Shown one piece after another: positions 1 to 64,000 of a stretch of DNA of 64,000 bases; within the stretch, counting starts at the first letter, position 1, and each line of letters starts with the position of its first letter. The notes under the pieces were generated by a model. That model did no database searches and was not told the DNA's origin. It saw only the letters and a list, made by a program, of their open reading frames with translations. The translations under genes and the position numbers were made by a program. This DNA is from Planctomycetota bacterium. GTDB lineage: Bacteria; Planctomycetota; Planctomycetia; Pirellulales; Pirellulaceae. The stretch is from contig VGZA01000029.1 in NCBI GenBank assembly GCA_016872775.1, positions 1 to 64,000 on the forward strand, in the 5' to 3' direction.

Positions 1-669
1 CCAGCTGCCGCTCGAGTCGGCGCTGCCGCTCGAAAGACCATCTACAAACAACTCGACACGCGACTGCGATTCCGCCAGGCCGGTGATGGTCGGCGTTGCA
101 TCGTTCGTGATGCCGTCCGAGTCACTTAACCCCGAGTCGGAGGAGGATGCCAAGGCGATCTGCGTGGGAGATCCTGGAGCCGTCGTATCGATCTGAATCG
201 ATAGCTCGAGGGACGGTTCACTGACGTTGCCGGCGGTATCCGCGGTGGTAGCCGTGACGCTATGATTGCCGTCGGCCAGTGCCGGTGAATCGATCGACCA
301 GTCGCCGCTCGAGATGAACTGACCGATCGTCCCACCATCCACCTTGACCGTCACTCGGACACCTGATTCCGACACACCCAGAATTGTCGGTGCCGACTTG
401 TTGGTAATTCCGTCCGAGTTACTGGATCCGGAATCACTCGCAGCCGCCAATCGCATTCCGTCGGGTGGCGCGGGAGCCAACGTATCGATCGTAATTCGCG
501 TCGCCGCCGACTTCAGTCCGACATTGCCCGCCAGGTCGATGGCGCGGGCCGTCAAATCGTGGTCGCCGTCGCCGAGTAACAGGGTGGTGATCGACCAGCT
601 GCCGCTCGAGTCGGCGCTGCCGCTCGAAAGACCATCTACAAACAACTCGACACGCGACTGCGATTCCGC
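1..669. repeat. 75-bp exact direct repeat inside the Ig-repeat gene (1-75 and 595-669)
   Basis: Bases 1-75 are identical to 595-669; identity stops at 76/670. The period of 594 bp equals two 99-residue Ig-like units. The rest of the units is clearly diverged, so the identical block looks like recent unequal exchange or gene conversion, not just the shared domain motif. Confidence 0.9.
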
Positions 670-1758
670 GAGACCGACAACCGTGGGTGTCGAATCGTTG
701 GTGATGCCGTCCGAGTCACTCGCGCCGGAATCGGACGCCGCGTCGATTCGCAAACCGGTTGGCGCGGATGGCGGCAGCGTGTCAATCGTGATATTAAGGT
801 CAACAACCGTACTGGCGTTGCCGGCAAGGTCGTGGGCCTGGATCCCCAGCGTCTGCTTGCCGTCGGCTAATGGATGGGTCGTAATTGACCACGGTGTGGA
901 GGCGCTGGCCTGCCCTAGCAGTGACCCGCCCGATCGTACCGTGACCATCGTACCGACGGCAGCGTCACCGACGATCGTCGGCGTCGTATCGTTGGTGATG
1001 CCGTCGCTGGAACTGGCACCCGTGTCGCTGCTAGCACTCAACCGAGTTCCGGTCGGCGCCGCAGGCGCAATCGTGTCCAGAACAAAGGTGATGCTGAATA
1101 CCGTCGATTCATTGTCACGCAGATCGCGAGCACGGAAACTCACCGTATGGGTGCCGTCGGCCGACCCGTCGGTGGCCAAGCCGGGCTCGAAAGAGAACGC
1201 GCCCGTGCGTCGATCATAGGTCACGCTGACGAAATTACCGCCATCCAGTTGGGCTTCCAGTTTCTTGACGCCTAACAATTCATCCCGCGTTGTGCCGGTA
1301 ATTCGCTGATCCAAGGTATTCCCGTCATCGTTGAACGTTCCATTCGGTCCTGTATCGTTCTGGAGAGCCGCCGTCACGGTGGGGAGGCCCGTGTCGCGGT
1401 TCAACGCGTTGATCACCAGAATCGCATCGGTGGCCGTCAGCAGACCCTCCCCGCTGGTGTCAAGCCAATTGCCCGGTGGCATGCCTGACGGTCGTGGTGG
1501 AAGCCGATTCTCGCTGTCGATGATCGACGGACGATTCAGCTCGTTGATGATCGAGATGGCATCCAGAGGCGTAACCCAACCGTCGTCAGACACATCGAGT
1601 CGATTCAGTGAATTCTGCCAGTCCGACGCCAGCAGTTGGCGCGGTTCCAACCCCTCGAACAACAGTCCGCGACGACGCTTCGAGCGTTGACGGTCTTGAG
1701 TTGCCAGTCGATCCGGGCGAGAGCGCGGAGTAGTTTTCAGCGTTCGACGAGCAGTCAT
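1..1758 (-). CDS. LEPR-XLL surface protein with dockerin-like and Ig-like repeats (3' end cut by window)
   Basis: An open frame of 586 codons runs from an ATG at 1758 off the left edge. Residues 37-43 read LEPRQLL, the LEPR-XLL motif typical of large exported planctomycete proteins. Two dockerin-like calcium segments follow (about 54-75, DVSDDGWVTPLDAI; about 100-120, DTSGEGLLTATDAI). From about residue 210 there are tandem Ig-like units of about 99 residues, each with an SDGITND-TPT-G core; three are whole and a fourth is cut by the edge. The sequence predicts a secreted, adhesive or cell-envelope protein; its ligand cannot be told. Units 2 and 4 share an exact 75-bp stretch. The start is supported by the position of the LEPR motif near the N-terminus. 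Confidence 0.88.
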   Translation of the reverse strand, partial: MTARRTLKTTPRSRPDRLATQDRQRSKRRRGLLFEGLEPRQLLASDWQNSLNRLDVSDDGWVTPLDAISIINELNRPSIIDSENRLPPRPSGMPPGNWLDTSGEGLLTATDAILVINALNRDTGLPTVTAALQNDTGPNGTFNDDGNTLDQRITGTTRDELLGVKKLEAQLDGGNFVSVTYDRRTGAFSFEPGLATDGSADGTHTVSFRARDLRDNESTVFSITFVLDTIAPAAPTGTRLSASSDTGASSSDGITNDTTPTIVGDAAVGTMVTVRSGGSLLGQASASTPWSITTHPLADGKQTLGIQAHDLAGNASTVVDLNITIDTLPPSAPTGLRIDAASDSGASDSDGITNDSTPTVVGLAESQSRVELFVDGLSSGSADSSGSWSITTLLLGDGDHDLTARAIDLAGNVGLKSAATRITIDTLAPAPPDGMRLAAASDSGSSNSDGITNKSAPTILGVSESGVRVTVKVDGGTIGQFISSGDWSIDSPALADGNHSVTATTADTAGNVSEPSLELSIQIDTTAPGSPTQIALASSSDSGLSDSDGITNDATPTITGLAESQSRVELFVDGLSSGSADSSGSW

Positions 1759-2053
1759 ACGACGACTCCTAGTTGAATTGAGGACTATTCAAAGCGAGCT
1801 GTTCTCGCTGGCGCGGAATAGGTGCTAGTGGGCATTGGCATTCGTATCGCTGCAAAAAAGTCGGGGCTCAGTCGATTTCAAGCACAACGAGTTGAATCAC
1901 GCCGCGGTCAAAGATACCGGCGATCCGGGTAGACCATTTTTGAAGCAGTTTAAAAAGCCCCATGGACAATGTCCATATCTCCCCCGCAGAAAGTCCGGTC
2001 TTGCCTATCAGCCCGTAGGGCGGGGGGGGGGTGGGGGGCGCCGACTTTGCGCG

Positions 2054-2851
2054 TCAAGGGTCGGGTCGGTCGGTTGCGGCCGATCCGCCCGCGATCCGGA
2101 ACCGATCAACGCAGGCAAAAACTTCGCCAATCGAGCCTCGAATCACCAGAGTCGCCTGGTCGTCCAGGGGAGTCGGATCCCGGTTGACGATGATCAGGCT
2201 CGACCCATTTTCCTGAGCGACTCTCGGGAGACTGGCGGCGGGCTCGACAACCAACGACGAGCCGGCCGCGAGAAAAACGTCCGCCTGACGGCTCCATTGG
2301 CGCGCCGTCATCAGCACCTCGGGAGGCAACTGCTGTCCGAAGGAGACGGTGGCATGCTTCAGCATGCCGCCGCAATCCGGGCAGTCCGGTACCTTTCCCT
2401 CGTCCCGAAAACGGGCATTCCAAGGTTCCGCCTCCCAAGTCCGTTGGCAGTTCAGGCAAAGAACCTTGAGTGCCGTGCCATGCAATTCCAGTACCGACTG
2501 ACTGCCGCTCCGCTGATGGAGCTCATCGATATTCTGCGTGATCACACCGCGCAATCGACCGTTCGATTCCCATTGCGCCAGAAGCCGATGCCCGGCGTTG
2601 GGCTGGCAATTCAGAAAATCATAGGCGGCAACCGATTTCTGCCGCCAGTACTCGAATCGAGCTTCGGAACTCGCCAGGAATTCCTGGTAGAGAACCGGCG
2701 TCGAGTTGGCCCAGATTCCGTTTGGCGAACGGAAATCAGGAATCCCGCTTTCCGTACTGATGCCCGCACCGGTGAACGCGACCGCCGACTTTGCGCGGCG
2801 CAGCATTTCCGCGACCTGTCGGCATGCGCGTTCCTGTTCCTCCGAGATCAT
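2054..2851 (-). CDS. Sir2-family NAD-dependent protein deacylase (sirtuin)
   Basis: 265 residues. The family removes acyl groups from lysines using NAD+, giving nicotinamide and O-acyl-ADP-ribose. Seen motifs: GAGIS at 28-32, IPDFRS at 37-42, TQNID at 105-109, the catalytic His124 in LELHG, a zinc site of two CxxC pairs (Cys132/135 and Cys157/160) and GSSL at 197-200. All the residues needed for NAD binding and catalysis are present. The ATG overlaps the TGA of the upstream ferritin gene (ATGA, 2848-2851), so the two are a translationally coupled pair. The substrate is unknown. A ten-G run (2022-2031) lies just past the stop codon. Confidence 0.94.
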   Translation of the reverse strand: MISEEQERACRQVAEMLRRAKSAVAFTGAGISTESGIPDFRSPNGIWANSTPVLYQEFLASSEARFEYWRQKSVAAYDFLNCQPNAGHRLLAQWESNGRLRGVITQNIDELHQRSGSQSVLELHGTALKVLCLNCQRTWEAEPWNARFRDEGKVPDCPDCGGMLKHATVSFGQQLPPEVLMTARQWSRQADVFLAAGSSLVVEPAASLPRVAQENGSSLIIVNRDPTPLDDQATLVIRGSIGEVFACVDRFRIAGGSAATDRPDP

Positions 2852-3378
2852 CCGGCGGGACCCTCGGCGGGCGCTTCGGCCGGCCCCGCGGCGATGCGTG
2901 TTCCCAGTTCCCGATCGAGATCCAGCATTGCGGACGGGTCATCCTTGACCAGGGCGAACTTGGCAACGATATCCCGCGCCGTCCGTTCTTCCTCGACCTG
3001 CTCGGCGATAAACCACTGCAGTTCCACCAGAGCGGCGAACGCCTTTTCACGAAACGCCAGTTCATACAAGGCGTCGATTCGGCGACTCACATCCAATTCC
3101 TGGTCCAGCGCCTGCTCAAACACCTGCGGCAAGCACACATAATCGGCCAGAGGCGCCTTGATGTCCCTGAGGACCACGCGTCCATTGCGCGCCACCAGAA
3201 AATTGTAGAGCTTCATCCCATGCATATACTCTTCCTGGCTCTGGGCACGAAGCCAGTTCGCGCAGCCGCGAAAATTGACGCGCTCACAATAGGCCGACAT
3301 CGCCAGGTAATTGTACGAGGAATAAAACTCCGTATTGATCTGATCGTTCAACGCGTCCTGCACAACCTGACTTAACAT
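2848..3378 (-). CDS. ftnA: Bacterial ferritin (FtnA-type)
   Basis: 176 residues of the non-heme ferritin family, which oxidises Fe(II) and stores it inside a 24-mer shell. The residues matching the FtnA ferroxidase centre fall at the same numbers as in E. coli FtnA: Glu17, Tyr24, Glu50, His53, Glu94, Glu126 and Glu130. The four-helix core ends near residue 160 and is followed by a short Ala/Pro/Gly-rich tail (AAGPAEAPAEGPAG) that is not part of the usual fold. It is the first gene of a pair with the sirtuin downstream, whose start codon overlaps its stop. The symbol is given by family; the exact subtype is inferred. Confidence 0.92.
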   Translation of the reverse strand: MLSQVVQDALNDQINTEFYSSYNYLAMSAYCERVNFRGCANWLRAQSQEEYMHGMKLYNFLVARNGRVVLRDIKAPLADYVCLPQVFEQALDQELDVSRRIDALYELAFREKAFAALVELQWFIAEQVEEERTARDIVAKFALVKDDPSAMLDLDRELGTRIAAGPAEAPAEGPAG

Positions 3379-3713
3379 GGGATGACCTTTCTGGATTGCA
3401 CCATTGGATCGACGTCGCCAGTCGGCCGGAGGCCCCGTTCGACGCTGAGTTCACACAAAAAACTACCCTGAAAATTAGGCGAGACGCCCAATTCGTGCAA
3501 GAGGTTGTCCGCAGTTCGAAACTTGTTTCGAGAATGCTGCAGAATCGTCCCTACGCGACCGAGACACCACGTGCGCGCTTGCATTCGACGCAATGCAGGT
3601 AGCGGAAGCTCGATTCCCACAACAGCCATAAGCGAAAGGGGCTCTTCGCTACAGACGGCCCTTCAGAATTCCAACCAAGGTCGATTCGCGCGCGACTCGA
3701 AACAAGTTTCGAG
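3379..3713. repeat. Gene-free 335-bp gap holding an inverted pair of GTAG-type palindromes (REP family A)
   Basis: No gene is seen here. At 3511-3532 (+) GCAG precedes the palindrome TTCGAAACTTGTTTCGAG. At 3696-3717 the mirror element reads CTCGAAACAAGTTTCGAG and then CTAC, that is GTAG plus palindrome on the minus strand. A third hairpin, AGCGAA (3631-3636) with TTCGCT (3645-3650), also ends in CTAC (3649-3652). The pair is arranged tetranucleotide-out, as in REPINs. The CTAC at 3714-3717 contains the stop codon of the PHP gene. The ferritin promoter must also lie in the first part of this gap, but no clear -35/-10 was recognised. Confidence 0.82.
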
Positions 3714-5129
3714 CTACGGGTCGGCGGCGCGCACATAGATCGGATTCGAGAGGATCCAGATTGTTGGCTGACCGGCGACGTCCAGCCACGCTTCGCAACG
3801 GTAGACTCCCGGCTGCGTTACCCGGTAGCGCAGCGTATCGCCGTCGGACTCCTCCTCAATCTGCCCATCGCGGAACAGTTTCCAATGCGTCGAAAGTGGC
3901 GCTACCGCCGATAAGGACAGCCCCGCGTGTCGGTTTGCCGGTGGATCAGATGCCGTTGGGAGCCGCGGTTGACTCCCCATTTCCCAACGACGGCCGTCGG
4001 CCTCGGCGGCAAAATCAAAGCCTCTCGCATCGACCATCCAGTCGAAGGCAACGAACGCGCGGCCTTGATCCAGCGCTTCCCGGACCGCCGCTTCCGTCAA
4101 TTCGCTCATCCGCAAATGCGTCGCCACATGCCGCAAAGCGAATTCGTACCGATCCAGGATCAACTCGAACAGCGTGTCGCCAACCTTGCGGCCCTCGAGC
4201 AACTTCTCGGCTCCCGGCAGATTGGCCAAGTCGAGTTCCAGCAGCGGTTGCCCCAACGCGTCCTCGAGGCGCGCACGATCGGGGCCCGTCCAGCGGACGA
4301 TCAGGCCGATGTTCTGATGCGCGTCATTCGCGGAAACGCCAGTGTGGGGAGCTTGCTGGCATAAGGCATCCCACTTTCTCAGGTAGTCCCGGGGGTAGTC
4401 GAGAAGGGCGGAGTAGGCCTCCTGAGGGAACGCCCTGAATGCTTCGGACAGTTGAAAGATCTTGAACGGGTTCTTGAGCGCGGCGACGAGCCCTTGTTCG
4501 TCCTTGAAGTCCGCGTGCGTATTGTAGATTTCCACGCCCGTCACTCCCCGCACCTTCCAATCCATTCGCTCTTCCAGGTGCGAGACAAACGCCTGTCCGC
4601 CCCGGCTGCGCACAAAGTCGGCCAGATCCTGGGGCGCGGCAAAGGTCATCCGTGCGGTGCTAAGCGTCGGGAAGAGGAGAAAGCCTTGCGTTTCCGCGCC
4701 GGGGATTAGCAGAACGCCGTCGCGGATTCCCCGGTGCCCTTGCTGCAGATAGTCGTAGTGGTCGGCCGGATGTTCATTGAACATCAGCACCTGGGTCCCC
4801 GCGCGCCGCGCGGCGGCCACGATCTCGTCGATCGTGCCTCGGCTGTCGTGCGACCATGCCGAGTGCACGTGCAGATTCGCACAATATTCGCCACCCGGCC
4901 CGCGTAACGGGAGTTCGCGCCGCGCGGCGCGCAGCGCCTGCAACGATTCCTGGATCGCCGCCAGCTTTGCGGGCTTCAACTTCGACAATGCATCGGCGCG
5001 CACTTCCCCGTTCAAGCCGCATTGGAAAAAGACAAGCAGGCATATCGCCGCCGAAACGGCAGTCGTCACCACGGAGGCACGCGGCGACCGGGGCGCGACG
5101 TCTTGCCGTTCGACTATCGATCGAGCCAT
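3714..5129 (-). CDS. PHP-domain metal-dependent hydrolase, exported or membrane-anchored
   Basis: 471 residues from the ATG at 5129, one base after the stop of the upstream acyltransferase gene. A longer reading from 5330 would overlap that gene by 200 bp and lacks a signal sequence at its N-terminus, so 5129 is preferred. Residues about 18-36 (VVTTAVSAAICLLVFFQCG) look like a signal or anchor segment. PHP metal-site motifs follow: HVHSAWSHD (87-95), NEHPADH (118-124), GAETQGF (144-150), FVSHLEE (181-187), and later SANDAHQN. The family hydrolyses phosphoesters with two or three metals; the substrate is not known. The TAG stop lies inside a dispersed GTAG palindrome. Confidence 0.88.
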   Translation of the reverse strand: MARSIVERQDVAPRSPRASVVTTAVSAAICLLVFFQCGLNGEVRADALSKLKPAKLAAIQESLQALRAARRELPLRGPGGEYCANLHVHSAWSHDSRGTIDEIVAAARRAGTQVLMFNEHPADHYDYLQQGHRGIRDGVLLIPGAETQGFLLFPTLSTARMTFAAPQDLADFVRSRGGQAFVSHLEERMDWKVRGVTGVEIYNTHADFKDEQGLVAALKNPFKIFQLSEAFRAFPQEAYSALLDYPRDYLRKWDALCQQAPHTGVSANDAHQNIGLIVRWTGPDRARLEDALGQPLLELDLANLPGAEKLLEGRKVGDTLFELILDRYEFALRHVATHLRMSELTEAAVREALDQGRAFVAFDWMVDARGFDFAAEADGRRWEMGSQPRLPTASDPPANRHAGLSLSAVAPLSTHWKLFRDGQIEEESDGDTLRYRVTQPGVYRCEAWLDVAGQPTIWILSNPIYVRAADP

Positions 5130-5130
5130 C

Positions 5131-5904
5131 TCAGGCTGCGCGGCGTTTCGGCGAATGCGTGCTCGAAGTTCCGATTTCGATCGGGTCGATGCGGCACTGC
5201 GAACACGATTCCGACTGCGTGGCGCTCTGCGGCGCGATTTCGATGCGACCTTCGGCCCACGACTCGGCATAGCCAGTGAGTACGTCATACAGGGATTCCA
5301 GCGAAGTTCGGTACGATTCCAGACCATCACGGTCCAGGTCAGGCGGCACCCGAATCGGCCGGCTCATGATAATCCGGCAACGCGAGCCGGGACGAGGCAG
5401 GGCGAAACGATCCCAGGTCTTGAGGCGCCAGGGCCGGTCGTACCCGGGAGCAATCAGCACAATCGGAATTCCCAAACGCGATGCGATGAAGATCGGCCCA
5501 GGCGCGAAGGAACGGCGAGGTCCACGAGGCCCGTCCGGGGCAATCGCCAGGTTGCGGCATTGGCCGCAGGCGACGAGTTCCCGAAGCGCGGCGACTCCTC
5601 CGCGAGCCGTCGAGCCGCGCACGATCTCGAACCCCTCGAACCGGCCGGCCTGCGCCAAAGCCTCCGCATCCGCATGCCGGCTGACCAGAATCGACAGCCG
5701 ACAATGGGGGCGAAGATAGATCGGCACGGGCGTGTATTCGTGCCAGATGCAGAAGAGCACCGGTCCCTGAAACTCCGGCAGCGCTGGATCGCTGGCCCGA
5801 TCGTAGTACGCTGCTCGAAAATCTAAACTGCCCATCCAGGCCCGCAACAGGCCATGCAGCGCCAGACCAAAGGCCCGCTGCAGCCATAAACTACGAATCT
5901 TCAT
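5131..5904 (-). CDS. Lysophospholipid acyltransferase-like protein (DUF374 type)
   Basis: 257 residues. DUF374 proteins belong to the LPLAT/acyltransferase superfamily related to LpxL and PlsC and are thought to move acyl groups in lipid synthesis. Seen: WHEYTPVP with His55 as the probable catalytic base, SRHADAE (75-81), GSTARGG (97-103) and the strongly conserved APDGPRGP (122-129). The first 25 residues form a hydrophobic, membrane-facing segment. It is followed after one base by the PHP gene, so the two are probably one transcript. The exact acyl donor and acceptor cannot be read from the sequence. The last 35 residues are low in hydrophobics and poorly conserved-looking. Confidence 0.85.
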   Translation of the reverse strand: MKIRSLWLQRAFGLALHGLLRAWMGSLDFRAAYYDRASDPALPEFQGPVLFCIWHEYTPVPIYLRPHCRLSILVSRHADAEALAQAGRFEGFEIVRGSTARGGVAALRELVACGQCRNLAIAPDGPRGPRRSFAPGPIFIASRLGIPIVLIAPGYDRPWRLKTWDRFALPRPGSRCRIIMSRPIRVPPDLDRDGLESYRTSLESLYDVLTGYAESWAEGRIEIAPQSATQSESCSQCRIDPIEIGTSSTHSPKRRAA

Positions 5905-5937
5905 CGACCACGACTCCCTTCGTGGAGGCTACAAACC

Positions 5938-6072
5938 GTAGAACGTATTTCGTAGAACGGGTCTCCTGACCCGTTTCCGTACTCTTCCTCTTCATCTTAA
6001 TCTCAATCTGACTCGTACTCGTTCTCGCGCAAGTCGGGTCTGGAGACCCAACCTACTCGGGGCTGGAGCCCC
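5938..6072. repeat. Inverted pair of GTAG palindromes, REP family B, running into the 3' end of dapF
   Basis: On the plus strand GTAG (5952-5955) precedes AACGGGTC-TCCT-GACCCGTT (5956-5975), a perfect 8-bp stem. On the minus strand GTAG (6056-6053) precedes GTTGGGTC-TCCA-GACCCGAC (6052-6033), a stem with one G-T pair. The two lie tetranucleotide-out, 105 bp end to end. A further GTAG at 5938-5941 starts a partial copy, and GGGGCTGGAGCCCC (6059-6072) is another palindrome inside the last codons of dapF. This is a different palindrome from family A but has the same layout and the same placement on a stop codon. Confidence 0.78.
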
Positions 6073-6919
6073 CACCCTGCTCCGGCCATGCGCCTTCGAA
6101 TACCTCGGTCGCCGGACCGGTCATGTAGACGTGATTGTCCCGCGCATTCCATTCCAGTTCCAGATCGCCGCCGAGCAGGTGATTCACAACGGTTCGCTCG
6201 GTGCGGCCGGTCAATACTCCCGCGACACAGACCGCACTCGCGCCCGTGCCACAGGCCCAGGTTTCGCCCGACCCGCGCTCCCAGGTCCGCTGCCGGACCT
6301 CCGACCGCGACACGACTTCGACAAACTCGACATTCACTTTGGCGGGAAACAGCTCGTGGATCTCGATCTGTGGCCCCAGCCCGAGCACCAGTTCATCGCT
6401 GACCCGCTCGACAAACACGACGCAGTGCGGATTCCCCATCGAAACACATGTGGCGCGCAAGGTTCGTCCCGCGACCATTAGCGGCACATCCACGACGGGA
6501 TTGCCCGGTAGACGAGTCGGAATGCGGGACCCCTCGAGAATCGGTTCGCCCATATCGACGCGGATCGCTCGCGCCCGTCCTCCTTCGGCATTCACTTCCA
6601 AGGTCAGGATGCCCGCGCCGGTCTCGATGCGCAGCGGTGAACGGTGCGCGATCTTGTGATCGTAGATATACTTTGCGACACAGCGAATGCCGTTGCCGCA
6701 CATTTCCGATTCGCTGCCGTCGGCGTTGAACATCTGCATGCGCGCGTCGGCGACCTGCGATGGCCTGATCAGGATCAGGCCGTCCGCACCGATACCAAAA
6801 TGGCGATGGGAAACGGCCTGCGCCAATTTCACCGGGTTCGCCGGTGTGGGCTGGTCGAAACAGTTGACATAGACGTAGTCGTTACCGGCGCCATGCATTT
6901 TTGTGAATCGAATGGTCAT
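6053..6919 (-). CDS. dapF: Diaminopimelate epimerase
   Basis: 288 residues. DapF interconverts LL- and meso-diaminopimelate for lysine and peptidoglycan synthesis. The two catalytic cysteines are visible: Cys74 in EMCGNGIRC and Cys223 in ACGTGAS. N-terminal [15 protein letters not shown] and the mid-protein MGNPHCVVF are also family signatures. Its presence bears on the old question of peptidoglycan in planctomycetes, since meso-DAP is its cross-linking residue. The last residues (GGGSSPE) and the TAG stop are encoded by the dispersed palindromic repeat at 6033-6072, so the C-terminal tail is probably a recent replacement of the original end. Confidence 0.96.
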
Positions 6920-6949
6920 ATCGCCGGATTATAGCGATCGATTGCCGAC

Positions 6950-7267
6950 TCAACCATGGAGATCCAGCAGCGATCCTCGATCGCCGCTCGGAACTTTCGG
7001 GGCAATCGGCTTGGGTAGCTCGTCCGATGCGGGGTGTTCCGAATCTCCAGGCTGTTGCCGTGCCCAGAGTTGCCGGCCGTCGGCGTCGCGATCTTGCGTT
7101 TCCTGTTCCTGTTTGGTCGGCGCGATTCCTCCGGCAAGGTCGGTCGCCCGCTGTGCTGCCGTCTCGCGTGAGCGATTCGCTGCTGCGTGCCGAATTCGAT
7201 CGGCGTCGGCGACCGTCGCCTGGCTCAGCGACGTCGCGGCAATGCTTCCCAGGGATCCCAAACTCAT
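6950..7267 (-). CDS. Small hydrophilic protein of unknown function
   Basis: 105 residues, starting four bases after the stop of the AsmA-like gene and thus probably co-transcribed with it. The N-terminal half is Ala/Arg-rich and likely helical (MSLGSLGSIAATSLSQATVADADRI is the opening region); the second half contains DRDADGRQLW, a motif I associate with small planctomycete proteins of this size, though this cannot be checked here. There is no signal peptide or membrane segment. It is not recognised as any characterised family. The tail from about residue 75 is Pro/Asp-rich and probably disordered. Confidence 0.72.
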   Translation of the reverse strand: MSLGSLGSIAATSLSQATVADADRIRHAAANRSRETAAQRATDLAGGIAPTKQEQETQDRDADGRQLWARQQPGDSEHPASDELPKPIAPKVPSGDRGSLLDLHG

Positions 7268-7271
7268 TGAC

Positions 7272-10200
7272 CTACCTCCGCGGCAAGACCCCGCTTCGCT
7301 GGAGTCCCTGCCAAAGCAGTGGAAATACCTGCCCGTCCTGCCGTCCTTCCTGACGCGATTCGGAACGCATCTGGGCCCGCGACGCCAATTCCGGGAACAT
7401 CTGCTGCAGGGCCTCCGAAATTGACGGCACGGCCTCTTTGGTGACTTTCGGTTCGTCCAACGTGCCTTCCACCTTGATTTGCACCAGCTGCCGGCTGATT
7501 TCCTGCAGCGCGGGCGTGATAATCGGCACTTTCAATTCGTCGCGCCCCATCATGGCGTAAAAAATCAGGTTGACCCGCCGGTCGAACCCCAGATCGCCGT
7601 TCCCTTTGAGTGTCAGCGTGTCGGCCTTCAGATCGACCTGGTCCAGGTAGAGATGATTTGCTTCGAGTCGAAACGCCGACTCGCAACTGCTGAACGTGGA
7701 CCGGCTGGTATTGCCGGCTTTCAGCAGTTTAAACAGCGCCAGCACCACCGGTACTTCGTAGAGATCCGCATCCGCCAGTCGAACATTGCCCCGGCCAGCC
7801 CAGGTATGAATCCCGGCAGCAGTTCCCTGCAGTTGAATTCCGCCCGAAACCCGTCCGACGACATTCTCCCGTTGCGGAGACCAGGCGCGCGCCGCCTCGC
7901 CAAAGTCGAGCTGGTCGGCGACGGCATCGAGCTGGAACGGCGTGTCCGGCGCGAGAAACACGCGGGCATTCGCCGCGACCGCTCCACCGAAGATCGTTCC
8001 GGTCATCGAGCGAGGAGCGCGCTGGGGAGGCTTCTGGGCTTCCAGAAAATCGCCGAACACGATCTGGTCGGTGTGGATCCAGAGCGGACCTCGGACCTGC
8101 GTCGCCTGGACACCCTTGACGATCATCGAATCAATCAGCAGGTCGCCTTGGCCCGTCGTTCCTTGTTCGTTCACGATGCCGCGCAATTGGACCTGCCCGC
8201 AGATGCGCTCGCAACTCGCGCTCGAAGCGCCCGCGGAGCCGGCGACAAGCCGGCCATTCTCCACGTCGACAACCACATCGCAGCGCAAACTCGGGATGCT
8301 GCCGGCGGCACCCGTCAGACCTATCCGGCCCTGGACTTCCAATTGACCTTCCGCGGAGAGCGACCGCAACGTCTGGCCCAATCGAACGGGCAGCGCCGCA
8401 ATCAGTTCGTGGTCGAGATGGACGCGACTGATCACGCAGCGATCAAGTTGCAACTGCCAACTGCCGTCCGGCGACAACTCACCGGCACCGCTGACGCGCG
8501 CGGCGGTCCGGCCATGCTGGGCGCGAACATCGAGCAGTTCGATCCGCCCGTCCTCAAAACGCGCGCCGCCCGTCACGTTGTCCCAAGCGTATTGGAACCA
8601 CGCCGGATGCAAGCTCAACGATCGTCCCTCGGTGTTCGCCTGCGGCGGCCACTTCTGCGCTTCGATGGCCAACGACATTTTTCGGATCGAGGTATCGTAC
8701 CGCAGGTCGACTTGCAGGTGATCGAGCGTCCCGCGCGGGCCCAACCCGCTCCAGAGCTTCTGCGCGTCGGGCTTCAGCGCCGTTCGCAGCTTGTCGTCCA
8801 ACGGCACATCCGAGACCTCGAAGTGCATCTCGAGCAATCCGCGGTCCCCGGTCGTCCAACCCCCCTTGCAACGGATGAACGCCGCATCCTTGGCGCCCCG
8901 CAGATCCGGAAACCTCCAATTGCCGTTCAGATAACTCAGGGTCCCTTTCACTCGTTCCAGGGGATAGCGGAAATGTTCATATTCCAGCGAGCAATCCTCC
9001 AAGCCAATTTCGATCTGCCGGTCCAACTCCCCCCGCGCGTTCCGTTCGAATCGTCCCCAGGCCGTCAGTGCGCCGCGGGGGTGAAAGCTGCGAACGACTG
9101 CCTGCTGGCGCGCGTCGAGAGCTTTGAGCAGCGCTTCGTCAATCGTCACAGGGCCTTCGGTCGCCAATTCGACGAACCCACGAAACTCCGGCCCGGGAGA
9201 TTCCACGCGTGCCTGGAATCGCACCACCTGGTCGCGCGCATCGGCTTGAAAATCGGTCGTCCAGAGGACGTCGTCCTTCCAGCGAATCCGCCCCCGTCCC
9301 CCCACCATTCGATACGGAAACAGATGGTAGGCGAAATCCAGATCGAGGCAGTCGACCGTCACGTCCGGTGACCATCGCCCCCGCTCGACGGTCCATCGCA
9401 GGTCGGCGTTGACCAGCCCTCCCGGCGACATTTTGCGCCAAGCGACGTTCAGCCGTTCCGGCAAATAGTCGACCAGCCGCGGCGTCAGTTCGAACTGTTG
9501 CGCGCGAACCGACCATTCCCCCACCGGCTCGTGAAGAACATCGTCCAATTGCCCGCGCAGCTCGAGCAGTGACTTTCCACAGCGCGCGACGCACTCCGCG
9601 ACTTCCAAGCATGCTTTCTCCTGGGAGAACGAAAATCGCAGCGCGGCGCGAACGTCGGTGATCGGGTCCGGCAATCGTTGATCCTCCCACCGGCCATTCT
9701 CCAACCGGGCGTTGATCCAAAGTGCCGGCAGAAAATCGTCCTGCGCCAATCGGCTGCCGTGGAACTCAATCTGCACATTTCCCGCCAACGTTCTCAGCGG
9801 CGCCATCTCCGCCGGCAGCCGCAACAGACCGAGCAGCTTTGAGGACAGTGCCGCATCCTCAATCCGGCCGTCCAATTCCCAGGCACCGGTCAGGCTGTCG
9901 AATCTTCCTTCGCATTCTCCCAGCCGAAAAAAGTCGTTCGACGCCGTCGCACGAATCGCCACCGGATGCGGAAAGTCCTCGTCGTCCTCCGCTCCCGGAT
10001 CGGGATGCAGATCGAGATCCAGTCCCCGCAGCGCCGTGCCGCCCCCGCCTGCCACTTCGATGGCAATCTGTCCATCGCGAATCGAAACGGTCGGCGGTGC
10101 GTTATGCTGCGGAGCCGGTTTCCAGAACGATGCAAGATTCCAGTTTCCCGATGCGTCCTGCGCGACCCGCAGCAAGGGCCGCTTGATTTCAAGGTGTTGA

Positions 10201-10580
10201 ATCACCAGCTGCTGGGCCAACATCCGCTCCAGATCGGTGTCGCAATAGATGAAAAGTTCGTCGATCTCGACAATCGCCTGGGATTCGCCCAGCGGCGTGA
10301 CGCGGACGTCGCGCAGCTCAATTCCACGCCCCTCGACGCGGCGAGCCGAACCGATCACCGCGCCCAGGCCGGAGGCGGCAAGCTGTCTGGAAAGCCGCTG
10401 CTCCACCACCCCGCGAATGCGCCGATCGACCTGATCAATCAGGTAATACCACGCGGCAACTCCCAGTGCTGCCAACAGCAACAGCGTCACCACGATCTGC
10501 GACAGCACGCCGGTCAGGCGCGCGGCCAGCCCCGTGCGTGGCTCGGCGCGCGTCGCGGATGAAAGTTGACGATCAGCCAT
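7272..10580 (-). CDS. Large AsmA-like / inter-membrane lipid transport-type protein
   Basis: 1102 residues from the ATG at 10580, whose first bases overlap the end of the upstream glycosyltransferase gene by 8 bp (ATGGCTGA). A longer frame to 10658 would add only an Arg-rich, non-conserved-looking leader. One N-terminal membrane segment (about 25-47, TGVLSQIVVTLLLLAALGVAAWYYL) is followed by a long beta-rich periplasmic body built of repeated groove-like segments, ending in an AsmA-type C-terminal region (LKGNGDLGFDRRVNLIFYAMMG). AsmA/TamB/YhdP proteins bridge the envelope and move or shield phospholipids. The assignment is by architecture; the particular member is not determined. Confidence 0.82.
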   Translation of the reverse strand: MADRQLSSATRAEPRTGLAARLTGVLSQIVVTLLLLAALGVAAWYYLIDQVDRRIRGVVEQRLSRQLAASGLGAVIGSARRVEGRGIELRDVRVTPLGESQAIVEIDELFIYCDTDLERMLAQQLVIQHLEIKRPLLRVAQDASGNWNLASFWKPAPQHNAPPTVSIRDGQIAIEVAGGGGTALRGLDLDLHPDPGAEDDEDFPHPVAIRATASNDFFRLGECEGRFDSLTGAWELDGRIEDAALSSKLLGLLRLPAEMAPLRTLAGNVQIEFHGSRLAQDDFLPALWINARLENGRWEDQRLPDPITDVRAALRFSFSQEKACLEVAECVARCGKSLLELRGQLDDVLHEPVGEWSVRAQQFELTPRLVDYLPERLNVAWRKMSPGGLVNADLRWTVERGRWSPDVTVDCLDLDFAYHLFPYRMVGGRGRIRWKDDVLWTTDFQADARDQVVRFQARVESPGPEFRGFVELATEGPVTIDEALLKALDARQQAVVRSFHPRGALTAWGRFERNARGELDRQIEIGLEDCSLEYEHFRYPLERVKGTLSYLNGNWRFPDLRGAKDAAFIRCKGGWTTGDRGLLEMHFEVSDVPLDDKLRTALKPDAQKLWSGLGPRGTLDHLQVDLRYDTSIRKMSLAIEAQKWPPQANTEGRSLSLHPAWFQYAWDNVTGGARFEDGRIELLDVRAQHGRTAARVSGAGELSPDGSWQLQLDRCVISRVHLDHELIAALPVRLGQTLRSLSAEGQLEVQGRIGLTGAAGSIPSLRCDVVVDVENGRLVAGSAGASSASCERICGQVQLRGIVNEQGTTGQGDLLIDSMIVKGVQATQVRGPLWIHTDQIVFGDFLEAQKPPQRAPRSMTGTIFGGAVAANARVFLAPDTPFQLDAVADQLDFGEAARAWSPQRENVVGRVSGGIQLQGTAAGIHTWAGRGNVRLADADLYEVPVVLALFKLLKAGNTSRSTFSSCESAFRLEANHLYLDQVDLKADTLTLKGNGDLGFDRRVNLIFYAMMGRDELKVPIITPALQEISRQLVQIKVEGTLDEPKVTKEAVPSISEALQQMFPELASRAQMRSESRQEGRQDGQVFPLLWQGLQRSGVLPRR

Positions 10581-11949
10581 GCGAGTTCCGTCCTGAATCG
10601 ATGACTGCCTCCGCCGAGCGACTCGCCTTGAATCGCCGCAGCCACGCCGCCAGCCCACCGGCAGCCAGAATCGCCAACATCAGCATCGCCGGCTGGCGGT
10701 AACGAATCGAACCGACAAAGACCATATGCAGTAACGTGAAATAGACCGCCGGAAGAACGCACAAGAGTGTTTCCCACCGACACCAGCCCCGTACGATCCA
10801 GTACGGCAGCGCCAGGCCCAGCAGCGGAAGATACGCGGCCGCAACAACCGCCCGTACCAGGATTCCCGACATTCCTTGATCGGCCGGCCACGGACTCCAG
10901 ATCCGCAGAAACTTGTTGACCGACAGGCGCAGCACGTCGACGGGATGCGCGCGGGCCCACGCCAGAGCGTCTTCTTTTAGTCTCTGATCGAGTCGTTCTT
11001 CGAACGTCGCGCCGCCGATCACCGGAGACCGCTCGTCCTCCGCGCGCAACTCCGCAACATACTCCGGCACAAATCGCATGTCACTGTTGCCGCGCGCCAT
11101 CGGGCTTAGCCCGTCGTAGAGACTCGCACCAACCTGCAACGTCGTCGGCACCCACCTGCCAGACACGTGATAATTGCGGATCCACCACGGCGTCAGCGTC
11201 AGACCGGTCGCCAGAAACATCGCTCCGCTTCGCAACAACACCTGCTTCCGCGGCGGCGCGATGCAGAGTTCGATCCCCGCGGCGAACGGTGGAAACAACA
11301 GCCAGCTCGGCCGCATCAGGACCGCCACACCCGCCGCGATCCCCCCGGCGCACGACCAACCGCAGGCGCGGATCAGCGAACGGGAATGCGCCGTTGACAA
11401 ACCTGCGCCGGGCGAACCACCATCACGCGCTCCATCCCGCCGCGCTGCCAGCCAACAATAAAGATGCAGCAACATGAACGGGCAGAACCCCGCCTCACTG
11501 AGAATAAACGTCCCCGTCGGAATCGATTCGGGCGACACGGCAACCAGCAAGCCGGCCAGCCAGGCGACTTGCGCGTCGAAAATCTCGCGTGCAAGCAAAA
11601 TCACCCCCGCCACCGCCAGCGTTCCCCATGCCGCCATCCAGGCCCGCGCCCAGTAAACGCTCGGGTTGTCGTCCCCCAACAGCTGAAACAACAGGTAGAG
11701 CACAACAGGAAATCCGGGGGTCCGGAAGATGCGCGCGTCGGCGTCGCCAAACTGGTACGACTGACCGCGATAGATCGACTGGCCAAGCTGCCAGTAACTC
11801 TCGCTGTCCCCAAAATAGAATTGCCGGTCCGCCGGCAAACGGGACTGCCACCAATAGCCGGCCAACAGCCGCGCGGTGAAGGCGAGCACCAGCACCGCGA
11901 CCGTCCAACGCGTGGGCCAACGACCATCCTTTGTCTTGGTAAGGTTCAA
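10573..11949 (-). CDS. Polytopic membrane glycosyltransferase, ArnT/PMT (GT39/GT83)-like
   Basis: 458 residues with about ten hydrophobic segments. After the first segment comes DRQFYFGDSESYWQLGQ, the acidic first-loop motif of polyprenyl-phosphate-sugar dependent glycosyltransferases (GT-C fold), and then RIFRTPGFPVVLYLLF, which matches the R-x-PG-hydrophobic segment of the dolichyl-phosphate-mannose family. These enzymes transfer sugars from a lipid carrier to lipid or protein on the outer face of the cytoplasmic membrane. The stop overlaps the start of the AsmA-like gene by 8 bp, so both are likely expressed together and may serve envelope assembly. Substrate unknown. Confidence 0.83.
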   Translation of the reverse strand: MNLTKTKDGRWPTRWTVAVLVLAFTARLLAGYWWQSRLPADRQFYFGDSESYWQLGQSIYRGQSYQFGDADARIFRTPGFPVVLYLLFQLLGDDNPSVYWARAWMAAWGTLAVAGVILLAREIFDAQVAWLAGLLVAVSPESIPTGTFILSEAGFCPFMLLHLYCWLAARRDGARDGGSPGAGLSTAHSRSLIRACGWSCAGGIAAGVAVLMRPSWLLFPPFAAGIELCIAPPRKQVLLRSGAMFLATGLTLTPWWIRNYHVSGRWVPTTLQVGASLYDGLSPMARGNSDMRFVPEYVAELRAEDERSPVIGGATFEERLDQRLKEDALAWARAHPVDVLRLSVNKFLRIWSPWPADQGMSGILVRAVVAAAYLPLLGLALPYWIVRGWCRWETLLCVLPAVYFTLLHMVFVGSIRYRQPAMLMLAILAAGGLAAWLRRFKASRSAEAVIDSGRNSHG

Positions 11950-12184
11950 ATCTCACGCTTCCGTTCGCTACGATTTGCCCGCCCGTTATCCCCGGGAGCT
12001 AAATCGTAGGTCGGCCGGGGCGAACCGGTCAAGATGGATGATTCGCGTCGATTGGAGCCATTCGCTAGTTGACTTTTGCTAGCAGTCATGCGAATCTCTA
12101 AGACTCTTTGGCAGGGCCAGGCCGAGCGGCGGCGGCCCCCGGGGAATTCAGCGACCCGACGGCACCGTTAGAGACCGATTTACC

Positions 12185-13717
12185 ATGTCAACAAACAACA
12201 GTTCGTACAATGCCAATCGACTTCTGTGGGCCGGATTCATGGCGATCCTGGCGGCCGGCGTCGGTTTCTCCATTCGCGGCGGAATCCTCGGCCAATGGGC
12301 CGAACGGTATGGATTCACCATGACCGAACTTGGCAATATCACGGGCGGAGGACTCACCGGGTTCGGCATCATTATTCTGGTGGGAGCATTCTTCGCTGAT
12401 CGGGTCGGATACGGAAAGTTGATGAGCCTCGCGTTTGCCACGCACTTCGTTTCCGCCGTTCTTACGCTGGCAGCGGACGCGGCATTCAAGGTCGGCGGCA
12501 AAGACGCCGCGTTTCAGTGCTTGTTCTGGGGAATGTTCCTGTTTGCCATCGGCAACGGGATCTGCGAAGCGGTCGTGAATCCGCTGGTGGCAACGCTGTT
12601 CCCCACGAACAAGACCCATTACCTCAATATTCTGCACGCTGGGTGGCCGGGCGGACTGATCGTCGGTGGATTGCTCTCCTACTTCATGAATCCCGATGGC
12701 GCGAAGGCAGTATCCTGGGAAGTCCAGATGGTGCTGTTCATGGTGCCCGTGTTGATTTACGGTCTGATGCTGTTCGGACAGAAGTTTCCGACGTCGGAAG
12801 CGGACCAGGCGGGCGTGAGCTATGGCGAGATGTTCGCGCAGCTGCTGGCTCCCGTCATGATTCTGCTGCTCGTCATCCACGCACTGGTCGGCTACGTCGA
12901 GTTGGGGACCGACTCGTGGATCGGCAAAATCACTGGCGCAATCATGGATTCCAAACAAAAGGGCCTGCTGCTGTTTGTCTATACCTCCGGGTTGATGTTC
13001 GCATTGCGGTTCTTCGCGGGACCGATCGTCGAGAAAATCTCGCCGCTGGGATTGCTGTTCGTCAGCGGCTTGTTGGGATTTGCCGGTTTGCAGCTGCTCG
13101 GCACCGCCACGTCGGTCACGATCTGCGTCGTGGCCGCGACGGTCTACGCCTGCGGCAAGACGTTCCTCTGGCCAACGATGCTGGCCGTGGTTTCGGAGCG
13201 ATTCCCCAAAGGCGGAGCGATCACAATCGGCGCGATCGGCGGCGCTGGCATGTTGTCCGCCGGCTTGCTGGGTGGGCCAGGGATCGGGTTCAAGCAGGAC
13301 TATCACGCCTCGAATAAACTGAAGAACGAGTCGTCCGAGGTCTACGAACGGTACAAGGCGGACAAGGAAAACCATTTCTGGGGTTTCAGCGTGGTCGGAT
13401 TGGACGGCGCCAAAGTCGGGGTGCTGGACGACAGCGGCAAGGAGCTCGCGCGTGCCGTTGATTTGACGAAAGGCGAAGACAAGAATATCGACGCCTTGAA
13501 CAACTGGTGGTCCGAGGCCAAGAGTACCGCCGAAGCGGATAAGAAACTGGTCAACGACGCCGGACTATACGGCGGAAAGATGGCGCTGACGCTGACCTCG
13601 TACGTGCCACTTGCCATGGCCGTCCTCTATTTGCTGCTGATCCTCTACTTCAAGAGCCAGGGCGGATACAAGCCGGTTCACGTCGGCGAAGTGGAAGCCA
13701 GTGCGGATATGGCTTGA
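12185..13717 (+). CDS. MFS transporter with a large soluble insertion before the last helix
   Basis: 510 residues with about 12 hydrophobic segments, starting MSTNNSSYNANRLLWAGF. The motif-A region between helices 2 and 3 reads GAFFADRVGYGKLM, and the sequence GGGLTGFG and WPTMLAVVSERFPKGGA are typical of sugar or nucleoside-type MFS members. Between about residues 373 and 462 there is a charged, soluble insert (HASNKLKNESSEVYERYKAD to NDAGLYGG) preceding the final helix; ordinary MFS carriers have a loop of 10-20 residues there. The transported solute is unknown. It converges with the desaturase gene; the intervening gap is filled with GTAG palindromes. Confidence 0.87.
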   Translation: MSTNNSSYNANRLLWAGFMAILAAGVGFSIRGGILGQWAERYGFTMTELGNITGGGLTGFGIIILVGAFFADRVGYGKLMSLAFATHFVSAVLTLAADAAFKVGGKDAAFQCLFWGMFLFAIGNGICEAVVNPLVATLFPTNKTHYLNILHAGWPGGLIVGGLLSYFMNPDGAKAVSWEVQMVLFMVPVLIYGLMLFGQKFPTSEADQAGVSYGEMFAQLLAPVMILLLVIHALVGYVELGTDSWIGKITGAIMDSKQKGLLLFVYTSGLMFALRFFAGPIVEKISPLGLLFVSGLLGFAGLQLLGTATSVTICVVAATVYACGKTFLWPTMLAVVSERFPKGGAITIGAIGGAGMLSAGLLGGPGIGFKQDYHASNKLKNESSEVYERYKADKENHFWGFSVVGLDGAKVGVLDDSGKELARAVDLTKGEDKNIDALNNWWSEAKSTAEADKKLVNDAGLYGGKMALTLTSYVPLAMAVLYLLLILYFKSQGGYKPVHVGEVEASADMA

Positions 13718-13882
13718 ACGTTCGTAGCACGACGTAGCACGAAACTTGTTTCGTGATGTCTGCGTAACGCGAAACTTGTTTCGTGGTACGTGGCGCAAAA
13801 ATCGCTGCGTCGTGCGCCGCGCGAAGACTCGAAACAAGTTTCGAGCTACGTAAAGCTTCGAGTTACCTCAAGTTTCGAGCTA
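13718..13882. repeat. Four GTAG-type palindromes (REP family A), two per orientation, between convergent genes
   Basis: Plus-strand copies: GTAG (13734-13737) with CACGAAACTTGTTTCGTG (13738-13755), and GTAA (13764-13767) with CGCGAAACTTGTTTCGTG (13768-13785); a stub GTAGCACGA lies at 13724-13732. Minus-strand copies: CTCGAAACAAGTTTCGAG (13828-13845) then CTAC (13846-13849), and a worn copy CTCAAGTTTCGAG then CTAG ending at about 13884. Tetranucleotides face outward towards both genes. The TAG stop of the desaturase (13882-13880) lies in the last copy. Besides acting as mobile repeats, these hairpins could serve as a bidirectional transcription stop for the two convergent genes, but no T-run is present. 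Confidence 0.85.
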
Positions 13883-14812
13883 GAGCGGCGCGCGCACGAC
13901 TTTGGTGGCAAGCCCCATCAACTCCAGCAACCGAATCGTGAGGTAGGTGACATCGAGTTCCCACCATTTGTGCCCATGCGCGGCACAGCGCTGGTGCGCA
14001 TGATGATTGTTGTGCCAGCCGTCCCCATTGCTGATCAAGGCGCAAAACAGATTGTTCCGGCTGGAGTCCTTGGTGTCGTAGTTCTGGTAGCCAAAAAGGT
14101 GTCCGATCGAATTCACCGACCAGGTAATGTGCCAGACCAGAACCGTCCGCAGGAAAACGCCCCAGACCAGAATACTGCCGCCCCACTGAACGCCCGACCA
14201 ATAGTCGCCGCTCGACAGCCATCCCACAAGCGTTCCGACTCCGAAGAACAGCAAGGCATGCGCGATGTAGATCCAGAACCAGTGCAATTTTCTTTCGCAC
14301 CAGAAATAGTACGGATCCCGCAGGATGTCGCGACAGTAGCGCTCGTAGTTCGTGGTCTTGTTATGCACCCTGTTCTCCAGGAAGACCCAGCCGAAATGTC
14401 CCCAGATGAAATTGACCAAGGGGCTATGCGGATCGGCATCGGTATCGGAATGCTGGTGATGCTGGCGATGGATCGCGACCCAGCGGGCCGGTGAATCCTG
14501 CAGACAGCAGATCGCCAGTGTGGCCAGCGTGCGTTCGAGCCACTTCGGAACGACCAGCGATTGATGCGTCAACAAACGATGGAACGCCAGGTTGATTCCC
14601 AAAGTGCCGAACAGATACAGGCCAAAAAAACAAAGCAACAACCCCGTCCAACTGAACAGAGCCGGCAGCAGCACCAGGGCAGCCAGCATGTGGATCAATA
14701 CCACATTGATCAAGTACGGCCAGTAGATGAGCACGGGCAGACTGGTCGACGGCCGATCGAGTCGCGTTCGGGGATGCGAACGAGTCCGAGACGTGGAATC
14801 CGACGTGGCCAT
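13880..14812 (-). CDS. Membrane fatty-acid (acyl-CoA) desaturase
   Basis: 310 residues of the stearoyl-CoA delta-9 desaturase family, which inserts a double bond into acyl chains using a di-iron centre, oxygen and an electron donor. The three histidine boxes are complete: HRLLTHQ (78-84), HRQHHQH (115-121) and HNNHH (267-271). Paired hydrophobic segments at about 28-80 and 180-230 place the boxes on the cytosolic side, as in the family. No fused cytochrome b5 domain is seen. It presumably adjusts membrane fluidity. The TAG stop is supplied by a degenerate copy of the dispersed palindrome. Confidence 0.94.
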   Translation of the reverse strand: MATSDSTSRTRSHPRTRLDRPSTSLPVLIYWPYLINVVLIHMLAALVLLPALFSWTGLLLCFFGLYLFGTLGINLAFHRLLTHQSLVVPKWLERTLATLAICCLQDSPARWVAIHRQHHQHSDTDADPHSPLVNFIWGHFGWVFLENRVHNKTTNYERYCRDILRDPYYFWCERKLHWFWIYIAHALLFFGVGTLVGWLSSGDYWSGVQWGGSILVWGVFLRTVLVWHITWSVNSIGHLFGYQNYDTKDSSRNNLFCALISNGDGWHNNHHAHQRCAAHGHKWWELDVTYLTIRLLELMGLATKVVRAPL

Positions 14813-14857
14813 GATATGTACTCCGATATCCGCCGAAGTTCGCCGAAGCTCAAAAAA

Positions 14858-15907
14858 TTAGACCCGCGAATCGTCTTCGTGGCTAGGCGAGCGATTCGTT
14901 CGGAGTCGGCTCAGAATGGCCAGATCGTCGTCCACCGTTAAGCTGATCCGACCAGGAAAGATTTGACGGCTGCCTGGCTCGCCGTTACGGATCAATTGCT
15001 CCAGTTGCTCCCAGGCGGAGCGGTTCATCTGTTGACGGGGCCAAGCGTGCGATTTCCAGAGCTGAATCAGCATTTCGCGCACCACCAGCGGAGGCTGGTT
15101 GCGCAGCTCATCGCGGCGAATCCGCACACCGTCGACCCCGACGCGAACTGATCGGCGTCCCAACTGCGCGGCATGTTCGGAGACTAGGTCCTGCGTTTCG
15201 GTCGCCAGGGCGGCGAGGCGGAGGATTGATGCGCCGACCTCGGTTCCAAAATCGCGTTCCAACAGCGGCAGCAGAGAACCGCGGATACGATTGCGCGTGA
15301 ATCGGCCGTCGAGGTTGGACGAGTCTTCGCGGAAAGGTTGCGTGATCTGCCGCAGGTAATCGCGCAGCGTGTCGCGGCGAATCTGCAGCAACGGCCGTAC
15401 CACCGACACCGCCTCCGACAGCCGCCGGACACCGGGAATTCCCGCCAATCCTCCGACGCCGGTCCCGCGGACGATGCGGTGCAGGACGGTTTCCAGCTGA
15501 TCGTCAGCCGTGTGCGCGGTCACGACATAACGAAATCCGCGGCGGCGAGCGGTAGCATGCAGGAATTGATACCGGACCTGCCGAGCGAGATTCTCCAACC
15601 CTTGTCCGCGCCGCGAAGCGTCAACGGTCACGTTGCTCCCTACACCAGGGGGGGTTCCTACCTCCAGTTCGAACCGATATCTGGTCGCAAACTCCTGAAC
15701 GAATTGCAGATCTTCTTCCGATTCCTGGCCCCGGAGCTGGTGGTTGAAGTGCGCGATCAGGCAGCCAGCCGGTTCACCCCGCAGCGCTAGAAAAGCACGA
15801 GCCAGAGCGATACTATCCGCGCCTCCCGATACGGCCAATACGACCCCTTCATCTTTTTGCCCAGCGATCGGCCAGGCATCCGCCAGTTGCTTTTCAAAGG
15901 ATCGCAT
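14858..15907 (-). CDS. tilS: tRNA(Ile)-lysidine synthase
   Basis: 349 residues from ATG 15907; an in-frame GTG at 15916 is the alternative, but an AGGTG sits at good spacing before the ATG. TilS ligates lysine to C34 of tRNA-Ile(CAU), using ATP, so that it reads AUA. The PP-loop SGGADS is at 27-32, followed by the family segment VTAHTADDQLETVLHRIVRGTG and an internal substrate-binding region (EDSSNLDGRFTRNRIR). The far C-terminal anticodon-recognition domain found in E. coli TilS is short or missing, as in many bacteria. It is essential where no other AUA-reading isoleucine tRNA exists. Confidence 0.94.
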   Translation of the reverse strand: MRSFEKQLADAWPIAGQKDEGVVLAVSGGADSIALARAFLALRGEPAGCLIAHFNHQLRGQESEEDLQFVQEFATRYRFELEVGTPPGVGSNVTVDASRRGQGLENLARQVRYQFLHATARRRGFRYVVTAHTADDQLETVLHRIVRGTGVGGLAGIPGVRRLSEAVSVVRPLLQIRRDTLRDYLRQITQPFREDSSNLDGRFTRNRIRGSLLPLLERDFGTEVGASILRLAALATETQDLVSEHAAQLGRRSVRVGVDGVRIRRDELRNQPPLVVREMLIQLWKSHAWPRQQMNRSAWEQLEQLIRNGEPGSRQIFPGRISLTVDDDLAILSRLRTNRSPSHEDDSRV

Positions 15908-16097
15908 TCCCAGCACCTGATAGTTGCAGTTCAGTCAGACTCTGGTACCATACTAGCAATCCGATGGCGATTGCGAACCAAGCGTTCATCGGAGTTTGTG
16001 ACTGACTGAAGATTCGATGTTTGACGCATTTACAGAGTAGTTGGACGCGGCCTTGATTCGGCCGGAGCCGGTTCGGCCTGAGTGCCGCCGGCGGAGT

Positions 16098-16511
16098 ATG
16101 TCCCTGTTTGCGTACCAACGCAACGGGGCGGTGAAGTGGATCCTGTTGCAGCATGATCGATTCGTCGGCCTCCGGCTGGTGAATCCTCCTGACTCGAAAC
16201 GGCTTGGCTACGCGAGGTTTCCCGAAACCGAGGTTGACGGCATGGATTTCCTGTTGTTCCTGGTGCGACTGATCGCGGGTTGGCTTCCGTCCGGCATGGA
16301 TGGAGTCCGGTTCCTGCGTGTTCGTTCCGATGGCACGACCGAGTCCGTGAAAATTCCGTCGCTTTTGACCCGCCTGGCGATGAGCATTCGAGGCGAGACG
16401 CGTTGGAAACGAACGGATGTTCATTGGCCTGTGGTCGGTCGACCGACCTGGCGCACCGGCCAGGATCGCGATTGTCCGCCAGGAACATCGGCTGAAATTC
16501 CCAAGCGATAA
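16098..16511 (+). CDS. Possible small protein upstream of rny
   Basis: 137 residues if started at ATG 16098 (an in-frame ATG at 16041 adds 19 residues). The composition ([38 protein letters not shown]) looks protein-like, with a hydrophobic centre, whereas the opposite-strand frames over the same bases are Arg/Pro-rich shadows. No family is recognised and no convincing ribosome site is seen. If it is not coding, the gap between tilS and rny (15917-16605, 690 bp) holds nothing recognisable beyond the two promoters. Confidence 0.42.
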
Positions 16512-16605
16512 GTCTTGCCCGGTTTTCGAGTCTCGACTGCTTCAGGGGCGTTTCTCGCCCGGCACGCAAACGTGGATGAATTCCAACGCGAGGGAACGTG
16601 CATCC

Positions 16606-18147
16606 ATGTGGTATGTAATTACGAGTATTGTCTCGGCCATCGGCGGTTTCGCTCTGGTAAAGGGGCTGGAATTCCTCCGCAAGCGGGACGCGGAGACCGA
16701 GGCGAAGGCGATTTTTGCGCGGGCGCAACAGGAGGCGGCCAACAAGCTGCGTGAAGCGGATATTGAAATCAAGGAGGCAGCGCTTCGCCAGAAAACGGCA
16801 TCGGAGGAAGAGCAGAACAAATCACGGGAGGGACTTCGCGAACGGGAGCGGTTGCTGGATAAGCGTCACGAAGCGCTGGAACAACAAACCGACGACCTGC
16901 GAAAACAAGAAAAAATTGTCGAAACGACGCAGCGTCGCCTGAAAGAGAAGCTGGAGGAATCGACGCGCCGCAACGACGAACTGACAAAGCTGATCGATGG
17001 CCAGCGTCAGTCCCTGCACCAGCTCAGCCACCTCAGCCGGGAAGAGGCAACGTCACGGCTGATGGGCCTTCTGGAGGAAGAACTGTCCAGGGAAATGGGG
17101 ACCGCGATCCTGCGGCACGAGAAACAACTGAAGGAAGTTTGCGACGAGCGGGCCCGCTCGATTTTGTTGACGGCGTTGCACCGATACGCGGCGGCGCACA
17201 CGGCGGAATCGACGACCAGCACGGTCGACATCCCCAGCGACGAAATGAAGGGGCGAATCATCGGCCGTGAGGGGCGCAATATCCGTGCCTTTGAGAAAGC
17301 GACCGGAGTCGACGTGATCATTGACGACACCCCCGGTGTGGTGATCGTCAGCGGATTCGACCCGGTGCGCCGCGAAGTGGCCCGGCTCTCGCTGTCCAAA
17401 CTGATCGCGGACGGCCGGATCCATCCGTCGCGAATCGAAGAGATCGTCAACGAGACGGCCAAGGAGATCGAGCAACAGATTCAGAAAAAGGGCGAGGCTG
17501 CCGCGCAGGAGGTCAACATCGGCGCGCTGCATCCCCGCATCAGTTACATGCTTGGCCGGCTGCATTTTCGTACCAGTTACAGTCAGAACGTACTGCGGCA
17601 CAGTATTGAAGTGGCGTTCCTGGCAGGAATGCTGGCCGAAATGGTCGGCCTGAATGGGGACGTCGCGCGACGCTGCGGGTTGCTGCACGACATCGGCAAG
17701 GCGGCCGACCATGAGCTCGAAGGCGGACATCCCAAGATCGGCGCCGACCTCCTGAAACGCCACGGCGAGAAACCGGAAGTTGTGCATGCGGCATTCGGCC
17801 ACCACGATGAAATCATCACCGAATATCCGTATACCATGCTGGTCGCGACCGCCGACGCCTGCAGTGCCTCCCGACCCGGTGCGCGGCGCGAATCGCTGGA
17901 ACGGTACATCAAACGCATGGAAGAACTCGAGTCGATCGCCGGAGGATTCCCCGGCGTCGAGCAGGCATTCGCGATCCAGGCCGGCCGCGAACTGCGGGTG
18001 ATCGTCAGTGCCCGCGACACCGACGATTCCAAGGCCGCGAAAATCTGCCGGGACATCGCCAATGCCTTTGAGGAACAATTAACGTATCCCGGGGAAATCA
18101 AGATCACGGTCGTGCGTGAATCGCGGTTTACCGAAGTTGCCCGCTGA
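16606..18147 (+). CDS. rny: Ribonuclease Y
   Basis: 513 residues from ATG 16606, which places the N-terminal membrane anchor ([20 protein letters not shown]) first, as in the family; earlier in-frame starts lack that logic. RNase Y is the membrane-tethered endoribonuclease that starts mRNA decay in bacteria without RNase E-led decay. Order: anchor, long coiled coil (about 25-200, Glu/Lys/Arg-rich), KH domain (about 205-270, [11 protein letters not shown]), HD domain (about 330-420, with [12 protein letters not shown]). Length matches the usual 510-520 residues. The ymdB-type gene follows 12 bp downstream, the same neighbourhood as in Bacillus subtilis. Confidence 0.96.
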
Positions 18148-18159
18148 GAACCACCTGCC

Positions 18160-18957
18160 GTGCGGCTCGCATTGATCGGCGATATCGTCGGAAAGCCGGG
18201 GCGCCGGATTGTGATCGCGGCCGTACCGGCCTTGATCGCGCAGCGCGGCGTCGAACTGGTGATCGCCAACGGGGAGAATTGCGCCGACGGTTCGGGAATC
18301 ACACCCGCCATCTGCAAGGACCTCTGGAAGGCCGGCGTCGACTGCATCACTCTGGGCGATCATATCTACCGCCGGCGGGAAATCTACGAAACACTCGACG
18401 GCTCCGCCAACATTCTCAAGCCGGCCAACTACCCCAGCGACGCGCCGGGCCGAACCTTCGCCCTGGTCACCGCCCGCGATGGCACCCGCGTCGCCGTTGT
18501 CAGTCTGCTGGGGCGCGTTTTCATGCGGCCCGTCGACTGCCCCTTCCGCACCGCCGAACGGATCCTGGCGGAAATCCCCCAGGAGATCCGCGTGCGCATC
18601 GTCGACTTCCACGCCGAAGCAACCAGCGACAAACAGCTGATGGGCCGTTTCCTGGATGGCAGGGTCTCCGCCGTGCTCGGAACCCATACCCATGTCACGA
18701 CCGCGGACGAGCAAATTTTCTCCGGCGGAACCGCCTTCCAGTGCGACGTGGGTATGACTGGCCCCTACCAGAGCATTCTTGGTCGGCGCATCGACCGGGT
18801 CCTGGAAACAACACTCACCTTTCGACCAACGGAGTTCCATGTGGCTTCCGAGGATGTGCGGCTGGCGGCGACGATTGTCGATATCGACAGCCAAACGGGA
18901 CGCGCCACGCAGATCGAGCGGTTGCAATGGACCGCCGCCAGCCTGGGATTGGACTGA
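18160..18957 (+). CDS. ymdB: YmdB-type metallophosphoesterase (TIGR00282 family)
   Basis: 265 residues from a GTG start. The family hydrolyses cyclic nucleotides (2',3'-cyclic and 3',5'-cyclic) with a di-metal centre and affects the choice between motility and biofilm in Bacillus. Metal-site motifs: GDIVGKPGRR (7-16), NGENCADGSGIT (37-48), GDHIY (66-70, where many members have GNHxW), VDFHAEATSDK, and GTHTHVTTAD. It lies 12 bp after rny and is probably co-transcribed, which supports a shared role in RNA turnover or signalling. The symbol is by family and context. Confidence 0.9.
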   Translation: MRLALIGDIVGKPGRRIVIAAVPALIAQRGVELVIANGENCADGSGITPAICKDLWKAGVDCITLGDHIYRRREIYETLDGSANILKPANYPSDAPGRTFALVTARDGTRVAVVSLLGRVFMRPVDCPFRTAERILAEIPQEIRVRIVDFHAEATSDKQLMGRFLDGRVSAVLGTHTHVTTADEQIFSGGTAFQCDVGMTGPYQSILGRRIDRVLETTLTFRPTEFHVASEDVRLAATIVDIDSQTGRATQIERLQWTAASLGLD

Positions 18958-18990
18958 ATCGGCCTCGCCCACGAAAGTGACTGACCTCCA

Positions 18991-20280
18991 ATGAACGCCG
19001 CCACACCCTTGACGATCAACAGTCTGATGAAAGGCGTGCCGCACGGGATTGCCGACCTGCCGTTGGCATCCATCGGCTCCCTCGGCTGGAATATCCTCCG
19101 CAACGACCTCCCGTTTCCGATCGCCCTGTTGCGGCAGTCGGCCCTGCGTCATAACAGTGACTGGATGCGGCGCTTCCTTGCCCTCTCTGGCGCTCGACTG
19201 GCTCCCCACGGGAAAACCACGATGAGCCCGCAGTTGTTTCAACGCCAGCTCGACGACGGCGCGTGGGGAATTACCCTGGCCACGGTCACGCAAGTGCAGG
19301 TCGCGCGGCATTTCGGCATCCAGCGGATCCTGCTGGCGAATGAGTTATTAGGCGACGCGGCGATCGCTGCGATTGCCTCCGAATTGTCGCGCGATCCTGA
19401 TTTCGATTTCTACTGCCTGGTCGATTCGGTGGCCGGCGTCACCGCGTTGGAGCAAGAACTGCGGCGGGCCGGCGCAACGCGCGGATTGCAGGTGCTGGTC
19501 GAGGTCGGAATACCGGGCAAACGGTGCGGATGCCGGGATACGGAATCGGCGCTCGAGGTCGCACGAGCGGTCCAGCGTGCCGAACCTGGATTGCGGCTGC
19601 GAGGCATCGAGGGATTTGAAGGCGTGATCTCGTCGCCCGATCCGGAACAGGCTCGCCGGGATGTCGACGCGTTCCTCGACCGATTGCTGCGAACCGCGGA
19701 ACGGTGCCTCCAGGAAAAACTGTTCGCCGAGGGACCGATCCTGCTCTCGGCGGGCGGAACCCAATATTTCGATCTGGTCGCCCGCGCGCTCTGCTCGATC
19801 GACCTGACAGGACGCGCCCAGGTGCTCATCCGCAGCGGCTGCTACCTCACCCACGATTCCCTCGTCTGCGAACGCCTGCACCGCCAGCTGCTCGAACGGT
19901 GCCCGGACGCCCGTGAACTCGGTGAAGGCCTGCGCCCAGCGCTCGAAGTCTGGTCGATTGTCCTTTCCCGCCCCGAACCGACGCGCGTGGTGCTCAGTAT
20001 GGGAAAACGCGATTGTTCCTTTGATGCCGAACTGCCGGTCCCGTTCCTCTGGTTCCGGCATCCCGGCCATCCGGCGCCGGTGGCGCTGAACGATCATCGG
20101 ATCGCGATGCTGCACGATCAACATGCGATGTTGGACGTCCCCGCCAATTCCCCGCTCGCTGTCGGCGACCTCGTTGCCTGCGGCATTTCGCACCCCTGCA
20201 CCACGTTTGATCGCTGGCAGTTTCTGCCAATCGTGGATGATGCCTACCAGGTCGTGGAGGGGATTCGGACGTTCTTCTGA
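18991..20280 (+). CDS. PLP-dependent D-threonine aldolase / D-serine dehydratase-like enzyme
   Basis: 429 residues. The N-terminal half is an alanine-racemase-type barrel with the probable PLP lysine at 75 in APHGKTTMSP. The C-terminal part is a D-serine-dehydratase-like domain with the zinc-ligand motifs DQHAML and CGISHPCTTFD. This family (fold type III, metal-dependent) cleaves or dehydrates D-3-hydroxyamino acids such as D-threonine, D-serine or 3-hydroxy-D-aspartate; which one is not decided by the sequence. It begins 33 bp after the ymdB-type gene and may be on the same transcript, without obvious functional link. Confidence 0.86.
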   Translation: MNAATPLTINSLMKGVPHGIADLPLASIGSLGWNILRNDLPFPIALLRQSALRHNSDWMRRFLALSGARLAPHGKTTMSPQLFQRQLDDGAWGITLATVTQVQVARHFGIQRILLANELLGDAAIAAIASELSRDPDFDFYCLVDSVAGVTALEQELRRAGATRGLQVLVEVGIPGKRCGCRDTESALEVARAVQRAEPGLRLRGIEGFEGVISSPDPEQARRDVDAFLDRLLRTAERCLQEKLFAEGPILLSAGGTQYFDLVARALCSIDLTGRAQVLIRSGCYLTHDSLVCERLHRQLLERCPDARELGEGLRPALEVWSIVLSRPEPTRVVLSMGKRDCSFDAELPVPFLWFRHPGHPAPVALNDHRIAMLHDQHAMLDVPANSPLAVGDLVACGISHPCTTFDRWQFLPIVDDAYQVVEGIRTFF

Positions 20281-20288
20281 GCCGCTGA

Positions 20289-21041
20289 TCAGAGCCCAAA
20301 AATCGACATTACAATCAACTGCACAAGCCCAAGTCCGGTGATCACGGCGGTGCCGCCACAGCGATCAACGAACCGCTTGTCGGCATGCGCAGGAGGGCCG
20401 CGGCCCATCGCGGAAAGGGGCATCACCGTCACCAGCAGCGCGTGGGTCAGTACCCAGACGTAAAAGCCGAGCAGCAGATCCTTGGCATGATCGTGCGTGT
20501 ACCCCAATGCGGGAACACCCGTCACCGCCCAATAATGAAACAGCGCGATTCCGTTCGTCAAACGCCAGCGCAGCATCAGGATCGGCACCAGGATCAGCAT
20601 CAGATTGGCGGCATTCATCTGCGCGTAACAGTAAAAGCCGATGCCGCTATTGGCCGCCTGCGCCGGACTCGTCGCGGTCACCGTTTCCATGAAGGTCTCC
20701 GGCTGTGCGCACAGCGCGTAGTAGGCGGTTTGCCAGCCGTAGAGTGAGGTCGAGCCACCGCCGGAACAGCCTGCGTTAACCGCCGGCAGCATCAACGCGA
20801 CGGCGAACCCGATCCATGCCGCGCCGAACACAAGTTTGCGTCGTGGACCGCTTTGCAGGTGATCGAAAAGCCCCCAGCAATTGGCGGCCGCCAATGCCAC
20901 AATCAGACCGAACAGGGACGCGCCGATCGAGACGGTCAGGGCAAGCCCAAGCAGCACCGCCACAACCGTGGTAAATAGCAACAATCCGCGAATGGAAAAC
21001 TGGAACGGCGAGCGTAGCGGCCTGCTCTGGCTCTCACTCAC
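20289..21041 (-). CDS. Membrane protein of unknown function (about six helices)
   Basis: 250 residues. After a short polar start comes FSIRGLLLFTTVVAVLLGLA, a first membrane segment whose FS-R-LL-TTVVAV pattern is very common in planctomycete membrane proteins. About five more hydrophobic segments follow, with a loop containing three cysteines and GGGS (NAGCSGGGSTS). No catalytic motif is seen and no family name can be given. Its stop lies 8 bp from the stop of the PLP enzyme gene, in convergent orientation. Confidence 0.78.
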   Translation of the reverse strand: MSESQSRPLRSPFQFSIRGLLLFTTVVAVLLGLALTVSIGASLFGLIVALAAANCWGLFDHLQSGPRRKLVFGAAWIGFAVALMLPAVNAGCSGGGSTSLYGWQTAYYALCAQPETFMETVTATSPAQAANSGIGFYCYAQMNAANLMLILVPILMLRWRLTNGIALFHYWAVTGVPALGYTHDHAKDLLLGFYVWVLTHALLVTVMPLSAMGRGPPAHADKRFVDRCGGTAVITGLGLVQLIVMSIFGL

Positions 21042-21121
21042 AACTGCCCTCCCCTGTCCCGCTGTTCACCGCGCCGCAATTGCGGCGTCGGCGGCAAGGC
21101 CCAAGGCGATACGGTTACGGA

Positions 21122-23020
21122 TTATCGGGATCCAACTTTTTCCAGACGCTCGATGATTGCCTTTTGAGCCTCCGCCAGGTCGTCGCGCTTGGATTCGCTG
21201 TAGATTTGCTGCAGGCCTCTTCGGCTGGGGAGGTGCGACGGATCAAGCTTGACCGCGCGCTCGATGAACTCAACCGCCCGCTCGGGATTGCCCATAGCCA
21301 TTTGCAGCGCCGCGTAACGCACCAGATGCCGTGGCAACGACGGATTCAGTGTGAAGAGCGTCTCCAGAAGATGGGCTGACTCCTCGATGTCTTCGTTGGG
21401 GTGGCTGGTCATGCCAAGGTTTTCAAGAATCGGTTCACTTTCCGGGTCGCGTTCCAGCCCGAAATTCCATGTCGCCAGCGCCTCGTTCGGCCGTTCCTGC
21501 ACCATGTACATTCTTCCCAGGTTTTCGAACAACCGCATATCGTCATCAATCGCGGGCAGAAGTCGCTCCAGCTTGATCGTCTTGGGGTTCCCATCGACAA
21601 GGTGAAACTCGGCGCGCGCGGCGAATTCGCGACCGCGCCGTCCCGCGCGGGCCATCAATGCCAGTCCACGCGATCGAGCTGTCTCGCGAAGCGGCAGATA
21701 ATGATCCGCCCCGTCGAAGAAGCTCCATTCTTCGGGGTTAATAACGGGTGGAGTATCGGCGAACGCAATGGGTGATTTTAACAGACGATGATCGGTGCGC
21801 GCCACGTGAATCGAAGTGCCGCCAGTGGGCGGCATGTGACAATGCACGCAGGAACCATTCGCCGGACTGGCATTTCGCTCGGACTCCGGCGCGCGGCAAC
21901 TCTGCTCGTTGTGGCACTGCATGCACTTCGTGCGATAATATTCGGCCCGCTCCGCAGGCGGAACGAAACCGTGGGGATCGTGGCAGCTGGCACAGCCCAA
22001 CTTGCCGCCGCTCGCGGTGAAACAGCGACTGACACGCATTTGCTCCACGGGGCCCCGCGCGGCGGGATCGGTCGGATCCCCCAGTTTGCAACTGGTAAAC
22101 ACCACTAGGGAATCATCCAGCCTTTGTCCAGGTCGAAAATCCCAGAACCCGTTGCCATAGCGGGGAATTGTCAATTCCCCATGCACGTGGCATTGATTGC
22201 AGACACTCTCGCGCAATACCGGGTCGAGACGGCTCGGATTAACGATCGAATCGTCGTACCCGTCGCTGGTGCGCGCCGCAGTCTGCTTCGCCACGTGACT
22301 GTAGCCCGGCCCGTGACATCGCTCGCAACCTATCGACGATTCCTTAAACACCTGCCGTTCGTACCGGTTGCTGTTGGGCTTCACGGACACGACTTGACCC
22401 GCATGGCAATGCAGGCACTCGTCGCCCACCCGATGCGTGAACCGCTCGTGCGCCGAAGGGTGGTACCCTGGGGCCAACTTCCACGTTTGCGAATCGATGT
22501 AATAAGCGATCGGTGACTGGAAGAGCAGCCCGGCCCGATTCACCAGAAACGTTCGCAACGCCTGCCCGGAACCAACTCGGAATGACACCGGTTCGGCGTA
22601 GTCGTAGATCGGTCCCTGGTCGTCGCTCATGATCTCATGGTGGATCATCTGTCCGTCGACCCGTTCCACGACGTACTTGCGGGAGCCCGGCGGCGTGTGG
22701 ATCGCGCTGTCCATCGACTCCAGGCCGTCGTCCGCGGCGATGGCGGTCAACGAATGCGCTTTGGGACTGTTCTGGTACTTCTGGCTGATTTCGGCGTGGC
22801 ATTGGGCGCAGGCCGCACTGCCCACGTACCGCGTGTCGACCGGATCGGGCCGCGTGAACGGCGGCAAACTCGATTTCGCAGCCTGCACCGGCGCCTCCGT
22901 CGCAACCTGGTCCGAATTGAGATACGGCCAAGCGATTGCGAACGCCACCAACCCCGCACCAACCACCAACAGCAGCGCCAGGACGCGACGCCCTCGGGAC
23001 CGCTTTGCCTCGTGACTCAT
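21122..23020 (-). CDS. Exported multiheme (7 CxxCH) cytochrome c with TPR region
   Basis: 632 residues from the ATG at 23020 (another ATG lies two codons earlier). Residues about 13-32 form a signal anchor. Seven heme-binding CxxCH motifs are visible in order: CAQCH, CLHCH, CERCH, CNQCH, CASCH, CMQCH and CVHCH, the fifth in the form CASCHDPHG seen in cytochrome c554-like and NrfA-related families. From about residue 440 the chain becomes helical and TPR-like (LGRMYMVQERPNEALATWNFGLERDP). It probably works in the periplasm as an electron carrier or reductase; donor and acceptor are unknown. No cytochrome maturation genes are nearby. Confidence 0.9.
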   Translation of the reverse strand: MSHEAKRSRGRRVLALLLVVGAGLVAFAIAWPYLNSDQVATEAPVQAAKSSLPPFTRPDPVDTRYVGSAACAQCHAEISQKYQNSPKAHSLTAIAADDGLESMDSAIHTPPGSRKYVVERVDGQMIHHEIMSDDQGPIYDYAEPVSFRVGSGQALRTFLVNRAGLLFQSPIAYYIDSQTWKLAPGYHPSAHERFTHRVGDECLHCHAGQVVSVKPNSNRYERQVFKESSIGCERCHGPGYSHVAKQTAARTSDGYDDSIVNPSRLDPVLRESVCNQCHVHGELTIPRYGNGFWDFRPGQRLDDSLVVFTSCKLGDPTDPAARGPVEQMRVSRCFTASGGKLGCASCHDPHGFVPPAERAEYYRTKCMQCHNEQSCRAPESERNASPANGSCVHCHMPPTGGTSIHVARTDHRLLKSPIAFADTPPVINPEEWSFFDGADHYLPLRETARSRGLALMARAGRRGREFAARAEFHLVDGNPKTIKLERLLPAIDDDMRLFENLGRMYMVQERPNEALATWNFGLERDPESEPILENLGMTSHPNEDIEESAHLLETLFTLNPSLPRHLVRYAALQMAMGNPERAVEFIERAVKLDPSHLPSRRGLQQIYSESKRDDLAEAQKAIIERLEKVGSR

Positions 23021-23152
23021 TCGCACTTTCCTTGATTTCGTGTACGATGCGCTAACGGTACATTACCGGAAAGAGACCTATTGTTTCCCGCCGAGCGCCA
23101 ACTGGCAACAGGCATCGGTGGACGTTTTACGGGTTCGATTCGACGTCGGTTC

Positions 23153-24277
23153 ATGAGCAACGAAAAGAAGAAGATTCGCACCGAGTTCCGCAAGAATCGC
23201 CAGCCCAAGCCCCGCCGTGGCGATCTGACCCGTGATTTTGAACGCGACCGGGAGGAAACGGGGGATATTTCACGCGACGAGCGGATCAGCGGTAAAGGGG
23301 ACTTGACCCGCCACCGCACGGTGATCGGCCAAGCCACGGAGACCGATGCCGGATTCGACGTGCATCTGGGAGTCGATGAGTCGGTTTGCCGGGCCGGACG
23401 AGTTCTCTCGGTGCACGGGCTCAGCAGCCAGGTCCAGGCGGACGACGGTGCCGTTTTTCAGTGCGCCACGCGACGCATCCTCAAGACGCTAACCACCGAC
23501 CTGCGGCAGGTCGTTGTCGCCGGCGATCGCGTCATGTTCCGGCCGGAGCCGCACGGCGAGGGAATCATCGAACGTATCGAGCCTCGCTTCGGCATTCTCA
23601 GCCGCACCAGCCGCGGACGGCAACACCTGGTCGCAACCAACGTCGACCAGATTCTGATCGTCGCCAGCGTTGTTCAACCCGATTTGAAGCCCAACCTGAT
23701 CGACCGTTTTCTGGTCACGGCCGAGCGATCGCGCATCCAGCCGATCATCTGCCTCACCAAGATCGATCTGATCGATCCCGCGGACCTGGAACCGTTGGCC
23801 GGTGTCTACGGTCAGATGGGATATCCTGTTTTGTTTCTGGCGTTACCCCAAGGGCGCGGAGTTGCCCGCATCCGCCAGTCTCTTCTCGGCAAACAAAGCG
23901 TTGTCGTCGGACAGAGCGGAGTCGGCAAATCGACCCTGCTGAACGCGATCGATCCGTCCCTGAATCTGCGCGTTAATACCGTTTCCAACGACAACGAAAA
24001 AGGCCGCCACACCACCACGACCGCGCAACTGATTCCGCTCGCGGATGGCGGCTACGTCGTCGACACGCCGGGGATCCGGCAATTCGAATTGTGGGACGTC
24101 GTCCCCCAGGAACTGGCCGGCTACTTCCGCGACCTGCGGCCATTCATCAACCAGTGTAAGTTTCCCAACTGCAGCCATACCCATGAATCCGACTGCGCCG
24201 TCAAAGATGCCGTCGCCGATGGAAAACTCGACGTCCGCCGATACGAAAGCTACTGCCATATGTTCGCCGGCGATTGA
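23153..24277 (+). CDS. rsgA: Ribosome small subunit-dependent GTPase A
   Basis: 374 residues from ATG 23153; the frame is open earlier but only this start gives a normal N-terminus. RsgA is the circularly permuted GTPase that checks late 30S maturation. Motif order is permuted as expected: OB-fold (about 60-155), TKID (202-205, G4), GQSGVGKS (253-260, G1), DTPG (304-307, G3), then the zinc module with Cys335, Cys340, His342 and Cys348. The first 55 residues are a charged Lys/Arg/Glu extension, longer than in E. coli, and could contact rRNA. It is a single gene convergent with the following membrane protein gene. Confidence 0.95.
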   Translation: MSNEKKKIRTEFRKNRQPKPRRGDLTRDFERDREETGDISRDERISGKGDLTRHRTVIGQATETDAGFDVHLGVDESVCRAGRVLSVHGLSSQVQADDGAVFQCATRRILKTLTTDLRQVVVAGDRVMFRPEPHGEGIIERIEPRFGILSRTSRGRQHLVATNVDQILIVASVVQPDLKPNLIDRFLVTAERSRIQPIICLTKIDLIDPADLEPLAGVYGQMGYPVLFLALPQGRGVARIRQSLLGKQSVVVGQSGVGKSTLLNAIDPSLNLRVNTVSNDNEKGRHTTTTAQLIPLADGGYVVDTPGIRQFELWDVVPQELAGYFRDLRPFINQCKFPNCSHTHESDCAVKDAVADGKLDVRRYESYCHMFAGD

Positions 24278-24390
24278 TGCCAGCAAGCATAGAAGAGAGA
24301 AATGAGAAGTGAGAAGTTGCGGATGACCGTTGCTAACGACCCGTTCCCCGTTCCCCGTTACTCACTTCACCCTTCACTGTTCTCACTTCT
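24278..24390. repeat. Inverted repeat at the convergent 3' ends of rsgA and the next gene
   Basis: AGAAGTGAGAA (24305-24315) is mirrored exactly by TTCTCACTTCT (24380-24390), an 11-bp stem with a 64-bp loop that contains two tandem GTTCCCC units and further CTTCAC/TTCACT words. The right arm lies inside the last codons of the minus-strand gene (ending RSENSEG). The position between two convergent stops fits a bidirectional stop or another dispersed repeat family that has landed on a gene end. Confidence 0.6.
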
Positions 24391-24906
24391 AACAATGGCT
24401 GCGATGATCAGGCCACTGGAGGACCATTCGAGCAACGCGCAATAGAGTGAATCGCGAGTGAACTCCCAGGAAAATCGATACCAGAGCCAATACGAGGTGT
24501 TGATCGCGAGCCAGCCGATCAGGCCTGTGACAAGCACCACGCGCCAACGCTGCCAGAACTGACATTGATCGCTCAATTGACTGACAATCCAGGCGGCGAA
24601 GGTGCAGGCGACGAGTCCCGCCAGGAATTCTCCCAGCAATTGCCGCGGCTCGATTTCGGCCGCCGAGCGAGGCCAAAGCAGCAGGATGCCGCTCGGCTCT
24701 TTGCCGGCATCCGCTTTATTAGCGGGAAAGCCATACATGCCCGGCTCAAACTCAGGCGACTTCAACGTCTCCAGCAGCCTGGATTGAGGATCGGCGGCCA
24801 ACGATAACAAGGTCCGCGTCTCCCACTCGAACGCCATGTGCTCAACCACACCAAAAACAAACATCGAAAGCCCCGCCAGCAGACCGGCCGTCAGGATACG
24901 CAGCAT
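24367..24906 (-). CDS. Membrane protein of unknown function next to the pst genes
   Basis: 179 residues from ATG 24906; an earlier in-frame reading adds an Arg-rich stretch that overlaps the pst gene and looks non-coding. The first 25 residues are a membrane segment (MLRILTAGLLAGLSMFVFGV), followed by a soluble part containing EWETRTLLSLAADPQSRLLETL and then three further hydrophobic segments. No family is recognised. It lies 150 bp downstream of the fused permease gene on the same strand, so it could be a distal member of the pst transcript. Its last codons fall in an inverted repeat. Confidence 0.65.
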   Translation of the reverse strand: MLRILTAGLLAGLSMFVFGVVEHMAFEWETRTLLSLAADPQSRLLETLKSPEFEPGMYGFPANKADAGKEPSGILLLWPRSAAEIEPRQLLGEFLAGLVACTFAAWIVSQLSDQCQFWQRWRVVLVTGLIGWLAINTSYWLWYRFSWEFTRDSLYCALLEWSSSGLIIAAIVRSENSEG

Positions 24907-25055
24907 GTTTCGCTTCCTTCCTACGCACATGGTTTCAAACCTGACAAACCACGACGACCGACACGGTACGGACGGCGGGGAACGGTGCCATCGTAACCTG
25001 TTCCCGGAAACCTGACCACCTTCGGTCGCGGAAAGATCGGCCCTTTCGAGCCGGT

Positions 25056-27044
25056 TCAGGTGAACAGTTTCGATTGGTCCCGGCCTGCGATCAGTCGAAT
25101 GCCGCCATTGAGGATCATCACCGCGCCGAGCAGCACCAATGCGGCGCCCCAAGCCTGGCGATGCCAGTCATCGTAGGGACTGTTGGCGTAATTGAAGATG
25201 AACACGGGAAGCGACGGTGTATAGTCGTTCAACGTACGCGGCCAGAATGAACTGACCCCGGCGGTCAGCAGCAGCGGCGCCGATTCGCCGATGATCCGCG
25301 CCAAAGCAAGGAAGACCGCCGTAATGATGCGCGGGCCGGCGGCCGGCACCACCACGTACGCCAGAGTCTGCCATTTGCGAGCTCCCAAAGCGTAGCTCGC
25401 CTGCCGCAGGGAATCCGGCACCATCTTCAGCGCTTCCTCGGAGGCGCGCAGCACGATCGGGATCATCAGGATCGCCAACGCGCAAACACCCGCCCATCCG
25501 TACCAGCCCGGCACACCGCGCAGGGCCGTCGATGATCGGACGACGATCGCATAAGCGCAAATGCCGACGACAATCGACGGAACTCCCCCCAGCAATTCGC
25601 AGATCAGTCGCGTCCACGGGCTCAGGTACCGGTCGCGGTACTCCGCCAGATAGACAGCCGCGAACAGTCCAATCGGGACGGCGATCGATGCGGCCGCGCC
25701 GGTGAGCATCAGACTGCCCAGGATCGCGTTCGCCAATCCGCCCCCCTGCTCTCCCACCGGTTTGGGCAGCTTCAAAAAAAAGTCCAGGTTCAGGGCGGTG
25801 ACGCCTTCGCGAATCAGGTAGACGAGAATCAGGAATAACGGAGTCACCGTGACCAGAAAACTCGCCGAGAGGACCCCCGACATGATCCGATCCCGTCGTC
25901 GAGCGCGAACAGCCGCTCCTTGCAGTTCCCTTCCCGCGCGACGCGCTTCGACATCGGCGCGGCGCGGCATCGTTTGCTGCGAAGCCTCGGCCTGAGTCGT
26001 TCCCTGCGACGTTCCCTGGGGCGTGCCCGAACTGTGACCGTCGGCCGGACCCAGGGGAGAAACGCGCCGCGACGCGGGACGCGCAGCCGCGTCGGATTGA
26101 CGCATGACCCTCCGCAGCAGCGAGCGAGCGGTCAGATTAATGAGCAGCGTCACGGCGAACAGAACCAATCCCAAAGCAACTAACGAGGAAAGGTACTGGT
26201 CGTAGGTTGCTTCGGCGAATTGATTCGCGATTGCGCTGGCGATCGTGTCGCCTTTGGCAAACAGTGAAAATCGGATCGACGGACTGTTGCCAACCAGCAT
26301 CGTGACCGCCATCGTTTCGCCGACGGCCCTTCCCAGCGCAATAAAACAAGCCCCGATGATCCCCGGCCGCGCGTACGGCAGAACCACATACCAGATCGTC
26401 TGCCAGCGTGTCGCACCCAGGGCCAGGGCGCCGCCGCGTTGAGCGACCGGTACCGCTCGGCAGGCATCGGCCGAGACCGCCGTCACATAGGGTAAGACCA
26501 TGATCGCCAGGATCAGTCCCGCCGGCAGCAGTCCCACGCCTCCAAAATTCGGTCCGCCCACCAATTTGACGATCTTCTGCAGGCCCGGACCGAGTACATA
26601 CATCCCCCAGAATCCGTAGACGACGCTGGGGACGGCGGCGAGCATCTCTACAAGGAACGATCCTGGACGGCGCAGCCAACCCGGGGCGATCTCGCAGAGG
26701 TACGCCGCCGTTGCGACACCCAGGGGTACCGCCACCAGCATCGCAATCATCGACGTCACGATCGTTCCGAAGACAAATGCCATCGCGCCGAATTGCCGGT
26801 GCGACTCCTCCGGATCCCAGACGGTCGAAGTCAGGAACGACCATCCCGTGCTACGCCACGCTGTCCAGGAATTGAGGACCAGTACGACTACCAGACTCAA
26901 TGCGATCGCCGGCACGGCGGCGGCCGCCAACCAGCACAACGCGCGCGCCGCTCCATCGCCAACCCGAGCCGGCGTGAACCGGGACCAGGCCGGTGGTTGA
27001 AAGGAGCCCGATTCAGTTGTGGTAACCCGGCTCGCGAGATTCAT
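25056..27044 (-). CDS. pstC-pstA: Fused PstC-PstA phosphate ABC transporter permease
   Basis: 662 residues in one uninterrupted frame. Residues about 30-310 are PstC (FGAMAFVFGTIVTSMIAMLVAV, MLAAVPSVVYGFWGMYVLGP, the EAA-loop region ALGATRWQTIWYVVLPYA). A polar linker of about 75 residues rich in Gly, Thr, Gln and Arg follows (about 313-386). From about 388 the chain is PstA (GVLSASFLVTVTPLFLILVY, GGVPSIVVGICAYAIVV, second EAA loop ALGARKWQTLAYVVVPAA). Both halves keep their coupling helices, so one polypeptide can supply both membrane halves of the high-affinity phosphate importer. pstC and pstA are usually two genes. The start is 13 bp after the pstS stop. Confidence 0.94.
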   Translation of the reverse strand: MNLASRVTTTESGSFQPPAWSRFTPARVGDGAARALCWLAAAAVPAIALSLVVVLVLNSWTAWRSTGWSFLTSTVWDPEESHRQFGAMAFVFGTIVTSMIAMLVAVPLGVATAAYLCEIAPGWLRRPGSFLVEMLAAVPSVVYGFWGMYVLGPGLQKIVKLVGGPNFGGVGLLPAGLILAIMVLPYVTAVSADACRAVPVAQRGGALALGATRWQTIWYVVLPYARPGIIGACFIALGRAVGETMAVTMLVGNSPSIRFSLFAKGDTIASAIANQFAEATYDQYLSSLVALGLVLFAVTLLINLTARSLLRRVMRQSDAAARPASRRVSPLGPADGHSSGTPQGTSQGTTQAEASQQTMPRRADVEARRAGRELQGAAVRARRRDRIMSGVLSASFLVTVTPLFLILVYLIREGVTALNLDFFLKLPKPVGEQGGGLANAILGSLMLTGAAASIAVPIGLFAAVYLAEYRDRYLSPWTRLICELLGGVPSIVVGICAYAIVVRSSTALRGVPGWYGWAGVCALAILMIPIVLRASEEALKMVPDSLRQASYALGARKWQTLAYVVVPAAGPRIITAVFLALARIIGESAPLLLTAGVSSFWPRTLNDYTPSLPVFIFNYANSPYDDWHRQAWGAALVLLGAVMILNGGIRLIAGRDQSKLFT

Positions 27045-27057
27045 TTTCCGGTTCCTT

Positions 27058-28194
27058 TCACAACGAACCCTCCATGCGTGCGATCACCGGCTCGATTCTC
27101 TCCGCCAGCTCCCGCGGCAGTGCCGCGTAATGCAGTTCGGCGCAGTACTTTTGCCCACCGTCTTCTCGAATCGCCCATCGTAGAAAATCGGCGACCGCCT
27201 TGCCTTGCGCCCCGCCCATTCCGACATAGCTGACGCTCCAGACCGTGCCACTAATCGGGTAGGAATCGACTCCGGGTGCATTCGTCAGCGAATAGCGCAG
27301 ATCGGAGGGAATCTCGCCGATCCGGTTTCGCGCCGCGGCGGTCACGCTTTCCAGATTCGGAGTTACGAATTCGCCGGACTCGTTGCGAACCGCCGCGTAC
27401 TTCATCTTGTTCTGCAACGCGTAGGTCAATTCCACATAACCGATCGCGCCTGGATTCAGCCGCACCTGGCCCGCCACTCCCTCGTTCCCTTTCGCACCGA
27501 CAGTATCGTCGGCCCACCGGAGCGAGGTGCTCACCCCGACCGACTCCTTCCAGGAAGCGCTGACCTTCGCCAGGAAATCGGCAAAGATGTGCGTCGTGCC
27601 GCTGCCATCCGAGCGATGGACAACCACAATCTCCAGGTCGGGAAGCTTGACGCCAATTCCCGAATTCGACTCGGCAATCCGCGGATCGTTCCATTTCTTG
27701 ATCTTGCGCTGGAATATGTCCGCGATCAGTTGCCCGCTCAGTCGCAGCTGCTTGTCCACGCCTTCAAGGTTGTAGACCAGGGCCACCGCGCCCATCGCCA
27801 ACGGCACATGAACCACGTCGCCGCCGACTTTTCCCGCTTTCGCCAGCTGTTCGTCGTTCAGGGGAGCATCGCTGCAGCCAAACTCGAATTCCTTCGCGGT
27901 CATCTTCTGGATGCCTCCGCCGGAGCCGATCGACTGGTAGTTAATCTCCACACCGGCGTCTTTCTGATAGGCGCTTGCCCATTTGCTCATCAGCGGATAA
28001 ACGAACGTCGAACCGCCGGCATTCAGCCGCAATGCGCGCGGCGCCCGATCCCCGCCCGTTTCGCTTCCCGCGCCGCCGCTTACTGCCGTCGCCGCCGCCT
28101 TGCCCTGCCCAGCATTATCGCTCGCACCACAGCCGACGACCGCCAGCGCCGCCATTGCCAGACAACTTACCCGTCCACTCCATCGACGATCCAT
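27058..28194 (-). CDS. pstS: Phosphate-binding lipoprotein PstS
   Basis: 378 residues. The signal sequence ends in a lipobox, AVVGC, with Cys22 as the likely lipid anchor. The mature start LNAGGSTFVYPLMSKW and the YQSIGSGGGIQKM segment form the phosphate-binding loops of the PstS family; HRSDGSGTTHIFADFL supplies further ligands. It captures phosphate outside the cytoplasmic membrane and hands it to PstC/PstA. It is the first gene of the minus-strand arm, divergent from phoR, and thus expected to be PhoB-controlled, though a clear Pho box could not be fixed in the gap. Confidence 0.95.
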   Translation of the reverse strand: MDRRWSGRVSCLAMAALAVVGCGASDNAGQGKAAATAVSGGAGSETGGDRAPRALRLNAGGSTFVYPLMSKWASAYQKDAGVEINYQSIGSGGGIQKMTAKEFEFGCSDAPLNDEQLAKAGKVGGDVVHVPLAMGAVALVYNLEGVDKQLRLSGQLIADIFQRKIKKWNDPRIAESNSGIGVKLPDLEIVVVHRSDGSGTTHIFADFLAKVSASWKESVGVSTSLRWADDTVGAKGNEGVAGQVRLNPGAIGYVELTYALQNKMKYAAVRNESGEFVTPNLESVTAAARNRIGEIPSDLRYSLTNAPGVDSYPISGTVWSVSYVGMGGAQGKAVADFLRWAIREDGGQKYCAELHYAALPRELAERIEPVIARMEGSL

Positions 28195-28553
28195 TTTCGT
28201 TTCTCCCTTGTGTCAATTGATCTGGCTCTCATTCTCACCGAAGTCATCTTTCCCGAAAGGCGGTTCACGGAATGTGGTGCGAAACTTCTTCATTCCTTCA
28301 CAATCGTCAAGTAGCTCGAAACAGGTTTCGAGAGTCGAACGAAACGCGATACTCGTTTCGAGTCGTCGGGCGGCTCGAAACTCGAAACAGGTTTCGAGCT
28401 ACGACGCGCGACGTTCCGTTGCGGACGCCCATCCGCTACAATTTCAACGTCGGTGGTTTTGCGTACCGTATCGAGACCCAGGACTTGGTCAATTTGGCAA
28501 AGACAGATTCAAACCCGCGCCCAGGAACCAGCCCGGAGGAGCGCGGCCCTCCA
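28195..28553. repeat. Divergent pstS/phoR gap with a compact REPIN-like doublet (28311-28402)
   Basis: The gap of 359 bp must hold both promoters. Inside it GTAG (28311-28314) precedes CTCGAAACAGGTTTCGAG (28315-28332), and CTCGAAACAGGTTTCGAG (28381-28398) is followed by CTAC (28399-28402). The two palindromes are identical and face tetranucleotide-out over 92 bp, the classic layout of a REPIN. The 48-bp spacer has its own stem CGAAACG (28340-28346) with CGTTTCG (28354-28360). This is the only copy in the window that lies between 5' ends instead of at a gene end. A GGAGGA (28535-28540) precedes phoR. Confidence 0.83.
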
Positions 28554-30737
28554 ATGTTTCGTTCGCGAATTTTCTGGCGGCTGTTCGGGGTGATGATCCT
28601 GCTGTTGGCGGCGGCCTTCGCCATGCTGGGATGGCTGCTTGTATCGCGCATGGAAGCGTTCCTGCTCGAGCAGACGCGTGCCGACCTGGAAGAGCGCAGC
28701 GTTTTTCTGCTGGAATGGGTCAGCCAGGTTGAGGTTTCCCGGCTGCAGGCGGAAGTGCAACGCATTGCGCCGGCCCAAGCGGCTCGAATCACGCTGATTT
28801 CCGCCGACGGAACGGTGCTGGCCGATTCCGACGAGGATCCGTCGCAAACGGAAAATCATGCGCGGCGCGAAGAGGTCCGCCGGGCGGAGGAGGCCGGCAT
28901 CGGCGTTTCGTCCCGTTACAGCAGCACCGTCCACCGCCCGATGATGTATCTCGCGCGGCGCAACGACCAGGGGCCGGTTCGCTACGTGCGCATCGCGATT
29001 TCGCTCGAGACCGTGGCCGAGGAGGCGCGGGCGATGCGGCAGGTGGTCTGGACCGCTTGCGGGCCGACGTTTCTGGCCGCCTTGGTTGCAAGCTGGCTCA
29101 TCGCCCGCAGGATTTGCGCGCCGCTGATCGAGCTTTCCACCGCAGCCGACCGGATCGCCAGCGGCGAATTTGGCCGCAAGGTACTGGTCAGTTCGGTCGA
29201 CGAGGTCGGCGATCTCGCACGATCGTTCAACGCGATGAGCGAGGCTTGCGCGAATCAGATCGCCCAGATCGAACGGGATCACTACCAGCTGCGAGCGGTG
29301 TTCCGCAGTATGGTCGAAGGTGTGCTGGTACTTGACGTCGACCGCACGGTTCTTTTCGCCAACGACGCCGCCAGCCAACTGCTGGGTAAGCCGGTCGCGG
29401 CAATGCAAGGGGAGAAGATCTGGCAGTTGTTCCGACATCGTCAGCTTGGCGACGCGATCGAGAGGATTCTGGCGGCGGACGATCCGTACAGCTGCGATCT
29501 GGAGTGGGTCGCGGGAGAGCGCCGCGCGTTGACGTTGCAAGGGGCGCGACTGCCCGGAAGTCCCCACCGAGGCGCAGTTCTTGTATTTCACGACATTACC
29601 CACCTGCGCAAGCTGGAAACGGTCAGGCAGGACTTCGTCGCGAATGTCTCGCACGAACTGAAAACTCCGCTGGCCGTGATTCAAGCGGCGGTCGAGACGT
29701 TGCTGGACGGCGCGGTCTACGATCAGAAACATAACCTGCAGTTTCTGCGACGGATCCAACAGAGCGGAGAGCGACTGCACAGGCTCGTCCAGGATCTGCT
29801 CTCGCTGGGACGGATCGAATCGAGCGAAGCGGAACTGGACCTGAGGCCTGTTTCGCTATCGATGGCGGTCGACTCGTGCCTGAGAAGGCATGCGGATCGG
29901 GCCCATTCCAGGAAACTGCTGCTGACGGCCGCGCCGCCCGACCGGCCCGTCTTCGTGATGGCCGACGACGAGTCGTTAATGGAGATCCTTGATAACCTCG
30001 TCGATAACGCCTTGAAATACACACCCGCCGATGGCTCCGTCACCGTCGACTGGAGCGTGGACGGGGACCGGGTGGAACTGACGGTCAGCGACACCGGAGT
30101 CGGTATCCCCCCGAGCGATCTTCCACGAATTTTCGAACGGTTTTATCGCGTCGATAAGGCCCGCAGCCGCGAGCTGGGAGGGACCGGTCTGGGGCTCAGT
30201 ATCGTCAAGCATCTGGTGCAGCGGCTTGGCGGCAGTATCGCGGCAAGCAGCCAGGTCGGAGTTGGCAGCAGATTCACCGTGGTGTTGCCAGTCGCGGGAT
30301 CCGCCTTGGCGGACGCGAATCGAATACGGCACGTCGTCTTTGTCTGCGTCGAGAATTCGAATCGGAGCCAGATGGCGGAAGCGTTTGCTCGGATGCATGG
30401 TCAAGGATTGATTGGGCCGTACAGCGCCGGCTCCAAGCCGTCCGGCAAAGTGAATCCCAAGGCGATCGAAGCGATGCGCGAGGTCGGCTGCGATCTGACG
30501 ACGCACTGTTCAAAGAGTCTCGGCGAGTTGCCGAACATCGAATTCGACGTGCTCGTAACGATGGGCTGCGGCGACTCCTGCCCTAGTCTGCGTTGCCGGC
30601 AACGCGATGACTGGCAGATTCCCGACCCGCGTGATTTGGCGCCCGATGCGTTCCGCGTCGTGCGCGATCTGATTGAACGCAACGTGCAGGACTTGATCGG
30701 CCGTTTGCTCCGCCAAGACGACCACGAACCGACGTGA
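28554..30737 (+). CDS. phoR: PhoR-type sensor kinase fused to a C-terminal ArsC/LMW-phosphatase domain
   Basis: 727 residues from ATG 28554 (GGAGGA upstream). Order: membrane segment (about 8-30), extracytoplasmic sensor region, second membrane segment (about 160-182), HAMP, PAS (about 245-350), HisKA with phospho-acceptor His367 in VSHELKTPL, HATPase ([30 protein letters not shown]). Without any stop the frame continues from about 592 into a domain of about 135 residues: Cys598 in the P-loop CVENSNRSQ (C-x5-R-S), then VTMGC-GDSC with Cys672 and Cys676, then IPDPRD. These match the ArsC branch of low-molecular-weight phosphatases. It heads the plus arm with pstB, phoU and phoB, so it should phosphorylate PhoB in phosphate starvation. 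The tail's role is unknown. Confidence 0.92.
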
Positions 30738-30842
30738 CCGGACGGCAGTCGAACGCGGCGCCGCCGACTCGGAATACCACACCAGATGGCCCGACTTCTC
30801 CGCAGAAGGTACAATCGCGGCATCGCATGGCCGGGAAATCGC

Positions 30843-30886
30843 GGTTCACCACCGGTTCCTAACCAGGCCTTCACGAAATCCTCACA
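30843..30886 (+). promoter_or_regulatory. Possible Pho box upstream of pstB
   Basis: Two sets of 11-bp-spaced units lie here: GGTTCACCACC then GGTTCCTAACC (30843-30864), and CTTCACG-AAAT-CCTCACA (about 30870-30886). An 11-bp period with a TTCAC core is the pattern of PhoB/PhoP operators in several phyla. The site ends about 57 bp before the pstB start. Weak, pattern-based call. Confidence 0.35.
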
Positions 30887-30942
30887 TTTGCCCCCTATTC
30901 TGTAGCGACAGCGCAGGCGTAAATCGGTCGAGGAGACTACCG

Positions 30943-31773
30943 TTGAGTGCCGTCGGATTCGCCAAGATTGTCGCCGAACGAAAATCAGCTCCCAAGCGTA
31001 CCGTCGATTCCAGCGTCGACGCCGCCAAGCTGGAAGTACGGCAACTGAACCTCTGGTATGGGGCGTCGCAGGCGCTGTTCGACGTGAGCTGCGCACTTTC
31101 CGATCGGAGTGTCACGGCACTGATTGGTCCGTCCGGGTGCGGCAAATCGACCTTTCTGCGGGCGTTCAACCGGATGAATGAACTGATCGACGGCGTCCGG
31201 CATACCGGCCAGGTTTTCGTATCTGGTGAGGAGATCCACGGCCGAGGCGTCGATGTCGTCGGCTTGAGGAAACGGGTCGGGATGGTGTTTCAGAAGTCGA
31301 ATCCGTTTCCCAAGAGCATTTACGAGAACGTGGCGTTCGGACCGCGGATGGCGGGGATGCGCAACCGCGGCAAGCTGGACGATCTGGTCGAACGATGCTT
31401 GCGCCAATCCGCGTTATGGGAGGAGCTGAAAGACCGGCTCGGCGATTCCGCACTCCATCTGTCCGGTGGTCAGCAGCAGCGGCTCTGCATTGCCCGGGCG
31501 CTGGCAACGGAACCCGAAGTGCTGCTGATGGACGAACCGGCGTCGGCGCTCGACCCGGCCTCGACGGCCAGGATCGAGGATCTGATCTATGAACTGCGGG
31601 AAAACTATGCGATTGTGATCGTGACGCACAACATGCAGCAAGCGGCGCGGATTTCCGACCAGACAGGTTTCTTTTACCAGGGACGACTGGTGGAACTTGG
31701 CCCCACCGATCGCATGTTCACGCGGCCGGAACGCCGGGAAACCGAAGACTATATTACGGGCCGCTTTGGGTAA
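30943..31773 (+). CDS. pstB: Phosphate ABC transporter ATP-binding protein
   Basis: 276 residues from a TTG start at 30943, chosen because GAGGAG stands just upstream. PstB is the ATPase of the Pst importer. Walker A GPSGCGKS is at 62-69, the Q-loop segment reads [23 protein letters not shown], the signature is LSGGQQQR, and Walker B is [12 protein letters not shown], followed by the H-loop ([13 protein letters not shown]). The [14 protein letters not shown] stretch is specific to PstB among ABC ATPases. The first 28 residues are a short extension. phoU starts 6 bp after the stop. Confidence 0.95.
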
Positions 31774-31779
31774 CAGCGC

Positions 31780-32448
31780 ATGTCGATACACTTGTCCCGC
31801 GATCTCGAGAATGTCCAGCGTCGCCTACTGTCGCTTGCCTCCGCCGTTGAGGAACTTGTCGAAAAGTCGATCCGGGCGCTGTTCGACCGGGATGCGGAAT
31901 TGGCCCGCGCGTTGATGGAGTCGGACACGTCGATTGATCTCGAGGAGACCGTGATCGAGGAGGAATGCCTGAAGATCCTGGCGTTGCACCAGCCCGTGGC
32001 GATCGACTTGCGGCGCGTGGCGACTATCGTCAAGATCAACAGCGACCTGGAGCGCATGGCCGATCTGGCGGTCAACATCGCCGAACGCGCTTTTTCGCTG
32101 GCTGAATCGCATCCGGTCGCGGTGCCCGGCACCTTCCGCAGAATGACCGACCTGACGATCACCATGGTTCGAGACAGTCTGGACGCATTCGTCAATCTGG
32201 ATGTGGCACTGGCGAAGCGTGTCTGCCGCCTGGACGACGAAGTGGATCGCTACAATCGCGAGATCATCGATCAGGTCAGCGACCTGATGAAAGCGGCTCC
32301 GGCCCAGGTCGATCCTGGTCTGCATCTGTTCTCGGCCGCTCGCCAGCTGGAACGGATCGCCGACCATGCGACGAACATCGCCGAGGACGTGGTTTACCTG
32401 GTCGAGGGAAAGATCATTCGTCACCACCCCGAGGCCCTGTCGACTTGA
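31780..32448 (+). CDS. phoU: Phosphate transport system regulator PhoU
   Basis: 222 residues, all helical, made of two three-helix repeats. The family signatures are the paired segments IDLRRVATIVKINSDLERMADLAVNIAER (about 73-101) and ARQLERIADHATNIAEDVVYLVEG (about 187-210), each carrying the metal-binding E-R-x-D/A-D motif. PhoU links Pst to PhoR and keeps the kinase quiet when phosphate is plentiful. Its place between pstB and phoB, 6 bp after pstB, is the expected one. Confidence 0.95.
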   Translation: MSIHLSRDLENVQRRLLSLASAVEELVEKSIRALFDRDAELARALMESDTSIDLEETVIEEECLKILALHQPVAIDLRRVATIVKINSDLERMADLAVNIAERAFSLAESHPVAVPGTFRRMTDLTITMVRDSLDAFVNLDVALAKRVCRLDDEVDRYNREIIDQVSDLMKAAPAQVDPGLHLFSAARQLERIADHATNIAEDVVYLVEGKIIRHHPEALST

Positions 32449-32506
32449 CCCGCGCCGGCGACCGCCCCGCAACTGCCGCGAAATTTTCACTCCCAGCCGC
32501 ATTACG

Positions 32507-33202
32507 ATGGCCCAAGACAAGATCCTGATCATCGAAGATGAGACGTCGCTCGTCGAATTGCTGACGTACAACCTGGAGCGCGAAGGTTACAAAGTGATTT
32601 CGGCGACCGACGGCCACGAAGGCCTGCGCAAGGCACAGACCCACTCTCCCGATCTGCTGATCCTCGACCTGATGCTTCCCGGCATGAGCGGCCTGGATGT
32701 CTGTCGGGAACTGCGTTCCTCAACCCGAACCGCGGCAATCCTGATCCTGATGCTCACGGCCAAGGAGGAAGAGGTTGATCAGGTCGTCGGCTTCGCCATG
32801 GGAGCGGACGACTACGTGACCAAACCGTTCAGTGTCAAAGTGCTGCTGCAGCGGATCAAGGTACTGCTGCGGCGTTCGCGCGGAAACACAGCGACGAGCG
32901 AGATTCTGGAGGTCGCAGGAATTCGCATCGACAAGCGAGCGCATGAGGTCTCGATCGGCGACTCGCCGTTGTCCCTGACACCGACGGAATTCCGCTTGCT
33001 CGAAACGATGATCAAACAGCCGGGCCGCGCATTCACTCGCTACGATCTGATGGACGCGACGGTGGGAGATACGATCGTTCTGGAACGCACGATCGACGTG
33101 CATATCAAGTCGCTACGGCGAAAACTGGGTGACCTCGGGCATCGGATCGAGACGGTTCGCGGTGTAGGCTACCGATTTCGCGAGGAAACGGAGACCGATT
33201 AG
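32507..33202 (+). CDS. phoB: PhoB-type response regulator
   Basis: 231 residues from ATG 32507. The receiver domain has the acidic pair Glu10-Asp11, the phospho-acceptor Asp54 (LLILDLMLPG), a Thr in LMLTAKEEE and Lys in YVTKPFS. The C-terminal half is an OmpR/PhoB winged helix (LTPTEFRLLETMIKQPGRAFTR, TIDVHIKSLRRKLG, ETVRGVGYRF). As the last gene of phoR-pstB-phoU-phoB it should be the partner of PhoR and activate both divergent arms. The distance of 58 bp from phoU leaves room for a second promoter. Confidence 0.94.
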   Translation: MAQDKILIIEDETSLVELLTYNLEREGYKVISATDGHEGLRKAQTHSPDLLILDLMLPGMSGLDVCRELRSSTRTAAILILMLTAKEEEVDQVVGFAMGADDYVTKPFSVKVLLQRIKVLLRRSRGNTATSEILEVAGIRIDKRAHEVSIGDSPLSLTPTEFRLLETMIKQPGRAFTRYDLMDATVGDTIVLERTIDVHIKSLRRKLGDLGHRIETVRGVGYRFREETETD

Positions 33203-33241
33203 GCAGGCTCTGCGGGCAGGCTCTTTGGCAACCCGTTAGAG

Positions 33242-34312
33242 TTACAGCACTGGCAGTGCGGCCTGGCCAGCCTTGATTGCATTTAATGCCGCCACATTCC
33301 GTGCCAGCTGCAGCACAATCTGATGTAGATACGGCGCCAGAATCGGATCATCGTAATTCGCACGCGTGGCGCCGGAGTCACCATTCTCGCGTATCGACAT
33401 CGCGATCGGGACTTCACCGAGAAATGGCACCTTCAACTGTTCGGCCCGCCGCCGCGCCCCGCCGCTGCCGAAAATATCGTACTTCCTGTCGCAGGTCGGG
33501 CAGACGAAACCGCTCATGTTTTCCACCATGCCCAGCACATTGATATTCAATTTGCGAAACATGGCGATCGCCTTGACGGCGTCCAGCAGCGCGACTTCCT
33601 GCGGCGTGCAGACGATCACCGCGCCGGTTGGCGGCAGCATCTGCGAAAGCGATAACGCGATGTCGCCCGTGCCCGGCGGCATGTCGATGATCAGGTAATC
33701 GAGTTCGCCCCAATGCGTGTCGCGCACAAACTTGTTCATCATTCCGTGCAACATCGGCCCGCGCCAGACGACCGCTTCGTCGCGAGGCACGAAATAGCCG
33801 ATCGACATCACGCGCATCCCATCCACCTCGGCCGGGACCAGCTTGCCGTCCCGCTCTTCGGGACGGTGTTCGATCCCGAGCAGATGCGGGATGCTCGGTC
33901 CGTACATGTCGGCATCGAGTAAGCCGACCCGACACTGTGCCCGCTTCAGACCCAACGCCAGGCTGGCAGCGATCGTACTCTTCCCGACTCCGCCCTTCCC
34001 GGAGCCGACGGCGATCACCGCTCGAACCGCCAGGCCCGTGTCCGCGCGCGGCTCGATCCGGTCCGCCACACACTCCATCCGCGTATGAACCTCGGTCGCT
34101 CCCAATTCCTTCAGACGCGGAACGTACATCTCCTGGAGGTCGTCGCGAAGCAGGTACGCGAACGTCGAGAGTTTCAAATTCAGGCTGACCCGTCGATCCT
34201 GGCAGGTAATATTCGAGAAATGGTCCTGGTCGAGCAAACTCAGTCCCGTCGCCGGATCCTTGACCTGCTGCAAAACCTCTCGCACCTGGTTCGTCGTAAG
34301 CGGATGCATCAT
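33242..34312 (-). CDS. mrp: Mrp/ApbC-type iron-sulfur carrier ATPase
   Basis: 356 residues from ATG 34312, whose first bases overlap the stop of the upstream gene (ATGA). The N-terminal 90 residues are a MIP18/DUF59-like domain; then comes the P-loop GKGGVGKS (105-112) of the deviant Walker A type, DADMYGPSIPHLLG, and CPTC (271-274), the cysteine pair that binds a bridging cluster in the dimer. Mrp/NBP35 proteins assemble and hand over [4Fe-4S] clusters. The neighbouring nuo operon encodes many cluster proteins, which makes it a plausible but unproven client. Confidence 0.93.
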   Translation of the reverse strand: MMHPLTTNQVREVLQQVKDPATGLSLLDQDHFSNITCQDRRVSLNLKLSTFAYLLRDDLQEMYVPRLKELGATEVHTRMECVADRIEPRADTGLAVRAVIAVGSGKGGVGKSTIAASLALGLKRAQCRVGLLDADMYGPSIPHLLGIEHRPEERDGKLVPAEVDGMRVMSIGYFVPRDEAVVWRGPMLHGMMNKFVRDTHWGELDYLIIDMPPGTGDIALSLSQMLPPTGAVIVCTPQEVALLDAVKAIAMFRKLNINVLGMVENMSGFVCPTCDRKYDIFGSGGARRRAEQLKVPFLGEVPIAMSIRENGDSGATRANYDDPILAPYLHQIVLQLARNVAALNAIKAGQAALPVL

Positions 34313-34782
34313 GAGCCGTGTTCCGTCCGTTCGTAATCGGGTCTGAATTCCGGCAACCACCCCCACCGCTCCAGACAACGCTGTACCGGATTCAGATCGG
34401 CGGGTCGGTAGCGCGCCAGATGTCGACAGGCGAGTCGCGTCAGGCGGCCAAGGTCGCGCAAATCCCAGGCCACGTCCACCGCGCCGATCTCGCGAAACCA
34501 GGGTTCCATCGGGATCAGGTCGGGACACGCCAGAATCGCGAATCGTACCTGACCATAATCCCGCGTCCACTTCAAGGCCGCATCACAGCGCGACTCCCAG
34601 TTTATCGCGTCGCACTCCATCGCCAGGAACGAAGCGCGAGCCGACTCGAGCAACGGTTCGACTTCGACCGCCCCGCGCACTTGATGCACGTGCCAGGCAA
34701 TCGCACCGGAGGTGCCGTGCCAGGCACGCGACCATTGCCCATGCCTTTCCCAAATCAACAGCCGAGCACGAGATTCAACCAT
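34309..34782 (-). CDS. Small protein of unknown function between the regulator and mrp
   Basis: 157 residues from ATG 34782, chosen because GGAGGTG lies directly upstream and the ATG overlaps the stop of the regulator gene by 8 bp; its own stop overlaps the mrp start. The three genes are therefore tightly coupled. The sequence is globular and Trp/Arg-rich (LLIWERHGQWSRAWHG, CDAALKWTRDYGQVRFAILACPDLIPMEPWF), with no membrane segment or known motif. The pattern of an acidic first half and a RCLERWGW end is not recognised. Confidence 0.72.
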   Translation of the reverse strand: MVESRARLLIWERHGQWSRAWHGTSGAIAWHVHQVRGAVEVEPLLESARASFLAMECDAINWESRCDAALKWTRDYGQVRFAILACPDLIPMEPWFREIGAVDVAWDLRDLGRLTRLACRHLARYRPADLNPVQRCLERWGWLPEFRPDYERTEHGS

Positions 34783-36367
34783 GCTCACCTCCGTCATCGA
34801 CCTCCCAGAACAAGGGACGCGATTCGGATGCCGCCGCCGGAGCGTCGATCTTCGGCCGCGAGAGTGTCGGATCCGCGGTCGCGTAAGGCCCGTGCGGATC
34901 GCGCGGCGATCCGGGCGAGTCGACTTCGACGTCGATCACGGGGTCCCCTTCCAGCGGTGGCGCATCCAGCCCAAGCTGTTCAATCAGCCGCAACAACCTG
35001 GCGCGCGACAGCCCCAGCAATTTCGCGGCCTTCGCTCGATTGTTCCGGCTGCGCGCCAGCGCCGCGGCAATCAACTCCCGCTGTAATTCCGCCACCGCAT
35101 CGTCATAAACCATGCGGCGTGCGACCGGTCGCATCCGATGCTGCGCCTGCCCCCACGCTCGAATCGACGCGGGAAGGTCGCCTACCCCCACCATCGACCC
35201 CGCACAATTCGCGACCGACTCGTTCACCACCTGCGACAATTCGTCCAATTCACCCGGCCAGGGATACGCGGCCAGCAGACTCAACGCCTCGGGCACAAAC
35301 CCGGACATCTGACGCTGCCCGCGCGAATTCTGCTGTTCGAGCAACAACTGCGTCAGCAGGCGAATATCGTCCTGTCGATCGACCAACCTCGGCAACTCCA
35401 CCTCAATGACCGCGAGCGCCGACGCCAGTGCCAAGTGGAATTCACCGCGGCGAGCCATTTCCAAAGGCGATCGACCGGCGGTCGCCAGCAACGAAACCTC
35501 CGGACCGACCGTCGCCAGCCGGCGCAGCAACTGCAACTGGCATTCGCTGTTCAGCCGCTCCAGATCCAGCAACAGCAGCGACACGACCGCAGGCGGCTGT
35601 CCGGCGTCAGGCAACGACCGCTGCAGTGCCTCCAGCGCCGCGTCCAGCGACGCCCCATCCACGATCCCGCAGTCGATCGGGATGATCCCGCCGTGGCTCG
35701 TGGCACGGGCGACATGGATCGTTCGAGCTACGTGCTCCCGACCCGCGCCCACGGGGCCACAGATCGTCACGGGAACCCCGGTCTGCACCGCGGCGCTCAC
35801 CTGCGCCCGGAGCCGCTGCGCCGCCGGAGAATCGCCCACTAGATGGTCCAGGCGGTACTGTGCACCGAGCGCATGACGCAGTTCCCGCAATCGGGCATGC
35901 AGTTGATTCGTCGCTGGCAAAACGGGCGACGCCACGCTGTCGGATTTCAATTCCATGTCGTGCGGCGCCACGATCGCCAGCAACAAACTGGCGTCGTCAG
36001 CAGTCCCCGACAAGGGCACGAAATGGGCGAGCCGCCGTGTCGAACTGCCATCGGCGCGCCGGAAACCGATCCAGCCGGACAACGCGCCGACCTCGAAAAC
36101 CTCCGGCGGCGGACATAGTCCGGCGGCAATCCGCATCACCTCATTGCCGTCCAACCCGGAATGGTAGTCGCAGCGGGCCCCCTGAATCAGCCCGGCATCC
36201 AACCCCGTCCATTCCGAGAAAGCCGGGTTGCAGTACTGCAGGATGCGACGATCGTCCAGCAAATAGACCGGTTGCGGAGACTTGGCCAGCGATTGGCTCA
36301 GGAACTGGATGTTGGATCGCGCGCGAGACATGCGGGAAAACTCGTGCCAGCCGTGGAAACGGCTCAT
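34775..36367 (-). CDS. Degenerate NtrC-type regulator (PAS, AAA-like, Fis HTH)
   Basis: 530 residues (a second ATG at residue 13 is possible). A PAS-like region (about 25-140, SPQPVYLLDDRRILQYCNPAFSEWTGLD) is followed by a domain aligned with the sigma-54-activator AAA module: GPVGAGRE replaces the Walker A GExGxGKE (Lys to Arg), LLLLDLERL replaces the Walker B GGTLFLDEI, and the GAFTGA loop that touches sigma-54 is missing. The YPWPGELDEL segment and the C-terminal Fis helix-turn-helix (RAKAAKLLGLSRARLLRLIE) are kept. It should bind DNA and sense a ligand, but is unlikely to hydrolyse ATP to drive sigma-54 promoters. Confidence 0.84.
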   Translation of the reverse strand: MSRFHGWHEFSRMSRARSNIQFLSQSLAKSPQPVYLLDDRRILQYCNPAFSEWTGLDAGLIQGARCDYHSGLDGNEVMRIAAGLCPPPEVFEVGALSGWIGFRRADGSSTRRLAHFVPLSGTADDASLLLAIVAPHDMELKSDSVASPVLPATNQLHARLRELRHALGAQYRLDHLVGDSPAAQRLRAQVSAAVQTGVPVTICGPVGAGREHVARTIHVARATSHGGIIPIDCGIVDGASLDAALEALQRSLPDAGQPPAVVSLLLLDLERLNSECQLQLLRRLATVGPEVSLLATAGRSPLEMARRGEFHLALASALAVIEVELPRLVDRQDDIRLLTQLLLEQQNSRGQRQMSGFVPEALSLLAAYPWPGELDELSQVVNESVANCAGSMVGVGDLPASIRAWGQAQHRMRPVARRMVYDDAVAELQRELIAAALARSRNNRAKAAKLLGLSRARLLRLIEQLGLDAPPLEGDPVIDVEVDSPGSPRDPHGPYATADPTLSRPKIDAPAAASESRPLFWEVDDGGEHG

Positions 36368-36434
36368 TCACCCTAGCGACGTACCTTGTGCGACAATTAT
36401 CGCCTCGCACGGCAAAAGGTGACACCCCCCCGAT

Positions 36435-38039
36435 TTAGCGACTGCCCTCGTCGGCGCGTGAAAGATCCTGAAATCCCGGTTGAGCCGGCGGATGTTCCGC
36501 GCGCATTCGCGTCCCCGACGACGGTTGCGGCAACGATTCGTCCGCCAGTCGCGCCCGCTGCATCGTGATTCCCGGGAACAGTCCGATCCCGACGATTAGA
36601 ATCGTACTCGCCAGCATCGTCGCAAACGGCCCCAATCCACCCCCCAGCGGCAAGTTGCCGCGCGCTTCCTGGAAGTACATCGTACTGATCAAACGCAGAT
36701 AATAGGCCGCGGCGATCGCCGCATTGACGGCTCCGGCAATCGCCAGAAACAGAAACCAGGAAGCGTTACCCTGCGCCCCCTGAGCCGCTTGCAGGACACT
36801 GGTGAACAACCCAAACTTGCCCCAGAACCCCGCGAGGATCGGAATTCCAGCGAACGAGAACATCGATACGGCGATCGCGGTCGCTACCAGCGGATTCGAC
36901 TTCCCCAAACCTGACAGGTCCTCCAGCCGTTGCAGCGGTCGATCCTGGCTCTCGAGAAATGCGAAAGCTCCAAACACCGCCAGGGAGGTGAGCGAATAGG
37001 CGATCAGATAAAAGATCACGGCGGCGATTCCACCGGAGCGAGCCGCCGCGACCGTCGACGCGATGCCCATCAACATGTAGCCCGAATGGGCAATCGAGGA
37101 ATAGGCCAGCATGCGGCGCAGATCGCGCTGCCAGAGTGCGCAGACGTTACCCAACGTCATCGTCAGCACGGCGATTCCCAGCGGCAATTGCCAGCCAAGA
37201 TCGTACCGCTCCGGCACGATCGCCACGTAGACTCGAATCAACGCCAGAAAGCCGGCGATTTTCGGCGCCACCGATAACAATCCCGCGTTGGAGTTCGTCG
37301 TACCCTGATAAACATCGGGAGCATAAAAATGAAATGGCACCGCGGTGATCTTGAACCCCAGCCCGCCGAGCAGCAGGATCAGTGCCAGCGGCACAAGAGG
37401 CGATGCCGGAGAACCCGCGACCGCGCGCGCCACCCCCTCCTGAATGCCACCTGCGCCCACCAGCTGCGTCGAACCTCCCAGACCGAACAGGAAACTGAAG
37501 CCGTAGAGAACCAGTGCCGACGAGAAGACGCTGAGAAAAAAGTACTTCATCGTCGATTCGGCGGAACCGCGATCGCGCCGTCCCAGAAACATCAACACGT
37601 AAGTTGGGATCGACACGGTCTCCAGGCCGACGAACATCAGTACCAGATCGTTGGCCCGTGCCACGATCAGCAACCCGATCACCAGCGCCACGATCATGCC
37701 CATCCGCTCACTGGTCAATTCCTCCTCATGTCGCCGCCAGCATAACAGGGCCAGCAACAATCCGATCACCAGCGCGAACTGCCGCAGCAACAAGCCGAAC
37801 AGGTCGACCACCAACGGACCGTTCAGCACAATTCCTTGACTATCAGAGATCTGGAAATCGGCGAATCGGCGATCGACGAATCCGTAGATCGCCAGCAATG
37901 CCGCGAACGCCAAGGCCGTGAAGACGGGCCACCAGCCATGCGCGCGACGGACGAAAGTCCCCGCCAGGAACAGAAAAGCCAGCACGCCCAACAGCACGAT
38001 TTCGCTGCTCAACAACCGTATTGTGGTCCCGTCGACCAT
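36435..38039 (-). CDS. nuoN: NADH-quinone oxidoreductase subunit N
   Basis: 534 residues with about 14 hydrophobic segments. NuoN is one of three antiporter-like membrane subunits that pump protons in complex I. Typical segments: LMFVGLETVSIPTYVLMFLGRRDRGSAE, KYFFLSVFSSALVLYGFSFLFG, LGGLGFKITAVPFHFYAPDVYQGTTN with the conserved lysine and histidine, and RRMLAYSSIAHSGYMLMG. It is the last gene of the operon and starts one base after the nuoM stop. A weak hairpin (36388-36410) follows the operon, without a T-run. Confidence 0.95.
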   Translation of the reverse strand: MVDGTTIRLLSSEIVLLGVLAFLFLAGTFVRRAHGWWPVFTALAFAALLAIYGFVDRRFADFQISDSQGIVLNGPLVVDLFGLLLRQFALVIGLLLALLCWRRHEEELTSERMGMIVALVIGLLIVARANDLVLMFVGLETVSIPTYVLMFLGRRDRGSAESTMKYFFLSVFSSALVLYGFSFLFGLGGSTQLVGAGGIQEGVARAVAGSPASPLVPLALILLLGGLGFKITAVPFHFYAPDVYQGTTNSNAGLLSVAPKIAGFLALIRVYVAIVPERYDLGWQLPLGIAVLTMTLGNVCALWQRDLRRMLAYSSIAHSGYMLMGIASTVAAARSGGIAAVIFYLIAYSLTSLAVFGAFAFLESQDRPLQRLEDLSGLGKSNPLVATAIAVSMFSFAGIPILAGFWGKFGLFTSVLQAAQGAQGNASWFLFLAIAGAVNAAIAAAYYLRLISTMYFQEARGNLPLGGGLGPFATMLASTILIVGIGLFPGITMQRARLADESLPQPSSGTRMRAEHPPAQPGFQDLSRADEGSR

Positions 38040-38040
38040 C

Positions 38041-39711
38041 TTATTCCCTCGTCGATACCTGGCCGCTCGCGAACCGCACCATCGTCGGGTCGTTCTGGAA
38101 GCGGACGACTGGCGACGGCGCGCGGGCGGCGTCGGTCAATCGGCTCAAAGTCGGTCCCATCCGATTCAGAAAAAAACCTGGCTGCAGTCCGATCCAGATC
38201 ACAAACACAAGCAACGGCGCGAGGGCCAGGAATTCGCGCGGCGACAAGTCCCGGACGCCCGCTGCCGCATCATGCTGGGTTGGCTCATGCTGGGCTGGCT
38301 CTCTCAGCGGACCGAAAAACAGGCGCTGCACCAGCCACAACATGTACCAGGCGCCAAGGACAACGCCGCTAACGCTGAGCACGGCGATCGCCAGCATCTG
38401 CCCCTGATAGGCAAACGCCGATTCGCTGTACGCCCGCTGGAATATCCCCAGCAGGATCAGAAATTCGCCGGCAAATCCGTTTAAGCCCGGCAAACCAATG
38501 CTGGAAAATGTAAACAGTAGCATGCAGCAGGCGAGCCGAGGCAAGCGCCGCGCCAGCCCGCTCAAATCGCGGATCTCGCGCGTGTGATAACGCTCGTAGA
38601 TCAACCCGACAATGGCAAACAGGCCGCCCGTCGACAAGCCATGGTTGATCATCTGCAGGGTTCCTCCTTGAACGCCCGGTCGATTGAAGGCAAACAGTCC
38701 CAGCATGCAGAATCCGAGGTGGCTGACGCTGGAATAGGCGATGAGCCGCTTGATATCGGATTGCACCAGCGCGACGAGCGCTCCATAGATGATCCCAATC
38801 GCCGCCAGCCAGAGCATCCACGGGGAAAAGGTCCGCGAGGCGTCCGGCAGCATCGGAATACTGAATCGCACAAATCCGTACGTGCCGATCTTCAGCAACA
38901 CCCCCGCCAGAATCACACTCCCCGCCGTCGGGGCCTGCACATGGGCCAACGGCAGCCAGGTATGCAAGGGGAAAAGTGGAACCTTGATCGCAAATCCGGC
39001 GAATAGCGCCAGAAACACCAGGGACTGCAGCCCAGGCGGCAGCGGATGCGCGCGGAGGCCGGTCGTCAATTCATCGATCATGAAACGCATCTGACCGGTT
39101 CCCGAATGGTGCTGATCCCAGAGCACCAGCGCCAGAATCCCAAGAAACGTCAGAACGCTTCCCGCCAGCGTGAACAGAAAGAACTTCATCGCCGCGTACC
39201 GGCGATCCTCGCTGCCCCAGATTCCGACCAGAAAGAACAGCGGAATCAGAGTGAACTCGAAAAAAACGTAGAACAAAAGAATGTCGCGGGCCACGAACAC
39301 GCCCAGGCAACCCGATTCCAGCAACAGCAACATTCCATAAAACAAACCGACCCGGTCGCGGATCGCCGTCCAACTGATCAATACGGCGGACACCATCAGC
39401 AGCGCCGACAAACCGAACAGCCAGACGCTCAAGCCATCCAGGCCGATGTTGAACTGAATGCGTGGCGCCGGGGCCATGGCGACGTCGGCGCCGACGAACC
39501 AGGCGTAGTCGAATACCGCAAACGCCTGGCCGGTGCCACCGTCGGCGGGAAAGCGATGGATGACCATACTTGCGAAATACAGCGTTACGCAGGTGACAAG
39601 CAACGCCACGCCTCGCGCGACCTGGTCGCCCGCGCGGGCGCACGGCCCCATGAGGATCGCGCCGAACAGCGGCAACAGTACCGTCGCCAGCAGGATTTGT
39701 GAATTGTCCAT
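38041..39711 (-). CDS. nuoM: NADH-quinone oxidoreductase subunit M
   Basis: 556 residues from ATG 39711 (MDNSQILLATVLLPLFGAIL); a longer frame upstream is Arg/Cys-rich and not membrane-like. It is an antiporter-like proton channel subunit. Signatures: GLDGLSVWLFGLSALL, YVFFEFTLIPLFFLVGIWG with the conserved glutamate, FAGFAIKVPLFPLHTWLPLAHVQAPTAGSVIL with the channel lysine, and RLIAYSSVSHLGFCMLG. Its stop (TAA) is one base from the nuoN start. A polar loop AQHEPTQHDAAAGV lies near the C-terminal helix. Confidence 0.95.
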   Translation of the reverse strand: MDNSQILLATVLLPLFGAILMGPCARAGDQVARGVALLVTCVTLYFASMVIHRFPADGGTGQAFAVFDYAWFVGADVAMAPAPRIQFNIGLDGLSVWLFGLSALLMVSAVLISWTAIRDRVGLFYGMLLLLESGCLGVFVARDILLFYVFFEFTLIPLFFLVGIWGSEDRRYAAMKFFLFTLAGSVLTFLGILALVLWDQHHSGTGQMRFMIDELTTGLRAHPLPPGLQSLVFLALFAGFAIKVPLFPLHTWLPLAHVQAPTAGSVILAGVLLKIGTYGFVRFSIPMLPDASRTFSPWMLWLAAIGIIYGALVALVQSDIKRLIAYSSVSHLGFCMLGLFAFNRPGVQGGTLQMINHGLSTGGLFAIVGLIYERYHTREIRDLSGLARRLPRLACCMLLFTFSSIGLPGLNGFAGEFLILLGIFQRAYSESAFAYQGQMLAIAVLSVSGVVLGAWYMLWLVQRLFFGPLREPAQHEPTQHDAAAGVRDLSPREFLALAPLLVFVIWIGLQPGFFLNRMGPTLSRLTDAARAPSPVVRFQNDPTMVRFASGQVSTRE

Positions 39712-39760
39712 CGATCGAAACCCATTAGCCGTGACACGCCTGCGTGCCACCAACCATCCC

Positions 39761-42175
39761 CTAAAGTTGACTGGCAAGCAGTAACAACATCGCCAACAAC
39801 ATCGCCAGCGCGTAAAACGGAACCAGCCCGGTCTGCATCCGTCGACAGACCGCACCGATCGCCGGCGGCACGGCGCCGACGAAATTGACCAGGCTGTCAA
39901 TCAACCATCGATCGGCGGACGCCAACAGCCGGGAAAATCCCCGCAACGGCCGGACGATACCCCAATCGTACAATTCATCGAAGTAAAATTTTCGCTGCGA
40001 CAACCGATACGGCGAAACGTACATGGCGACGAGCAGCGGCGCCGATACCACAATCAGCACCGCACCCAGCAGATATCCCGTGACTGTCGCGACCAATCCC
40101 AGGCCCGCTCGCCGCGCCATTCGATCCAACGCCGCAACCCAACGCCAGCGGAAGACCCGCCGCACGTCCAAGGACTGAACGACACCGTCCAGATTGAACA
40201 ACGAAGTCAACACACGCACTTCCCTGGTGTCGCCCAAGTACAAGTACATCGCCAGGCCGATCCCGGCCAGCGACACCAATACGCTGGTCGCGGCGACACT
40301 GAGGTGGAACGAGTCAAGGGCGGGAGTCTTCCCTACCGCGCCGGCGGCCAGCTGCGGCGCCGAGGCGAGAAAGGCAGCGAATGAATGCCGCTGGCCGGAC
40401 GGCAACGATGCATTGTAGGTCTGATCGAAAAACAGTCCCGCGATACAGGCCGCAGCCGCCAGGACCATTAACGGAAAAGTCATTGATGCCGGCGACTCAT
40501 GCGCGTGCCCGTGGGCTTCGTGGGGAACACGCTCGGTCCCATGAAAGGTCAGCAACAAAGCACGCAAAGTGTAGAACGCCGTCAGAAACGCGGTCAGCGT
40601 CGCCGCATAGTACAACCATCCGTATGCCTGGATGCCACAAACCAGTTGACCGTCGGTCAGCGTTTCCAACCCACCGATGCCGGCGCGAGCCGGATCGGTC
40701 GTCGCGTCGGCGGCGCCTCCGCCCTGGGCATGCCGCAGCTCGATTTGTTGTTCATACAAATGCAGTTTGTCATGAACGGCACCCAGGACCGCGTCCTTGC
40801 TCCAGAAACCCGCCAGCGGCGGAACTCCCGCCAGCGCAAGGGAACCGATCAAGAATGTGCCGTACGTGATCGGCATGATCCGCCGCAGCCCGCCAAATCG
40901 GCGCATGTCGATCACGTTACCCATCGCGTGCATCACGCTGCCAGCGCCGAGAAACAGCACGGCTTTGAAGAACGCGTGCGTAAACAAATGAAACATCGCG
41001 GCCGTGATTCCCGCCAGCGATCCAGTGCCCAATCCCAGGAACATGAAGCCGAGCTGGCTGACCGTCGAGTAAGCCAGCACGCGTTTCAAATCCCACTGCG
41101 TCAACGCGATCAAGCCGGCCAGCAGCGCCGTTAATCCGCCCACGCACGAAACCAGTACCTGCGCGTCGGGCGAAGCCATGAACAACGGCGTGCAGCGCGC
41201 CACCATGTAGACGCCGGCGGTAACCATCGTCGCGGCGTGGATCAGCGCGCTGACCGGTGTAGGGCCTTCCATCGCATCGGGAAGCCACACATGCAGAGGA
41301 AACTGGGCGCTCTTGCCGCACGCGCCGAGCAACAGCAACGCGCAAATCACGAATCCGACCGCACCGCCGACATACCCGCCGCTGGCGATCCGCGCCTTGC
41401 CCAGCACACCGGACGTTCCGGGATTCGCGACCGATGCGGCGATCAAGGAATCGTCGGCCGCAACGGCGGTTGCGTTGGAGGCGATGGAATCCACACTTTG
41501 GGAATCATGGAAATCGAGCGTTCCGTACGTGGTCCAAATCAGGAACAGCGCCAGCGCAAAACCGAAGTCGCCAACCCGATTCACCAGGAACGCTTTCTTA
41601 CCGGCGGCGGCGGCTTCTGGTTTTTCGTACCAGAACCCGATCAACAGGTAACTGCAGACACCTACCGCCTCCCAAAACACAAACAGCAGCGCGAAATTGC
41701 TGACCGAGACCAGCATCGTCATCGAGAAAACAAACAGCGAGACATAGCTGAAAAAACGCCAATAGCCGCGGTCGCCATGCATGTACCCCGCGGCGAAGAC
41801 CGCGACCAGCGTGGCGACCGATGTCACCATGCAGAGCATCATGCTGGTCAACGCGTCGATCCGCATCACCACATCAATCCGCAGCGGCACGGCTCGGGGC
41901 GGTTGCGCGGCCTCGGCGTGCTCGTACGCGTCGTTCAAGTTGGCCCAGTTCCAGACCGTTACGATCCGCTCGAACCCACCTGGCGGCGCCGCATCCTGCT
42001 CGCGGCGCACCTCGGTCAGCAGCAGCAGGCTGAACAGGAATGATGCTCCGATCCCGATGATCGCCGGAATATGGCAGGTGGAGCGCAGAAATTTTGGGCC
42101 GAGCAGCGCCGTGATCAGCGCGGCGAGCAACGGCAAGGCCGGGATCCAGAGTATCAGTTTTTCGATCGCGAACAT
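39761..42175 (-). CDS. nuoL: NADH-quinone oxidoreductase subunit L, enlarged
   Basis: 804 residues from ATG 42175 (MFAIEKLILWIPALPLLAAL), one base after the nuoK stop. NuoL carries the long lateral helix of complex I. Core motifs are present: FWEAVGVCSYLLIGFWYEKPEAA, GACGKSAQFPLHVWLPDAMEGPTPVSALIHAATMVTAGVY, VLAYSTVSQLGFMFLGLG. It is about 190 residues longer than E. coli NuoL (613). The excess lies in a polar insert (about 225-270, SIASNATAVAADDSLIAASV), a second loop near AQGGGAADATTDPARAGIGG and a longer C-terminal part. Function should be normal; the inserts are unexplained. Confidence 0.94.
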   Translation of the reverse strand: MFAIEKLILWIPALPLLAALITALLGPKFLRSTCHIPAIIGIGASFLFSLLLLTEVRREQDAAPPGGFERIVTVWNWANLNDAYEHAEAAQPPRAVPLRIDVVMRIDALTSMMLCMVTSVATLVAVFAAGYMHGDRGYWRFFSYVSLFVFSMTMLVSVSNFALLFVFWEAVGVCSYLLIGFWYEKPEAAAAGKKAFLVNRVGDFGFALALFLIWTTYGTLDFHDSQSVDSIASNATAVAADDSLIAASVANPGTSGVLGKARIASGGYVGGAVGFVICALLLLGACGKSAQFPLHVWLPDAMEGPTPVSALIHAATMVTAGVYMVARCTPLFMASPDAQVLVSCVGGLTALLAGLIALTQWDLKRVLAYSTVSQLGFMFLGLGTGSLAGITAAMFHLFTHAFFKAVLFLGAGSVMHAMGNVIDMRRFGGLRRIMPITYGTFLIGSLALAGVPPLAGFWSKDAVLGAVHDKLHLYEQQIELRHAQGGGAADATTDPARAGIGGLETLTDGQLVCGIQAYGWLYYAATLTAFLTAFYTLRALLLTFHGTERVPHEAHGHAHESPASMTFPLMVLAAAACIAGLFFDQTYNASLPSGQRHSFAAFLASAPQLAAGAVGKTPALDSFHLSVAATSVLVSLAGIGLAMYLYLGDTREVRVLTSLFNLDGVVQSLDVRRVFRWRWVAALDRMARRAGLGLVATVTGYLLGAVLIVVSAPLLVAMYVSPYRLSQRKFYFDELYDWGIVRPLRGFSRLLASADRWLIDSLVNFVGAVPPAIGAVCRRMQTGLVPFYALAMLLAMLLLLASQL

Positions 42176-42176
42176 T

Positions 42177-42623
42177 TCAAACTCGACTTCGATGCAACGG
42201 AGCTTCCTCGTCCAATGTCGGTTCAATCCCGGCGGGCGTCAGGCGCGGCCAGTGGTCCTCGCGGTCCAGTTCCCTCGGAACATTTCGATCCACGAATGCG
42301 GCCCGCCCTTCCTCGCGCACCCCTTGCCAGAATGTCACATCCAGCTTGCCGCTCTTCTGGTAGAGCATCACAATCAACGCCAGCGCGACTCCGGCCTCAC
42401 AAGCCGCCACCGCGATCATGAACAGCACCAGCATTTGTCCCCCCAGCCGATCGTGGTAGCGGCCCCAGCCGACCAGGCTGATCGAGACACCCTGCAGCAT
42501 CATTTCCGCGCAGAGGAACATCACGATCAAGTTGCGGCGCACGATAAAACCGATCGTACCCAGCGCGAACACCAGCCCGCCGACGATCAAGTAGTTGAAT
42601 AGCTGTTGCGAGGCCTCAGGCAT
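42177..42623 (-). CDS. nuoK: NADH-quinone oxidoreductase subunit K with C-terminal extension
   Basis: 148 residues. The first 100 hold the three NuoK helices, with NLIVMFLCAEMMLQGVSI and AVAACEAGVALALIVMLYQ carrying the two conserved membrane glutamates used in proton transfer. From about residue 102 there is a hydrophilic tail of about 45 residues (REEGRAAFVDRNVPRELDRE and on) that ordinary NuoK (about 100 residues) lacks. The start overlaps the end of nuoJ by 8 bp and the stop is one base before the nuoL start. Confidence 0.94.
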   Translation of the reverse strand: MPEASQQLFNYLIVGGLVFALGTIGFIVRRNLIVMFLCAEMMLQGVSISLVGWGRYHDRLGGQMLVLFMIAVAACEAGVALALIVMLYQKSGKLDVTFWQGVREEGRAAFVDRNVPRELDREDHWPRLTPAGIEPTLDEEAPLHRSRV

Positions 42624-43323
42624 CCGGCACCTCCCGCGTCGCGCGACGCTCCCGCCCGTGAATCATCAAAGCGATGGCACCGACCAGGGCCACCAGCAGC
42701 AGCGTGCCTACAAGTTCCACCGCCAACAAGTGCACCGAAAAGAGCTCGTTGCCCAGCCGCGCCAATTCCGAGGAGTCGTCAAGCAGGCTCTGGCCGTCGC
42801 CGGCGCGCGGAATGTCGCCATTCAGGACCGCGCCGCAGGCCGAACCGAGCAGCGCCATCAACGTTCCACCCGCCAGGATCGAAGCCGGTTTCGCCAATCT
42901 GCCCCAACTCAATCGGTCGTGCGTTTCATGGCCCTCCGGCTGTGCCAACATCACGACGAACAGGAAAGTAACCACGATCGCGCCGGCATAGACAACCATC
43001 GTCGCCACTCCGACGAATTGCGCATGTTGTTGCACGAGCAACCCCGCGGTTCCCAGCAGGGAAACCGCGAACCAGATCGCCGCGTAGACCGGGCTGCGCA
43101 TCGAGATCGCGGCGGCCGACGCCCCCACGGTGAGCAGTGCCAGCGCCCAGAATACCAGCTGTTCGAACCACGGTCCGAAGCGCGGCAGAGCATACAGGAT
43201 GGAAACAATCCCCGCGGTAATCAACAGCCCGCCCGCATTCCGCGTGCGACGGGTGCTGTGCGGAATCGCGAGAAACAGTCCCGTCACCAGCAGAATCAAG
43301 CCCCAGGTTCCGCCGCCGCTCAT
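42616..43323 (-). CDS. nuoJ: NADH-quinone oxidoreductase subunit J
   Basis: 235 residues with five hydrophobic segments. The segment VGVATMVVYAGAIVVTFLFVVML is the NuoJ signature around the pi-bulged third helix that couples quinone chemistry to proton pumping. Between helices 4 and 5 a polar loop (NGDIPRAGDGQSLLDDSSEL) is followed by LGNELFSVHLLAVELVGTLLLVALVGAIAL. Its start overlaps the nuoI stop by 4 bp and its stop overlaps nuoK by 8 bp. Confidence 0.93.
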   Translation of the reverse strand: MSGGGTWGLILLVTGLFLAIPHSTRRTRNAGGLLITAGIVSILYALPRFGPWFEQLVFWALALLTVGASAAAISMRSPVYAAIWFAVSLLGTAGLLVQQHAQFVGVATMVVYAGAIVVTFLFVVMLAQPEGHETHDRLSWGRLAKPASILAGGTLMALLGSACGAVLNGDIPRAGDGQSLLDDSSELARLGNELFSVHLLAVELVGTLLLVALVGAIALMIHGRERRATREVPDA

Positions 43324-43868
43324 GCGTTGGTTCCCTCCGTCGGCGCCGATCGCATCGGCTCGGTGTCCTTCGTGGCGTCAAACACGCTGAGCAACTTTTC
43401 CTTGTCGAAAATCATCTCCTCGCGGCTGCGACCGGTCAGATTGTAGAGGCTGGTAAGTTCAATCGCATCCACCGGGCAGGCTTCCTCGCACATCCCGCAA
43501 TAAATGCACCGCAGCTCATCGATGGTGAAACTCTGCGGATATTTTTCCCGATCGGGCCAGGGACTTTCCACGCCGACGATATCGATACAGTGCGCCGGAC
43601 AAGCCGTCGCGCAAAGAAAACAGGCCACGCACTTGACCCGACCCTGCTCGTCGCGATTCAACCGATGCACGCCGCGATAAATCAACGGTGCGTCAATCCG
43701 CGGTTCCTGGTCGGGGTAGCTGACCGTCAAGACGTCGCCCGCCAGCGATCGCTTGAGATGCTTGAACGTCGTTGTCAGTCCTTGCGCGAACATCGGCAAG
43801 TACATCCGGCCGGTGATGCCGAGTTTCGGTTCGTCGACCCAGCGGATTTTCGGATCATCCGGTCGCAT
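43320..43868 (-). CDS. nuoI: NADH-quinone oxidoreductase subunit I
   Basis: 182 residues. NuoI is the peripheral-arm subunit holding clusters N6a and N6b. Both ferredoxin motifs are complete: Cys80, 83, 86, 90 (CVACFLCATACP) and Cys121, 124, 127, 131 (CIYCGMCEEACP). The first 30 residues form the amphipathic start that lies on the membrane (MYLPMFAQGLTTTFKHL). It follows nuoH by 24 bp. Confidence 0.96.
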   Translation of the reverse strand: MRPDDPKIRWVDEPKLGITGRMYLPMFAQGLTTTFKHLKRSLAGDVLTVSYPDQEPRIDAPLIYRGVHRLNRDEQGRVKCVACFLCATACPAHCIDIVGVESPWPDREKYPQSFTIDELRCIYCGMCEEACPVDAIELTSLYNLTGRSREEMIFDKEKLLSVFDATKDTEPMRSAPTEGTNA

Positions 43869-43892
43869 GGCAGCTCCCGTAACAGACGCGGT

Positions 43893-45179
43893 TCATGAAA
43901 AGCCCTCCGCATGCGAATCCGAGCCCCGGGAAGTGCGCTGGGGCCGATTGTCCGTGACCAGCGTTCCGGAATAGGCCACGGCCAGCCAACCGAGTACCAG
44001 AGTCACCCAGTTCGGCAGAGCCAATCCCCATTCCCAGAAACGATCGGCGAATTTCGGATCGTACCAGGCCCGGACCTCCCCCAGCGCCGCCACGACGATG
44101 AAGTTCGCGATCCCCAGCGGCAACATGATCTTCCAGGCCAGCGCCATCAGCTGATCGAAACGAAATCGCGGCCAGCTCCAGCGGGTCAGCATGAAGAACA
44201 AAATCACCAGGAAGACTTTGCCAAGCAGTACCGCGACGCGTAACAACGACTGCAGCCAGCCGATCTCGGCATCGGGTCCGCCTGTTATACCCCAGAAATG
44301 CCAACCCCCAAGAAACAGAATCACGATCAGGAACGATGCGGTGATCATGTGCAGGAATTCGGCGACCAGGAACAGCAACAACTTGATCCCGGAATACTCG
44401 GTATGGTACCCGCCCACCAGTTCCTGTTCGCATTCCGGCAGATCAAACGGAACCCGGGCCGACTCGGCGAAGGCCGCGATCACGAACACCACGAAGCCTA
44501 ATGGCTGGGCCAACACGAACCAGAGCCCGCTTTGTGCCTGACGCGCGATCACCTGTTCCAGGTTCATCGAACCGCTCGCCAGTACCACGCCCAGGATTGC
44601 GAGCCCCAACGGCAGTTCGTAGGCGATCAGCTGAGCGCTCGAACGCAGCCCGCCCAGGAAACTGTACTTGTTGTTGCTCGCCCAGCCTCCCAGCAGCACG
44701 CCGTAGACCGCGATTTCCGACAATGCGAACACCAGCAACAGCCCCGAATCAAAACCGGGAATGACCACCAGGGAAATTGGCTGCCCGCCGTCCGCCAGCC
44801 CGGGGACGGCCGGAACCATGCCGCCCACAGGAATGACCGCGAACACGACCAGCGCCGCGACCAGAATCGCGATCGGCGCGAACAGGTACATCCAGCGATC
44901 GACGTGCGCGGGCGTGTAGGCTTCCTTGAAAATGAATTTGACTCCATCGGCCAGCGGCTGGCCCAGTCCGAACAGCCGAATACCGGTCAACGGAATGCCG
45001 ACCCGGTTGGGCCCACGGCGATCCTGGATCCAGGCTGCCATCCGCCGTTCCAGCAGCACGAAATAGGCCGCGGCGGTCATCAGCCCACCGATCAGGACCA
45101 CGATCTTGACGATCGCCTGCAACAGCAGCGGCGATAGCGAGCTGTCCGCGGCCAGCAATAATTCCGACGAAGACCCCAT
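43893..45179 (-). CDS. nuoH: NADH-quinone oxidoreductase subunit H
   Basis: 428 residues from ATG 45179, which overlaps the nuoG stop (ATGA). A frame extending further is Arg/Gly-rich and overlaps nuoG. NuoH forms the quinone-binding pocket together with NuoB and NuoD. Signatures: LERRMAAWIQDRRGPNRVG, GQPLADGVKFIFKE, SEIAVYGVLLGGWASNNKYSFLGGLRSSAQLIAYELPLG, and AESARVPFDLPECEQELVGGYHTEYSG with the conserved glutamates. Length is above the bacterial norm (about 325-350) because of added loops and a polar C-terminal tail of about 20 residues. Confidence 0.95.
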   Translation of the reverse strand: MGSSSELLLAADSSLSPLLLQAIVKIVVLIGGLMTAAAYFVLLERRMAAWIQDRRGPNRVGIPLTGIRLFGLGQPLADGVKFIFKEAYTPAHVDRWMYLFAPIAILVAALVVFAVIPVGGMVPAVPGLADGGQPISLVVIPGFDSGLLLVFALSEIAVYGVLLGGWASNNKYSFLGGLRSSAQLIAYELPLGLAILGVVLASGSMNLEQVIARQAQSGLWFVLAQPLGFVVFVIAAFAESARVPFDLPECEQELVGGYHTEYSGIKLLLFLVAEFLHMITASFLIVILFLGGWHFWGITGGPDAEIGWLQSLLRVAVLLGKVFLVILFFMLTRWSWPRFRFDQLMALAWKIMLPLGIANFIVVAALGEVRAWYDPKFADRFWEWGLALPNWVTLVLGWLAVAYSGTLVTDNRPQRTSRGSDSHAEGFS

Positions 45180-46828
45180 CAGCCGATCGCTCCCATCTCT
45201 GCGGTTGCTCCCGCCGCCTGCGGCGCGATTCGATTCAACTTCAAGTCGATTCCGTCCGGCGGAACGGCGTCGGACAGCGCGGAGAAATACACAAATTCCT
45301 CCGCCAGTTCGCGGCGCACTGTTTCCGCGCGGTACATGCCCTCCCGCTGCGACAATTGCCAGAACAGCCTCGCCTCCGTCTTGACACCGGCCGGCGGACG
45401 GATGGCCCAGCCGAACGATTGCAGCCGATCGTTGTAGTTCACGTACGATCCTTCGCGCTCGGCAAACGATGCCGCCGGCAGGCAGTAGTCGGCGCATTCA
45501 CTCAGTGGACTCGGAAACAGGTCCTGGACGATCAAGAGCGGAAAGGCGCGCAGCAGCTCCGCCTGGGAAGCATCGATCCAGTCGGACTTGTATCCTCCGG
45601 CGACCCAGAGCGCGCCGCTGGCCGACGACGGAGACGAATCCAACAGATCGCTCCAGTTCGCCGCTTCGCCACAAATACCGCGAATAACCTGAGCGACGCC
45701 GCGGCGATTGGGGCATTTCTCCGATCGAATCGTGAATCCGCCGCTGAACCGCTCGTCGCCTGCTCCCTCCGGCACCGCGCCCAGGATGACGCGTGCCTTG
45801 GCGTCCACCGCGCGCGCATACTTGGCCGCCAGCAGCGCCTCCTCGACGGTCAGGAAAGGCGATAGCACCATTGTCAAACCACCGGCGGCACGCAGCCGCT
45901 GGTCGAGTTCCGCGGGCAAGGCGGTCCAATCGGCGATCTCGGCGCGGCCCTGCCGGCGTCGCAAGGGCTGCGCCAGACGCCCGGGGTCATGCACATGCTT
46001 CCAGCCGTACCGGCCCTCGTCGCACATCCAGTACTGGTTGACCGCCAGGTTTTCGCGCGGTTTCAAGCGGTAAATGCGATCCTGATTCTCGTCCACGTCA
46101 ATGGAACAACCGGTCGAACAGCCGGCGCAGACGTGGGCATGCGACTCCATAAACCAAACCCGCTGCCGATAAAGGAAGTCCTTGTCGCCCAGTGCGCCAA
46201 CCGGGCAAAGATCGACCACGTTGCCCGATAGTTTGTTCGACAATGGAAAGCCAGGAAAAATATCGATCTCTTCGTGAGCACCTCGATGGGCGACCATCAA
46301 TTCCCGTGTGCCGGCAACCTCGCGGCAGAATCGTACGCAGCGCGTACACATCACGCACCGGTCGACAAAAAGCGTGACCGTATCCCCCAGAGAACGTCGC
46401 CGGCTATGAAACGGCTTGATATCGGCCCGGCGCTCCTCCCGTCCATGCTGGAAGTGGTAATCCTGCAGGGAACATTCTCCCGCCTTGTCGCAGATCGGAC
46501 AGTCGACCGGATGACGCAGCAGCAGGTCCTCTTCGACCATCGCTCGAGCATTTTTCACGGCGGCGCTTTCGGTGACAAAGACCGTCCCGTCGCTGGCTGG
46601 AGTCTGGCAGGCCGGCACGAGTTTCGGGATCATCGTAATCTTGCCCGACTGGAGATCCTTCTTCCCCGTCTCGACCAGGCACATCCGACAGCTCGCCACC
46701 ACCGAAAGCCCAGGATGCCAGCAGTAGTGCGGGATTTCCACTCCGGCGCGCGCCGCCACCTGAATGCCGTTCAGCCGCTCCTGGCCGTCGATTTCCACTT
46801 CCTTGCCGTCGACTATCACAATAGGCAT
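45179..46828 (-). CDS. nuoG: NADH-quinone oxidoreductase subunit G (short form)
   Basis: 549 residues from ATG 46828, two bases after the nuoF stop. The N-terminal region has the [2Fe-2S] ligands (HYCWHPGLSVVASCRMCLVE and PACQTP), the His-Cys3 cluster region (HPVDCPICDKAGECSLQDY), and two [4Fe-4S] sets (CVMCTRCVRFCRE and CPVGAL), then the molybdopterin-oxidoreductase-like start CAGCSTGCSI. The catalytically inert molybdopterin-like part is cut down to about 300 residues, so the protein is much shorter than E. coli NuoG (908). All electron-path clusters are kept. Confidence 0.93.
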   Translation of the reverse strand: MPIVIVDGKEVEIDGQERLNGIQVAARAGVEIPHYCWHPGLSVVASCRMCLVETGKKDLQSGKITMIPKLVPACQTPASDGTVFVTESAAVKNARAMVEEDLLLRHPVDCPICDKAGECSLQDYHFQHGREERRADIKPFHSRRRSLGDTVTLFVDRCVMCTRCVRFCREVAGTRELMVAHRGAHEEIDIFPGFPLSNKLSGNVVDLCPVGALGDKDFLYRQRVWFMESHAHVCAGCSTGCSIDVDENQDRIYRLKPRENLAVNQYWMCDEGRYGWKHVHDPGRLAQPLRRRQGRAEIADWTALPAELDQRLRAAGGLTMVLSPFLTVEEALLAAKYARAVDAKARVILGAVPEGAGDERFSGGFTIRSEKCPNRRGVAQVIRGICGEAANWSDLLDSSPSSASGALWVAGGYKSDWIDASQAELLRAFPLLIVQDLFPSPLSECADYCLPAASFAEREGSYVNYNDRLQSFGWAIRPPAGVKTEARLFWQLSQREGMYRAETVRRELAEEFVYFSALSDAVPPDGIDLKLNRIAPQAAGATAEMGAIG

Positions 46829-46830
46829 GT

Positions 46831-48186
46831 TCAGTGAATCCCCAGCAATTGCAGCGCCGGCACCGCATTGGTTTCCGCGTAACCCTGCGGGTTGGTGCGC
46901 TTGATATACTCTTCCAGTTCCGGTCGGAATTTGCGAATCGCGTTTTTCAACGGCCAAGCCGCTCCATCCGCCAGCCCACAGATCGTGGTCCCGGGAATGA
47001 TGCCGATGTTGTCGCCAATCTCCAGCAGCAGGTCGAGGTCTTTCCAGCGCCCCTTTCCCGCCTTGATCCGCTGCATTAATCGCAGCGACCAGGCAGTCCC
47101 CTCACGGCAAGGCGTGCATTGGCCACAACTTTCGTGCGCAAAAAACTGGCAGCTGTTATGGAGGAAATCGACCATCGAAACCGTTTCGTCCATCACAACC
47201 ACCGCGGCCGTTCCCAGCCCCAGACAGCCGTAACGTCCGGGGCCGTTGAAGTCGAGCGGACAATCGAATTCGCTCGCAGTCAACAAACCCATGCTGATGC
47301 CACCGGGAATCGCCGCCTTCGCCTTGCGCCCGCCGCGAATGCCTCCGCCATATTCCGCGATCAACTCGTTGACCGTGATGCCCAGGGGCGCCTCGTAGCA
47401 GCCCGGGCGATTGACGTGCCCACTGAGGCAATACAGCTTGGGGCCGTAACTACCGGCGTCACGAGGATTTTGCGGATCGGCCGGAACCCCAATCGACTTG
47501 AACCAGTCGACGCCTCGGGACAGGATCTGCGTCACACAGGCCGCCGTTTCAACGTTGTTGACCACCGTCGGCTTGCGAAACAGACCTTCCACCGCCGGAA
47601 ACGGTGGCTTGATGCGCGGCCAGGCCCGTTTGCCTTCGATGCTCTCGATCAATCCCGTTTCTTCACCGCAGATATACGCCGCCGCGCCGCGGTGCAGATA
47701 GATATCGAGCGAATACCCCGAGCCAAGAATGTTCTTGCCGAGCAGGCCGGCGGCGTAGCATTCCTCCACCGCCTGCTGCACCCGCTGCCAGGCGGTCGGG
47801 TACTCGTACCGCATGTAGAAATAAGCCGTCGAAGCCCGTGTGGCAAAACTACTGATGATCACGCCTTCGAGCACCTGATGCGGGTCGAATTCCATCAAGT
47901 ATCGGTTGTTGAATGTCCCGGGCTCGCTTTCGTCGGCGTTCAGGCAGAAGTAGATCGGACCCGGATGATCTTTGGGAAGAAAGGTCCACTTCAAGCCGGT
48001 GGGAAAACCGGCGCCACCCCGACCGCGTAGTCCGCTGGCCTTCACCAGTTCCCGGACGTCATGCGGGGACATCGAACCGAGTACCTTGCGCAGCGCGGAA
48101 TAGCCGCCCCCCGCCTCGTAGACTTTCAGCGTGTGGCAGTCGGGTTTCTCAATATTTGCAAGTAATACCGGTTCAAATCGCGTCAC
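46831..48186 (-). CDS. nuoF: NADH-quinone oxidoreductase subunit F
   Basis: 451 residues from the GTG at 48186, preferred over an in-frame GTG at 48204 because a GGGGGGAG sits between them at ribosome-site spacing and the product then begins MTRFEPVLLANIEKP, as NuoF usually does. It binds NADH and FMN: GLRGRGGAGFPTGLKWTF is the NADH/FMN glycine-rich loop, and CNADESEPGTFNNRYLME the FMN site. The N3 cluster motif is ESCGQCTPCREGT with a distant Cys in GTTICGLADGAAWPLKN. Confidence 0.95.
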   Translation of the reverse strand: MTRFEPVLLANIEKPDCHTLKVYEAGGGYSALRKVLGSMSPHDVRELVKASGLRGRGGAGFPTGLKWTFLPKDHPGPIYFCLNADESEPGTFNNRYLMEFDPHQVLEGVIISSFATRASTAYFYMRYEYPTAWQRVQQAVEECYAAGLLGKNILGSGYSLDIYLHRGAAAYICGEETGLIESIEGKRAWPRIKPPFPAVEGLFRKPTVVNNVETAACVTQILSRGVDWFKSIGVPADPQNPRDAGSYGPKLYCLSGHVNRPGCYEAPLGITVNELIAEYGGGIRGGRKAKAAIPGGISMGLLTASEFDCPLDFNGPGRYGCLGLGTAAVVVMDETVSMVDFLHNSCQFFAHESCGQCTPCREGTAWSLRLMQRIKAGKGRWKDLDLLLEIGDNIGIIPGTTICGLADGAAWPLKNAIRKFRPELEEYIKRTNPQGYAETNAVPALQLLGIH

Positions 48187-48247
48187 GCAAACATCTCCCC
48201 CCACACGGAATGCCCCCGGCCTTCCATCAGCAATTCCACCCGATCGT

Positions 48248-48766
48248 CTATTTCAACTGGTCCACAAACTGATCCGCCTTTTGCGCGTCCAGACAGCGAT
48301 GGAGCGTTGTCCCGGCCAGCATGCACGGTGCAAACTCGCAGGCTCCGAGGCACTCCGCGTACTCCAAAGTGATTTTTCCATCCGCGGTTGTCTCCCCCGG
48401 CTTCACTCCCAATCGTCGCGAGAGATGCGCAAGCACTTCTTCCGCGCCCAACAGATGACAACTGATCGATCGACATACCCAAGCACGGACATTGCCGTGC
48501 GGTCGATCCTGTTTAAAGAAACCGTAAAACGACAATGTGTCCTGGACGTCGGCCGGGGCCAGACCCAGGATCTCGGCGATCTCGACGACCGCCGCCAACG
48601 GCACGTGACGCAACCGCTCATGCACCAGATGCAGAGCAGGCAGGGTCACTGCCTGCTTCGACGGATAACGCGGCAGCAGCGACTGAATCTCCGCCACCAT
48701 CTCGTCCGTCAGTACTCGCTCCGTGGTCCCGCTCATGCGATCCGTCCCTTGCTCAATCACGTTCAT
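48248..48766 (-). CDS. nuoE: NADH-quinone oxidoreductase subunit E
   Basis: 172 residues, thioredoxin-like fold with a [2Fe-2S] cluster bound by CRSISC and CLGAC (spacing as in the family). The N-terminal helical bundle reads LPRYPSKQAVTLPALHLVHERL. NuoE sits with NuoF and NuoG in the NADH-oxidising tip. The ATG overlaps the nuoD stop (ATGA, 48763-48766). A 60-bp gap separates it from the chosen nuoF start. Confidence 0.95.
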   Translation of the reverse strand: MNVIEQGTDRMSGTTERVLTDEMVAEIQSLLPRYPSKQAVTLPALHLVHERLRHVPLAAVVEIAEILGLAPADVQDTLSFYGFFKQDRPHGNVRAWVCRSISCHLLGAEEVLAHLSRRLGVKPGETTADGKITLEYAECLGACEFAPCMLAGTTLHRCLDAQKADQFVDQLK

Positions 48767-49989
48767 CGGTCCAGTTCCGCCGCGATAATATTCAAGCTGC
48801 CCAGCACGGCCACCACGTCACTCAGCGTGTGTCCGCGAATCAGACGCGGGAACAACGAGAAGTGGATGAACGAGGGTGGCCGGCAGCGGGCCCGATAGGC
48901 AACGTCGTTCCCGGCGCCGACGACGTAAAATCCCAATTCGCCATTCGGGGATTCGATCGCCGCATAGACTTCCTCGTGCGGCACCTCGAATCCGCGGTTG
49001 GCCATGACCAGTTCAAAATGCGTGATCGTCCCCTCGATCGTCTGGTAGACCTGCGGTTTCGTCGGCAGCGCCGTACGCTCGCCGACCGCCACATTGATTG
49101 GCCCGGCGGGAATGTTCTCAATCGCCTGGCTGACGATCCGCAGGCTCTCGCGCATCTCGGCCATCCGCACGTAATACCGGGCGAAACAGTCGCCGGCTCG
49201 CGCGCAACAGACCTGAAAGTCGAAATCGGAATAGGCCAGATACGGCTCATCCTTGCGCAGATCGCGCGTCACGCCACTGGCTCGCGCTACCGGCCCCGAC
49301 GCACTGCCGGCGATCGCTTCCTCGCGCGAAAGCACCCCCACTCCTTTCATCCGATCGACGAAGATCCGATTCCGATTGACCAGACGCTCCATATCATCCA
49401 GCGTTTCCGGAAAAGTGCGGAGGAAATCGCGGATCTTCTCCACCACCAGGGGCGTGATGTCGTGCATCGCGCCGCCGACGCGTGTGTAGCTGTTGGTGAA
49501 TCGCGCCCCACACAGCGACTCAAAAATGTCGTAAATCCGCTCACGCTGGTAAAACGCGTAAAGAAAAAAGGTGAATGCGCCAACGTCGAGCCCCATCGCG
49601 CCGGTCGAAAGCAGATGGTCGCTGATCCGCGCCAACTCGGACACAATCGTGCGCACATATTTACAACGCGGCGTCAGCTCGATGCCCAGCAACGTCTCGA
49701 CCGCCTGGTGCCAGGCGACATTGTTCGCCATCGGTGAAATGTAGTTCATCCGATCGGTCACCGTGACATACTGATTGAAGTCGAGATGCTCCCCGATCTT
49801 CTCGAACCCAGAATGCAGATAGCCGATGTCCGGAATCGCGTCGACCACGCGCTCGCCGTCGAGCTTCAAGATCAAACGGAGCGTGGTATGGGTCGCCGGA
49901 TGCTGGGGCCCGAAATTCAGGGTCCAGAGATAATCCTGGCTGTCCGCCGCCGCCTTGGATGCCAATGTCAAAGGCATATCTATTCTCAT
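48763..49989 (-). CDS. nuoD: NADH-quinone oxidoreductase subunit D
   Basis: 408 residues; an ATG four codons later is also possible. It is the 49-kDa subunit, related to hydrogenase large subunits, lining the quinone site. Signatures: LNFGPQHPATHTTLRLILKLDGE, GYLHSGFEK (with the quinone-site histidine), DRMNYISPM, RVGGAMHDIT and YVVGAGNDVAYRARCRPPSF. It is encoded separately from nuoC, unlike the nuoCD fusion of E. coli. A 111-bp gap without a recognisable gene lies between it and nuoC. Confidence 0.96.
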   Translation of the reverse strand: MRIDMPLTLASKAAADSQDYLWTLNFGPQHPATHTTLRLILKLDGERVVDAIPDIGYLHSGFEKIGEHLDFNQYVTVTDRMNYISPMANNVAWHQAVETLLGIELTPRCKYVRTIVSELARISDHLLSTGAMGLDVGAFTFFLYAFYQRERIYDIFESLCGARFTNSYTRVGGAMHDITPLVVEKIRDFLRTFPETLDDMERLVNRNRIFVDRMKGVGVLSREEAIAGSASGPVARASGVTRDLRKDEPYLAYSDFDFQVCCARAGDCFARYYVRMAEMRESLRIVSQAIENIPAGPINVAVGERTALPTKPQVYQTIEGTITHFELVMANRGFEVPHEEVYAAIESPNGELGFYVVGAGNDVAYRARCRPPSFIHFSLFPRLIRGHTLSDVVAVLGSLNIIAAELDR

Positions 49990-50100
49990 CGCCTGCCAGG
50001 CATCGCGGCCGTCGCCACAACCCCGGCGCCTTGTCGTACTTCCTCGCCTCGCGGAAACGATACCGCGAACCCCTCCGACCCCAAAATCGTTGCCCGAGCG

Positions 50101-50616
50101 CTATGCCTGCCCACGGGTAATCACCGGAAAATTGTGCCGTTCCCCCCTCCCCTGCAACGGGTAGTCTTTGCGCAACGGAAAACCGGTGAACTCGTCCGGC
50201 AACAGAATCCGCCGTAAATCGGGATGCCCCTGGAACACGATGCCGAACATGTCGTAAACTTCCCGCTCCATCCAGTCCGCACCCGGCCAGAGCCCGGTTA
50301 CCGACGGCAGCTCCAGCGCCGAATCGTTGAGCATCACCCGAACCGTAAGCCGCTGGCTGCTCCCAGTGTTCGCGAGAAGCCCAGTGTTCGCGAGAAGATA
50401 GACCAAGCCAAATCGATCGACCGCATCCCGGTAATTCAAGTAATCCACACAGGTCAGATCGACCAGCAGATCGAATCCGAACTGTTCCTTCAGAGCGCGC
50501 AATAGATCCAGTGCTTCCTCGCGCGGCACCAGGAGCCGCGTCTGCCCGCGAAACTCCGAACGCACGATGCCGGGATGGCGTTCCGTAATCGCGGTGACGA
50601 TTTCCAGCAACTGCAT
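50101..50616 (-). CDS. nuoC: NADH-quinone oxidoreductase subunit C
   Basis: 171 residues from ATG 50616. The 30-kDa subunit signature is clear: [50 protein letters not shown] is the region from about residue 105 on, with ERE-YDMFGI and G-PLRKDYP as landmarks. In the middle an exact 18-bp tandem duplication (50362-50379 and 50380-50397) encodes LLANTG twice. Its start lies inside the C-terminal region of neither neighbour: nuoB ends at 50654. Confidence 0.93.
50362..50397. repeat. 18-bp in-frame tandem duplication in nuoC
   Basis: CCCAGTGTTCGCGAGAAG occurs twice in direct tandem, giving [12 protein letters not shown] in NuoC. Exact identity suggests a recent slippage event, tolerated because it adds six residues in a loop. 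Confidence 0.92.
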
Positions 50617-50653
50617 CACACATTCCTCACAACAGGCCAAGCCCAAACCGACC

Positions 50654-51214
50654 TCAACGCGGCCCAACGGCAACCGGGTTGTTGATGACCGGCAGTTCCA
50701 GCAAAGCTCGCTTGGGCTGCTGCCGGGATGGAACCTTGAACTCCAACCCCGAAATCGTCCCTTCCCGCTGGATCTTATCCTGAAGATCAAGGATCGCCTG
50801 AATCAACTGCTCCGGGCGAGGCGGACAACCAGGCACATACATGTCGACCGGGATAAATCGATCGATTCCCTGCACGACGCTGTAGGTATCGAAAACTCCG
50901 CCCGTGGAGGCACAGGCCCCCATCGATATGCACCATTTCGGCTCGTGCATCTGCTGCCAGATTCGCTGCAGAACGGGCAACATCTTCATGACGACCCGCC
51001 CGGCCACAATCATCAGATCGCACTGCCGCGGGCTGAACCGAAACACCTCGGCCCCAAATCGGGCCAAATCGTGACGGCTGGCGCCCGTCGCCATCAACTC
51101 GATCCCGCAACACGCCGTGGCAAACGGCATCGGCCAAAGGCTGTTCTTGCGGCACCAGCTGGCAAGTCGATCCAGGCTGGTAATCAGGACGTTGTCTGGA
51201 AGTTCTACCGCCAA
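50654..51214 (-). CDS. nuoB: NADH-quinone oxidoreductase subunit B
   Basis: 186 residues from a TTG at 51214 that overlaps the end of nuoA by 10 bp; no better start is in frame. NuoB holds cluster N2, the last before quinone. The four ligands are Cys35 and Cys36 (the tandem pair in [10 protein letters not shown]), Cys101 (SMGACAS) and Cys130 (VPGCPPRPE). The C-terminal 40 residues ([16 protein letters not shown]) are an extension of low conservation. Confidence 0.95.
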
Positions 51215-51603
51215 CGGAAAACCCCTTTGCGCCAGACGTAAACCAACCCCAAGGTCAACAACCCGACAAAGACCATGACCTCCGCAAACACCAACGGCCG
51301 GCTGAATCGGTCCGATTGGCTGGCCAACAGCGAAAAACCCCTTGCATCACGGCTGGCCACCGCCCATGGGTAGAGGAACAGCAGTTCCACGTCGAAGAGC
51401 AAGAACACGATTGCAACCAGATGGAATCGCACGTCGAACCGCCGACGCGTGTCATGGATCGGGTCCATCCCGCTCTCGTAAGGCATCTGCTTCGTCAGGC
51501 CCTGCCGCTTCGGGCCCAGCAGCCAGGCCGCCGTCAGCAGCCCTACCGCCAATCCTGTAGCCGCCAGGACAAATAACACCAGCGGTACGATTGCGGTCGA
51601 CAT
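51205..51603 (-). CDS. nuoA: NADH-quinone oxidoreductase subunit A
   Basis: 132 residues from ATG 51603 (a TTG three codons earlier is in frame). Three membrane helices with the NuoA loop [44 protein letters not shown] from about residue 38 on, where the cysteine often found before ESG is replaced by Tyr. It is the first gene of nuoA-N. A perfect palindromic operator lies about 50 bp upstream. Confidence 0.94.
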
Positions 51604-51653
51604 AAACAACAATTTGCCAACGATTTATGAATATTCACACCCATCCAGACCAG

Positions 51654-51679
51654 GACTTTGTGAATGTTATCACAAAGTC
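51654..51679 (-). promoter_or_regulatory. CRP/FNR-type palindrome upstream of the nuo operon
   Basis: GACTTTGTGA (51654-51663) and TCACAAAGTC (51670-51679) form a perfect 10-bp inverted repeat around a 6-bp centre. The core is TGTGA-N6-TCACA, the CRP-family consensus. The centre is about 63 bp before the nuoA ATG. On the minus strand GAATAT (51636-51631) could be a -10 element, which would place the palindrome near -41.5, the usual class II activator position. No T-run follows, so it is not a typical terminator. Confidence 0.6.
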
Positions 51680-51705
51680 GGAAAAGTGGGAACTAGGGAG
51701 TCCCA

Positions 51706-51907
51706 TAGCTCGAAACGTGTAGCTCGAAACGCGTAACACGAAACTTGTTTCGAGACGCGTAGCTCCGAACTTGTTTCGAGACCCGGATGCAATTCTGGCT
51801 CAACCGAATTCCCACGCCTTGGCCGAACCGGCCGAAATCGACGGCACCGCGATTATTCGAGCAGAGTCACGAAACAAGTTTCGTGCTACAAACAAGTTTC
51901 GTGCTAC
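51706..51907. repeat. Cluster of GTAG-type palindromes (REP family A) between tsaB and nuoA
   Basis: Plus strand: stubs ATAGCTCGAAAC and GTAGCTCGAAAC (51706-51730), then GTAA plus CACGAAACTTGTTTCGAG (51733-51754), then GTAG plus CTCCGAACTTGTTTCGAG (51759-51780). Minus strand: CACGAAACAAGTTTCGTG (51868-51885) then CTAC (51886-51889), and a half copy AAACAAGTTTCGTG (51890-51903) then CTAC (51904-51907). The last CTAC supplies the TAG stop of tsaB. The 87 bp between the two halves show nothing recognisable. Confidence 0.83.
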
Positions 51908-52584
51908 GGGCGTCGCGATTCCTCGGCGTAGGTCGCACGCAGGTAATTCGGAACGAACGTCCAGGGATCGCGGTATTCACCGCGCAAGTGGGCTTGCCAA
52001 GCCAGTCGCGCGACGGTTGACGCGCGGGGATTCCATTGTTCTTGGGCGGCGATTTCGACACCGGGAGGAAGACGTTGCTGGATTCGTTCGATTCCTGGTC
52101 CGGCCAGGCAATCGTCGGCCAGCTCGTCGATCCACGGTCCCACATCCACGAGCGACGACGGTTGGAGTTGCCGCAGTGAGGGCTCGTGCTCGCCGTCCTC
52201 CCATCGGAACCTGGCAACGAACAGTTGGTCGCGCAGCGCATCGATCAAGGCCCAGACCTGTCTCCTGCGCGGGACAACCTGGTGGGCGATCACCGCCAAG
52301 GTATCGACCGCTGCCAGACGGCACGCATTGGCGTAGGCCAGCAGTTTAGCGGTTGTTACACCGATACGGAGCCCAGTAAAGGAACCGGGACCGTGGGCGA
52401 CTGCCACCAATTCGATCTCGCCAAATTGCCAGCCCGCCGTGTCCAGAATCGCCTGAATGGTGGGAGCAAGTTGCTGCGTCGTCCGCATGGGCGGCAGGAT
52501 GGCAATTTCCGCGCGCACCTCACCCTTTTCGGCAATCGCCACCGACCCCGCCACGCCGGAAGTTTCCAGGGCCAGAATTTTCAC
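51904..52584 (-). CDS. tsaB: tRNA t6A synthesis protein TsaB
   Basis: 226 residues from the GTG at 52584, which gives the normal start MKILALETSG; longer frames upstream lack similarity. TsaB is the inactive ASKHA-fold partner of TsaD, needed for threonylcarbamoyl-adenosine at position 37 of ANN-reading tRNAs. Signatures: LALETSGVAGSVAI, AVAHGPGSFTGLRIGVTTAKLLAYA, and VDTLAVIAHQV. The protein end YAEESRRP is followed by a TAG that belongs to a dispersed GTAG palindrome. It is divergent from the metallophosphoesterase gene. Confidence 0.93.
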   Translation of the reverse strand: MKILALETSGVAGSVAIAEKGEVRAEIAILPPMRTTQQLAPTIQAILDTAGWQFGEIELVAVAHGPGSFTGLRIGVTTAKLLAYANACRLAAVDTLAVIAHQVVPRRRQVWALIDALRDQLFVARFRWEDGEHEPSLRQLQPSSLVDVGPWIDELADDCLAGPGIERIQQRLPPGVEIAAQEQWNPRASTVARLAWQAHLRGEYRDPWTFVPNYLRATYAEESRRP

Positions 52585-52821
52585 GATTTCGAGAAACTCT
52601 CCGTCTTGAAACTCGATAACAGTACGAGGCCGAACTGTCTTGTGGGGATGCGGAGGCGTCCGCTGGAAACGCCTGCGGAATATTGTCAGGTCCCTGTAGC
52701 AATCAAATTCGGCCCCAAATATACTGTGCGGCTTGGAGTTACGGAATAACTCGAGCCAGACGACGGATTCCCGACGGACTCTGGGCGGGCGGCAATATTT
52801 TTTGGCAAAAGGCTGAACGGT
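52585..52821. other. Divergent promoter gap between tsaB and the phosphoesterase gene
   Basis: 237 bp without a gene. One small inverted repeat, AGGCGT with ACGCCT around 52645-52670, and an AT-rich stretch (CAATATTTTTTGGC, 52791-52805) just before the phosphoesterase start are the only features seen. No operator is recognised. Confidence 0.4.
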
Positions 52822-53571
52822 GTGAAGCGGGCACTGATTAGTGACATTCACGCGAATCTGGAGGCAATGCGCGCCGTGCTTGCCGACATTCGCCAACAGG
52901 GAATCTCGGAGATCATCTGCCTTGGCGATATCATCGGCTACGGACCGAACCCGTGCGAGTGCCTGGACGAGATCATTACGCGGGCAAGCATCACAATACT
53001 CGGCAATCATGATCAGGCCGCGATTTTTGACCCTGCCGGATTCAATCCCGTTGCGCTGCGGGCCGTCTACTGGACTCGCGATCAATTGAATTCGCGCGGG
53101 TCCCAATCGGCCATCAACAAGCGATGGGATTTCCTCGGTGAATTACCGGTCCGCCATCGTCTGGGAATGGACCTGTTGGTCCACGGTTCGCCCCGTGAAC
53201 CGACCAACGAGTATGTATTCCCCGAGGACGTTTATAACCAGAACAAGATGGATGCGCTGTTTCCCAAGATCGAGCGTTACTGTTTTCAAGGGCATACGCA
53301 CATACCGGGAATTTTCACCACGCGTCTGGAGTTTATCACGCCCGAGGACTGCAACTACGAATACCGGCTGACGGGCGAGAAGATCATGGTGAATGTCGGT
53401 TCGGTAGGTCAACCGCGCGACGGCGATCCGCGATCGTGCTACGTCATTCTCGACGAGGAAACGCTGGTTTATCGACGGGTCGAGTACGACGTCGATACCA
53501 CCGCCCAGAAGATCTACGACATCTCGGACCTCGATGACATGCTCGGAGATCGCCTTAAGTCCGGGCGGTGA
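52822..53571 (+). CDS. Calcineurin-like metallophosphoesterase (YfcE/MJ0936-like)
   Basis: 249 residues from a GTG start. Metal-site motifs in order: SDIHANLEA (7-15), GDIIGYGPNP (about 35-44), GNHDQA (about 60-65), VHGSPREP, QGHTHIPG. The final strand VNVGSVGQPRDGDPR is typical of small phosphodiesterases of the YfcE group. The family hydrolyses phosphodiester bonds with two metals; a physiological substrate is unknown. A C-terminal stretch of about 35 residues (YDVDTTAQKIYDISDLDDML) probably packs on the core. Confidence 0.9.
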   Translation: MKRALISDIHANLEAMRAVLADIRQQGISEIICLGDIIGYGPNPCECLDEIITRASITILGNHDQAAIFDPAGFNPVALRAVYWTRDQLNSRGSQSAINKRWDFLGELPVRHRLGMDLLVHGSPREPTNEYVFPEDVYNQNKMDALFPKIERYCFQGHTHIPGIFTTRLEFITPEDCNYEYRLTGEKIMVNVGSVGQPRDGDPRSCYVILDEETLVYRRVEYDVDTTAQKIYDISDLDDMLGDRLKSGR

Positions 53572-53806
53572 CGCGAGCGAGCCCGAACAGCCAAAAAGTA
53601 CAGACCGCGGCCACGAAGTCGATCGCTGCAATTGTCGGCGTTCTGCGCGAAACCACGGTACCGGCGCCACGGCGATTCCGCGCCGCCCTCTTGCTGGCGC
53701 GGCTTGACGTCGACGATCGCCAACCGACCGATCGCAACCAGGCACTCGGATTTCGGGTCGTCTTCGTGATTCCTGACGATCGCCAATAAGAAAGCGCGAC
53801 CTGTTT
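53572..53806. other. Convergent gap between the phosphoesterase gene and rsmH
   Basis: 235 bp. Directly after the rsmH stop the minus strand is open for about 83 codons and ends in a membrane-like stretch (AIDFVAAVCTFWLFGLARV), but it lacks an ATG or GTG start and its first part is Arg/Ser-rich. A small FtsL-like gene is possible at this place after rsmH but is not supported well enough to call. No terminator with a T-run was found. Confidence 0.35.
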
Positions 53807-54694
53807 TCAGCGTCGTTGAGCAACCCGGAGTTTCGCGCTGCGCGATCGTGGATTGCGATTCAATTCTTCGGTGCCGGCCGTGACCGGCTTCCTGGTAAGT
53901 ACTTCCCAACGATCATCGTTGCGAAACGCCCATTTGACGATCCGATCTTCCAGCGAATGAAAGCTGATGATCGCCACGCGGCCGCCGGCAACAAGGAGAT
54001 CGGGGAGTACTCGCAGGCAGTCTTCAAGACGCTGCAGTTCCTCGTTGACCGCGATTCGCAACGCTTGAAAAGTCCGCGTCGCCGGATCGATTCGATCGCG
54101 GCGTCCTCGAGGGTAACAGCCTCGGACCAGGTCGGCGAATTCACGAGCGGACCAGTGCGGAACGTCGCCGCGCCGCTGGCAGATTGCGCGAGCGATGCGC
54201 CGACTGAGCCGCTCCTCCCCGAAACGATAGATCAAGTCAGCCAGGTCGCGTTCGGAAGTATGCTGCAGCAGCCGCCAGGCGGGTTCGCCGCGGGTGACAT
54301 CAAAACGCATATCGAGTTCACCCGGTGCGTCGAAACTGAAGCCACGGTCGTCGGCCGCAAGTTGGTCACTGGAAAGACCTAAATCCAGCAGCACTTTGTC
54401 GATCTGCCGCCACCCAAGCAGGGCAAGCAGATCGGCCAACTGGCAATAGCTCGTATGTTCGACCTGCACCGGCTGTTCGCGGAAGCGAACCCGGGCGCGT
54501 TCCACTGCGCCAAGGTCGCGATCCAAGGCCACCACCCGGCCCTCGGGTCCCACGCGTTCCGCGAGAAGTGCCGTGTGGCCGCCACCTCCGCAAGTACCAT
54601 CCACCACCCGCTCCGACGGTGACGGATTCAACCAATCTAATACTTCCTCCGCCATCACGGGAAGATGCGCGGTCGTTGGCGGAACATCGGACAT
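53807..54694 (-). CDS. rsmH: 16S rRNA (cytosine-1402-N4)-methyltransferase
   Basis: 295 residues. RsmH (MraW) methylates N4 of C1402 in the ribosomal P site using S-adenosylmethionine. Signatures: HLPVMAEEVLDWL, VDGTCGGGGHTALLAERVG (SAM loop), LLDLGLSSDQL, GFSFDAPGELDMRFD and the C-terminal RKPVTAGTEELNRNPRSRSAKLRVAQR. The usual partners of the mra/division cluster are not seen next to it, so it stands alone here, divergent from the kinase gene. Confidence 0.96.
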   Translation of the reverse strand: MSDVPPTTAHLPVMAEEVLDWLNPSPSERVVDGTCGGGGHTALLAERVGPEGRVVALDRDLGAVERARVRFREQPVQVEHTSYCQLADLLALLGWRQIDKVLLDLGLSSDQLAADDRGFSFDAPGELDMRFDVTRGEPAWRLLQHTSERDLADLIYRFGEERLSRRIARAICQRRGDVPHWSAREFADLVRGCYPRGRRDRIDPATRTFQALRIAVNEELQRLEDCLRVLPDLLVAGGRVAIISFHSLEDRIVKWAFRNDDRWEVLTRKPVTAGTEELNRNPRSRSAKLRVAQRR

Positions 54695-54865
54695 CCCCAG
54701 GTTTTACCCGCCGTTACCTCCATTTCGCAAGGTGCGACCACCGGATCGCCGCGGCCTGCCCCAGAATATCCGCATACGAAATTGACACCACTCGCTGGCT
54801 ACCAGTATTCTAGAAAGTGGGCGTACGGGGTCGATTCATATGCGATTCTGAGCGAACGATTTGGA

Positions 54866-56395
54866 ATGGCTGCGCGGTGGTTTTACCGAATATCCGGGAA
54901 AGAGCATGGGCCGATTTCGACTCCGGAACTGGTCGAACTCGCCCGCAGTGGCAAATTGCTGCCCACCGACAAAGTAAGGAAGAATGAAAGCAAATGGGTC
55001 TCGGCCTCCAAGGTGCGGGGATTGTTCCCGGAAGAAGAGGATAGCGGTTCAACGGTCGGCTCCAGCGTTGACTCCGATGTAACCGAGGTTTGTGAACATA
55101 CGACGCCCCAGTCGGACCGGCCCCAGTCGGAGCCGCCCCAGACGTCGCCCGCGGACAGCGGTGTATTATCGGCGGAGGCCGAGCCTTCCCCGGCCGGCGA
55201 CGGCTCCGCGAGCAAGGTGATTCGTGAGATCCGGCCGGGCACGACGATCGGTAACTACCGCATCCTGGAAACGCTCGGCCAGGGCGGCATGGGAGTCGTG
55301 CTGAAGGCCCAACATATGCGCATGGACCGGTTGGTCGCGCTGAAAGTCCTGCGAAGTCAGGCGGTCAGTTCCCCGATCGCCGTAAAGCGGTTCCACCAGG
55401 AAGTCCGCGCCGCGGCACGACTTTCCCATCCCAACGTTGTCACGGCGTACGACGCGGACGAAGTCGACGGTGTCCATTTTCTGGTCATGGAATATGTCAA
55501 TGGGAATAGCCTCGCCGAGCTGCTGTCACTGCGCGGCAAATTAGACGTCAAGGAGGCGCTCGACTTTGTACTGCAGACCGCTCGAGGATTGGAGTACGCG
55601 CACTCGGAGGGAGTGATTCACCGCGACATCAAGCCTGGAAACCTGTTGCTGGACAAACGAGGTGTCGTCAAGATTCTGGACATGGGCCTCGCTTCGATGC
55701 AGGAAACCCATTCGGAGGTAGCTCCGCAACGCAGCAATGAGTTCGTCACGCAGGAGAACCAGTTGCTGGGCACCTTCGATTACATGCCACCCGAACAGGC
55801 GGAGGACGCCCGGTCCGTGGACAACCGGGCGGATATCTACGCACTCGGATGCACCATGTACCGGCTGCTTACCGGCCGTCCGCCGTACCGCGGCGAAACG
55901 TCAATCAAGAAGATTCTGGCTCATCGAGACCATCCCATCCCCTCGATTCGCGAAGTGCGACCCGACGTGCCGATGGACCTCGATCGGGTCTTTCAGAAGA
56001 TGGTTGCCAAACGCGCCAATGATCGCTACTCTTCGATGCACGAGTTGATCGTCAATCTGGAGGCGGCGATCGCCGGCCGCTCGCGGCCGTCCGGCGGGGA
56101 TGCCGAGTATTTTCCATCGAGCGGTACCGCGGAAAAACAGCTCCGCGACGCGAGTTCCTTGCGGATTCAGGAGGAATCGGTCTACGTTCCGGTCCCCACC
56201 GACAATGGCGACGAATTCTCGCTGGCGGCGCCGAGCGAAGATGAGCGGTACTATTGGAAGGTCATGGGACAAATTACGGGCCCCTATACCTTAATGCAAC
56301 TGCGGAAAAAGAAAGTCGGTCCGGACGACCTGATTCGCGGTGACACGAGTCCCGATTGGTGCCGGGCCTCGGAAATTCGAGGACTCTTCGCATGA
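54866..56395 (+). CDS. Ser/Thr protein kinase flanked by two GYF_2-type domains
   Basis: 509 residues from ATG 54866; the open frame continues upstream but only this start puts the N-terminal domain first. Residues 5-55 (WFYRISGKEHGPISTPEL) form a GYF_2-like domain; the kinase spans about 128-395 with GQGGMG, Lys160 (ALKVL), HRDIKPGN with Asp254, and DMG instead of DFG (Asp272), as often seen in planctomycete kinases; residues about 455-509 (YYWKVMGQITGPYTLMQL) are a second GYF_2-like domain. No membrane segment is present, unlike most PknB-type kinases. The stop overlaps the start of the next GYF gene (ATGA). Confidence 0.93.
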   Translation: MAARWFYRISGKEHGPISTPELVELARSGKLLPTDKVRKNESKWVSASKVRGLFPEEEDSGSTVGSSVDSDVTEVCEHTTPQSDRPQSEPPQTSPADSGVLSAEAEPSPAGDGSASKVIREIRPGTTIGNYRILETLGQGGMGVVLKAQHMRMDRLVALKVLRSQAVSSPIAVKRFHQEVRAAARLSHPNVVTAYDADEVDGVHFLVMEYVNGNSLAELLSLRGKLDVKEALDFVLQTARGLEYAHSEGVIHRDIKPGNLLLDKRGVVKILDMGLASMQETHSEVAPQRSNEFVTQENQLLGTFDYMPPEQAEDARSVDNRADIYALGCTMYRLLTGRPPYRGETSIKKILAHRDHPIPSIREVRPDVPMDLDRVFQKMVAKRANDRYSSMHELIVNLEAAIAGRSRPSGGDAEYFPSSGTAEKQLRDASSLRIQEESVYVPVPTDNGDEFSLAAPSEDERYYWKVMGQITGPYTLMQLRKKKVGPDDLIRGDTSPDWCRASEIRGLFA

Positions 56396-58032
56396 CCAAT
56401 CCGGCCGATCACTGGTACCTGCTGTTTGGCGAACAGACAATCGGCCCGATCCGCTCCTATGAACTCGAGAAAATGATCGCCGCCGGCCAAGTCACGCAAG
56501 AGACATTGCTTTGGCAACCGGGATTCACGCAGTGGTTACCCGCCTCGCAAACAGGTTGGATGGCCGGTGTTGACAGCCCGGCGCCGCCGCCGATCGCGAA
56601 CGGGATGCAACCGCCCCTCCTGTCGCCCACGCCGCCGGCAACCGCTCTGCCGCTCGCGTCGCGTGTCGAGCCGCAATCGCCTTGGCCGGAAACCGACCGC
56701 TGGCCATGCAGTCCGATCCAACCACGCTCCTTCGCAACCGGAGCACCCAGTCCGTACCGATCATCGTTGTTGGTCGTCACGACCAGTTTGATGCTGATCA
56801 TGGCCGCGGGCGCCGGCTGGTTCGCGCGCGGACTGGTTGAAACGAAATCGGTTCCGCAACGTGGAGACTCGGAGCAGCAGGCTCGAGGCTCCGTCGCCAG
56901 TTCGCCGTCGCAGCGCAGCTTCCTCGAATCAGTCGCCTCGCGCGGACCGTCGCCAACCGGCGATATCCGGTTCGGCTCGTTGCAGGCTGGCCCGCCCACC
57001 GGCGACTCCGTTGCCCAACCTGTCGTGGACTTGCCCGTCGAACGATCCGACTCCTCGCGCGCGGAAGAATTGCCTTCGCTTCCCGCCACGGCGCCGGGCG
57101 AAACCGTGTCGCTTCATGCCACCGAATCGCCTTCGCCATCGGCGGCGCCGGAACGCGCGACGCAGCCGAACAACGAACGGTCGTCCAGTACCGAATTGCC
57201 GCCAGCTCCCAGGGCAACGCCGGCCGTCGCCATTTTTCAGGAAATCGACATCGAGCGCCGACCGAAGTTCAATATTCTAGGCACCGAACTAGCCCAACAA
57301 CTGCACTACAAGATCGTCTCCGAACTTCGTGTCGCGTCTCCCATCACGAACGGTAATCGTCATGTCGTTCAAACCGTCGTCGACACCCGATTGCTCGCCG
57401 CGGACGAACTGTCACGAGCCGATTTTGAAAGGTCACTCCAGGGACTCAAAGGATGGCAGTGCAGTTACGTGGTCCGCCCGGATGGCGAGGTACGGGACCT
57501 GGCTGCGAACCCGGAATTCGCGGCCAAAGCCCGGGCGGTCGAGCCGAAAGGCGGAAAAGGGTTCCTGGTGACCAGTGTCATGGATCCCGACGGCTGGCGG
57601 GAAATGGCGGAATGGACGTTCCTGGTGCCGCCGGAGGCCGGCCGCGGCACGGATTCGTGGACCCGTCGCATGGGTCACGATTACGGCGAATTCGGCAGTT
57701 GGTATGGCGACACACGCTTCCAGCGCGGGCCAACCAGGAACTCGCTGCAACAGATCAGTTTCCAGCATCGGATGACTTATTCACCGCCAGCCAGGCCGCC
57801 CGCCGGTTTGCCGTTCACGATCCGCGAGATCCGGTTCGCCACGGAAGTGGCCCAAGGTGCGCTCGAATACGACCTCAAAACGCAGCGCGTACGCGCGGCG
57901 CAAGAGCAGTTTCTGGTGCGAGGCGTCTTGACGACCGAACTTCTGGGCGAGTCCGCCAGCATCGAGGTCGAGGAACAACAGTCGATCAAAGTCACGTTGT
58001 ACGAACAGCATCGCCCTTCGCCGGGCGAGTAA
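56392..58032 (+). CDS. GYF_2-domain membrane protein coupled to the kinase gene
   Basis: 546 residues from ATG 56392, overlapping the kinase stop by 4 bp. Residues about 6-58 (HWYLLFGEQTIGPIRSYELE, ending QWLPASQTGW) are a GYF_2-like domain, followed by a Pro-rich cytoplasmic linker, one membrane helix (about 124-148, SLLVVTTSLMLIMAAGAGWFARGL), a Ser/Pro/Thr-rich stretch and a C-terminal extracytoplasmic domain of about 260 residues with no recognised family. The layout suggests a receptor or scaffold whose inner GYF domain meets the kinase. The Pro-rich part could itself be a GYF ligand. Confidence 0.85.
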   Translation: MTNPADHWYLLFGEQTIGPIRSYELEKMIAAGQVTQETLLWQPGFTQWLPASQTGWMAGVDSPAPPPIANGMQPPLLSPTPPATALPLASRVEPQSPWPETDRWPCSPIQPRSFATGAPSPYRSSLLVVTTSLMLIMAAGAGWFARGLVETKSVPQRGDSEQQARGSVASSPSQRSFLESVASRGPSPTGDIRFGSLQAGPPTGDSVAQPVVDLPVERSDSSRAEELPSLPATAPGETVSLHATESPSPSAAPERATQPNNERSSSTELPPAPRATPAVAIFQEIDIERRPKFNILGTELAQQLHYKIVSELRVASPITNGNRHVVQTVVDTRLLAADELSRADFERSLQGLKGWQCSYVVRPDGEVRDLAANPEFAAKARAVEPKGGKGFLVTSVMDPDGWREMAEWTFLVPPEAGRGTDSWTRRMGHDYGEFGSWYGDTRFQRGPTRNSLQQISFQHRMTYSPPARPPAGLPFTIREIRFATEVAQGALEYDLKTQRVRAAQEQFLVRGVLTTELLGESASIEVEEQQSIKVTLYEQHRPSPGE

Positions 58033-58089
58033 GTACGTAAGCGGGGTCGAAGTACGCCAAGACCCACCTGAATCCCCTTCCTTGGAGGC

Positions 58090-58160
58090 TCTCGCCATTC
58101 TTCTCCGCGTTCTCCGCGTTCTCCGCGGTAAAACAACGGCGGTAAAACAACCGCGGAGCG
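58090..58160. repeat. TCTCCGCGT tandem units and CCGCGGTAAAACAACCGCGG-type palindrome
   Basis: Three tandem copies of the 9-mer TTCTCCGCG/TTCTCCGCGT unit lie at about 58098-58125, followed by CCGCGG, two GGTAAAACAAC units and CCGCGG again. A related set (TTCTCCGCG, TCTCCGCGC, CTCCGCG, CCCGCGG) lies at about 63237-63292. Short CTCCGCG-rich dispersed repeats of this kind occur in many high-GC environmental genomes. Both copies lie in gaps beside a gene start or end. Confidence 0.6.
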
Positions 58161-58181
58161 AGCCTTTGAATGCCAGAATCG

Positions 58182-59627
58182 TTAAAACTGCTTTGGCGGA
58201 TCCGGAGGCTTACGAAATCGAGCGGGCGACAGGCGGCCAGCCTGCCGCCGAACTTTGTACGCGTCGCTGCGCCGTCGCGTTCTCGATCGATCGACCTCCT
58301 TCGTATCTTCACAGACGATTTCGTACAGCGTCGCCCGCGCCTCCCCGGATCGTCGCAGGATCCGCCCTAGTCGCTGCTTTGCCTGACGAGCGGACGACGT
58401 ACCGCCCACCACCATGGCCACTTTCACCGTCGGTAAGTCCACGCCCTCGTCCAGCACTTGATTCGCGACCAACGCTGGATAGGTGCCGTTTTCCAATCCC
58501 CGCAGTACTTCCAGCCGCTCCTGCTTGCCACAATGACTCAACAGGCATGGGATCAGAAATCGCTGGGAAATATCCCGCGCCATTGCGTTGGACCCGGCAA
58601 AGACGATGCACGGCCCATCCGAATGAAGTCGGAAAAGGTCCTCCAGCACGCGAAGCTTCTCCTCGGCGCGATTCTCAATGCTCTTCTTGGCATGAAATGC
58701 CCGCATCGCGCGACGCGCATCCTTGTCCCGGGCCGTGTCCGCGCAAAGATCCTGCCAGCTGAAGTCGGGTTCGTGTTCCCGTCGTCGAGCGACATAGTCT
58801 CGAACGATCGTCGAATATCGTTTGTAGCGAGCGTCTTCCTCGACGGACAATTTGACCGGGATCCGCACAATCTCGTAATCGGCCAGGGTCTTGCCGCGCG
58901 CATCGGGAATCTCCACGCGAAAAACGATCGGGCCGACCAGCCAATCAAGATCGAGGTGGCGACGGTCCGATCGTTCGGGAGTCGCCGTCAAGCCCAGTCG
59001 AAAAGGCGCCGCCGACATCAGTGCCGCGTCCCGCCGCATCGGCCCGGGCAAATGATGGCTCTCGTCAAAGACCAGCAGTCCGAATTTGTCGCCCAATCGC
59101 TCCATGTGAATGCAGGCGCTATCGTAGGTTGTGACCGAAACGGGGCGGACGTCATGGCAACTGTCGCCGATGATGCCGGCATCAAAACCAAGCCGCTCAT
59201 GAATCCGGCGCTGCCATTGGTACATCAGGTCCCGCACCGGCGCAACCACCAGCGCACCCACCTGCGTGCGCTCCATGATCGCCAGCGCAACTTCCGTTTT
59301 GCCGGTGCCGGTCGGCATGATGATCTGACCGCGACGCACCGCCATCCAGGCGTCCACCGCCCGCTGCTGCTCGGGACGCAACTCGGGCAGGGAGACTGCC
59401 GGCCATTCGATCCCCGTCCAGTTGCCGACATGGTCCTCGAACGAAACCCCGGCCACCCTTAACAAACGAGCCGCCGTGGCGTAATGAATGGCGTCGCTGC
59501 GCCACGACGCGATGCGCGGATCCCATACCCAGGGAACACGCCCCTGCATCGACTCGATGACCCCCGCGGAGACATGATCGAGCAACAACGTGCCATCACT
59601 GAATCGAAGCTGAGCAATTTCGTCCAT
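58182..59627 (-). CDS. XPB-like DEAD/DEAH-box helicase
   Basis: 481 residues from ATG 59627 (517 if started at 59735; the extra part is less convincing). N-terminal damage-recognition-like region, then helicase domain 1 with the Q-like ELRPEQQRAVDAW, Walker A PTGTGKT (105-111), DESHH (188-192) and TATPER, and helicase domain 2 with QRLGRILRR (motif VI). The domain order and the short size match the bacterial/archaeal XPB group, 3'-5' DNA helicases of superfamily 2. The C-terminal tail is Arg/Pro-rich. Biological role in bacteria is not settled. Confidence 0.88.
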   Translation of the reverse strand: MDEIAQLRFSDGTLLLDHVSAGVIESMQGRVPWVWDPRIASWRSDAIHYATAARLLRVAGVSFEDHVGNWTGIEWPAVSLPELRPEQQRAVDAWMAVRRGQIIMPTGTGKTEVALAIMERTQVGALVVAPVRDLMYQWQRRIHERLGFDAGIIGDSCHDVRPVSVTTYDSACIHMERLGDKFGLLVFDESHHLPGPMRRDAALMSAAPFRLGLTATPERSDRRHLDLDWLVGPIVFRVEIPDARGKTLADYEIVRIPVKLSVEEDARYKRYSTIVRDYVARRREHEPDFSWQDLCADTARDKDARRAMRAFHAKKSIENRAEEKLRVLEDLFRLHSDGPCIVFAGSNAMARDISQRFLIPCLLSHCGKQERLEVLRGLENGTYPALVANQVLDEGVDLPTVKVAMVVGGTSSARQAKQRLGRILRRSGEARATLYEIVCEDTKEVDRSRTRRRSDAYKVRRQAGRLSPARFRKPPDPPKQF

Positions 59628-59778
59628 GAATTGGGCGTACAAAATGCGGCGAACACCGTTCCACCGATCGGTGCACGATGCGTCCGATCTTAGCCGATCG
59701 AACAACACGCCGTCAAATCGATGCCGATCAGGCAAACCGTCGGGATCGAAGCAGCGGCGAGCGGCGGCGATTTCCCGT

Positions 59779-60936
59779 TCAAGCGTTTTCGGAACCCCTG
59801 GCGTGGCTGGCGGCGGAATCGCGTGTCGCCAGGAAAGCGACCGGCAATGCCGTGCCGCCGTCGAGCGTCATCTCCGTGAGGGCCTGACCAAGCACCGGCG
59901 CGAACTTGAATCCGTGGCCCGACAGCCCCGCTGCGTAGACGACGCGAGGATGTTCCGCGTCGCGATCAACGATGAAATGCGCATCGGGCGACATGGTGTA
60001 AAAGCAGACAGCATGCCGCAACGCGCGCAGGGTCACGCCCGGCATCGCCTCCGCGACAAATTGCTGCACTCTTTGTCGATCGAGCGGATCGAGGTGTCGA
60101 GGATCGTTGAGCGGGTCGAGCGTACAGACACCGCCGGAATGCTCCGCAACCTTGACGCCGCCCGCACCAATCTGCGGGAAGCCATAGAACACTCCCCGGT
60201 CCGACTCGAACAGAAACGTCGGGCAGCCGTTTTCCCAATGATAACGCCGATCGGCCGGTTCGAACCAATGCAGATGTTTACGAAGCACTTGCAGTCGTTC
60301 GGCAAGCGCTCGCAGCAGCGTTCCAGCCCAGGGCCCCGCCGAAACGATCAGATGCCGGGCCTGGAATGACCCGCGGGAAGTGTGGACGACGAATTCGGAG
60401 TTTCGCGGCTCCCAACCTTGGATCGTTGCGTCGAAGATCTGATCGGCGCCCGACTGGCGCGCCGCGGCCAGGTGGGATCGCACGCATTCCTCGACATGTA
60501 AATAGCCGGCGCGGCGTTCGAAGACCGCCGTATGTTCCGCGGGGATCTGGAACATCGGGAACCGGCGCATCGCCTCTTGCGAAGTCAATGGTTCCACCTC
60601 CAATCGGTAGTCATGCGCGCTGCGGAGAACCCCAGGCACCACGCAAGCGTCGGGCGGACCTACCTGCAGCAATCCGACTTCAAAGTAGAGTTGCCGCCCC
60701 GCCCGCAATTCCAATTCGCGCCATAATTCGTACGCCCGCAGGAGCAGTGGGACGTAATCAGGGTGTTCGAAATAGGCTTGGCGAATAATGCGCGTTTCCC
60801 CGTGCGAGCTGCCGCGGTCGTGCCCGGCGGGAAAACGGTCGAGCCCCAGAACGCGGACTCCCCGTCGCGCCGCGTGATATAACGCCGCACTGCCCACGCC
60901 CCCCATGCCCAGAACAATCAGGTCGTAGCTGTCCAT
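59779..60936 (-). CDS. solA: FAD-dependent N-methyltryptophan/sarcosine oxidase-like enzyme
   Basis: 385 residues from ATG 60936 (another in-frame ATG lies three codons earlier). The family oxidises N-methyl amino acids to the amino acid, formaldehyde and H2O2. FAD site GMGGVGS at 10-16, then LDRFPAGHDRGSSHGETRIIRQAY (about 31-54), the SSHG-TRIIR segment being characteristic of monomeric sarcosine and N-methyltryptophan oxidases. The covalent-flavin cysteine is present in HAVCFYTMSPD. The symbol follows the closest family; the true substrate may differ. Confidence 0.88.
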   Translation of the reverse strand: MDSYDLIVLGMGGVGSAALYHAARRGVRVLGLDRFPAGHDRGSSHGETRIIRQAYFEHPDYVPLLLRAYELWRELELRAGRQLYFEVGLLQVGPPDACVVPGVLRSAHDYRLEVEPLTSQEAMRRFPMFQIPAEHTAVFERRAGYLHVEECVRSHLAAARQSGADQIFDATIQGWEPRNSEFVVHTSRGSFQARHLIVSAGPWAGTLLRALAERLQVLRKHLHWFEPADRRYHWENGCPTFLFESDRGVFYGFPQIGAGGVKVAEHSGGVCTLDPLNDPRHLDPLDRQRVQQFVAEAMPGVTLRALRHAVCFYTMSPDAHFIVDRDAEHPRVVYAAGLSGHGFKFAPVLGQALTEMTLDGGTALPVAFLATRDSAASHARGSENA

Positions 60937-60979
60937 CGGGCCCACTCCAGGAAATCGAAGAGCCGCCTCGCCCGGCCGA

Positions 60980-61570
60980 TCAACCGCGATTTCGCCCGTT
61001 GATCAGCTGCATGATCTCCGAACGGGAAGAGAGATTCGAACGGAATATCCCTTTCATGGCCGACGTGATGCAGAGACTCCCCGGCTTGCGCACGCCACGG
61101 ATCGTCATGCAGGTATGCTCGGCCTCGACCACGACCGCGACGCCTTTCGCGCCCAATTCGGTCTCCAGCAGGTTGGCAATCTGTTCGGTCATCCGTTCCT
61201 GGACCTGTGGACGTCGCGATACGACCTCCACCACCCGAGCCAGCTTGCTGAGCCCGATCACTTTTCCATCGGGCACATATCCGATATGGGCGCGCCCCAG
61301 AAACGGTAAGAGGTGATGTTCGCAGACACTGTGGAAACTGATGTCGCGCACCAGCACTACTTCGTCATACCGTTCGGTAAAAAACTTCTTCAGGTGCAGT
61401 TTGGGATCGGCTTTCAGTCCCGAAAACAATTCGGCGTACATGCGCGCAACGCGAGCCGGCGTTTCGCTCAACCCTTCGCGATCGGGATCTTCGCCGACCG
61501 CCGCCAGGATCTCGCGCACGGCGCGCTCGATCCGCGCCAGATCCACGCCGCCACGTTCAACTTCGCTCAT
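60980..61570 (-). CDS. folE: GTP cyclohydrolase I
   Basis: 196 residues. FolE opens GTP to dihydroneopterin triphosphate, the first step to tetrahydrofolate and queuosine-type products. The zinc ligands are Cys83, His86 ([10 protein letters not shown]) and Cys154 (EHTCMTIRG), with the spacing seen in E. coli Fol[14 protein letters not shown] and GLSKLARVV are further signatures. The start overlaps the stop of the DUF309 gene (ATGA, 61567-61570). Confidence 0.96.
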
Positions 61571-61983
61571 GATTTTCCGTCCATTTCGCCCCGGAAGGAA
61601 TCTTGAAGGTGAATTTCAGGGATCAATTCCGGATTCATTTCGACCCGGGGAAACGTCTCGGTGCTCGCCAGCAATTCCTGGCAGCAGGCTTCCATTTCGC
61701 GGAACAATTTGTCCAGGTTCACCCCTTCGTGAAACGGACGGTACTCATTCAGGTAACCGCGGGAACTGTGATACAGCTTGATCGCACCCCGCGCGTTGCC
61801 GTTGCCAAAATGGTGCAGGCAGACAGCGACTTGAATCAGCCCCTGGTAGAACTTTCGCGACGGTCCCTGGTATTCCGTCCAGAGCTCTTCCCACGCTTCG
61901 TGCGCTTCGAAAAAGTCGCAAACGTTAAAATGCTCGATCCCCGCAAGGTAGCGGCGATCGTATTGCGAGGTGTTATCCGCCAC
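61567..61983 (-). CDS. DUF309-family protein
   Basis: 138 residues. The DUF309 core is clear: [17 protein letters not shown] (about 18-34) and [28 protein letters not shown] (about 44-71), two helices with conserved His, Glu and Trp forming a possible metal or ligand pocket. The family has no firm biochemical role. It is translationally coupled to folE downstream, a hint of a link to pterin metabolism that cannot be judged from one genome. Confidence 0.88.
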
Positions 61984-62073
61984 GATGGATCCGTTATGTC
62001 GAAATCGACGAGAAACCGAGGCCGATGGAAGGGGCAGCGCCGGGTCGTCCGCTGCCAGCAGCCGGCGGAACGA

Positions 62074-62217
62074 TTACTTTTTCTTCTTGGCCGTCTTCTT
62101 TTTGGCCTTCGCTACCGTTTTGGTCGCTCCGGTCGCCGATTTTTTCTTGCCGAACACTTTGTCCCAATTCGCCGAGAATTTCACCGAAGGACCACTACGG
62201 ACAATCGGACCACTCAT
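62074..62217 (-). CDS. 47-residue lysine-rich protein
   Basis: ATG 62217 to TAA 62074, with GGAGAC upstream as ribosome site. The product starts MSGPIVRSGPSVKFSANWDK, continues VFGKKKSATGATKT and ends in a Lys/Ala tail (VAKAKKKTAKKKK). The first 23 residues are globular-looking with a Trp, the tail is histone-H1-like, so nucleic-acid binding is a fair guess. I have the impression that similar MSGPIVR proteins occur in other planctomycetes but cannot check this. Confidence 0.7.
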   Translation of the reverse strand: MSGPIVRSGPSVKFSANWDKVFGKKKSATGATKTVAKAKKKTAKKKK

Positions 62218-62273
62218 GGGAATCTTGTCTCCAGACGGTTAAGGAACAGCGACGACCGCTCGTCGCGAAGCGA

Positions 62274-63194
62274 TTATCTTAGGGGGTTGCACCCGGACTT
62301 GTCCAGCGGCGCGGCGGGCGGCGACTGTGGAGGAACCGCGCCGGTCCGCTGCAGGAACTCGCGGACCACCGGGATGATCACTTCATGAGCGTCTTCCACG
62401 ACATAATGGTTAGCATCCTCCAGCCGGTGGACTTCGGCCCGCGGGAAACTGACCAGCAGTCGCTGCAGGCATTCCGGTCGGAAACACCAGTCGCGCATCC
62501 CCCAGATCATCATCGTCGGCAACGACTGCAGCGTCGGCAAGCCGGCCTCCAGCCACGCCAGTTGCTGCCAGGTGGGGTGTCGGGGAGTCAACGGGATGTC
62601 CTGCACAAACCGAAGCGTCGCAATCCGGTTTCGCCAATTGTCATACGGCGCAACCAACCCCTCGGCAACATCGGCTGCCAGCGGCCGATGCACCGCCATG
62701 CTCAAGGCGGCTCGCGCGAAGGCGTTGAATCCGCGGATCGCCAACGCTCCGAAGCCGGGAATCCGGCAGGCGAGAATCCGCGCCGGGACAAAAGGGGGCG
62801 GAAACGCACCCGTGTTGAACAGCACAATCCGCGCAAACCGATCCGCAGCGCGCAGCGCCGCCCCAAGTCCGATCGCACCACCCCAATCGTGGGCCAACAA
62901 GGTCACGCCGCGCAGGTCCAGCCTCTCCACCAGCGACAGCAGGTTCTCCGTATGCTGTTTCAACGTGTATTCGTACACCGCCGGCTTGTCGCTCAATCCG
63001 CATCCGATATGGTCCGGCGCAACGATCCGAAACTCATCGCGAAATGCCCGAATCAGATTCCGCCAGTAAAATGACCAGGTCGGATTGCCATGCACCATCA
63101 GCAGCGGCGATCCCGAACCCTCGTCCAGGTAATGCAGTTGGCCACCCGACGTGCGATGCCAATGGGATTGGAATGGATAGAGTGCCTTCCACAT
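62274..63194 (-). CDS. Alpha/beta hydrolase of the haloalkane dehalogenase / OleB type
   Basis: 306 residues from ATG 63194; the frame upstream is Arg/Gly-rich and overlaps a repeat. Oxyanion-side motif HGNPTWSFYWR (35-45), APDHIGCGLSDKP (59-71), nucleophile Asp103 in AHDWGG, and the catalytic His in EDANHYVVEDA. An aspartate nucleophile is shared by haloalkane dehalogenases and by OleB beta-lactone decarboxylases of long-chain olefin synthesis; the APDHIGCGLSDKP segment favours the OleB side. No oleA, oleC or oleD is visible in the window, although the gene to the left and the cut gene to the right do not exclude them beyond the edge. Confidence 0.85.
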   Translation of the reverse strand: MWKALYPFQSHWHRTSGGQLHYLDEGSGSPLLMVHGNPTWSFYWRNLIRAFRDEFRIVAPDHIGCGLSDKPAVYEYTLKQHTENLLSLVERLDLRGVTLLAHDWGGAIGLGAALRAADRFARIVLFNTGAFPPPFVPARILACRIPGFGALAIRGFNAFARAALSMAVHRPLAADVAEGLVAPYDNWRNRIATLRFVQDIPLTPRHPTWQQLAWLEAGLPTLQSLPTMMIWGMRDWCFRPECLQRLLVSFPRAEVHRLEDANHYVVEDAHEVIIPVVREFLQRTGAVPPQSPPAAPLDKSGCNPLR

Positions 63195-63325
63195 GCGCCG
63201 CCGCCCGCCCCTTTTCGATCTCAAGTCCCGCTGGCCTTCTCCGCGATCTTCCCGCACCCTGCAAGATCTCCGCGCACTCCGCGTCCCCCGCGGTCCGTAA
63301 TCGTCGCATGCGGCATCCGGGACAG

Positions 63326-64000
63326 TTATACCGGGGCCGCGCGTTGGTAACAACGAGGGCCAGACAGGGCGCGCGGCGCGAGATGGATTCGTCGCAACAG
63401 AAAATAGCCGGCGAAGATCCACAGCGCCAGATTCGGCGCGTTGTAAGTAAACAGGCTGAAACTGGTGCTCAGGAACGTATATGCATAAGCAACAATCAGC
63501 GCCGGCAGAAAGGAGGCCCTGCCATATTGCACCGCCAGGTAGGAGAGATTGGCCGCCGCGCCGAACAGAAAGAGGACCAGACAGGAACCGATCGGCCCAA
63601 AGTCCTCAATCAACCCGCGAAACACCGTGAAAATATTTGACGATGTCTCCTCGACCGGGATCGGCAATTCCGGACTCTCGATAACGCCACATAGCTCATA
63701 CAACTTCCAGAAACTCCGGAACCCCCAAAGCCGCTTCCGCTCGGACAGCCAAGGATCCGACGCACACTCGTCGGCAAACCACTCGCAAAAGGCCGGCACA
63801 AATACGAACGTCTCGGACAGGTGCCGTCCCAACGCGCGCGGTGCGTCCAGAAACTGGTAGCGGATCGACATCGTGAGGATGGAGAAACCGAGCAGAATCG
63901 CGGCGGAGTAACCAAGGATCCGCGCTAACAGTCGCAGGTCCGATCTGCGACGCGCGCCGGCCTCCAGGATATGCGCGGCCAGATAGGCTGAAATCCAGAA
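63326..64000 (-). CDS. Polytopic membrane protein, 5' part cut by window edge
   Basis: At least 224 residues, in frame to the right edge. A hydrophobic segment (RLLARILGYSAAILLGFSIL) is followed by a soluble stretch with DAPRALGRHLSETFVFVPAF and KRLWGFRSFWKLYELCGV, and then three membrane segments (GPIGSCLVLFLFGAAANLSYL, LPALIVAYAYTFLSTSFSLF, ALWIFAGYFLLRRIHL). The pattern resembles the C-terminal end of oligosaccharide repeat-unit polymerases (Wzy-like), but without the N-terminal part this stays a guess. Confidence 0.68.
   Translation of the reverse strand, partial: FWISAYLAAHILEAGARRRSDLRLLARILGYSAAILLGFSILTMSIRYQFLDAPRALGRHLSETFVFVPAFCEWFADECASDPWLSERKRLWGFRSFWKLYELCGVIESPELPIPVEETSSNIFTVFRGLIEDFGPIGSCLVLFLFGAAANLSYLAVQYGRASFLPALIVAYAYTFLSTSFSLFTYNAPNLALWIFAGYFLLRRIHLAPRALSGPRCYQRAAPV

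Follow-up and report, generated by a model that had tools for sequence, protein, structure and literature searches.

We report that a Pirellulaceae bacterium encodes a PhoR-type histidine kinase which runs on, in one intact reading frame, into a C-terminal ArsC domain, and that this protein combines known parts in a new way. The gene lies in the window, by which we mean the whole stretch of DNA analysed here: 64,000 nucleotides, positions 1-64,000 on the forward strand of contig VGZA01000029.1 (Planctomycetota bacterium, assembly GCA_016872775.1). An initial annotation, made from the DNA letters, had proposed the fusion; the frame indeed translates without a stop through all 727 residues, and Cys598, Arg604, Ser605, Cys672 and Cys676 are located where it had placed them (Table 1). 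Its assignment of the two halves to PhoR and to an ArsC with all catalytic residues is borne out at the level of sequence.

Table 1. Features of the phoR-arsC locus, in window positions, with profile scores and curated cut-offs.
Feature	Positions	Strand	Description
pstC-pstA, divergent	25056-27044	-	single permease of 662 aa; halves matching TIGR02138 (422.8 bits) and TIGR00974 (406.3 bits)
pstS, divergent	27058-28194	-	TIGR00975 329.2 bits, cut-off 205
phoR-arsC fusion gene	28554-30737	+	727 aa; single open frame, stop-free; 11 Pfam families matched
PhoR-type histidine kinase part, residues 1-581	28554-30296	+	membrane segments (by eye), HAMP, PAS, HisKA (H367), HATPase_c
Linker, residues 582-590 (about 9 residues)	30297-30323	+	between HATPase_c and ArsC parts
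ArsC (LMWPc) domain	30324-30737	+	Cys598, Arg604, Ser605, Cys672, Cys676; extra Cys646, Cys652, Cys681
pstB	30943-31773	+	TIGR00972 385.4 bits, cut-off 343.2
phoU	31780-32448	+	TIGR02135 204.2 bits, cut-off 130.25
phoB (mechanical ORF)	32366-33202	+	TIGR02154 250.4 bits, under cut-off 296.2; Response_reg, Trans_reg_C

The kinase half has the full architecture of a PhoR/PnpS protein: membrane segments recognised by eye, then HAMP (residues 182-231), PAS (245-348), HisKA (358-423), with H367 in its SHELKTPL motif, and an HATPase_c domain (471-581) that is complete, covering positions 2-110 of the 111 in the Pfam profile and ending at residue 581. Amongst NCBIfam models it comes nearest to PnpS, WalK and PhoR, none of whose curated cut-offs it reaches, the shortfall being narrow for PnpS (383.7 bits against 400) and phoR_proteo (301.8 against 334.2). 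It shares domain order, H-box, PAS domain and a pstB/phoU/phoB neighbourhood with the PhoR/PnpS kinases, and differs from them in its additional C-terminal ArsC domain and in scores that fall just short; the 29 best PhoR matches in the family end 0-16 residues past the HATPase match. The next-best kinase match in the same genome is only 34% identical (over residues 245-598), so the fusion kinase is this genome's only clear PhoR. As the initial annotation had stated, the gene heads a phoR-pstB-phoU-phoB cluster, with all three downstream genes matched by Pfam and NCBIfam. The receiver domain of the mechanical phoB ORF begins near residue 50, and the true start therefore probably lies after the phoU stop.

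At the 5' end, the mechanical ORF of the fusion opens upstream at 28272 (821 aa), and the ATG at 28554 leads into a first membrane segment that looks normal by eye. Short CGAAACAGGTTTCGAG-type repeats were noticed by eye just 5' of phoR, at 28318-28400, and a scan for promoters and terminators gave nothing useful. At the junction, whatever the frame, stops come no closer than 30155 on one side and 30409 on the other. Where the ArsC domain begins there is no ATG or GTG start; codon 585 is a TTG. The initial annotation had considered a stop or frameshift hidden between codons about 580 and 592: no frame holds a stop from 30156 to 30408, and for the same reason an indel error at the junction would not reveal a PhoR stop. 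Third-position GC is alike on the two sides (0.755 vs 0.737). Directly after the linker, Ile591 is encoded by ATA (30324-30326), a rare codon here (5 of 177 isoleucine codons in eight ORFs of the window); at the equivalent site ATG or GTG is found in 44 of 97 homologous loci, another codon in 52, and one locus gave no match to the motif. It is possible that this ATA is the worn-down start codon of a formerly separate arsC.

The fused domain looks like an arsenate reductase and not like a tyrosine phosphatase, judging from its motifs, profile scores and predicted fold. It matches Pfam LMWPc over residues 594-714 (profile 1-143 of 144; 65.4 bits, cut-off 23.2), one of four LMWPc matches in the genome. 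Low-molecular-weight protein tyrosine phosphatases carry an RSP P-loop and a DPY-type acid loop; the present P-loop is CX5RSQ, as in ArsC rows, the acid loop reads DPRD, and the Wzb profile gives 21.3 bits (cut-off 243) vs 87.0 for an ArsC profile. The curated ArsC cut-offs are themselves clearly missed (TIGR02689, 87.0 against 157.6; NF010053, 67.7 against 215; TIGR02691, 64.6 against 174.3). An AlphaFold2 model of residues 575-727 (pLDDT 84.4, pTM 0.80) has the LMW-PTP/ArsC fold, as a prediction, and Foldseek matches 1-17 to it are all arsenate reductases, with phosphatases intermixed from rank 18. The domain aligns without a gap to Cg_ArsC1' (PDB 3t38; query 3-124 on chain 83-204), C598, C672 and C676 falling on C88, C162 and C166, the catalytic cysteines of that enzyme according to PMC6514093. 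The three are thus identically spaced; unlike Cg_ArsC1', the present domain is fused to a kinase, has three extra cysteines and is 26% identical in the Foldseek alignment, where 3t38 ranks only 22nd, with YwlE (18) and one tyrosine phosphatase (21) ahead of it. A CX5R P-loop is accompanied by the second and third catalytic cysteines of a thioredoxin-coupled ArsC. The second cysteine pair of the initial annotation, Cys672 and Cys676, is present, but with the CX3C spacing seen in Cg_ArsC1', and the cysteines of the domain number six in all.

Conservation was read from 101 homologues, a small number of which are themselves joined to other proteins; the tree had 103 rows once three duplicates were dropped, and L178 was also dropped for this comparison. 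Cys598 is common to 98 of the 101, with a gap in the other three, whilst Arg604, Ser605, Cys672 and Cys676 occur in every one. Of the columns with at least 90% conservation the fused domain keeps 48 of 50, of those with at least 95% 41 of 43, and of those with at least 98% all 30, at an identity of 53-68% to its aligned relatives, which suggests that selection has acted on it. In a leave-one-out comparison at the 95% columns only 12 of the 101 rows score lower, making the domain somewhat less conserved than most homologues. At each of the two positions where it departs from the 90% columns, it has a cysteine. Homologues hold three cysteines in 84 cases, four in 14, five in one and two in two; C681 is found in none of them and C646 in one, and Cys652 aligns with Thr63 of the S. 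aureus enzyme, which lies near the active site. These three extra cysteines suggest something more than a plain enzyme. A recent duplication of the genome's own arsC was considered as the source and is not supported: the free copy (L158) sits elsewhere in the tree than the fused domain, whose modestly supported (85/81) neighbours are L099 and L194.

The fusion was seen only in its own genome, amongst the 241 family genomes and the order and phylum samples searched. Queried with the ArsC domain, 111 of the 241 gave matches at 1e-12, and close free copies (54-66% identity) number 17 in 16 family genomes, this one included; none of the 12 other listed family ArsC frames of at least 250 aa contains a kinase. 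With the whole protein as query against 149 family genomes, no other kinase-starting match among those listed passes residue 623. ArsC matches occur in 53 of 296 genomes of the order sample (at 1e-30) and in 209 of 392 of the phylum sample (at 1e-20), with no kinase in either of the 2 other order frames or in any of the 14 other listed phylum frames of at least 400 aa. In all, 20 loci whose ArsC frames are long and another 35 loci were examined, and none gave a kinase hit. Beyond the phylum, the search covered plasmids and 80 named loci, the best 80 of 576 relatives from a scan of genome contigs: none of the 80 has a kinase match within its ArsC frame, and no plasmid record among the best 5000 covers 80% of the protein. 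Tandem phoR-arsC genes were also looked for in relatives whose PhoR match runs beyond the kinase end, and not found in the four that were read: G055, G042, G096 and G142 have no ArsC match at 1e-3 (a weak hit in G142 stands at 0.026). G033 and further relatives, whose ends extend as far as 609, were outside this reading. Absence from relatives had been offered in the initial annotation as grounds for refutation; the fusion is indeed absent from the other genomes searched, which makes it rare, not false.

ArsC itself is a ready fusion partner. Pfam checks found Acr3-like transporter-ArsC (L149), ArsR-ArsC (L153) and MIP-ArsC (L079, L194) proteins, an ArsC joined to a methyltransferase resembling ArsM (L187:2336-3976, G718:C47), and ArsC-NadC (quinolinate phosphoribosyltransferase) in four family genomes (Pfam-checked in L176 and L195; by resemblance in L177 and L196). 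At least one other case joins ArsC to a signalling protein: in L186:1530-3401 (G595:C10), Pfam finds an N-terminal ArsC followed by a PAS domain, a sigma-54 activator domain and a Fis-type HTH, and the protein is likely to be an arsenate- or redox-linked transcription regulator. By eye, a 386-aa frame in L070 (G089:C13) begins with a MIP-channel-like part and runs into a canonical ArsC; in the genome of the fusion, L001:1459-2619 (G000:C53) joins Sua5/YrdC to a phosphatase-type LMWPc with an RSP P-loop.

Such partnerships have precedents. ArsC is noted as a fusion partner, ArsR-ArsC included, in PMC6205960, and Acr3-ArsC and ArsR-ArsC proteins are known from that paper and from PMC6514093; like L149 and L153 they tie ArsC to another arsenic-handling protein, whereas PhoR belongs to phosphate control and not to the ars set. 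The Salinispora aquaglyceroporin-ArsC fusion (Wu et al. 2010, as cited in PMC6205960) likewise ties ArsC to a membrane protein handling arsenic, but its partner is an exit channel, and here it is a phosphate sensor. In arsenic islands, ars and pst/pho genes adjoin as separate genes, as described in the available portion of PMC3834237, in which the terms phoR and fusion are absent; the adjacency is shared with the present locus, where arsC is part of a fused gene. The initial annotation knew of no described PhoR of this type, and no title or abstract start among the papers listed in a literature search describes a PhoR-ArsC or other kinase-ArsC protein; subscription papers and preprints lay outside this search, and a description elsewhere is possible.

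The genomic surroundings of the relatives place ArsC in both arsenic and phosphate settings. Within five ORFs (called by a simple longest-first rule, with neighbours clustered by single-linkage blastp), the 80 named loci have a MIP channel in 32 cases, ArsR in 21, ArsM in 15 and Acr3 in 14, and at least one of these in 50; of one representative per cluster, the ArsM, Acr3 and ArsR types score above curated cut-offs and the MIP type below. At least one arsenic-type neighbour is found at 8 of the 17 family loci, a count that overlaps with the former, three family loci repeating the ArsC sequence of named ones. In the genome of the fusion, the free arsC directly follows a MIP gene (MIP-arsC, C44), ArsM is matched at 70% identity and no Acr3 was found. 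Moreover, arsC lies near or inside pst/pho operons at six of the 80 loci: pstS-MIP-arsC-pstC-pstA-pstB-phoU-phoB-kinase in L095 (3613-11346), pstC-arsC-pstA-pstB-phoU in L122, permease-pstB-phoU-arsC in L114, a cluster in L110 which, as in L095, includes a MIP gene, and linkage to pst genes at a distance of about 0.7 kb in L083 and about 3.4 kb in L112. These six come from several phyla and need 4 changes on the tree, at least 2 of them forced by well supported branches, so that the linkage is not of one origin; by rough reasoning, a chance rate below one in 80 would be expected. The link to phosphate uptake drawn in the initial annotation holds up. Eight further candidates were set aside: in the Bacteroidota loci L089, L093, L113 and L143 the PstB-like hits are on the opposite strand and are read as another ABC ATPase, one resembling the LolD sort, and L075, L080, L096 and L153 offer only PhoB-like, kinase or PstB-like hits.

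How might the two halves work together? Under phosphate limitation the Pst importer opens and would let in arsenate alongside phosphate. PhoU is reported to bridge PhoR and PstB in E. coli and Salmonella (PMC9239213 and PMC4423584), so that the ArsC extension of PhoR would lie beside the importer's inner face, where this cytoplasmic C-terminal domain could meet arsenate at its point of entry. Cys598 would attack arsenate, arsenite would be released via a Cys598-Cys672-Cys676 disulfide relay, and thioredoxin would reset the enzyme; arsenite could then either exit via the MIP channel whose gene adjoins the free arsC or be methylated by ArsM. The benefit of the fusion would be that reductase and importer are produced together and placed together. 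We give an even chance to this proposal, in which the arsenate reductase is tethered to the Pst-PhoU-PhoR complex and produced along with the importer through which arsenate comes in.

Detoxification at the Pst gate, one of three functions suggested in the initial annotation, is the best supported of them, given the retained catalytic residues, the predicted ArsC fold, the pst and ars neighbours of relatives noted above, and a MIP-ArsC fusion described as bifunctional in PMC6205960. Against it stand the missed ArsC cut-offs, the low Foldseek rank of Cg_ArsC1', a conservation below that of most homologues, the extra cysteines, the restriction to one genome and the lack of Acr3. Sensor kinases are usually scarce and hence poorly suited to detoxification in bulk, and the genome's free arsC could already serve bulk reduction. 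These last two points sit more easily with a reading in which the ArsC domain feeds a signal into the kinase: arsenate turnover or bound arsenite would alter its thiol state, and through it the kinase or phosphatase output of PhoR, so that Pst expression would be adjusted as arsenate flows in. We entertain this main rival tentatively, as a possibility. The six cysteines, more than in any homologue, and the two conserved-column changes to cysteine speak for it, as do a linker so short that the domain abuts the ATP-binding domain, the regulator L186, and the existence of ArsR-ArsC fusions (L153; PMC6205960). A pure sensor, on the other hand, would not need all its catalytic residues. Kinase input domains are usually N-terminal, and this one is C-terminal. 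That PhoR-ArsC tells arsenate from phosphate, its reductase domain with the three added cysteines reporting arsenate turnover or bound arsenite to the adjoining kinase so that the Pho response is lowered or reshaped while arsenate is coming in through the Pst gate, we regard as rather unlikely.

Could the fusion instead be a fixed accident, its domain an ordinary reductase or idle and the joining itself of no benefit? Its presence in a single genome amongst those searched and the many fusions of ArsC elsewhere (to Acr3, MIP, ArsR, methyltransferase and NadC) would fit, but most conserved columns are kept, a PhoR in a pst/pho operon is a functionally apt partner, and pst-arsC neighbours recur in several phyla; we think such an accident improbable. 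A protein phosphatase acting on PhoB or another partner, also suggested initially, is disfavoured and in our judgement very unlikely: the superfamily (PF01451) is shared with the low-molecular-weight tyrosine phosphatases, whose folds appear from rank 18, yet P-loop, profiles and top fold matches are of the arsenate reductase type, whilst the phosphatase-like paralogue on C53 has RSP. Finally, the sequence comes from a single draft assembly of 141 contigs, the sole genome of its genus compared, and two genes might have been joined by assembly or sequencing error; with a junction free of stops in all frames, no ATG or GTG at the domain start and third-position GC matching across it, we find this scarcely credible.

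Phosphate shortage obliges bacteria to open a high-affinity importer which also takes in arsenate. In the gene described here, the sensor responsible for opening that importer is physically linked to the enzyme that would disarm arsenate. If this domain is active, detoxification or arsenate sensing would be built into the phosphate-starvation switch itself, and PhoR-ArsC would offer a single protein for testing how cells distinguish arsenate from phosphate.
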